A DNA stretch of 32,338 bases, taken from positions 1-32,338 of the forward strand of contig NZ_JACSWC010000166.1 in NCBI RefSeq assembly GCF_016888165.1, read 5' to 3'. The stretch's first letter is position 1. The number at the start of each line of letters is the position of its first letter. The translations under genes were made by a program, and so were the position numbers. The notes below the pieces were generated by a model that was not told where the DNA came from, searched no databases, and worked only from the letters and a program-made list of their open reading frames with translations. Shown piece after piece: positions 1-32,338 of the stretch. The DNA is from Halomicronema sp. CCY15110. GTDB lineage: Bacteria > Cyanobacteriota > Cyanobacteriia > Phormidesmidales > Phormidesmidaceae.

Positions 1-540
1 GTGGGAAAGCTGATTGCCGAGTTCAAACGCGCTCACCCAGAAACCCGGGTGGCCCTGCGGCGCATGGACGAGCGGGACATCGGCGCGACGCTGACCAGTG
101 GGGAAATCGATGTGGCGATCGCCTGGGATGTGGCGATTCCCACTGGCCTGCACCATCGCCCTCTGGGTCAGGTGGCCCTAGCGGTCATGGTGCAGTCAGG
201 CCACCCACTGGCGCAAAAAGAGTTTGTCACCTGGGCTGACCTGGCCGGGTATCCGATTATTCTGCCCGATCGCGATCGTCAGCCGATTATCTACGACCAC
301 TACAAGCGCTATACCGCTGAAGCTGGCTTTGAACCAGTGATCGCGATCGATGTCTCCACGATGGCCGACGCTTTGGCGATGGTGGCGGGCGGTGTCGGCG
401 TCGGCCATGCTCCGGTGGTGCCGGGGCTGAGCTATCCGGGGGTCTCTATTTTGCGGCAGAAGCCGCTCTTTGAGTTTAGCTACGAACTAGTCTGGGCCAA
501 CACCAAAGCGGCGATAGAAAGCTTGCTTGGGCTATGTTGA
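1..540 (+). CDS. LysR-family transcriptional regulator, C-terminal effector-binding part (5' end outside window)
   Basis: The frame is open from the first base, so the DNA-binding N-terminus lies upstream of the window. The 179 residues form most of a LysR-type type-2 periplasmic-binding fold, the part that binds a small effector and controls DNA bending. Visible family features are GEIDVAIAW near residue 34, a PLGQVALAVMVQSGHPLA strand at about residues 53-70, and MVAGGVGVGHAPVVP at about 127-141 (the usual gxGxxxlP stretch). The target genes and effector cannot be told. The protein ends abruptly in LLGLC, where many relatives have a longer final helix. The stop overlaps the end of a decayed permease fragment on the other strand, so the native 3' end may have been trimmed by the same rearrangement. 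Confidence 0.8.
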   Translation: MGKLIAEFKRAHPETRVALRRMDERDIGATLTSGEIDVAIAWDVAIPTGLHHRPLGQVALAVMVQSGHPLAQKEFVTWADLAGYPIILPDRDRQPIIYDHYKRYTAEAGFEPVIAIDVSTMADALAMVAGGVGVGHAPVVPGLSYPGVSILRQKPLFEFSYELVWANTKAAIESLLGLC

Positions 541-738
541 AGGTGATCCAAAGATTAAAAGCCAGTCGGCGCAGGGCTCCAGCAGCACTAAAAACATCCC
601 AGATTGCAGATTGGGGTCGTCGAGTAGTAAGGTTGCCAATGCCCAAATCACCAGCGGCACAATTACAAAATTGCCGACGATTAGCACGGTCATAAACTGG
701 CGGCAGCGAAAAACCCAGCGCAGGTGGGTAAGGGGCAT
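532..738 (-). pseudogene. Fragment of an ACR3/bile-acid-symporter-type arsenite permease
   Basis: The minus-strand frame encodes 68 residues containing VGNFVIVPLVIWALATLL and then LLEPCADWLLIF. In ACR3-type arsenite permeases a transmembrane helix of the type NFvvvPl is followed by the signature PCtDWv; the Cys of this motif is important for transport in the family. Only two of about ten helices are present: the frame stops at FGSPST, right after the signature, and nothing upstream continues the family sequence. It is therefore a remnant, not a small gene. It lies tail-to-tail against the LysR gene and next to a MerR remnant, suggesting a lost arsenic or metal-resistance locus. Confidence 0.6.
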
Positions 739-758
739 CTGGCAAAAGGTGGTGTAAA

Positions 759-944
759 GAATTCTGCGAGTTTGTGCGATCGCTGTTGCAAGAGAAGATT
801 CAACAGCTTGAGGCTCAGATTCAAGAAATGGTGGTGTTTAAGTTTGCTTTGGAGCAGTATCGCGACAGTTGGGCCGAGAACCATCCCCATCCTGAACCGG
901 GCGATATTTGCCCGCTCATCGAAACTGTGCCCCTGACTGAATAG
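759..944 (+). pseudogene. Fragment of a MerR-family regulator (dimerisation helix and C-terminus only)
   Basis: The plus frame through 762-944 reads FVRSLLQEKIQQLEAQIQEM, continues with about 20 more residues, and ends with GDICPLIETVPL before TAG at 942. A long amphipathic helix followed by a short tail with a CPL/CPLI motif is the usual C-terminal layout of MerR-family regulators. The frame is closed upstream by TAA at 729-731 and no helix-turn-helix is present, so DNA binding is lost. A partner metal-responsive gene may be the permease remnant on its left. Identification is by pattern only; another coiled-coil protein tail is possible. Confidence 0.5.
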
Positions 945-976
945 GGCTAGATACCACTTGCCGAAGTGATCGGGTA

Positions 977-1026
977 TTTCATCCTGGTTTCACAATTGGC
1001 TGATAATTTCACGGAGTTAGTATCTT
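977..1026 (+). promoter_or_regulatory. Direct repeats resembling a CopR-type operator, plus a -10 element
   Basis: TTTCAT at 977-982 and TTTCAC at 988-993 are direct repeats with a 5-bp spacer, one helical turn apart. A third copy, TTTCAC, lies at 1007-1012. TATCTT at 1021-1026 could be the -10 hexamer, placing the repeats where an OmpR-type activator sits over the -35 region. The arrangement matches, as I recall it, the TTTCAT-N5-TTTCAT site bound by the copper regulator CopR of Synechocystis. The likely binder here is the response regulator encoded at 6814, which would make the locus self-controlled. Confidence 0.45.
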
Positions 1027-1042
1027 TCAGGACTGTGCTCCG

Positions 1043-2809
1043 ATGTCTCTGGAACCGCCATCATCTCAGTCAGAAATTCAAGATTCCAGCATCGACGCTT
1101 CAGAGCCCACTTCTGAAGCGTTAACTTTTGAAGACTCATCGCCAGCACCGTCATTTACTCAACCTTCACAACCCGCCTATCGCCGCTATGGTCGCGCGTT
1201 GTTGGGGCTGGGGGTGTTTACCGTGTTGAGTGGCGGCATTTTGCTGATTACTCAGCAGATTAAGCCTGCTAATTCTATGGCCGGGGTGGAAGGCCATGAT
1301 ATGTCGGGGATGTCCCACGACGACATGATGCAGGTAGATGGGGCGTTTAACGCAGTGCCCGTCACGGTGGCAGTGGTGCAAGCAGGAAACTTTGAGGCTG
1401 GGGTTTCCTACACGGGTTCGATCATGCCCTACCAAGAAGCGGTGGTGTATCCGCGCGTAGCGGGGCAGTTGACCAACTATTCGGTGTATCCGGGCGATCG
1501 CGTCGAAGCCGGACAAGTGCTGGCCGAGCTGATTGCCGATGAGCGCTCGACTGCGCTAGCTGAAGCGAGCGCTGAGGCTAATGTGATGCAGACTTCCTTG
1601 CAGGTGAGCCAGGTCGAAATCGATGAGCAACAGCAGGAAATTGCTCGCCTCCAGGCAGAACTCGATTATGTGAATCTCCAGCGCGATCGCTTTGCCAAAC
1701 TCACTGCCGAGGGCGCAACTTCCCAAAACGAGTACGATGCCGTTGCGACGGAGGTGGCGGCGCAAGAAGCGGCTTTAGGTCAGGCCCAGGCAAAACTGAC
1801 TCGTCTCACTGCTCAGGTAACACGAGAGCAAGCTAGAGTCGGACAGGCCGAAGCCAGGGTCAACACCGCTGCCGTGATGCAGGGCTACACCACTTTGCAA
1901 GCTCCCATCAGCGGCATTGTGCAGAGTCGCATGGTTGATCCGGGTGTCGTGGTGCAGCCGGGGATGGGCGTGCTGAAAGTTGGCGACTACTCGCGGGTGC
2001 GGCTGCAGGCCAACGTGGCCCAAAAAGATGCAGGCTACATCCGGGTGGGCACCCCCATTCGCGCCCAAGTGCCGGGAGCCACCGACGAACCACTCACCGG
2101 CAGCGTCACCAGTATCTTTCCCCAGACCAACAATGACACCCGCACCGTCATGGTGGAAGCGCTGATCGATAATCCCCAGGGGCGCTTGCTGTCAGGCCAG
2201 TATTTGGAAATGACGCTGCTGACGAAGAGCCAGAGCAATACCCTGTCGGTGCCGCAATCGGCGGTGGTGGAGTACAACAGTGAGCCGTCCGTGTGGGTGA
2301 TGGTAGGCACCACTGCCGAGCGGCGGATGGTGGAAACCGGCATGGTGAGCAGCGATATGGTCGCTATTACCAGCGGCCTGAATCCGGACGATCAGGTCAT
2401 CACGTCAGGCTACAGCCGTTTAGTACCCGGTGTTCAGGTAGCCGTAGTCGATGACACAGGCAATCCCTTACCCATGCTGGGGGACAGCAGCCAGGGGAAT
2501 GTGGAAGTGGCGATCGTCGAGCCTGATTCCACCCAAAGCTTTAAGTCGGGAGGCGCTGATCTGGTGATAGAAGTGCGCGACCCCGATACTCAGGAACCGT
2601 TGCCCGTTGAGGACGTAACTGTCGATGTCACGATGCCCATGCCCAACATGGCTCCGATGACCACCATGGTGCAGTTCGAGCCCACGGGTCAGCCGGGACG
2701 GTTCCAGATCAAAACTCACTTCGGCATGGTGGGGGAATGGCAGATCAAAGTCGAGGTCAATGACCCTGACTACAAAGGCCAAGCTCTCATCGCCGTGCCG
2801 GTTGAGTAG
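1043..2809 (+). CDS. RND efflux periplasmic adaptor (HlyD/CusB type) with C-terminal YtkA/FixH-like domain
   Basis: The 588-residue protein links an inner-membrane RND pump to an outer-membrane channel. After a Ser/Pro-rich cytoplasmic stretch there is one membrane anchor (about 51-70), then a His/Met cluster HDMSGMSHDDMM (85-96) of the kind that binds soft metals. The two lipoyl half-motifs flank a long alpha-helical hairpin (about 170-275), the second half reading APISGIVQSRMVDPG. Beta-barrel and membrane-proximal domains follow. Residues 487-588 are an added domain like YtkA/FixH, with Met at 531, 533, 536, 539 and 542. The same domain is the whole of the next gene. The permease at 3626 is its obvious partner; no outer-membrane factor is encoded here. 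Metal specificity (Cu/Ag suspected from the Met-rich patches) is inferred. Confidence 0.88.
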   Translation: MSLEPPSSQSEIQDSSIDASEPTSEALTFEDSSPAPSFTQPSQPAYRRYGRALLGLGVFTVLSGGILLITQQIKPANSMAGVEGHDMSGMSHDDMMQVDGAFNAVPVTVAVVQAGNFEAGVSYTGSIMPYQEAVVYPRVAGQLTNYSVYPGDRVEAGQVLAELIADERSTALAEASAEANVMQTSLQVSQVEIDEQQQEIARLQAELDYVNLQRDRFAKLTAEGATSQNEYDAVATEVAAQEAALGQAQAKLTRLTAQVTREQARVGQAEARVNTAAVMQGYTTLQAPISGIVQSRMVDPGVVVQPGMGVLKVGDYSRVRLQANVAQKDAGYIRVGTPIRAQVPGATDEPLTGSVTSIFPQTNNDTRTVMVEALIDNPQGRLLSGQYLEMTLLTKSQSNTLSVPQSAVVEYNSEPSVWVMVGTTAERRMVETGMVSSDMVAITSGLNPDDQVITSGYSRLVPGVQVAVVDDTGNPLPMLGDSSQGNVEVAIVEPDSTQSFKSGGADLVIEVRDPDTQEPLPVEDVTVDVTMPMPNMAPMTTMVQFEPTGQPGRFQIKTHFGMVGEWQIKVEVNDPDYKGQALIAVPVE

Positions 2810-2830
2810 CGCGATATCGCGCTTTTGTTT
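2808..2830 (+). terminator. Hairpin with T-rich tail after the adaptor gene
   Basis: A perfect 16-bp palindrome, AGCGCGATATCGCGCT (2808-2823), overlaps the stop codon and is followed by TTTGTTT. It could end or attenuate transcription between the adaptor and the lipoprotein gene 45 bp downstream, lowering expression of the later genes or protecting the 3' end. The stem leaves only a tiny loop, so strength is uncertain. Confidence 0.4.
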
Positions 2831-2867
2831 AGTGTCCTTTCTTTAAATCAACGTAGTTGAGGATTGC

Positions 2868-3314
2868 ATGAAAAAAGTTCTGTTACTTTTGGCGGTGGTT
2901 GGATTGTTGAGTACGGCCTGCGGTAGCGCCAATCAGGCGGAGACGGAAGCCCCGGATGCGGCGGCTGCGCCAGCGGCGGAGACAACTGAGGCGGCTGCAT
3001 CGGCGGGGGTGGCGATCGCCCTCATTACTCCGGAAGACGCCTCCGTGCCAATGGGTGATGCGGAACTAGTGCTGCAGGTGGTTGACCCAGCGACCAACGA
3101 GCCCGTTGCCGTTGAAAATCTGGAAGTTGACCTCTCAATGCCGATGGATGGGATGGATCCCATGACTACGATGGCGGTTGTCGAGCCGGGAGCAGAAGCG
3201 GGTCAATACAAGGTCATGACCAACCTGGGCATGGAAGGCATGTGGATGATGACAGTTAAATCCGCCGATGCGGCGATGCCCGGTGAGGCGGTCTTCAACC
3301 TGGATGTGAAGTAG
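2868..3314 (+). CDS. YtkA/FixH-like Met-rich lipoprotein
   Basis: The 148-residue product begins with a short lipoprotein signal ending in LLSTAC, with the acylated Cys at 18, followed by an Ala/Glu/Thr-rich tether (about 20-46). The remainder is one YtkA/FixH-like beta-sandwich that closely parallels the tail of the preceding adaptor: both have a VVDP/VRDP strand, an MPM..M.PMTTM segment (91-102 here) and a final GM..MW/GEW strand. Extra Met residues at 122, 125, 127 and 128 make it richer in Met than the adaptor copy. It probably sits on the periplasmic face and hands soft metal ions to the pump, or senses them; this is inference from composition and position. A G-poor leader gives no strong ribosome-binding site, but the ATG follows the signal-peptide pattern well. 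Confidence 0.75.
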   Translation: MKKVLLLLAVVGLLSTACGSANQAETEAPDAAAAPAAETTEAAASAGVAIALITPEDASVPMGDAELVLQVVDPATNEPVAVENLEVDLSMPMDGMDPMTTMAVVEPGAEAGQYKVMTNLGMEGMWMMTVKSADAAMPGEAVFNLDVK

Positions 3315-3409
3315 ATCCCTATCCCCTCCTCGGAGCTATCCATTCGGCAGAACTCTGTCAAAGACTTGTATAGCAAGGTTTCTGACATTGAGTTGCAGGG
3401 GGTAAAACC

Positions 3410-3468
3410 TCACCGCCTTGATAAACCTCTCCTTGCGTGGGCGTAGCCTGCCCGGAGAGGTTAGGTGA
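3410..3468. repeat. Nested inverted repeat in a 311-bp spacer
   Basis: Arms AACCTCTCC (3424-3432) and GGAGAGGTT (3454-3462) are perfectly complementary, with outer arms TCACC (3410-3414) and GGTGA (3464-3468). The loop holds GGCGTAGCC (3440-3448), a core common in dispersed short repeats of filamentous cyanobacteria. It lies in the gap between the lipoprotein and the permease, so it could be a small non-autonomous repeat or an RNA hairpin that sets relative expression. No gene is visible in the rest of 3315-3625. Confidence 0.5.
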
Positions 3469-3625
3469 AGTTCTACAGCCCATAAAACTACCGCAACCGA
3501 TCTCTGCAACCTTTCCCCGACAAGCGATGCACCAACTTGTGTACAAGGGATAGCTCCCAGGAGGGAATTGTGTTTGCGCTCTTTTTCCCTAACTATTTCC
3601 CCCTGTTTTTAGGGCATTTAAGACG

Positions 3626-6600
3626 ATGAAAAGTTTTCTGACCAACTGGTCGATCAAGCATCCGGTCATCGTCGCTGCGGCCTATATTGCCGTGCTGGTG
3701 CTGTCGGTGTTGACACTGTTCCTGCTGCCAGTGCGGATGATGCCCTATGTGCAGAGTCCGCTGGTGTCGATCGTCACGATGGCTCCCGGCTCTTCTCCAA
3801 CGGAAGTGGAAACCTACATCAGTAAGCCGATTGAGCAGCGGATGACGGTACTGGATGGGGTGCGATTCATTCGCTCCAGCTCTCAGCAGGACATGTCCCT
3901 GGTGACGATTCAGTTTGCCTGGGGAGACGACATCGGCCAAGCGGTGCAGTCCGTCCAGAGTGTGATGACCGCAGCCGAGGGGGATATCGAGCTGGATGGC
4001 TTCAACTCCCGTTCCTATTGGGTGCTGCCCATCGATCCGCTGAACCGTCCGGTGCTGACCCTGGCCCTGCGAGGGGAGGGCTGGGATCCCGTACAGCTGC
4101 GGGAATTTGCCGATAATGCCTTGGTCGATCGCCTGACTCAGGTGCCCAATGTGCAGGCGGTGTCGATCTTTGGGGGCTATCGACGGCAGCTTCAGGTCGT
4201 GGTGGATCGTCAGCAGCTAGCGGCCTATGGGCTGTCGATTTTGCAGATACGGGATGCGATCGACGCCAACAATATCAGCCAGGGAGCCGGGGTACTCACC
4301 CAGGGGGATTCCGAGATTCTGGTGCGGGCTGATAAGCGAGCGCTGAGTGCCGCCGATGTGATGGATTATCCGGTGCTAGAGCAGGATGGCCAGGTGGTCT
4401 ATGTTCGCGATGTGGCGACGGTAAAAGACACCTTTGAGGAACGGCGCAGCGGCTACCGCTACAACGGTGAGGCGGCGCTGGCCGTAAATATTATTCAAAA
4501 GCCGGACTCCAGCTCCCCTCAGGTAATTAAGCAAGTGCGGGCCGAGCTGGCACAGATTCAGGCCGAAAATCCGGGCCTCAGCTTTGAGGAGGCCTACGAC
4601 AATTCCTACCTGGTCAACATCATCCTCGACAGTACCTTTCAAGAACTGCTGATTAGCGTGCTGCTGGCGGGGATTGTGATTCTGGTCTTTTTAGAAGACT
4701 TTCGGGCCACGGCGATCATCATGATCTCCATTCCCACCTCGTTAGCGCTTTCCACCCTGCCCTTCATTCCCATCGAGATGTCCCTCAACTCCTCGACGCT
4801 AATTGGGATGATGATGGCGATCGGTAAGCTGGTGGATGACTCGATTATCGTCATCGACTCCATTGACCAAAAGCTTCGCCAAGGCTTTCAACCGATGCCG
4901 GCAGCGATCCGAGGCACTGGGGAAGTGTTTTTGGCGAGTGCGGCAGCCAGCTGTGTGATGATTGCGGCGCTGTTGCCGACTATTCTCGCTGGAGGACTGA
5001 CGGGACTGATGTTTGTCGGGCTGGTTTGGCCTATGGTGTTTGCCTTCATCGCCTCGCTGATTGTATCGATCACGCTGATTCCCTTAATTGCGGCGTTTGT
5101 GCTCAAACCAGTTCAGGAACGACGGCAGCGGCAGACCTGGCTGCAATGGCTCATGACCCCGGTAAGGGTAGGCTTTCAAAACCTGGAGCAAGGCTATGGT
5201 TGGCTGCTCGATCGCTGCATGAACCATCGGGAAATTACGCTGGCGATCGCGGGTTCTGCAATTGTGCTGGCGATCGCCCTCTACCCCTTTGTGCCCCAAG
5301 AAATGATGCCCCTGGGGGATTCCGGCCAGTTCATGGCTTCCCTGGAGATGGAAGCGGGCACCTCCTTTGCCAAGACGGACGAGAGCGTGTACCAGCTAGA
5401 GCAGCTCTTGCTGGCCCAGCCCGATATTGCCAAGGTGTCTGCTCAGACCGGCTTTGAGCTGACTCGCAACAGCACTTACTTCAGCGGCTACAGCATGGGC
5501 AGCGTCAACTCGGCGTCCCTGATTGTCACCCTGAAGGACCAGCGGCAGCGCGACATCTGGGAAATTATGGACAGCGTCGAAGCGGAAGCCCGCCGCACGA
5601 TTCCCGGCCTGCGCCGCATTGCTTTCAAAGAAATGGGTGTCGACGTGATGGCGACCTCCGCCGCGCCTATTCAACTCGCCGTCTATGGCGAAGATCTAGA
5701 GGTGCTCCACCGTCTGGCCGAGGGCGTGCTCCGCATTGCTGAAGACACGCCTGGTTTGGTGATGGCTCAAACCAGTTCTGCCTTGACCCAGCCGGAATAT
5801 CAGCTCACGGTCGATCGCCGCCGCGCCCAAGAGTTGGGGCTGAACGTGCGCATGGTGGCGCAACAAGCTCGCTATGCCTTGAATGGTGGCTTTACCCAGC
5901 GCTACTACAACCGCCCTAACCTACGCCAGAACTCGATTTTGGTGCGCTATGAGGAGAGCGATCGCGGCACCCTCGACAACCTGGCGGGTACTTACATTAC
6001 GACCCCAACGGGACAACAGGTGCCGCTGAACACGGTGGCTACTCTGGAGCGTCAGAACGGCCCCACCCTGATTGAGCATGTGGGCGGCAAACGGGTCGTG
6101 TACGTCAACGGCTACTACCGCAAAGGTGGGCCAGCGTCGATGGATCTGTCGATGGCGATCGCCATGCGGGCGGGGCAAGAACTCGCCTTTCCCCCCGGCT
6201 ACGGGGTTGATTCCATGGGCGATATGACCGACATGATGATCGAGTTCGATCGACTACTGAAAGGGCTGTTAGTGTCGTTGGTTTTGATTTACCTGATTCT
6301 GGTGATTCAGTTTGGCTCCTTCATTCAACCCCTGGTGATGATGTTGTCGGTGCCGTTGCAACTGGTGGGGGTTTTCGGCGGCTTGATCCTAGCCCAGCAG
6401 ACCCTCTCCAGCGTGTCGATTCTGGGGATTGTGATTTTGTCGGGACTATCGCTCTCAGCAGCGATTCTGTTGCTAGAGCTGATTTTGGCGAAACGAGCTG
6501 AAGGCGTACCCCGCGATGAGGCGATCCGCATGGCAGGCCCAGTGCGGCTGAAGGCGATTACCATGACGACACTGACGACGGTAATTGTGATTGTGCGGCT

Positions 6601-6799
6601 GGCCTTTTTCCCCGAAATCGGCATGGATGCCTATTCACCAATCGCCACTGTGATTTTAGGCGGGTTACTGCTCTCCACGCTGCTGACGCTGGTAGTGGTG
6701 CCAGTGGTGTATTCCTTTATTGACGATGCGACGGTATGGCTCAAGCGTCAGGGGCGGCGTCCGGTTCCGAAAAAGTTGGACCCTATCATTGGTGAGTAG
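3626..6799 (+). CDS. RND-family efflux permease
   Basis: The 1057-residue inner-membrane pump has the full duplicated RND layout: TM1 near residues 12-33, a periplasmic loop with the PIEQRM segment, TM2-6, a second periplasmic loop and TM8-12. In TM4 the proton-relay pair is D404-D405 (GKLVDDSI), as in AcrB D407/D408. In TM10 the motif that reads GLSAKNAIL in AcrB is GLSLSAAIL, so the essential Lys is Ser944 and the next Asn is Ala945. TM11 carries Arg991 where AcrB has Pro. The protein resembles multidrug/HAE-type pumps more than CusA, but the gene order (adaptor, Met-rich lipoprotein, pump, two-component system) points to metals. The ATG at 3626 gives the usual short N-terminus before TM1. 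Confidence 0.92.
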   Translation: MKSFLTNWSIKHPVIVAAAYIAVLVLSVLTLFLLPVRMMPYVQSPLVSIVTMAPGSSPTEVETYISKPIEQRMTVLDGVRFIRSSSQQDMSLVTIQFAWGDDIGQAVQSVQSVMTAAEGDIELDGFNSRSYWVLPIDPLNRPVLTLALRGEGWDPVQLREFADNALVDRLTQVPNVQAVSIFGGYRRQLQVVVDRQQLAAYGLSILQIRDAIDANNISQGAGVLTQGDSEILVRADKRALSAADVMDYPVLEQDGQVVYVRDVATVKDTFEERRSGYRYNGEAALAVNIIQKPDSSSPQVIKQVRAELAQIQAENPGLSFEEAYDNSYLVNIILDSTFQELLISVLLAGIVILVFLEDFRATAIIMISIPTSLALSTLPFIPIEMSLNSSTLIGMMMAIGKLVDDSIIVIDSIDQKLRQGFQPMPAAIRGTGEVFLASAAASCVMIAALLPTILAGGLTGLMFVGLVWPMVFAFIASLIVSITLIPLIAAFVLKPVQERRQRQTWLQWLMTPVRVGFQNLEQGYGWLLDRCMNHREITLAIAGSAIVLAIALYPFVPQEMMPLGDSGQFMASLEMEAGTSFAKTDESVYQLEQLLLAQPDIAKVSAQTGFELTRNSTYFSGYSMGSVNSASLIVTLKDQRQRDIWEIMDSVEAEARRTIPGLRRIAFKEMGVDVMATSAAPIQLAVYGEDLEVLHRLAEGVLRIAEDTPGLVMAQTSSALTQPEYQLTVDRRRAQELGLNVRMVAQQARYALNGGFTQRYYNRPNLRQNSILVRYEESDRGTLDNLAGTYITTPTGQQVPLNTVATLERQNGPTLIEHVGGKRVVYVNGYYRKGGPASMDLSMAIAMRAGQELAFPPGYGVDSMGDMTDMMIEFDRLLKGLLVSLVLIYLILVIQFGSFIQPLVMMLSVPLQLVGVFGGLILAQQTLSSVSILGIVILSGLSLSAAILLLELILAKRAEGVPRDEAIRMAGPVRLKAITMTTLTTVIVIVRLAFFPEIGMDAYSPIATVILGGLLLSTLLTLVVVPVVYSFIDDATVWLKRQGRRPVPKKLDPIIGE

Positions 6800-6813
6800 C
6801 CAAATTCTTGACG

Positions 6814-7503
6814 ATGCGAGTTCTGCTGGTTGAAGATGAGCCCGACTTGGGCAAAGCCATCAAGCGTACCCTCACCCAGGAAGCGTATGTAGTGGACTGG
6901 GTGCAGTCGGGAGACGAGGCGCTGGCTTATCTGGAGCATGACTTGTCACTCTACACCGTAGGCGTGTTTGACTGGATGCTGCCAGGAATGTCCGGAATTG
7001 AGCTATGCCAGTGGCTGCGATCGCACCACCATGCTCTCCCCGTCTTAATTCTCACCGCTAAAGACCAAATTACTGATCGCATCACGGGGCTGGATGCCGG
7101 GGCCGATGACTATCTGGTCAAACCTTTTAGCATGGCCGAACTGTTAGCGCGGCTACGAGCCCTGCGACGGCGATCGCCCGACCTCAAGCCCAGTACACTA
7201 CAGATCGGGCCATTGATGTTGGACTGCGATCGCCGCATCGCCTTCCTGAAAACTGATCACACTGAACAGCCCATCGAACTCACCCAAAAAGAGTTTCAAC
7301 TGCTGCAATATTTCATGGAGCATCCGAATCAAATTTTGGCCCGTGACCAGGTGCTCAACCAACTCTGGGAAATTGGGGCGGAGCCCAATAGCAATGTAGT
7401 GGCGGCCCAGATGCGCCTGCTCCGCCGCAAATTGGCCCAGCATGGCTGTGAAGACTTTATCGAGACTGTCTATGGTATGGGATACCGCCTCAACGCCCAA
7501 TAA
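6814..7503 (+). CDS. OmpR/PhoB-type response regulator (RppA/NrsR/CopR-like)
   Basis: The product starts MRVLLVEDEPDLGKAIK and has an intact receiver: acidic pair E7-D8, phospho-acceptor D53 in DWMLPGMSG, switch Thr in LTAKD and Lys in VKPF. A winged helix-turn-helix DNA-binding domain fills about residues 130-228. The DWMLPGMSG form recalls the cyanobacterial RppA/NrsR group that controls metal efflux. I chose ATG at 6814; a TTG at 6808 would add two residues. A GGTGAG ribosome-binding site overlaps the permease stop, so translation is probably coupled to the pump. Its likely target is the TTTCA(T/C) repeat array at 977-1012. Confidence 0.88.
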   Translation: MRVLLVEDEPDLGKAIKRTLTQEAYVVDWVQSGDEALAYLEHDLSLYTVGVFDWMLPGMSGIELCQWLRSHHHALPVLILTAKDQITDRITGLDAGADDYLVKPFSMAELLARLRALRRRSPDLKPSTLQIGPLMLDCDRRIAFLKTDHTEQPIELTQKEFQLLQYFMEHPNQILARDQVLNQLWEIGAEPNSNVVAAQMRLLRRKLAQHGCEDFIETVYGMGYRLNAQ

Positions 7504-8854
7504 ACTGTTTCGCCGCAGTCGTCGGCAACTTACCGTCTGGTATACCGGCGTGATGGCAGTCGTGCTGGGGCTGAGCGGATTGGGCGTCTACGAAGCGATC
7601 GCCCATGCCCACCGAGTCACCGCTGACCGTGAACTAAAGTCAGTCGCTGAAACCGTTCACAATGCGCTGGAAAAGACCCTGACCACCAATGGTCAGATCA
7701 ACGGGGTTTCTCCGAACTTGCTGCCGAATCTATGCGTGGCCGGAGAGCCCTGTCGGGTGCCCTTCGAGCGATCGCGGGGACATCACCAGGGCACCCTCTA
7801 TCGAGGTAGCTATTACTTTCGAGTCTTATCCCCAGAGCAGGATCTCATCGCCACCGCAGGGGTTTATCCAGAAGGCCTGCCTGCCGCAAACCCAAATGAC
7901 TCCTGGCAAACGGTATGGGACGCCGCTGGCAACGAGTATCGACAAATCGCCCTGCCTCTGTATGACCCGAACCAGCAGGCTCAACTCGGCACACTGCTGG
8001 TGGGGCGCTCCTTCAGCGACTTTGCGACCTACCTGACCATGATTCGGTGGATTATTTTGCTCAGTCTGCCCATCACAATGGGGCTAATTGCGGCGGCGAG
8101 CTGGTGGTTAGCAGGATTGGCACTAAAGCCCGTGCAGGTGTCCTATCGCAAAATTCAACAGTTCACCGCCGATGCGGCCCACGAATTGCGGACGCCGCTA
8201 ACCGCTTTACAGGCCACTGCTGAGTCCGTTATGCGGTTACCTGAAATTTCCGATGCCAATGCCCGTGAGATGCTGCAGGTCACGACTCGGCAAAACCAGC
8301 GGCTGACGACCTTGGTGAGCGATTTACTGTTACTGTCTCGTCTCGATACCCAAAGCCCGGCGAAAAAGACACCCTGCTGCCTTCAGGATATCCTCAGCGA
8401 TATCGAAGAAGAACTCGCGGCTTTGGCCATCTCCAACGATGTCCACCTCATGCTTGACCAGCCCCAAGCACCCGCGATCGTGGTGCTGGGCACCGAAGAA
8501 CACCTCTATCGATTAATATTCAACCTTGTCAGCAATGCCCTTCAGCACACCCCCGCTGGTGGAAAAGTGAGCATCCGACTCCGGCAGACCGTTCGCAAGA
8601 CATTTCCCGAAGGCGAAAAGCATCAGGCGGTGGTGACGGTTGAAGATACTGGCATCGGTATCGCGCCCGCAGACCAAACCAAAATCTTCGATCGCTTCTA
8701 CCGAGTCGAAAAAGATCGCTCCCGTCAGAGCGGCGGCTCCGGGTTGGGACTGTCGATCGCCCTGGCGATCGCTCTGGCCCACGGCGGCGATATTCAGGTA
8801 CAGAGTCAGGTCGGACAGGGCAGCACGTTTATCGTTACACTTTCTGCCTCTTAG
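7472..8854 (+). CDS. Membrane histidine kinase of the metal-efflux locus (RppB/NrsS/CopS-like)
   Basis: The gene overlaps the regulator by 32 bp. An alternative ATG at 7442 would lengthen it by ten residues. Layout: a first membrane helix (about 23-43), a periplasmic sensor of about 140 residues, a second helix (about 190-215), a dimerisation domain with phospho-acceptor His237 in AAHELRTPLTAL, and an ATPase domain with N box (FNLVSNALQHTP), G1 (DTGIGIAP) and G2 (SGGSGLGLSIA). The sensor holds Cys88 and Cys94 (CVAGEPC) and His104-His105, plausible ligands for a metal ion. It should phosphorylate the preceding regulator when periplasmic metal rises. The ligand is not readable from sequence. 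Confidence 0.88.
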   Translation: MVWDTASTPNKLFRRSRRQLTVWYTGVMAVVLGLSGLGVYEAIAHAHRVTADRELKSVAETVHNALEKTLTTNGQINGVSPNLLPNLCVAGEPCRVPFERSRGHHQGTLYRGSYYFRVLSPEQDLIATAGVYPEGLPAANPNDSWQTVWDAAGNEYRQIALPLYDPNQQAQLGTLLVGRSFSDFATYLTMIRWIILLSLPITMGLIAAASWWLAGLALKPVQVSYRKIQQFTADAAHELRTPLTALQATAESVMRLPEISDANAREMLQVTTRQNQRLTTLVSDLLLLSRLDTQSPAKKTPCCLQDILSDIEEELAALAISNDVHLMLDQPQAPAIVVLGTEEHLYRLIFNLVSNALQHTPAGGKVSIRLRQTVRKTFPEGEKHQAVVTVEDTGIGIAPADQTKIFDRFYRVEKDRSRQSGGSGLGLSIALAIALAHGGDIQVQSQVGQGSTFIVTLSAS

Positions 8855-8871
8855 ACCTACCCCTGTGAAGG

Positions 8872-9072
8872 TTATAAAAATGCCTCAAAGTCTTGGAGCA
8901 AAAGGGCCAGCACAGCCACGTACAAAACCGTCTCGACTGAGCCCCAAACCCCGGTAAATAGTAAATTGGCGAGCCATGGCCAAGCGCAAGCAAACCCCAC
9001 GAAAAGACCTAGCGGCGAAAGGCAGAGTTCTAGAAATTCCAAAAGTACTAACCAACTGCGAAGAATGGCCAT
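8872..9072 (-). CDS. Small hydrophobic protein, 66 residues, unknown function
   Basis: This minus-strand frame begins MAILRSWLVLLEFLELCLSP and is almost wholly apolar, with two likely membrane helices (about 7-30 and 42-60). Its ATG at 9072 is preceded by AGGA at a spacing of nine bases, a good ribosome-binding site. It lies 79 bp downstream of, and on the same strand as, the PATAN/GTPase gene run, so it could be the last gene of that unit. I recognise no family, and a chance frame is possible. The rest of 8855-9151 holds nothing else I can support. Confidence 0.4.
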   Translation of the reverse strand: MAILRSWLVLLEFLELCLSPLGLFVGFACAWPWLANLLFTGVWGSVETVLYVAVLALLLQDFEAFL

Positions 9073-9151
9073 GATATGACGTCCTGTTGAGTGGTTGGGT
9101 TGGGTTATGGTCTCAGCCCAGAGAGAGGTTAGCGATCGCCCTGAGCAAGGG

Positions 9152-10066
9152 TTAGGCCTGATTTTTCAAAAATCCCATCAGGTTATTCAAAAAGGATTGA
9201 CTCACTGGCTCGCGGGTGGCATTCACGGTCTCGGGTGAGCTCGGAGGCAATTTTTTGGCCGGGGACGGAGTCGCCTCAGCCGCTGCTGCTTTGGGTGGTT
9301 GGCTGCTGATCAACGGCGGCTGCGGGGTGGATACTGGTTTCAGTATGGGGACTTCTTCCAGCAGACTCACCACAATTAACCGAAAAGCAATTTGCTGAAT
9401 TTGCCGGACCGAAAGCTGCAGGTGTTTAGCAATTTCTTTGAGAGACGTACGGCCGTCGGTAAATTCCCAAACTTGCCATTCCGCTTGCTTGAGCTTCAAG
9501 GTCGGTTTGCCATCAATCATGCTGATTAATGCCGCATTCGGGTCGGGCAACTTTTCTTCAAGCACCGTCCAGTTTTTGAGCGCTCGGAGGCCCGATAGCG
9601 TCACATCTAACGCTGGAGCGCTTAATCCCGTGGCTTCGGACAAGGGGGTCTTTTGCGAGCTATCGAAGTGAAACCAGCCATCTTCAAGGGCAAAGAGAGC
9701 ACATACCTGCTGCATCACCTGGATGTAAAATAGCATCCGCAGTTGGTCGGCCTCTAGAATACCTTGGGATTTGAAGCAGAGTCCGGCTGGGGTGGAGAGA
9801 TCGCAACTTTTTAGCAAGCGACCAGCAGCATGACTGCCCAGCCAGCCTCGCTTGTCGATCAGCGTGACCAGACCGCGACCATCGGAGCGGTTGGCCGCCG
9901 TGGTGATACGACCCTGCTGAAACCAGATGTAGTGCGATCGCGACGTGTGGTGGTCAGTGGGTTCTGGGAGCGGAGTAATTGTGAGTAAGCCAGTCTTATG
10001 GCCTTGTTCTAAAAACTGAAATATTTCAGCCAGTGAAAATTCTGCGAGGTGTCCGGTGATAGCCAT
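9152..10066 (-). CDS. PATAN/DUF4388-domain protein
   Basis: The 304-residue protein starts MAITGHLAEFSLAEIFQFLE, the typical opening of a PATAN (DUF4388) domain, here about residues 1-165 with the GLLTI and YIWFQQGRITTA strands. Residues about 180-240 look like a winged-helix unit (TSLKEIAKHLQLSVRQIQQIA). A Pro/Ala/Ser-rich linker (about 243-285) leads to an amphipathic end, SQSFLNNLMGFLKNQA. PATAN domains are known from cyanobacterial PatA and from PATAN-CheY regulators that bind type IV pilus motor proteins. This one has no receiver. As last clear gene after a GTPase and roadblock protein, it may be an effector of that switch. The short C-terminal helix could be a docking peptide. Confidence 0.75.
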   Translation of the reverse strand: MAITGHLAEFSLAEIFQFLEQGHKTGLLTITPLPEPTDHHTSRSHYIWFQQGRITTAANRSDGRGLVTLIDKRGWLGSHAAGRLLKSCDLSTPAGLCFKSQGILEADQLRMLFYIQVMQQVCALFALEDGWFHFDSSQKTPLSEATGLSAPALDVTLSGLRALKNWTVLEEKLPDPNAALISMIDGKPTLKLKQAEWQVWEFTDGRTSLKEIAKHLQLSVRQIQQIAFRLIVVSLLEEVPILKPVSTPQPPLISSQPPKAAAAEATPSPAKKLPPSSPETVNATREPVSQSFLNNLMGFLKNQA

Positions 10067-10135
10067 AGGTTTTGTTTACTCCAGCCGAGTGTTCAGATTG
10101 GTCAAAAGGAGCCAGGCGGTCGAGCCGAACCAGGA

Positions 10136-10717
10136 TTACGAGCAAGGCTGAGAAGCCTCATAAACCTGAGGGTGGGGCGCTGCCTGCAAGATCGTGAAGT
10201 AGTATTGCACCAAGGTCAGAATGGCTCTCGTCGTCGACTGTTGATCGGTCGGGTTAACGACGATGACAGGAGGTTGTTGTGAGCCCTTGACGTAGCCCAA
10301 GGCCAACAAAATGTCTTTCTGACTCCACGCCTTGTCTAAGTCCATATGGGTCAGACCTAAGATAACGGGCGCATCCGAGCGCTGCCGCATAAAGGCCAAC
10401 ATCCGGCGGCTATAGCGAAACTCGTGGGGCCGATGGGCCGCCACCAGCATGATGTAGGCATGGGCCTTGCGAATCAAAATATCCCACATAAAGTCAAAGC
10501 GCGCCTGACCAGGGGTGCCATAGAGATGTAGGGCGGTATCTGGGCCAAATTGGAGGCGACCAAAATCAAAGGCAACCGTGGTGCTGCTCTTGAGATCAGC
10601 GGTTTCGTCGGTCGCGCGGCGGTCTGTGTCAACCACTTCAATTTCGCTAATGGTGCGAATAAACGTTGATTTTCCAGCTCCTACTGGCCCGGTAACCACC
10701 AAGCGCATGATTTCCAT
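10136..10717 (-). CDS. Small GTPase of the MglA-like/bacterial Ras-like group
   Basis: The 193-residue protein has a P-loop GPVGAGKST (10-18), a switch-I region with Thr46-Thr47 before VAFDFG, a G3 motif GTPGQ (68-71) and a G4 motif THMD (123-126, where Ras has NKxD). Bacterial small GTPases that work with roadblock proteins usually show GTPGQ in place of DxxGQ. Such proteins act as nucleotide switches; MglA sets cell polarity for gliding and type IV pili. The start at 10717 could instead be the Met at 10708. The gene lies 86 bp after the roadblock gene and 69 bp before the PATAN gene, on the same strand. Guanine preference at G4 is inferred. Confidence 0.85.
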   Translation of the reverse strand: MEIMRLVVTGPVGAGKSTFIRTISEIEVVDTDRRATDETADLKSSTTVAFDFGRLQFGPDTALHLYGTPGQARFDFMWDILIRKAHAYIMLVAAHRPHEFRYSRRMLAFMRQRSDAPVILGLTHMDLDKAWSQKDILLALGYVKGSQQPPVIVVNPTDQQSTTRAILTLVQYYFTILQAAPHPQVYEASQPCS

Positions 10718-10803
10718 AAGTCTTCAAGAAGTAAAAAGGTGGGCGAGAGACGGTGCTTAATGCAGAGAAGGAAGGTGCAGCCCCCTTCCTCTGGCAACGT
10801 GAT

Positions 10804-11175
10804 CTACTGCAATAATGTCTTGAGTTCAGTGACTGCCCGCTTAATTTCCAGCAGCAGCAGTCCTTGTTTGGCGGCTTGGCTAGCGAGCACCAAAAAGACC
10901 GCATCTTCACTACAACTGGTCAGAATGCCATAGCCGGTATTGCCTTCTACGTAGATGCGATCGATGCTGCCTCGGGCCAGTTCGCCGCCGATGCGCTCAC
11001 CGAGTGACAACATGGCTGCCGACATGGCCGAAACCCGTTCTTCATCCATGCCGCCGGGCAAGGTTGCGGCTAGGGGTAAGCCGTCCGGTGTGACGAGGGC
11101 CGCCCCTTGCACATCATTGGTACTTGAGACAAAGTTCTGCAGGATAGCAGAGATTTTTTCCAAATTGATAGCCAT
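10804..11175 (-). CDS. Roadblock/LC7-domain protein (MglB-like)
   Basis: The 123-residue protein is a single roadblock/LC7 domain: an N-terminal helix (about 3-18), strands at GAALVTPDGLPLAATL, a central helix MSAAMLSLGERIGGEL, and strands IDRIYVEG and GYGILTSC before a last helix. In bacteria such homodimers bind small GTPases and often act as GTPase activators (MglB for MglA). The cognate GTPase is the next gene. AAGAGG lies nine bases before the ATG. No membrane or DNA-binding segment is present, so it should act in the cytoplasm. Confidence 0.88.
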   Translation of the reverse strand: MAINLEKISAILQNFVSSTNDVQGAALVTPDGLPLAATLPGGMDEERVSAMSAAMLSLGERIGGELARGSIDRIYVEGNTGYGILTSCSEDAVFLVLASQAAKQGLLLLEIKRAVTELKTLLQ

Positions 11176-11228
11176 AACTAAAACCTCTTAAAACGTGTAA
11201 AAAATGAGTGTGACGTGAGCAGCCGTCT

Positions 11229-11786
11229 CTAGGTACTAGCGGCGGCACCAGTGGCGATCATGCGCTTGAAGAGTTTTTCCGTCCAACCGGTTTCTTTAAG
11301 AACGGCGGCGGTTGAGATTTCTAGATAAGCTTGCTCAATAAAAGCCAAATCAATCATGCAAATGCGTGATAGGGCATCGTGCAGCTCGTCAGATTTGCCT
11401 TCGCTGCGGAGGCGCTGACCCACTTCATTGACGACTGTGGCCATGGCGGGCACCACATGTTGAGGGCCAATGCCCACGCGGACATGAATCAGACCAATGC
11501 GCCAACGGCGATCGGCATAGTCGGTGCCCCAGTCATCCATGCCAGTAAACATTTCATGAAACCACTCGACAAAGGTTTCGCGAAGACGATGGATGCGCCC
11601 TTCCGATTCATTTAGAATGGCGTTCATTTCTTCGTCGTTACCCATGTAGGTATAAAAGGCATCTGCCATGTCAGGGGCAATCTCCAGCCCCCAGTCAGCA
11701 CTGGCCTGAAGAATCGCCCGATCTTCTGGAGTGAAGTTCGTACGCCGGGCCATCCGGGTCATAAATTCGTGGGAGTCGAGTACCAT
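11229..11786 (-). CDS. Single-domain protoglobin (heme-binding globin sensor fold)
   Basis: From the ATG at 11786 (preceded by CAAGAGAC) the protein has 185 residues, close to archaeal protoglobin. The pattern REDRAILQ-type pre-helix, then ETFVEWFHEMFTGMDDW and RIGLIHVRVGI, is that of the protoglobin/globin-coupled-sensor fold. His101 in LIHVRVGI is the expected proximal heme ligand. No transmitter domain (kinase, GGDEF or MCP) is attached, so any signal must pass to a partner. The roadblock gene begins only 53 bp downstream. Likely ligands are O2, NO or CO (family knowledge). An upstream extension to 11861 is open but does not resemble the family. A phycobilisome-like or adaptor role without heme cannot be excluded. 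Confidence 0.75.
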   Translation of the reverse strand: MVLDSHEFMTRMARRTNFTPEDRAILQASADWGLEIAPDMADAFYTYMGNDEEMNAILNESEGRIHRLRETFVEWFHEMFTGMDDWGTDYADRRWRIGLIHVRVGIGPQHVVPAMATVVNEVGQRLRSEGKSDELHDALSRICMIDLAFIEQAYLEISTAAVLKETGWTEKLFKRMIATGAAAST

Positions 11787-12386
11787 TTGCTGTGTCTCTT
11801 GCGCATTGATGTACCTCTCTGTAATAACAAGCCAAAATCTCAGGCAGCATGGGATTAACACGTAGAGAAAAGATTGTGTAAACCCATGTGTGATTCCATT
11901 TACATTTCTTTTTGAATACGAGAGTAAGCCACAATCATGATGTCTTTATCTTAGTAATCAACTCTTTGATGTCGGAGGCGATCGCTGCATATTTTCAGGC
12001 ATTCACACTATTCTTGTTAAGTCGTCATCTAAGTTGATTGAATAACTTGTCTCGACGGCCCAACTTATGTTCTGCAATCTATATCCAGAGAGGCTTTGCT
12101 GGTAAAACAACATCCTCCTTGTTTAAGTTAAATGCTTAATAATGACTGCTTTTTTTGTTTGTCCACTTAGCTACAATCCGACAGAGTATGTATTCTTTCT
12201 CAATGCTTTTTTTGTGGGGAAATGTTGAGCCTTGTGCGAAATATGTTGTTAATGAGAAAAATCTAATTTTTAACGATGTACAAGCCGCATTGAGAATTAT
12301 TTTGTTTCGGTAAAATTACTCAAGATTGGGGTTTTAACGCCTCCAATGTCTAGATATTCATTTTTCGTAACCTTCATTTAGGCCTC
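11787..12386. other. AT-rich spacer of about 600 bp before the protoglobin run
   Basis: No frame here looks like a gene. Base composition shifts sharply to A+T compared with the GC-richer flanks, most clearly from about 11930 to 12380. It must contain the promoter of the protoglobin-roadblock-GTPase-PATAN run. It could also hold a small RNA, though I see no defined structure besides the repeats noted separately. Confidence 0.5.
11877..11904. promoter_or_regulatory. Possible operator: TGTAAA-N16-TTTACA
   Basis: TGTAAA (11877-11882) and TTTACA (11899-11904) form a perfect inverted repeat about 90 bp upstream of the protoglobin start, where a dimeric regulator could control the unit. It does not match the NtcA site (GTA-N8-TAC). 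In an AT-rich region such a pair may be chance. Confidence 0.2.
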
Positions 12387-12414
12387 AAAAAAACCCCGAT
12401 GAATGTCATCGGGG
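12387..12414 (-). terminator. Rho-independent terminator of the hemerythrin gene
   Basis: Read on the minus strand, CCCCGATG (12414-12407) pairs with CATCGGGG (12401-12394) across a 5-base loop and is followed by seven T. It lies about 45 bp after the hemerythrin stop, on the correct strand. This is the clearest intrinsic terminator in the window, and it separates hemerythrin from the protoglobin unit. Confidence 0.9.
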
Positions 12415-12460
12415 CTCGCCAGTCTCTGTAGAATGTGGTTTGAGGTGTCAAGAAAAATTA

Positions 12461-12883
12461 CTACGCTTGTGACGTGGACTTGGCATGGCTGATGCACTGA
12501 CCAATCTGGGTGTCGATCTTCATGATGTGGCCGACTAGCCAGTCGGCTAACTGTTGATGAGCTTGGCGGGCGATCGCTTCACTGGCCCCGCTTTCACGAT
12601 ACTCAACTTGGAGATTGCTGAAGATTTCTAAAAATCTCGCATGGGCTTGCTTATTGGTATCGGCAATGGGGCATTGATGCCTGGCGGCACAGCCTTCTTC
12701 ATTCTCAAAATGCCACTCTGCATAGTATTTAAGAAATGTCAGCAGTTTTTTGATCGCGCTGGTACCGTTACCACTCTCAATCGCATCGGATAAATCATTG
12801 AAGGCGTAGATAAGTTCTTTATGTTGGGTATCAATCATGGGGACGCCAACTTTCAATTTGTCACTCCATTCAAATTTCTGCAT
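12461..12883 (-). CDS. Bacteriohemerythrin with one substituted iron ligand
   Basis: The 140-residue single-domain protein matches the bacteriohemerythrin length and layout. Expected di-iron ligands are His21 (TQHKEL), His58 and Glu62 (WHFENEE), His81 (QAHARF), His119 and Asp124 (GHIMKID). The seventh ligand, normally His in the HxxxH pair, is Asn77 (codon AAT where CAT would give His). The segment just before is also odd: CAARHQC holds two Cys and His69. Such proteins reversibly bind O2 in the cytoplasm or sense it. Here the site may hold altered iron, bind NO rather than O2, or use His69. It is probably transcribed alone, given its own terminator. Confidence 0.9.
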   Translation of the reverse strand: MQKFEWSDKLKVGVPMIDTQHKELIYAFNDLSDAIESGNGTSAIKKLLTFLKYYAEWHFENEEGCAARHQCPIADTNKQAHARFLEIFSNLQVEYRESGASEAIARQAHQQLADWLVGHIMKIDTQIGQCISHAKSTSQA

Positions 12884-13151
12884 GGTGTATGTTTGACCTC
12901 AGTGAATGACCTCTCTTAAGTCTCCCCACTTGGATCAGCTCAAAGACCAAACCCCAGATCGAATCGCACAATTGGTTGCATTGCGAAACATCTTGTTGTG
13001 TCCCGGCTGATGATGTTGGTGGGCCAGGCTGAGTAGTGACTCATGTCGGTTGAAATTGAAATCGACAAAACTCGCCTGGGGCATTTTCCATGTTGGAGCA
13101 GGAATCCCCAGAACGAGTTTATCGGCAAGCTAGTGCAAGGCTAAATCGCAA

Positions 13152-15362
13152 CTAAACCAGAGTGCCGCCGTCGATTTTACGCACTGCCACGACAGCGGGG
13201 CGAGGAGCCGCGTTCACTTGCTGACTCGGCCAGTTGGAGCCTAAAGGCACGTCACGGTCTTGGGTGAACAGCTGACCATCGGTCGTTTTCATCGCGAATT
13301 TTCGGGTCTCATACGCACCATTTTTGCAGGTGCCATAGGTCTCGCCAGGATGCTGAGCCGCCAAGAACAAGGTGGACTGGTCTTGGCTAATAAATGGCCC
13401 ACACATCTCACATTCCATCGGGCCATAGGCAAACATCAAGGCTTCACCCGCATTGGGTCCCGACGTGGGAATATACCACACCGAGTTATTGCCAAAGAGT
13501 CCCCGCAGGTTCGACTGGCTGACCGGGTTGCCCTCCTCGTCAATCCGGCTGGCGACTTCGAGATTGTGCTTGCTGGTGGACATATCGGTCACCATCCACA
13601 AGTTGCCGCGGCCATCGATTTCTAAATTGTCGGGGTTGGAGAAGCCAAAGCCGCCTTCAGCAGGTTCACCGCCCAATGCCATCATTTCCCAGGTAAAGGT
13701 CATGGCGGCGGGGTCGGTACCGGTCTCTTGCAGCTTCATGATCCAGCCGTGCTCATAGGGCGTTTCACCATTCGGCCCTTGAAAGATGGCGTTGTCAGGG
13801 CCACCATCACCACCGGGGCCACCCGAAGTAAAGGCGATGAATAATGTGCCATCAGCCGCTACATCCGTATCTTCGGGGCGGGCAGTGCAGGTCGCCCCTG
13901 CCGCATTGGCGGCAAAGTGAGCATCAATTAAGATCGCTCCCTGCTTTTCCTCAGCGGAGCCTTCGTACAGATCGCCCAGGGTGCGGTACCGCTGCGCAAA
14001 AGCCTGCATCTCAGCATCGGACTCGACTTTGAACACGCCCCCCTCGGGACGCTTAGGTAGGGTAATCATGCCCCCGGCAACCTGGCTGGGCCGATCGGGA
14101 TTGACGGCGGTGCCCGCCTCAAGGGCAATCCACTGGCCGGTGCCATCAGCGTTGAACTTGGCCGCGTAGAGCATGCCGTCGGTCATGAGTTGGGAATTGG
14201 CTTTGCTGGTGGGATTGACCACGGTGCCAGCGCTGACGAATTTGTAGAGGTGACCGCCCCGGCGATCGCACCCCGAGTACACCGCCAGCTTTTGATTCGC
14301 CACGGCGCGCACCGCGACCGCTTCGTGGCGAAACCGACCCAGCCAAGTATGCTTGACCCCGTAGTCGTCAGCATTGGCGGGATCAACTTCGACCATCCAG
14401 CCGTACTTGTTGCCCGCGTAGCCAAAGACGCCCCCTAAACCATCAAAATCGTTCGCTGCAACAATAAAGGGCTTCTCTGAGGTGGGCAAAGAGGTGCCAT
14501 CCGCAAAAACAGGTTCAGGCACATAGTTTTGAAAATTTTCTTCGGCGCTGAGCACCGTGCCCCAAGGGGTGGTGCCGCCCGCACAGTTGTTGAAGGTGCC
14601 GACGATCCTATCGCCGAGATCGTCAATGTAACCCTGACCTGAGGCTTTATTAAAGACAGCCCCGGCCGGCCCAGTGCTGGATAAATAACGGCCATCCTCT
14701 AGACCAGAGAGTCCGGTGATGCGGCGATCGGCAGCGGAGAAGGTGCGCTCCCAAGCGCCAGCGGCATTGCGGCGCCCTGAGATAACGCCCATGCCGACAT
14801 CCACTAACGCTTCTTTACCCAGCTCACGGAGCTGCGCCTTGAGGATCGAGCTATTCGGTACTTCGTCAAAGTTGATGCCGGATTCGCCAGCGGCGGTGGC
14901 AGCGGCCTTAATTTCGTCTAAAGCCAGTGCCTGGCCGATGACTTCAGGATAGGTTTCCAGCCAGGTGCTACCACTAATGTATTCAAAGTTGATGGTCAAA
15001 TAACCTTCGTTCGGGGCGGTCTCCACTAGTGACAAGTAGTCGTTGTTGTAGCCAAAGCGAGAGTCGCCGATCGGATCGCCCCAGGCCCCAATCACGTCAT
15101 AGGTGTAGCCTGCGGGCAGCACCAAATCATCTTGAACTACGTACTGGCTGAATTTAGCCGCCTCTTCGGTGGGAGACATGCTCATGTAAGGCATGGGCAT
15201 CGGACCTTCGACGGGGGCAAAGGGTAGGATACTACTGGCCATGGCTGGGGCACCTAGCAAGGGCTCTACCAATGCTTGGCCAGTGCGGCTCCAGGGGCCT
15301 AAAGCAGTCGCCCCAGCGGTGGCTCCCATAAACATCAAAAATTGTCTGCGCTTAAGGCTCAT
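13152..15362 (-). CDS. phoX: PhoX-family (DUF839) alkaline phosphatase, Tat-exported
   Basis: The 736-residue protein starts with a twin-arginine signal, KRRQFLMFMGATAG, with a likely cleavage site near residues 40-43 (APAMA). The mature part has PhoX hallmarks: RFGYNNDYLSLVE (102-114), NFEYISGSTW, and NNCAGGTTPWGTVLSAEENF (258-277), whose Cys260 corresponds to the family's iron-bridging Cys. A second set, ECEMCGPFISQDQSTLFLAAQHPGE, lies near residue 665. PhoX enzymes use Fe and Ca to release phosphate from organic esters outside the cytoplasm, and the Tat route fits cofactor loading before export. I see no clear Pho-box triple repeat upstream, so control by phosphate is not shown here. Confidence 0.88.
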   Translation of the reverse strand: MSLKRRQFLMFMGATAGATALGPWSRTGQALVEPLLGAPAMASSILPFAPVEGPMPMPYMSMSPTEEAAKFSQYVVQDDLVLPAGYTYDVIGAWGDPIGDSRFGYNNDYLSLVETAPNEGYLTINFEYISGSTWLETYPEVIGQALALDEIKAAATAAGESGINFDEVPNSSILKAQLRELGKEALVDVGMGVISGRRNAAGAWERTFSAADRRITGLSGLEDGRYLSSTGPAGAVFNKASGQGYIDDLGDRIVGTFNNCAGGTTPWGTVLSAEENFQNYVPEPVFADGTSLPTSEKPFIVAANDFDGLGGVFGYAGNKYGWMVEVDPANADDYGVKHTWLGRFRHEAVAVRAVANQKLAVYSGCDRRGGHLYKFVSAGTVVNPTSKANSQLMTDGMLYAAKFNADGTGQWIALEAGTAVNPDRPSQVAGGMITLPKRPEGGVFKVESDAEMQAFAQRYRTLGDLYEGSAEEKQGAILIDAHFAANAAGATCTARPEDTDVAADGTLFIAFTSGGPGGDGGPDNAIFQGPNGETPYEHGWIMKLQETGTDPAAMTFTWEMMALGGEPAEGGFGFSNPDNLEIDGRGNLWMVTDMSTSKHNLEVASRIDEEGNPVSQSNLRGLFGNNSVWYIPTSGPNAGEALMFAYGPMECEMCGPFISQDQSTLFLAAQHPGETYGTCKNGAYETRKFAMKTTDGQLFTQDRDVPLGSNWPSQQVNAAPRPAVVAVRKIDGGTLV

Positions 15363-15606
15363 AATGACCTGTGTTCTCTGCTCAACAGTAGATGGGCTGG
15401 TGTCATCAGCCGCAGAGCGGGATCAGTCATTCGTCGCACTGACAAACAGGCCACTCGCGCCATGAATGGCGGAACGGCGATCGCTCCCTGACGCGCTAAC
15501 CCTGACAACACCTAGCTTTCCAGTGCTAAATCTTAGGGGGAGCAGATTAATGTCAGGTAATGCGAACGTTATGAGCAGACAAACTTTCCGGGGCAAAATC
15601 CGAGCA

Positions 15607-16515
15607 TTATGGCACGGGCACGACATCCAACAAGGCTTGGATTAGGGGTGTGCCTTGATGGCCGCCAGCGGGGATCAAGCGATGGGCCAGCACGTATGGA
15701 GCCAATTTTTTGACATCGTCGGGTAAGGCGTAGTCGCGATCGCTCAAAAACGCGAAGGCCTGCACCGCCCGATAAAACGCCACACTACCCCGAGGACTCA
15801 CGCCCAAGGTGATATCGACATGCTCTCGCGTGGCCCGCACCAAAGAGAGAATATACTGCTTGACGGATGCCTCAACCCGCACTGCCGCACAAGTGGCCTG
15901 AATGCTGGCGACTTCTTCGGGGGTGATGCAGGGCAATAAGTCTTGGGGACGGGTGGGAGTCGTCAACCGATCCAGCATGTTGCTCTCTTCTGCTTCGGCA
16001 GGATAGCCCAAGGAAAACGAGAGCGCGAAACGATCCATCTGGGCTTCTGGTAAAGGAAAGGTACCCTGATATTCCACGGGGTTTTGAGTAGCAACTACGA
16101 AAAATGGGTGGGGTACAGGCCGCGATACGCCGTCCAGCGTCACCTGATGCTCTTCCATGACCTCTAAGAGGGCGGATTGGGTACGCGGTGTTGCCCGGTT
16201 GATTTCGTCCGCTAACAGCACATGGGCAAAGACAGGCCCCGGCAGAAACTGAAACTGACCGCTACTCGGGTTCCAAATATTGGTGCCGGTGATGTCGGCG
16301 GGCAGCAGGTCGGGGGTACATTGCACCCGCTGAAATGATCCATCAATGCAGCGAGCTAAGGACTTGGCTAAGAGCGTTTTCCCCACTCCAGGAACATCCT
16401 CCAGCAAGGCATGACCGCCGGAAAACAGGGCGACGAGCACCAGTCGAATCGCGTCTTCCTTGCCGACGATGGTTTTGCTGAGGTTGTCAAACAACTGCTG
16501 GACGCGATCGCTCAT
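15607..16515 (-). CDS. MoxR-type AAA+ ATPase
   Basis: The 302-residue protein has the MoxR layout: a P-loop VPGVGKTLL (41-49), Walker B VLLADEINRA (99-108), sensor-1 VVATQNPVEYQGTFPLPEAQMDRF and a C-terminal helical lid with PRGSVAFYRA. MoxR proteins help load metals or mature protein complexes, usually beside DUF58 and von Willebrand domain partners. None is adjacent here: ribF lies 59 bp upstream on the same strand and phoX 244 bp downstream. Its client is unknown. Neighbourhood to the iron-dependent PhoX is suggestive only. Confidence 0.9.
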   Translation of the reverse strand: MSDRVQQLFDNLSKTIVGKEDAIRLVLVALFSGGHALLEDVPGVGKTLLAKSLARCIDGSFQRVQCTPDLLPADITGTNIWNPSSGQFQFLPGPVFAHVLLADEINRATPRTQSALLEVMEEHQVTLDGVSRPVPHPFFVVATQNPVEYQGTFPLPEAQMDRFALSFSLGYPAEAEESNMLDRLTTPTRPQDLLPCITPEEVASIQATCAAVRVEASVKQYILSLVRATREHVDITLGVSPRGSVAFYRAVQAFAFLSDRDYALPDDVKKLAPYVLAHRLIPAGGHQGTPLIQALLDVVPVP

Positions 16516-16574
16516 ACCTAATTCCTAACGGTAATGCTGATTTTATGATGCCCCGCTGGCGCGTAGATTGCCCA

Positions 16575-17642
16575 CTAGAGGACGGCTAATGCTGCCGCGC
16601 AATCCGCCTGAATTTGGGCTTTGAGATGTTCCAACGAGTCAAAGCGCTGCTCCGGTCGGAGAAAGTCTTTGAGCGCCACCGTCAAGGTTTGGCCGTATAA
16701 ATCGCCTTGCCAATTGAGTAAGTGCACCTCAATCGACTGATTTTGACCGTCTACCGTGGGCCGCACCCCCAGATTCATCACAGCCGGGAGCGCCTCATCA
16801 TCGGCATGACCGGGCACACCATAGACCCAAGCGCTGTACACACCCGTGCGCGGCAAAAACTTTTCAGGCGGTACTTGCAAATTAGCCGTGGGGAAGCCGA
16901 GTTGGCGACCGAGTTGCTGGCCCTTAACCACTCGCCCTAGCAAGCGATAGGGCCGCCCCATCAGTTGCTGAACCTGGTCAATATCCCCCGCACACAGCGC
17001 CTGGCGAATGCGGGAACTGCTAATGCGATCGCCCCCCGCATGGGCCAAGTCGACCACCGTAACGCGAGTACCGCGTTGTTCCGCCAATTGTTTCAGCAGG
17101 GTGACATCGCCCTGCCGCTGATGGCCAAACCGAAAATCTGCTCCCACGCTAATATGTCGGGCCTGCAAGCGCTGCAATAGCACTTGCTCGACAAACACCG
17201 CTGGTGGCAGATTCGATAACTCCGCATTAAACGGCAGCAGCACCAACTGACGCACCCCCAACAGCTTCATTAAGGCGGCTTTTTCAGCTAGGGGTGTCAG
17301 CCAGGGCCGTGACTGTCCGGAGAAAAACTCTTGGGGGTGGGGATAAAAGGTGACGACGGTGGGAATGGGTGATGAAGCGCCCGGAGGTGGCTCCGCTGGG
17401 GGCGTCGCGGGCTGAAAGTCGCAGGTATCCAGTAACAGGGGGCAGCGATCGCTGTAGCCTCGCAAGCTCGCAAAATCGGTGGGGGGCGTGAGGTGCTGGG
17501 CCGCTAAAACCTGGGAGGCACTCGGGGCGCTCGGCAAAATTGGCAGAATGACCGTTTGATGCCCCAAATGGACACCGTCAAAATTCCCCAGGGCAATATC
17601 CGAGGGGGTGTGAGCCGTTGACAGTGACGAAGTAATCCACAC
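16575..17642 (-). CDS. ribF: Bifunctional riboflavin kinase/FAD synthetase
   Basis: The enzyme phosphorylates riboflavin to FMN and adenylylates FMN to FAD. The N-terminal nucleotidyltransferase motif GNFDGVHLGHQ lies at residues 19-29 and VVTFYPHPQEFF at about 96-107. ISVGADFRFGHQRQGD and ISSSRIRQAL follow. The C-terminal kinase has GFPTANL and TGVYSAWV. At 355 residues it is longer than the usual 300-320. The excess is a segment at about 37-94 between the GHQ and TFYPHP motifs, with Cys67, Cys74 and a Pro-rich stretch. The gene probably forms a unit with moxR. Confidence 0.92.
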   Translation of the reverse strand: MWITSSLSTAHTPSDIALGNFDGVHLGHQTVILPILPSAPSASQVLAAQHLTPPTDFASLRGYSDRCPLLLDTCDFQPATPPAEPPPGASSPIPTVVTFYPHPQEFFSGQSRPWLTPLAEKAALMKLLGVRQLVLLPFNAELSNLPPAVFVEQVLLQRLQARHISVGADFRFGHQRQGDVTLLKQLAEQRGTRVTVVDLAHAGGDRISSSRIRQALCAGDIDQVQQLMGRPYRLLGRVVKGQQLGRQLGFPTANLQVPPEKFLPRTGVYSAWVYGVPGHADDEALPAVMNLGVRPTVDGQNQSIEVHLLNWQGDLYGQTLTVALKDFLRPEQRFDSLEHLKAQIQADCAAALAVL

Positions 17643-17912
17643 GTTTACATTCTGACATAATCCGTCTCCATGCAGGACTCAAGCGCCAGCCTTGACTTCC
17701 CACGCCGCCAACATCTGCCAGTTCAGCAACGCCCAGCAACGGTTGGGGGCAGACATCTTAATCTTGCCCACGCTGACAAGCCGCAAAGCCCCGTGAGGCA
17801 CGGCGAGGCATCACATAGCGAAGGCGATCGCCATGACAAGCACCAGAGTCGCCGAACACCAACGACCTCACCAGCCCTGACCTAACCGCCGCGAATCGTC
17901 AACCGGACAACG

Positions 17913-18788
17913 CTACGCGAGGACAGCGGATTCTGGAGCTGCCATCAGGTCAATGACCATGCCTTCTTTCGCCACGACGCTATTGGGAAACTGCTCCGCT
18001 GTGTCTTGGGCAATTTCGTCCATAAAGTCATCATTGTGGAGCGGGTCATGGTGAAAAATTACCAACTGTCTGACGTTGGCGGCTTTGGCGACTTTCACGG
18101 CCTCTTGCCAAGTCGAATGGCCCCAGCCCACTTTGCTCGATTTTTCGTTGTTGTATTCGCTGTCGGTATAAGTCGCGTCATAAATCATGATGTCGGCGTC
18201 CTTGGCGAGCCGCACCACATTTTCATCCAGCCGATCAGGAAAATGCTCAGTGTCGGAAATGTAAGCGGCGGCTCGACCATTCCAGCTCACGCGATAGCCC
18301 ACGGCTTCACCGGGATGGTTGAGCAACAGGTTTTCCACTTTGACGTCGCCGAGTCCCACCACTTCGCCGACATCGATATCACAGAATTTCATGTCAGCAC
18401 CCATAATTTGGAGCGGTACTGGGAAATTCGGGTGCAGCATTTGATCATTCAAGCGTTGTTCAATGGTGCTGCCATTGGGGGCGATCGCCCCATAAATATT
18501 AATCTTGTTGCCGGGGACGAAGGCCGGCACAAAAAAGGGAAAGCCCTGAATGTGATCCCAGTGCGAGTGGGTGAAGAACATCGTCACGTCCAGGGGCATT
18601 TCAGATAGCAGCTTTAATCCGAGTTCTCTCAAACCTGTACCGCCGTCGAAAATCAGCAGCCTACCACCCACCCGCATCTCAAGACAGGAGGTGTTGCCGC
18701 CATAGCGCACAGTATGAGACCCAGGACAGGCAATACTGCCACGGACTCCCCAAAAACGGACCAAGAACTGGTTTTCTGTATCAGACAT
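17913..18788 (-). CDS. Metallo-beta-lactamase-fold hydrolase
   Basis: The 291-residue protein carries the metal-binding motif THSHWDH (73-79), a further His in LNHPGEAVGYRVS, Asp in AAAYISDTEH and His-His in FHHDP near the end. The opening RFWGVRGSIACPG and a GGNTSC motif are typical of a cyanobacterial and bacterial group related to RNase Z and phosphodiesterase-like hydrolases. The substrate is unknown; some relatives act on cyclic nucleotides, but that is not shown here. The gene lies alone on the minus strand. The upstream 270 bp (17643-17912) contain no feature I can support. Confidence 0.85.
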   Translation of the reverse strand: MSDTENQFLVRFWGVRGSIACPGSHTVRYGGNTSCLEMRVGGRLLIFDGGTGLRELGLKLLSEMPLDVTMFFTHSHWDHIQGFPFFVPAFVPGNKINIYGAIAPNGSTIEQRLNDQMLHPNFPVPLQIMGADMKFCDIDVGEVVGLGDVKVENLLLNHPGEAVGYRVSWNGRAAAYISDTEHFPDRLDENVVRLAKDADIMIYDATYTDSEYNNEKSSKVGWGHSTWQEAVKVAKAANVRQLVIFHHDPLHNDDFMDEIAQDTAEQFPNSVVAKEGMVIDLMAAPESAVLA

Positions 18789-18990
18789 GGGTGTGTTGCT
18801 TCAAGAGTTGGCAAGTCGCTGCGAAAGCTGCTCCGACACTGACCATTAATATGCCCTAATGGTATTGAAAATCTCGAAAGTCTGCTTAACCAAAGTTTTG
18901 CCCAGGATAATTCTAGCGAATCGGTTTGTGGGGAATCTTTACAAACCCGGAGGGATCAATCTAAAGGGCAGTCTAGTCACCTAGGTTAGT

Positions 18991-19875
18991 TCATGATTTC
19001 ACCGTTCCGTCTGACGAATCAGGACGAAGTGGCGGGCGATCGCATTGAGCCTGCCAAGCTTGTAGCTGCATCATGCCCAGATGGGAGGTGAGGTTGTATT
19101 GCAGGGGCGTCATGGTGATCCAATTGTCTTGAATCGCGAGGACATCCGTTGGCATCTGCGCTAGGGATTGGAACTGCGGCAGTTGCTGTAATTTTTCCGC
19201 CAATAGCTGATAGCTGTCTTCATCATGGGCCACTGGTTCTAGCACTTCCCCCGATAACCAGTAATAGGTTTTGCCACGTGGATCGACCCGCTTTTCGAAC
19301 ATGTCGATGTAGCGGCGCACCCCCTGACGCGCAATCACACAGCCCGGCATATCCGCCGCGGCAACCGGGGGAATGTTGATATTCAGCAGCATGGGCTCGG
19401 GTAACGGCTGGGCTTTGATCGTCTCTAACAGTGCTTGCGCAAACTGGGCAGCGGGGGTGAAGTCGCGGGCCGTAAAACTGGTGAGGCTGAAGGCGATCGC
19501 GGGAATGCCTTCAATGACCCCTTCCATCGCCGCCGAAACCGTACCGGAATACAACACATCCGTCCCCAAATTAGCGCCTTGATTAATGCCTGATAACACC
19601 ATGTCCGGCGGACTGTCGAGAATTGCTCCGAGAGCCAGTTTCACACAATCAGACGGGGTGCCAGAGCAGGCCCAAGCCTGGATCTCGGGATGAAAAACGC
19701 CTGTGATCAACTCAGCCCGAATGGGGTCATGTAGGGTCAGACCATGGCCAGTGGCCGAGCGCTCGCGATCAGGGCAGACGACCACCACTTGGTGTCCGGC
19801 AGCAGCAAGGGTATCCGCCAGTGCCCGAATGCCCATAGCAAACACACCATCGTCATTGCTAATCAGTAGTTTCAT
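18991..19875 (-). CDS. surE: 5'/3'-nucleotidase SurE
   Basis: The 294-residue protein starts [20 protein letters not shown], the SurE opening with metal ligands Asp8 and Asp9. It continues with [17 protein letters not shown], the nucleotide-binding [11 protein letters not shown], and [25 protein letters not shown]-like active-site sequence. SurE dephosphorylates nucleoside monophosphates in the cytoplasm. The C-terminus runs about 30 residues beyond the common 250-270, ending in a Pro/Asp-rich tail. It is 202 bp upstream of the hydrolase gene on the same strand; co-transcription is possible but not evident. Confidence 0.93.
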
Positions 19876-20008
19876 ACAGCCTCAATCCGCCTCTTTCACA
19901 TCAACCAGTTAGCGCTCACCAGCGCCTTAATTCTATGGGGAGGTGCACGGACGCTAGGTGAACTGACTGACCATGGCTGGTCGGACGCCCTCACTGATCG
20001 CCGTTGTC

Positions 20009-20039
20009 TTGAACCCGGCGATCGCGCCCCCAATACAAT
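20009..20039 (+). promoter_or_regulatory. Possible promoter of pheS
   Basis: TTGAAC (20009-20014) and TACAAT (20034-20039) lie 19 bp apart on the plus strand. They would give a leader of about 170 bases before pheS. The spacer contains GCGATCGC. Apart from this, the 341-bp gap between surE and pheS holds no gene I can support. Confidence 0.3.
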
Positions 20040-20216
20040 AAAGTGGTTAAAGTATTCCCGCTGAGGCTTGATGGCTGGTCACAGTTGCCGATTGTCCGTC
20101 AGTGTGTCACTGCTGGCGAGGAAGGCGGCTGGTGGCGATCGCGTCCTTAGCCAACTGTCGCTGTTATTAAGCGTTGGCTACCTCTAGCTGTCGTCGATTT
20201 TGAAGTAGTACCTGGC

Positions 20217-21218
20217 ATGACCCCACCTTCCGCAAGTTTAGAAGCCGATTTGCAAACCCTCCAGGCTGCGGGCGAGGCCGCGATCGCGACCGCCGACAGC
20301 CTGGAGGCATTAGAAAAGATTCGCCTAGACTACTTGGGCAAAAAGGGCAAAGTCTCCAAAGTCTTAGGAGGCATGGGCAAACTACCGCCAGAAGATCGTC
20401 CCCGCATTGGTTCACTGGCTAACCAAGTTAAAACGGCGATTCAAACTGGGTTGGATGAGCAGAAAACCCGGCTACAAGATGCCGCTATTCAAGCGCAGTT
20501 GGCCGCCGAAACCCTTGATGTCACCATGCCTGGGGTGTATCAGTCCCAAGGGCGCATACACCCGATCAACAGCATTATTGACCAAATCACGGAAATTTTT
20601 GTCGGGCTAGGCTACACCGTGGCCAGTGGGCCAGAAGTTGAGTCCGACTATTACAACTTCGAAGCGCTGAACTTTTTGCCAGATCACCCCGCCCGTGACA
20701 TGCAAGACACGCTGTATTTGCCCAACGGCGATCTGCTGCGCACTCATACCTCAAACATTCAAATTCGCTATATGAAGGAGCATGAGCCGCCTTGTCGCGT
20801 GCTGGCGACGGGCCGCTGCTACCGCCGCGACACCGTGGATGCTACCCACGCTGCCGTTTTTCATCAAATCGAATTTTTTGCCATTGACAAGGGCATTACG
20901 TTTACCGATTTGCGGGGCACCATTCGCGCCTTCATTGATGCTTTGTTTGGCGATATTCCTATCCGCTTCCGCCCCAGCTACTTTCCGTTTACCGAGCCCT
21001 CAGCTGAGGTAGACGTGGAATGGAACGGTCAATGGCTGGAGGTCTTGGGCTGCGGCATGATCGACCCCAATGTGCTGGAAGCCGTGGGCTATGATCCAGA
21101 AATCTACACTGGGTTTGCCGCTGGTTTGGGGGTTGAACGATTGGCAATGGTGCAACACGAAATTGATGACATTCGCCGCCTTTACAGCAGCGACCTGCGG
21201 TTCCTCCAGCAGTTTTAG
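20217..21218 (+). CDS. pheS: Phenylalanine-tRNA ligase alpha subunit
   Basis: The 333-residue protein matches the family length. It has an N-terminal coiled-coil region for tRNA contact (about 5-85), then class II motifs: [31 protein letters not shown] and a C-terminal [18 protein letters not shown] with the motif-3 Arg. It charges tRNA-Phe in complex with the beta subunit, whose gene (pheT) is not in the window. Separate location of pheS and pheT is common in cyanobacteria. The downstream gap 21219-21332 faces the convergent HAD gene. Confidence 0.96.
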
Positions 21219-21332
21219 GGCAAATAAATACCGGCGGCGAGGCTGGAGGTGCGGTTGCCGGGCCAATGGACTCGCTTTATGCCACCCCAGATTGACCGGT
21301 GAGTTGTCGCAATCGCAACGATGACAAGTGCC

Positions 21333-22028
21333 TTAACTGGGTAGGTGCAACTGCTGCGAGATGACGATGACAGCATCTTTCAGGTTATCCACAATGAAGT
21401 CGGGGTCGTAGGTGGCGAGCCGATCGCGATCGCGAATCCCACTCAGCACTGCCACCACGGGCAAATCATGGGCTCGCGCCGCCGCAATGTCCGCTTCAGT
21501 ATCGCCAATCATCCAGGTTTCAGAAGCGGTCGGCAATTCGGCCAGGGCTTTCTCCATCAGGCGGGTTTTCTCAACCACGTCGTGGGTCTTCACGTACACA
21601 TCTGGCAAGCAATAGCGCACGGAGGACGGGAAAAAGTGGGCAAGGTCAAACTTCTCCAACGCAAAGTTCAGCGCATACTGTCGCCGCATGGTCACCACGG
21701 CCAAGTCACTGTTGAGAGTTTGGATATGCTGCAATGCAGCGATCGCATAGGGGACCGGGCAATCATATTTGAGGTAAGCGTGACTGTGGACGGTCTCTCG
21801 CCGCAGCAGGGCAAATCGTCGGGCTTGGTCGTCGTGCAATCCTGAAATCGATCCAATTTGCCGCTCGGGCACCTGCGCTCGCTTGAGCCGCCAAAACTCT
21901 TGCTTTGACAAGCAGGTGACTGACTGATGAGGCTCCTTGGCTTCTTCCAGACAGTATTGATAAACCTGGTAGTACCGTTCTGACACATCCATAATTGGCC
22001 CGTCAAAATCGGTAAAAATGCGCAACAT
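21333..22028 (-). CDS. HAD-family hydrolase (phosphatase-like)
   Basis: From the ATG at 22028 (TGAGG precedes it) the protein begins MLRIFTDFDGPIMD, with catalytic Asp7 and Asp9 of motif I. The helical cap domain fills about residues 17-95; VVTMRRQ supplies the motif II region; KTRLM and MIGDTEADIAAA give motifs III and IV. HAD enzymes of this kind remove phosphate from small metabolites. The exact substrate is unknown. Pro at the position after DFDG differs from the usual Thr/Val of phosphoglycolate phosphatases. It is a single gene, divergent from the DUF2854 gene. Confidence 0.82.
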   Translation of the reverse strand: MLRIFTDFDGPIMDVSERYYQVYQYCLEEAKEPHQSVTCLSKQEFWRLKRAQVPERQIGSISGLHDDQARRFALLRRETVHSHAYLKYDCPVPYAIAALQHIQTLNSDLAVVTMRRQYALNFALEKFDLAHFFPSSVRYCLPDVYVKTHDVVEKTRLMEKALAELPTASETWMIGDTEADIAAARAHDLPVVAVLSGIRDRDRLATYDPDFIVDNLKDAVIVISQQLHLPS

Positions 22029-22222
22029 CGTGGGCAACTAACCTCAAAGCGGTAAGCGATGAACAATTATCAGTATCAATAGCATCAATGAAGAATTATT
22101 AAGTGACGGTCTTGTGTCCATTCTGACATCTCATTGATCTGCCTTCATCGCCAATTGTGATCCAATTTGGGAATCATGCCGGTTGCCGTCCGCTGCCGAC
22201 AGGCGGTGGTCACACCCCAGGA

Positions 22223-22262
22223 TGAGGTTGAGGAGCGGGCGATCGCCCGCTCCTCAACCTCA
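22223..22262. repeat. Perfect 40-bp palindrome centred on GCGATCGC
   Basis: Left arm TGAGGTTGAGGAGCGGGCGA (22223-22242) is followed immediately by its exact reverse complement (22243-22262). The centre is a HIP1 octamer. A flanking pair, GGTGGT (22205-22210) and ACCACC (22262-22267), is also complementary. It lies between two divergent genes, so it is not a normal terminator position, and no T tract follows. It could form a cruciform, a 5'-UTR hairpin or a protein site. Confidence 0.9.
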
Positions 22263-22330
22263 CCACCTTCTCCCCAAAACAGCGGGGCAGAACGATACAA
22301 TTCATAAAGTTAAAGCCGAGAAAAATCAGT

Positions 22331-22903
22331 ATGTTGCGGAAAACGTCCCTCGGGAATGTGTTGCTAGTGGTCGGTGGAATCCTGACCATCGTTGGATTTG
22401 TCGCCTACTTTCAAGCAAATGCGACGCTCAACTTGGCCGGTTTTTTCTACGGGATTCCCGTATTGCTGGGGGGTTTGGCATTGCGAGCGGCGGAACTAGA
22501 ACCGACGCAATATTCCCAAGAGACCACGCCTGATGTGCTCGCCCTGAGAGAACAGCAAGCCACCCCGACTCAAAATCAGGTGCGTAGCGACGTGACCCGC
22601 TATCGCTACGGTCAAGCAGCGCATTTAGACGAAGTACTTGAGCGGTTGGGCCTGTCTCCGACGGATGAACAACGGCCAGAATTGGTGGCCGTGCGCGAGG
22701 AATCAATTGATGGTGCTTATGCGCTGGTGCTGGAATTTGATTCCCCATTTATTGCCCTCAGCACTTGGCTGCAAAAGCAAGACAAAATTGAAAAGTTTTT
22801 TGGCCCCGATATCCGGGCTGAAGTAACGGAACCGCAGGAGAAAAAAGTCGAGTTAGCGCTGATTACGGTCGCCACACCCGAGCCTGTGGAAACGGTTTCG
22901 TAG
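22331..22903 (+). CDS. DUF2854 membrane protein, conserved in cyanobacteria and plastid-bearing plants
   Basis: The 190-residue protein begins with two close membrane helices (about 9-29 and 34-50) joined by NATLNLAGFFYGIPVLLGG, the most conserved part of the DUF2854 family. The rest is soluble, with TPTQNQVRSDVTRYRYGQAAHLDEVLERLGLSP-like sequence and a QDKIEKFFGP helix. The family occurs in cyanobacteria and green plants, but no function is established that I can name. A role at the thylakoid membrane is inferred from this distribution. It lies 69 bp before the exonuclease gene on the same strand. Confidence 0.85.
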   Translation: MLRKTSLGNVLLVVGGILTIVGFVAYFQANATLNLAGFFYGIPVLLGGLALRAAELEPTQYSQETTPDVLALREQQATPTQNQVRSDVTRYRYGQAAHLDEVLERLGLSPTDEQRPELVAVREESIDGAYALVLEFDSPFIALSTWLQKQDKIEKFFGPDIRAEVTEPQEKKVELALITVATPEPVETVS

Positions 22904-22971
22904 CCAGGACGGTGAATCGGGCGGCTGTTGGCTCCCCATGATGTTGCGATCGCGTTTATTTTCCCTAACTC

Positions 22972-23964
22972 ATGTCTTTAATTACCGTCCGCCCCGAGGG
23001 ACTGTATTGCGAAGCCGGAGATTTTTACATCGATCCCTGGCGACCAGTGAAAACGGCGTTAATTACCCATGCCCACGCGGATCACGCGCGATCGGGTTCA
23101 GAGCAGTATGTGGCAATGGCCAGCGCCGAGGGCATTTTGCGGAGGCGTCTCGGGGCGAACATTGCTTTGAGAAATGTCGCGTATGGCGAAAAACTAAAAT
23201 ACGGCGATACCTGGGTCTCTTTCCATGCCGCTGGCCATGTGCTGGGTTCAGCGCAGATTCGAGTGGAACACCAAGACGAAGTCTGGGTCGTGTCGGGGGA
23301 CTACAAGCGGTGTGCGGACCCTAGTTGTGAGCCATTTGAAGTGGTGCCTTGCAATACTTTCATTACTGAGGCGACGTTTGGCCTGCCAATTTACAAGTGG
23401 GACAGCGGCACCGCCACAGCACGGCAAATTTATGACTGGTGGCAGGCCGATCGCGATCGCCCTTCAATCCTCTTTTGCTATGCCTTTGGCAAAGCCCAGC
23501 GGGTGCTGAGCGAACTCACTCAGTTCACCGATCAGACCGTGTATGTGCATGGGGCGATCGCGGCGCTGAACGACATCTATCGTGCCCAGGGCATTCACAT
23601 GGTGCCCACCGTGAACACCGCCGATATGCCCAAAAGCCACAAATACCGGGGTGACTTGGTGTTAGCCCCCCCTTCGGGCCACCGCTCCAGCTGGATGAAG
23701 CGCTTCAAATCACCGCAGACGGCCTTTGCCTCGGGTTGGATGGCCGTGCGCGGCGCGCGGCGGCGACGTGGCTACGAGCGCGGCTTTGTCTTATCCGACC
23801 ATGCGGACTGGTCGAGCTTGATTCGCACCATTCAAGAAACGGGGGCGCAGCAGGTTTACGTTACCCACGGGCAAAACGATGTGCTGTCCCGTTATTTGCA
23901 AGAGGTTTGCCATATCAACGCGCACCCCCTAGACACCTTATTCGAAGGTGAGGGCGACATCTAG
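22972..23964 (+). CDS. Ligase-associated-type DNA exonuclease (metallo-beta-lactamase/beta-CASP-like)
   Basis: The 330-residue protein opens MSLITVRPEGLYCEAGDFYID and has THAHADHARSG with His33, His35, Asp37 and His38 as metal ligands. Further motifs are HAAGHVLGSAQI, VVSGDYK, EATFGLP and a late SDHADW and VTHGQ. This pattern fits the ligase-associated exonucleases that usually accompany an ATP-dependent DNA ligase in bacteria and are thought to act in DNA repair. Here neither flank encodes a ligase: DUF2854 lies upstream and accB downstream on the other strand. The ATG at 22972 overlaps no other gene. Confidence 0.8.
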   Translation: MSLITVRPEGLYCEAGDFYIDPWRPVKTALITHAHADHARSGSEQYVAMASAEGILRRRLGANIALRNVAYGEKLKYGDTWVSFHAAGHVLGSAQIRVEHQDEVWVVSGDYKRCADPSCEPFEVVPCNTFITEATFGLPIYKWDSGTATARQIYDWWQADRDRPSILFCYAFGKAQRVLSELTQFTDQTVYVHGAIAALNDIYRAQGIHMVPTVNTADMPKSHKYRGDLVLAPPSGHRSSWMKRFKSPQTAFASGWMAVRGARRRRGYERGFVLSDHADWSSLIRTIQETGAQQVYVTHGQNDVLSRYLQEVCHINAHPLDTLFEGEGDI

Positions 23965-24052
23965 CGTTTGGGAGTGGAGCCGCTTGGCAATCTTTACCGT
24001 TTCTGAGCCGTCTGATGGCAACCCCTGGGCAGGTTTGCCCCCAGCCGTTGAG

Positions 24053-24550
24053 CTACGGTCTGACCCGCATCAGCGGCTGACCAAATTCTACGGGTTGAGA
24101 ATTCTCTACTAAGATCTCGACAATCTCGCCAGAAACTTCGGCTTCCAGCTCGTTCATCAGCTTCATTGCTTCGATAATGCAGACCGTTTGCCCCGTCTGA
24201 ATGCGATCGCCAATTTCCACAAAGGAAGGTTCTTCGGGGGCGGGTGAACGGTAAAACGTACCGACCATCGGCGACGTAATTTCCAGAAGATTGGAGTCGG
24301 CTGAGGGGGGTGGCGTAGGTGGGGTCGCAGTAGGGGCAGGGGCCGCATCGGGCATGGACACAGTCGCGACCGGAGCCGTGACTGACTGCTCTTGGGCAGG
24401 CACCGCAACGATTGGGGCAGTAGCCGGGGCGATCGCGCCCTGCTTGCGAAGCGTTAGCTCAAAATCGGCCCCCTTTAGGGTCAATTCTGAAATATCGGTT
24501 TGACTGAGTGTCGTCACCAGCTCCCGCAGTTCACTGAAATTTAGTTCCAC
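24053..24550 (-). CDS. accB: Biotin carboxyl carrier protein of acetyl-CoA carboxylase
   Basis: The carrier brings carboxybiotin to the transferase for malonyl-CoA synthesis, the first step of fatty acid synthesis. I chose GTG at 24550, which gives [20 protein letters not shown], the family start, with AGGGA eight bases upstream; an upstream ATG at 24586 adds 12 unrelated residues. The N-terminal part ends with FELTLRKQG, followed by a Pro/Ala/Val/Thr-rich linker (about 40-90). The biotinyl domain has the EAMKLMNE motif with the modified Lys. The gene follows efp by 71 bp on the same strand, a pairing common in cyanobacteria. Confidence 0.94.
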
Positions 24551-24621
24551 TATCGCATTCCCTACCAACAAGATACAGTCGCCCAAAGTTGAGGGCGGGG
24601 GTGAGCCTGACGACTCGTGCT

Positions 24622-25182
24622 CTAAGACTCCCGCCCTAAGTAAGAGTCGTTACGGGTATCAACTTTGATTTTCTCGCCAATGGAGATGAACAACGGCACC
24701 ATTACCTGCGCCCCAGTTTCCACAATGGCGGGCTTAGTGCCCCCAGTGGCGGTGTCGCCTTTCACCCCCGGGTCAGTTTCGGTCACTTCCAGCACCACAG
24801 AAGTCGGCAGTTCCACCTCGAGAATCTGCTCGTTCCATCGGATCACGCTCACTTCCATCTCTTCTTTGAGATATTTAATGCGATCGCCGACCTGCGCTTC
24901 GGTCATGCGCACTTCTTCATAAGTTTCCATATCCATGAAGACCAGGTCTTCACCATCCCGATAGGTGTGCTGCATCACCTTTTTCTCGATGTTGGCTTGG
25001 GGGACGGTCTCACCAGCGCGAAATGTTTTTTCCACTGTGTTGCCGGTTTGCACGTTTTTGAGCTTCGTGCGGACGAAGGCCGAGCCCTTGCCTGGCTTCA
25101 CATGCAGGAATTCGGTGACCTTCCAAACTGACCCATCCAGTTCAATACTGACGCCCGTACGAAAGTCGTTGCTGGAAATCAT
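24622..25182 (-). CDS. efp: Translation elongation factor P
   Basis: EF-P relieves ribosome stalling at Pro-rich motifs. From the ATG at 25182 the protein has 186 residues and begins [17 protein letters not shown]. The KOW-like first domain has the exposed loop [10 protein letters not shown] with Lys32 at the tip, the residue modified in many bacteria. Two OB-like domains follow, with the family end sequence [20 protein letters not shown]. An in-frame start at 25218 is open but unlike the family. It is the first gene of a probable efp-accB unit and is divergent from the cyclophilin gene. Confidence 0.96.
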
Positions 25183-25274
25183 AACGCTCGCTACCCGTGG
25201 CTCTGTGAATATCGGCACCTCATTTTACCGCTCAGTCGTCAACTTTCCCGAATGCTTCTGGAGATGCCCGTGCT

Positions 25275-26444
25275 ATGGCAAGATCAAAAGCGTTTGCTGA
25301 ATATGACGCTTTGCTAGCCTTACCTATGCATTTATTTAATCGATGGTTGTTTTGCCTGGTTCTAGGCATGGTGTTTTGGGGCGGGGGACTCGCCGCCGTT
25401 CCTCCAAGCGCTGAGGCCGCCCCCATGCCCGATTCAACCTTGGTGGCTTATTTGCCACCGGGCAACGCCGTGACCGATGGGCGAGCCCTGTTGCGCTACT
25501 CACTACCGATCGACAATCAAGATATTCGAACGATTCAAAAAGATTTAGAGGGGCTGTCAGAGTGGCTACGGAGCAAGCGTTGGGGACCGATTATCCGTGA
25601 CACCCAAAAAATCGATAAGTTGATTGGCCGCCGCCGCGACAACATCCTGGGGGATGTGCCCGCCGAGCGTCAGGTGCTGGCGGCGCAATACCTTGACGAG
25701 ATTCGAGCCGGGTTGGCACCGATGATCGAAGGCGCACAAGCCAAAAACCGCGAGACGGTTTGGTTGCAGCGCGGCGACCTGCTCGAAAAAGTCGGGATCA
25801 TTGAAGAAATGATGGTCACCGACTTCCCCTTTGAGGTACCCGCAGAATACAGCAACCTGCCTCAGCTCAAGGGCCGCGCCACCGTTGAGTTTGAGACTAA
25901 CAAAGGGACACTGCTAGCAGTGATTGATGGCTACTCTGCACCGGTGACGGGGGGTAACTTCATTGACCTGGTGCAGCGCGGCTTTTATGACGACATGCCG
26001 TTCATTCGGGCCGAAGACTTCTACGTGCTGCAAACGGGGGATCCCGCAGGGCCAGAAGAGGGATTCATCGATCCAAAAACAGGCGAATATCGGGCCGTGC
26101 CCCTCGAAATTTTAGTCAAGGGCGACGAAGAGCCGATCTACGGTGCCACCCTGGAAGAGTTGGGACGCTATCTCGATGATCCAGTATTACCCTTCTCGGC
26201 TTTCGGCGTGATGGGCTTTGCTCGTCCCCCCAATGATGTGAACGGCGGTTCTTCTCAATTCTTCTTCTTCCTGTTTGAACCGGAATTAACGCCCGCCGGG
26301 CTCAACTTGCTGGATGGCCGTTTTGCGGTGTTTGGCTGCGTTGTTGAGAATAAGGAACTCTTGGAGGAATTGGGACAGGGCGATCGCATCGTTTCTGCCA
26401 CCGTGATCGACGGTCTGGAAAACCTCGTACAACCCACAACTTAG
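25275..26444 (+). CDS. Lumenal cyclophilin-type peptidyl-prolyl isomerase (TLP40/CYP38-like)
   Basis: The 389-residue protein has an N-terminal signal (hydrophobic stretch about 23-45, cleavage likely after AEA near 49), then an alpha-helical domain (about 75-180) and a C-terminal cyclophilin domain (about 195-385). This combination is that of TLP40/CYP38 of the thylakoid lumen and its cyanobacterial relatives, which help assemble photosystem II. The active-site Arg (PFIRAEDF) and Gln (LQTGDP) are present; the usual Trp near LDGRF is absent, so catalysis may be weak. The Met at 25326 is an alternative start nearer the signal helix. thiL begins 12 bp downstream. Confidence 0.87.
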   Translation: MARSKAFAEYDALLALPMHLFNRWLFCLVLGMVFWGGGLAAVPPSAEAAPMPDSTLVAYLPPGNAVTDGRALLRYSLPIDNQDIRTIQKDLEGLSEWLRSKRWGPIIRDTQKIDKLIGRRRDNILGDVPAERQVLAAQYLDEIRAGLAPMIEGAQAKNRETVWLQRGDLLEKVGIIEEMMVTDFPFEVPAEYSNLPQLKGRATVEFETNKGTLLAVIDGYSAPVTGGNFIDLVQRGFYDDMPFIRAEDFYVLQTGDPAGPEEGFIDPKTGEYRAVPLEILVKGDEEPIYGATLEELGRYLDDPVLPFSAFGVMGFARPPNDVNGGSSQFFFFLFEPELTPAGLNLLDGRFAVFGCVVENKELLEELGQGDRIVSATVIDGLENLVQPTT

Positions 26445-26456
26445 GGAGTCATTTTC

Positions 26457-27455
26457 ATGGATCAGCCGACTGTGGCTGAACTCGGTGAGCTGGAGTTGCT
26501 AAGGCGGCTCCAGCCTTTTTGTGAGGCTGCCTTATTGGGGGATGATGCAGCGGTGTTGCCCCCACGATCGCAGGCCACCGTCATCACCACTGACATGCTG
26601 GTCGATGGCGTTCACTTTAGCGATCTCACTACGCCCCCCCATGCCATTGGCTGGCGGGCGATCGCCGCTAACCTATCGGACTTGGCCGCCATGGGGGCAG
26701 TCCCGACTGAGATCACCGTTGGGCTCGCGCTACCCGGCACCACCCCCGTCCCATGGGTCGAGGAAGTCTATCAGGGGATGCACGCTTGTCTCCAGCAATA
26801 TGGGGGCAAAATTGTCGGCGGCGACCTGGTGCGATCGCCCCAACCCGTCCTCGCCATTACCGCTTTAGGGATAGTCGCCCCTCAGCGGGTGATTCGCCGC
26901 GATCGCGCCCAATCGGGACAGGTCATCCTCGCGACGGGGTGGCACGGGGCCGCGCGCGCGGGACTGGAACTGCTGTTACACCCAGAAACGGCAACGCCGC
27001 TCTCTGAGCGCGATCGCCAAGCCTGCATCCAGGCCCATCAATATCCGGTGCCCCGATTAGATGTGGTGGCTTTGTTTGAGGCTCTGGAAGATTCTGAATT
27101 TGAAGCGATCGCGGGCATGGACAGCAGTGACGGTCTGGCCAACGCCGTGCTCTGGCTCTGCCAAGCCAGTGGAGTGGGAGCCAAGTTGATGCGATCGCGC
27201 TTGCCCTTGCCGCCTGCTTTGACGCCCTGGCTCAACGACGCCACCGCTTTGGACTGGTGCCTCTATGGGGGCGAAGACTTTGAGTTGGTGCTGTGTTTGC
27301 CCGCCGACACCGCATTGGAATTGTTGTCTGTGTTGGGGCCAGCCGCCAGCATCATCGGCACTGTGGAAGCAGGCTCCGACGTGGTGCTGGTAGACGATGT
27401 GGGCGATCAGCCCGACCTCACGCTGACTTGGGAAAGCTGTTTTCAGCATTTTTAA
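26457..27455 (+). CDS. thiL: Thiamine-monophosphate kinase
   Basis: ThiL phosphorylates thiamine monophosphate to the cofactor thiamine diphosphate. The 332-residue protein has LGDDAAVLP (28-35), TTDMLVDGVHF (44-54), the ANLSDLAAMGA helix, GGDLVRSP and a C-terminal GMDSSDGLANA and YGGEDFELV. These are the substrate- and Mg-ATP-binding motifs of the PurM/ThiL fold. GGGAG lies before the ATG and the gap to the cyclophilin gene is 12 bp, so the two are surely co-transcribed. Length and ends are normal. Confidence 0.95.
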   Translation: MDQPTVAELGELELLRRLQPFCEAALLGDDAAVLPPRSQATVITTDMLVDGVHFSDLTTPPHAIGWRAIAANLSDLAAMGAVPTEITVGLALPGTTPVPWVEEVYQGMHACLQQYGGKIVGGDLVRSPQPVLAITALGIVAPQRVIRRDRAQSGQVILATGWHGAARAGLELLLHPETATPLSERDRQACIQAHQYPVPRLDVVALFEALEDSEFEAIAGMDSSDGLANAVLWLCQASGVGAKLMRSRLPLPPALTPWLNDATALDWCLYGGEDFELVLCLPADTALELLSVLGPAASIIGTVEAGSDVVLVDDVGDQPDLTLTWESCFQHF

Positions 27456-27492
27456 TCCAGCTAGGCTGCCAGTGAGGGCCGGGAGCCGCCCA

Positions 27493-28188
27493 TTAGCTTT
27501 CGCGCAACACGTACCCCACACCCCGCACCGTTTGGATCAACCGTTTGTCATTGTCGCTGTCAATTTTGAGTCGCAGATAGCGCACATAGACCTCAATCAC
27601 GTTCGAGGCACCGACAAAGTCGTAACCCCAAACGTTTTCCAAAATTTGCTCCCGCGCCAACACCTCTCGCGGATGCTCCATCAGATAACGGAGCAATTCA
27701 AATTCCTTGGTGGTCAACTCGATCAGGCGATTGTTGCGGGATGCGGTGCGGGTGCCCACATCCAGCGTCAGGTCAGCAAAACGCAGTTGCTCCGCCGTGG
27801 TGTCACCCGGTTGTAGATAAATCTGCACAATTTTCAAAAAAGCATCGGCCTGGAAAGGCTTCAGACAGTAATCGTCTGCTCCGGCCTCTAGGCAGGCAAT
27901 GCGATCGTCCAACGTATCCCGCGCCATCAGCATGAGTAAGGGCATACAAAACTGCTCACTACGTAGCTTTTGGCAAACCGCGAGCCCCGATTCACCCTCC
28001 AGCAGGCGATCAATGATGATCAGCGCCGGCCGCGATCGCTGTGCTTGGGCCATCCCCTGCTTGCCTGTAGTAGCCGTGCTCACACCATATCCCGCCTCGA
28101 CCAAATCATGACTGAGCCGATCGGTGAGATCAGCATTCGCGCAGATCAGTAAAACCTGAGGCACCGCATCAATCGCATTACTATCCAT
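27493..28188 (-). CDS. nblR: NblR-like OmpR-family response regulator with atypical receiver
   Basis: From the ATG at 28188 the protein has 231 residues. The receiver has phospho-acceptor Asp60 (IIIDRLLEGESG) and Lys110 (CLKPF). The acidic pocket, usually E/D-D, is Cys16-Ala17-Asn18, and the switch Thr is Met88. The DNA-binding domain has LTTKEFELLRYLMEHPREV, ILENVWGYDF, NVIEVYVRYLRLKI and RGVGYVLRES. The overall sequence is most like cyanobacterial NblR, which controls phycobilisome breakdown and survival in nutrient or light stress and is reported to work without phosphorylation. No kinase is adjacent. The gene is convergent with thiL, 37 bp apart. Confidence 0.7.
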   Translation of the reverse strand: MDSNAIDAVPQVLLICANADLTDRLSHDLVEAGYGVSTATTGKQGMAQAQRSRPALIIIDRLLEGESGLAVCQKLRSEQFCMPLLMLMARDTLDDRIACLEAGADDYCLKPFQADAFLKIVQIYLQPGDTTAEQLRFADLTLDVGTRTASRNNRLIELTTKEFELLRYLMEHPREVLAREQILENVWGYDFVGASNVIEVYVRYLRLKIDSDNDKRLIQTVRGVGYVLRES

Positions 28189-28483
28189 AACTGCTAGGAC
28201 TCCCAACCCGGTTGGTAATGATCATTCAACCTGTCATGCGGGCAATCGCGACCCAGCATGTTCGGGTCATCCACAATTCAGCCATTCATAGTAGCTGAGT
28301 TATGAGATCTGCACCATGGGCGATCTCAGTGTTCGAGAACAGGCTTGAAACTAAGATACCTGCTAGACCAAATTTCGCCGCCGCTCAATTCTCAAAGCGA
28401 GAAGGTTGGGCAAAGTCGAAACCGGGTTAATAAGTTTAGGGATACGATTAGGCGGCAGAATCCTGAACAGCGATCGCCATCCC

Positions 28484-29401
28484 TTAAGGCAATTCCACCG
28501 AGGTCGGCTTGGCAATGTGCGGCAGCCCCCAGCCTAATTTCTCACGTAGGACTCGAAAGAACTCGGGCGACCCTAGACGAATGAACTTGGCGGGATAGGG
28601 CGAGGGTTCCGTCGCCACCCAATCTTCGGGCATCACATAGGAACCGGCATTACCATCCACCACCATGACTAACGGGTCAGTATTCGCCGCGGTGATTTTC
28701 ACCGGCTCCGAATCAGGGAAGACGATACCACGTGACGCCAACGAATGCGGACAGATGGGAATCAATTGGGTCACGGATACCCCTGGCGTAATCACCGGAC
28801 CACCCGCCGATAGCGAATAGGCTGTAGACCCCGTGGGCGTCGAGATAATTACGCCATCCGCCGCAATATCGACTGGCGCATGATTGCCCACTGACACCTC
28901 AAAATGGCACATGCTGGTGAGCGGCTCGCGATGCAACACCATCTCATTCAGACAGAGCGCTTCCCAGACAGTGTGGTCGGCATGGCAAACCTTGACCACA
29001 ATCATGGAGCGTTCTTCGACGCGGTAATTGCCCGCCAACACCTGCTCCATTGCCCTGGGCAACTGATTCAGATATGCCTCCGTCAAAAAGCCCATATGCC
29101 CGGTGTTGACGGTCAGTAGCGGAATACCAGCCGGAGCGACTTGGCGAAAGGCGGATAAAACTGTACCATCACCGCCTAAGACCACCGCAAATGCCATGTC
29201 TTCGTCAAAGTGCGGTGGAATCAGGCTATCAATGGGCGTGTGACAAATCGGGCCGGTCGGACTGGAATATCCCAGCAACCCCCCTAAGCCATTAGCCATG
29301 TGAACTTCACAGCCTTTCATGACCAATTTTTCACGCCAGAGTTCAGCCGCCTCTTGAGCGGCTGGCTTCATATCATTGAAAATAATCCCAACCTTGGGCA
29401 C
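28484..29401 (-). CDS. nadK: NAD kinase
   Basis: NadK makes NADP from NAD and ATP. The 305-residue protein has [14 protein letters not shown] (GGDGT near residues 75-80), [21 protein letters not shown] and the hallmark [22 protein letters not shown]. The late [10 protein letters not shown] and VVDGNAG complete the fold. Cyanobacteria often have two NadK paralogues; this one has the N-terminal [15 protein letters not shown] form. The 295 bp upstream of nblR's start to this gene (28189-28483) contain nothing further that I can support. Confidence 0.94.
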
Positions 29402-29716
29402 GCGTCACGTCCAGAGGGTCTAAACAAAACTTGAGTGGCTACCTGAAGGTTGCAGCCGCTCGTTGGCAAAACCAAGCCACAATTGTAATTGCTGCTGTGA
29501 TTCACCTATCTCATTAGGCTACCGCCTTTTTTGCCTGGTTGCTGAGTTGTAGCAAAATTCCTTCTGCAGTCGATCGCCGCCCGACCGCCCCCGAAACGCC
29601 TCTCTAACATCGCCGGACGCGAAGACTGGGAACATTGCCGATGCCACTGGGCGTCGCCCCATCCGCCAGGAGCGCAGCCCGTTCGACTGCTCTTCCAGCC
29701 AGCGGCGATCGCCGTT
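29402..29716. other. Spacer without recognisable gene
   Basis: The 315 bp between rca and nadK show no family-like frame on either strand and no clear terminator. A 96-codon minus-strand frame from 29796 to 29506 enters it but begins inside rca and has skewed, basic composition. Confidence 0.5.
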
Positions 29717-31030
29717 TCACGTTTGCCCCGTCGTCCCCGCTGGACGCTGAATGATTTCCTCCAGTACCCGTTGCCGGTTTTGGGGATCGACGCCAATCAG
29801 CCGCACATACTCATCAGGAAAACTGACTAAACAGTGCTCCAGCGCCGCGATCGCTTCGTCCGGGTTTTGCGTTTTGATCGTGGTGCAACTCTGCCAGGAA
29901 TTGGTGCGAAATCGGCGCTGATCCACATGTTCCGCACTAATGCGATAGCCCTGCTGCAATAGCGACTGCACCTGGCGCACGGTCTCGGGTGACAACGCCG
30001 CAGTCGGCCCCGATGGCGGGGGCGATGACGGGGTGACCGCAGTCGGGGCATTCCCTGTACTTGATTCAGGAGTAGTGTCGGGTGTCGCCTCGTAGGCACG
30101 ATAGAAACTGGCGGGAGGTGGCGACGCCGTCGGGTGAGCCGGCGATCGCTCCCGCAAGGCCCGGTTATATTGATCCGCCAACCGCATTTCTTGCAGGTAG
30201 CGCTGCTCGTTGACCATCTGCTGCCCGACTTGTAGCAGGTGCTCCAAGGAAAACTGTGGCTGGGGAAAATGTAGGGGTTCCGCCGCATTCACCACCCGAC
30301 TCGACACCTGTTGAATGCCGACAGCATGAATGAAGTCGCGCACCTGCTCGTCATAAATGCGCGCCCGCAGCGCCCCGTAAAAATCGATCGCCTGTTGGGG
30401 AAACGTATCCACCAGTTGCTCAATCGCCGCTGCTCCCAGATTGTCAGGGGCAAAGATGCCGCCCACAATGCCGACGCGATCGCGGCGATCGGGCTGCCAG
30501 TAAAACTTTTCCATGCGGCCATCCCGCACGAGGGGTTCATACAGGGTGGCAAAGTCATTACCCGTGACAATGACTGGCACCCGTTGAACAGGCTTGTCAT
30601 CATAGCTGCCGGGCAACTGCACATTCGTCGGATTGTCGGCAATATTCATCAGCGTGTTGTTCACCAACTGGGTGTTGACGGTATATTGCGTCATCGCGTC
30701 AAACCGTCCTGCCCCCGCATCCAAGTCGTTGATCATCAGCACGGCCATCACGCCCCGCACCCGCACCAGTTCCGCCGCTTCGCGATAGCGCAGACGAATG
30801 AGCCGGGCCGGATCGCCCGCATCGGGACTTTCTAACTCGCCACCGGAGATGTGAACGACTTCAATGCCCATCTGCTCGTAGACCAGCTCGCACTGAAAGG
30901 TCTTGCCTTCGCCTTTACGTCCGTGGACACCCAAAATTACCGGCACTCTGACCCCATCGAGGTTGAGGTAATTTTTGGTGATGTGAACCGCGAGTTTGTC
31001 CAAAAAGCGCGGCGAAATGTAGTAATTCAT
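29717..31030 (-). CDS. rca: Rubisco activase with C-terminal small-subunit-like (SSUL) domain
   Basis: The AAA+ enzyme remodels inhibited Rubisco. The 437-residue protein has a P-loop GRKGEGKT (37-44), Walker B AVLMINDLDAGAGR (96-109), sensor VPVIVTGNDF and the arginine-containing DGRMEKFYWQPDRRDR, all typical of green-type Rca. After a Pro/Ser/Thr-rich linker (about 296-345) comes an SSUL domain (about 346-428) with RISAEHVDQRRFRTNSWQSC and Cys382/Cys400. Related SSUL domains of CcmM bind Rubisco and are redox-controlled; in cyanobacterial Rca the domain is known to target it to the carboxysome. No Rubisco genes lie nearby. A minus-strand regulator precedes it by 112 bp. Confidence 0.95.
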   Translation of the reverse strand: MNYYISPRFLDKLAVHITKNYLNLDGVRVPVILGVHGRKGEGKTFQCELVYEQMGIEVVHISGGELESPDAGDPARLIRLRYREAAELVRVRGVMAVLMINDLDAGAGRFDAMTQYTVNTQLVNNTLMNIADNPTNVQLPGSYDDKPVQRVPVIVTGNDFATLYEPLVRDGRMEKFYWQPDRRDRVGIVGGIFAPDNLGAAAIEQLVDTFPQQAIDFYGALRARIYDEQVRDFIHAVGIQQVSSRVVNAAEPLHFPQPQFSLEHLLQVGQQMVNEQRYLQEMRLADQYNRALRERSPAHPTASPPPASFYRAYEATPDTTPESSTGNAPTAVTPSSPPPSGPTAALSPETVRQVQSLLQQGYRISAEHVDQRRFRTNSWQSCTTIKTQNPDEAIAALEHCLVSFPDEYVRLIGVDPQNRQRVLEEIIQRPAGTTGQT

Positions 31031-31142
31031 GGGCCATTGAAAAGTCAGGCGATCGTCATCCGCCGGTCAACACAGCAGACTTACCCATTATCCAGGGTGA
31101 ATGACACGCAATGAGCGGTCATTGCCGGTATTCAGTCGCGAT

Positions 31143-31814
31143 TTATTCCACTAAATGATGATCCATGGCAAATCGCACCAGTTCAGCTCGGTTGCTGGTG
31201 TCGGTTTTGCGCAGCAGGTTAGTAACGTACTTTTCAATCGTACGGGGACTGAGGAAGAGGGTCGCGGCAATTTGCGCGTTGGACATGCCTTCAGAAAGCA
31301 AATCTAAAACGGACTGCTCGCGATCGGTCAACGAAAAATGATCGGCTAGCACCGAGCCTGGCATGGGTAACAAGGGCGACGGAGCCGCAACTGGCAGGGG
31401 TTCTGGCACTTGCTGATATTGCAGCCAGGCGGTTTGAATGAGCTGCGATCGCGCTAGCAGATTTTTCACCACAGCGCCCACTTCTGGCAGCTCAAACGGT
31501 TTTTCAATATACACGTCACAGCCCGACTGGTAGCCCTGCACCCGCTCTTGCGTCTGGGTACGCGCCGTCAAAAAGATGACCGGCAAGAGCCGCCAAGCGG
31601 GTTGCTGCCGCAGACTCTTGAGAAAAGCAAAACCGTCAATGCGCGGCATACTGATGTCGGTGATGACGAGTTGTGGCTGAGATTGGCTAATCAGTTCCAA
31701 CGCTTGCCAGCCGTCTTCGGCCATCACGACGATGTAGCCCTCTAGCTCTAGATAATCTTTTAGCGAGAGTCGGATACCCGCGTCATCGTCTACTACTAGA
31801 ATTGTGAGTGGCAT
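31143..31814 (-). CDS. Ycf29-like response regulator (receiver plus LuxR-type helix-turn-helix)
   Basis: The 223-residue protein has a full receiver with the acidic triad Asp9-Asp11, phospho-acceptor Asp53 (ITDISMPRIDG), Thr in FLTART and Lys in IEKPF. A linker (about 125-160) leads to a LuxR/NarL helix-turn-helix, SLTDREQSVLDLLSEGMSNAQIA and LSPRTIEKYVTNLLRK. The YQSGCDVYIEKPFEL form and domain order are like Ycf29 of red-algal plastids and its cyanobacterial relatives. No kinase is linked, and its targets are unknown. The rca gene lies 112 bp downstream on the same strand, so joint transcription is possible. A weak hairpin (31108-31125) sits between them. Confidence 0.85.
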   Translation of the reverse strand: MPLTILVVDDDAGIRLSLKDYLELEGYIVVMAEDGWQALELISQSQPQLVITDISMPRIDGFAFLKSLRQQPAWRLLPVIFLTARTQTQERVQGYQSGCDVYIEKPFELPEVGAVVKNLLARSQLIQTAWLQYQQVPEPLPVAAPSPLLPMPGSVLADHFSLTDREQSVLDLLSEGMSNAQIAATLFLSPRTIEKYVTNLLRKTDTSNRAELVRFAMDHHLVE

Positions 31815-31945
31815 AGGCTTGAGCAGCGCAGCAACAAATCGAACGCTAAATAATTTCCCTTATCTACAGGCTAAGGGCTAGAGATAAGCTTCTTGTGTAT
31901 TTGTTGCTGAAGTTCAATAAACTTTTTGTCGCATGATAATTGCAT

Positions 31946-31981
31946 GAAAGGGTGAGGACGCGATCGTGTCCTCACCCTTTC
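31946..31981. repeat. Long hairpin, 36 bp, with GCGATCGT core
   Basis: Arms GAAAGGGTGAGGAC (31946-31959) and GTCCTCACCCTTTC (31968-31981) are perfectly complementary, and the 8-base centre CGCGATCG-like sequence pairs further with one G-T mismatch. It lies between the start of the Ycf29-like gene and the end of the RND gene at the window edge, both minus-strand. No T tract follows on either side, so it may be a factor-assisted terminator or a structural repeat. The rest of 31815-32227 shows no gene. Confidence 0.8.
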
Positions 31982-32227
31982 GCCGATTTACAGGCAGCCA
32001 AAAAGGCCCCAAAGCTAGCAAAGATACAGTAGTCAGATGTCAAGTTGGGTGAGGCTCTTTCCTGTAATCAGGATCAAACGGCTGTCCTTTCTTCACCACG
32101 GCTCAGGCTGAACGTCTCTGCAAATTTGGCCTAGATACCCTCAAGACCATTTTTAGAATGAAATAGCTCTGGCATCCTCCTGCTTTCTCCTGCGGCTCAC
32201 ACCGCCGCTGATTCTGCCTGGGGGCGA

Positions 32228-32338
32228 TCACGCTTTTGCAGCAGGTAGTTTCCCCCAGGTTGCTGCCCTCTTGGTCAGTAGAAACGCGGCAGGTACAAAG
32301 TACAGGGCCAGCAGCGTGGCCCCAGAAATACCCCCCGC
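32228..32338 (-). CDS. C-terminal end of an RND efflux permease (start outside window)
   Basis: The minus-strand frame is open from the window edge and stops with TGA at 32230-32228. Its 36 residues begin AGGISGATLLALYFVPAAF, the last transmembrane helix of AcrB/HAE-type pumps (pattern GG..gATxLALffVPvfF), followed by a short basic tail, LLTKRAATWGKLPAAKA. It is distinct from the pump at 3626, whose last helix reads GGLLLSTLLTLVVVPVVYSF. Only the tail is visible, so substrate class cannot be given. Confidence 0.75.
   Translation of the reverse strand, partial: AGGISGATLLALYFVPAAFLLTKRAATWGKLPAAKA

Follow-up and report, generated by a model that had tools for sequence, protein, structure and literature searches.

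An Asn-type bacteriohemerythrin subfamily with conserved cysteines, and its gene neighborhood in a Halomicronema genome

The window, the whole stretch of 32,338 nucleotides from Halomicronema sp. CCY15110 analyzed here (contig NZ_JACSWC010000166.1), encodes a bacteriohemerythrin in which asparagine takes the place of an iron-ligand histidine. Is this an odd copy of a familiar protein or a member of a distinct kind, and what might such a protein do?

Ligand set and alignment register

The gene and the codons on which the argument turns are:
12461..12883, minus strand: Asn-type bacteriohemerythrin gene, ATG start, 140 aa
12653..12655, minus strand: codon 77, AAT (Asn), first helix-C ligand position (from sequence and alignments)
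12671..12673, minus strand: codon 71, TGC (Cys71; from counts in relatives)
12689..12691, minus strand: codon 65, TGT (Cys65, E62+3; from counts in relatives)
12494..12496, minus strand: codon 130 (Cys130, D124+6; from counts in relatives)

The plus strand of 12461-12883 contains in-frame stops. The product of the minus-strand frame passes the curated cut-offs of the bacteriohemerythrin models TIGR02481 (113.2 bits; cut-off 51.75) and NF033749 (98.1 bits; cut-off 84), as well as that of Pfam Hemerythrin (49.9 bits; cut-off 25.3), and has the predicted four-helix hemerythrin fold. It is the single TIGR02481 match found in the Halomicronema genome, a draft of 443 contigs. H21, H58, E62, H81, H119 and D124 are all present, bearing out an earlier note on this DNA that had counted six of seven ligands intact. 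The canonical set of O2-binding hemerythrins, H-HxxxE-HxxxH-HxxxxD, is interrupted at the first His of HxxxH: ungapped alignments place Asn77 opposite the first His of RHKEIH in DcrH-Hr and opposite the corresponding ligand His of the solved bacteriohemerythrin 4xpx, in agreement with the note's central claim.

An AlphaFold2 model built from 37 Asn forms (mean pLDDT 93.3, pTM 0.85) predicts helices at 15-36, 40-68, 74-98 and 102-139; solved hemerythrin domains come nearest to it, with DcrH-Hr at the top (Z 17.4, r.m.s.d. 2.2 over 131 residues; Foldseek E 4.1e-5). Because the ungapped DcrH-Hr and 4xpx alignments are joined by this confident hemerythrin-fold model, we regard the register, which the earlier note had wished to see checked against bacteriohemerythrins, as sound. 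The window protein shares fold, length and six ligands with DcrH-Hr (2avk, 3waq) and the Methylococcus protein (4xpx), but these keep His at position 77, and Cys65, Cys71 and Cys130 are new in the window protein. No solved Asn-form structure was recognized among 15 matching PDB sequences; His is present in the two alignments displayed and in 4xpx.

Asn77 and accompanying cysteines in relatives

Asn is shared by all seven of the nearest relatives (L003-L009; 39 related genomes), the check proposed in the earlier note, and neither another His at position 77 nor a CAT codon, the two outcomes named there as counter-evidence, was found in the window sequence or these relatives. A C-x5-C-[PA] motif ends six residues before the Asn in all of them except L005, where Val stands in for the first Cys. 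In five weaker matches (L010-L014) the residue at position 77 is His.

A wider collection of 328 loci yielded 303 distinct hemerythrin domains, of which 292 have a residue at each of the six other ligand positions and 287 the canonical six. The loci came from a pattern scan of genome contigs, 388 genomes of the window's class, 14 genomes behind loci, further stretches, and about 200 genomes each from the phyla represented by three records, one of Bacteroidota, one of Chloroflexota and one of Woeseiaceae (Pseudomonadota). The pattern scan relied on motifs that include the second Cys, and the search of the class on a profile of Asn forms; because both favored Asn forms, the share of Asn forms among the 303 (101 domains; codon AAC in 63, AAT in 38) is meaningless and the link between Asn and Cys is partly a product of selection.

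The 287 domains comprise 94 with Asn77, 188 with His77, four with Gln77 and one with a gap; seven Asn domains with a gap at some ligand place are excluded from the 94. Read with that selection in mind, Cys71 is present in 94 of 94 Asn forms versus 1 of 188 His forms (Tyr in 158), Cys65 in 89 of 94 versus 3 of 188 (Leu in 109), and Cys at D124+6 in 70 of 94 versus 1 of 188 (there Phe in 97 and Tyr in 37). Val or Leu replaces Cys65 in five of the 94 Asn forms, and the D124+6 position is without Cys in 24. All six other ligands are kept in each of the 94 Asn forms having letters at all six positions. In the sets gathered with TIGR02481 only (146 distinct domains: 11 Asn, 130 His, 5 Gln), Cys71 and Cys65 accompany Asn in 11 of 11 domains; of these 11, three (L192, L235, L237) are without H81 and one repeats an L050 domain in truncated form. 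Cys71 is found in 1 of 130 His forms. By set, Asn forms number 1 of 63 in Bacteroidota, 6 of 10 in Chloroflexota, 0 of 63 in Pseudomonadota (best-scoring 61 loci) and 4 of 10 in the genomes behind 14 loci; one Pseudomonadota Asn form (L056) was found by the pattern scan.

Both Cys of the CAARHQC segment, which the earlier note had suspected to matter, thus co-vary with Asn77 in relatives. Its proposal of His69 (codon CAT) as a new ligand is rejected: His at position 69 occurs in 59 of 101 Asn forms (Tyr in 34) and also in 48 of 194 His forms, and since its state is not tied to Asn77, His69 lies outside the package. The note missed the third conserved Cys, Cys130, and the genomic partners described below. 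We propose to delimit an Asn-type subfamily by Asn77 together with Cys71, with the six other ligands kept; the window protein has all of these.

A sequencing error (CAT misread as AAT) or a private, decaying copy, for which one might cite the single base between these codons, the 443-contig draft and the lack of any Asn form in five other genomes of the genus (G001-G005), has virtually no chance of being correct and is rejected by the relatives, given Asn in all seven of the nearest and in 101 distinct domains, written with both Asn codons and accompanied by Cys71. Judged from these sequences, Asn77 is neither a private mutation nor a sequencing error. The earlier observation was real but mis-sized: the codon is indeed AAT, one base from His, but what had looked like an oddity is the fixed state of a large, conserved variant subfamily.

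A tree of 168 domains, from which columns 65, 71, 72 and 77 were left out, groups all 54 Asn rows behind one branch (SH-aLRT 99; 57 rows), together with a deletion row (L120) and two His rows (L229, L232) whose placement is weakly supported; both His rows have Tyr71 and no Cys65, and L232 is also without H58. With these trait columns removed, the window protein lies within the clade of Asn forms. In a reduced tree of 54 Asn and 29 His rows, for which long-branched His rows were dropped and every fourth other His row was retained, a tree constrained to keep all Asn rows in a single clade is not rejected (p-AU 0.945) and has a better likelihood than the free search. Because the Asn rows group in one clade, we read the link between Asn77 and Cys as the signature of one old lineage rather than of many independent co-changes. 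By record title, Asn forms occur in Cyanobacteria, Chlorobiota, Acidobacteriota, Omnitrophota, Chloroflexota, Verrucomicrobiota, Bacteroidota, Gemmatimonadota and Pseudomonadota, where many records are metagenome bins whose phylum assignment can be wrong. Within the window's class, 59 of 388 genomes carry an Asn form at 130 bits or more. No dedicated NCBIfam model for the subfamily was found: 37 members matched only five general hemerythrin models.

Several copies depart from the common pattern. A Bacteroidota bin (L050) has three tandem hemerythrin genes (at about 951, 1998 and 2536), one an Asn form and the other two keeping His77 with Cys65 and further Cys. Degenerate cyanobacterial Asn-form copies occur in L115 (G050) and L120 (G171), one without H58, H81 and H119 and the other with a deletion at a ligand segment. 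L192, L235 and L237 are Asn forms with H81 changed to Arg and further losses, possibly metal-free derivatives. L110, L112 and L121 carry a second kind of Asn form, with Leu65 and an extended helix-D region; in L110 and L112 it stands in tandem with a full Asn form. Among plasmid-borne relatives, matched by overall identity whatever their residue 77, 17 records were found, all below 60% identity.

Altered ligands in hemerythrins are not new in themselves. In the portions considered of Bailly 2008 (PMC2556348), hemerythrins with a single altered ligand mostly carry the change in helix C (45 of 71), and Asn is the new residue in 7 of 71 His changes; those of Alvarez-Carreno 2016 (PMC4919030) describe 106 single-domain hemerythrins, cyanobacterial ones included, that vary at ligands. 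These text portions do not connect the Asn with Cys residues, with a single clade or with neighboring genes. Proteins of the cyanobacterial subgroup a1, tlr1993 among them, may correspond to the Asn form. A helix-C motif is also changed in the P1B-5-ATPase hemerythrin-like domain, where, in the source text considered, HxE stands for HxxxH; this is a different substitution in a different protein. Our literature search, with subscription papers largely outside it, returned no report tying Asn77 to the Cys package. His-to-Asn changes in hemerythrins are thus already published; the four-position package, and the gene cluster to which we now turn, were not found in this search.

Gene neighborhood

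Downstream of the hemerythrin gene the window contains:
12387..12416, minus strand: probable intrinsic terminator, a hairpin followed by a T run, 45 bp past the hemerythrin stop (fold -21.6 kcal/mol, z -4.0)
11229..11861, minus strand: protoglobin gene (PF11563; profile match), start codon uncertain
10804..11175, minus strand: Roadblock/LC7 protein (MglB-like), one match in the genome
10136..10717, minus strand: small-GTPase-like protein (ATP_bind_1, 54.5 bits; Ras, Roc and TIGR00231 below cut-offs)
9152..10066, minus strand: DUF4388 protein (PF14332; profile match)

The five genes, for hemerythrin, protoglobin, Roadblock, GTPase and DUF4388 (PF14332, which we take to be the PATAN domain), are adjacent on one strand. 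Their order in the window is rearranged, with hemerythrin first instead of last and about 600 bp and the probable terminator before protoglobin. Given its leading position and the strong T-run hairpin past its stop codon, the hemerythrin gene probably has its own transcript; a consensus terminator scan listed one site, different from this hairpin.

Elsewhere in the window, a Rubisco-activase AAA protein fused to a Rubisco small-subunit-like domain is encoded at 29717-31030 (minus strand), and an HlyD protein whose C-terminal domain is YtkA-like, together with an AcrB-type pump and a histidine kinase, at 1043-8854 (plus strand), with an ORF amid them that matches response regulators.

Neighbors were counted in the 24 loci nearest the query (L015-L038), 22 of which have enough upstream sequence to judge. 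DUF4388 lies directly upstream of hemerythrin on the same strand in 16 of these 22, and the whole order protoglobin-Roadblock-GTPase-DUF4388-hemerythrin is present on one strand in 13; L034 is cut off. The Chlorobiota loci L032 and L036 have the order DUF4388-hemerythrin-Roadblock-GTPase, with gaps of 30 and 42 bp before hemerythrin; in L038 (Acidobacteriota) Roadblock is the sole partner, and the Asn form of an Omnitrophota locus has a PAS-GAF-GGDEF gene directly adjoining it. The available flanks of L015, L016, L019, L020 and L021, some of them the closest loci by sequence, contain no partner, and none of 23 more distant loci (L039-L061) has partners in a search with the window's proteins at E 1e-5. 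Genome-wide, 40 of the 59 genomes that carry an Asn form also have a protoglobin, against 41 of the 329 that do not (Fisher p 5e-18, kinship ignored and the window genome included); in 22 of those 40 it lies within 5 kb of the Asn form, and in 19 of the 59 no protoglobin match is present.

These neighborhoods bear on the likeliest of the rival explanations, namely that the protein is an O2 or NO store or scavenger without a signaling role and that its neighbors form a separate unit. The single-domain architecture, the terminator-like hairpin and roughly 600 bp before protoglobin in the window, and the many loci lacking partners nearby would all suit a store; the same-strand order kept in 13 loci, the short Chlorobiota gaps and the Omnitrophota GGDEF neighbor argue against it, and we rate it as a serious contender, though at somewhat below even chances.

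Known systems offer partial parallels. In the sections considered of PMC9388753, V. cholerae Bhr-DGC and Ferrovum Bhr-HD-GYP are likewise bacterial hemerythrin domains, with fast autoxidation and with signaling output controlled by the redox state of the iron; unlike the window protein, they are fused to their output and keep canonical ligands. HGbRL of Methylacidiphilum joins a globin to a Roadblock protein, and MglA/MglB-like genes are present in that genome (PMC4476040, in part); HGbRL is, however, a fusion with another globin class, and hemerythrin is unnamed in the text considered. MglA-MglB-PATAN neighborhoods, in which small-GTPase and Roadblock genes lie near PATAN genes, occur in Cyanobacteria too, but mention of globin or hemerythrin is absent from the portions of text considered (PMC4316618). 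The search described above, again with subscription papers largely outside it, found no report linking hemerythrin to a protoglobin-Roadblock-GTPase-DUF4388 cluster and no publication treating protoglobin, hemerythrin and Roadblock together.

A proposed altered iron site and a possible function

We give about even chances to the following reading: the window protein, a single-domain bacteriohemerythrin of the Asn-type subfamily, holds a diiron center whose Fe1 site is altered, and probably provides redox, O2 or NO input to a GTPase switch. According to the part of PMC9388753 considered, one iron of the diiron site has three His and the other two, and O2 binds the two-His iron.

Both irons would still be bound by the Asn-type protein, as we infer from the retention of the six other ligands in all 94 Asn forms. 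Presumably it is Fe1, the three-His iron, to which the His that opens HxxxH (position 77) belongs. Fe1 would then be left with two His and a weakly bound Asn, or with an open, water-filled place; it may be held less tightly and be easier to oxidize or easier for a second ligand to reach, and the reaction with O2, NO or peroxide may be faster or differently tuned. Asn and His exchange at one iron also in lipoxygenase.

The three Cys are predicted to lie at the end of helix B, in the BC loop and in helix D, at the same end of the bundle as Asn77, where, beside Fe1, they could relay or record redox state. A crude rigid-helix restraint model, whose figures are CB distances in the 20 best of 60 solutions and which leaves the loop residue Cys71 outside, gives 5.9-8.6 Å for C65-Fe1, 4.8-12.7 Å for C65-C130, 4.2-10.7 Å for C65-N77 and 10.5-11.8 Å for C130-Fe1. 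It is compatible with C65 and C130 lying close together and near Fe1, unbonded to it, and is given little weight because its residual strain is high.

A disulfide switch, with the pairs 65-130 or 65/71 oxidized by peroxide or by the iron's own oxidation and thereby changing the shape of the protein, would account for three Cys replacing Leu, Tyr and Phe at one end and would suit the 4.8 Å between the C65 and C130 CB atoms in the best restraint solutions. The same distance spans 4.8-12.7 Å over the 20 best, however, and 24 of 94 Asn forms have no Cys at D124+6; such a switch is conceivable, if rather less probable than its absence. Direct ligation, with a thiolate from Cys65 (alternatively from Cys71 or Cys130) bound to Fe1, or with a second metal ion held by the three Cys and Asn, is invited by the appearance of all three Cys with the loss of His77 and by the shared bundle end expected from the helix ends. 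Val or Leu at position 65 in 5 of 94 and the absence of Cys130 in 24 of 94 would nonetheless be odd for essential ligands, and with the length of a thiolate-iron bond as yardstick, 5.9-8.6 Å from the Cys65 CB to Fe1 is too far in the crude, strained restraint model, so that we consider ligation unlikely. We think that an altered diiron site with a nearby thiol switch is likelier than Cys ligation. That the fold is metal-free and serves only in partner binding appears very improbable: one ligand is lost throughout and three Chloroflexota-type copies (L192, L235, L237) have lost more, but all 94 Asn forms counted above retain the six other ligands, a pattern that speaks for selection on a metal site.

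If the reading of an altered diiron site feeding a GTPase switch holds, the partners of the Asn-type hemerythrin would be the protoglobin, the Roadblock protein, the small GTPase and the DUF4388/PATAN protein; the gene order suggests that gas or redox state sets the switch, which may in turn steer type IV pili. The link to motility is reasoned from three points, each from sources considered in part: Roadblock proteins act as regulators of MglA-like GTPases (PMC4476040), genes for such GTPases have PATAN genes nearby (PMC4316618), and the pilus motor PilB1 of Synechocystis is a binding target of PATAN regulators (PMC12288463). In its fullest form, which we put forward as doubtful, the proposal is that Asn-type hemerythrins are distinct diiron sensors with a two-His Fe1 beside a redox-reading cysteine cluster, which together with a heme protoglobin would give a double gas and redox input to a Roadblock/small-GTPase/PATAN switch steering type IV pili; cyanobacteria and Chlorobiota would thereby have their surface motility guided by a sense of oxygen or redox state.

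A fixed, natural His-to-Asn change at one iron of a diiron site, with three Cys alongside, offers nature's own test of the way in which first-shell ligands govern autoxidation and the choice of gas in hemerythrins. If the cluster is a working unit, it would be a candidate O2, NO or redox sense, acting via a small GTPase, for O2-making cyanobacteria.
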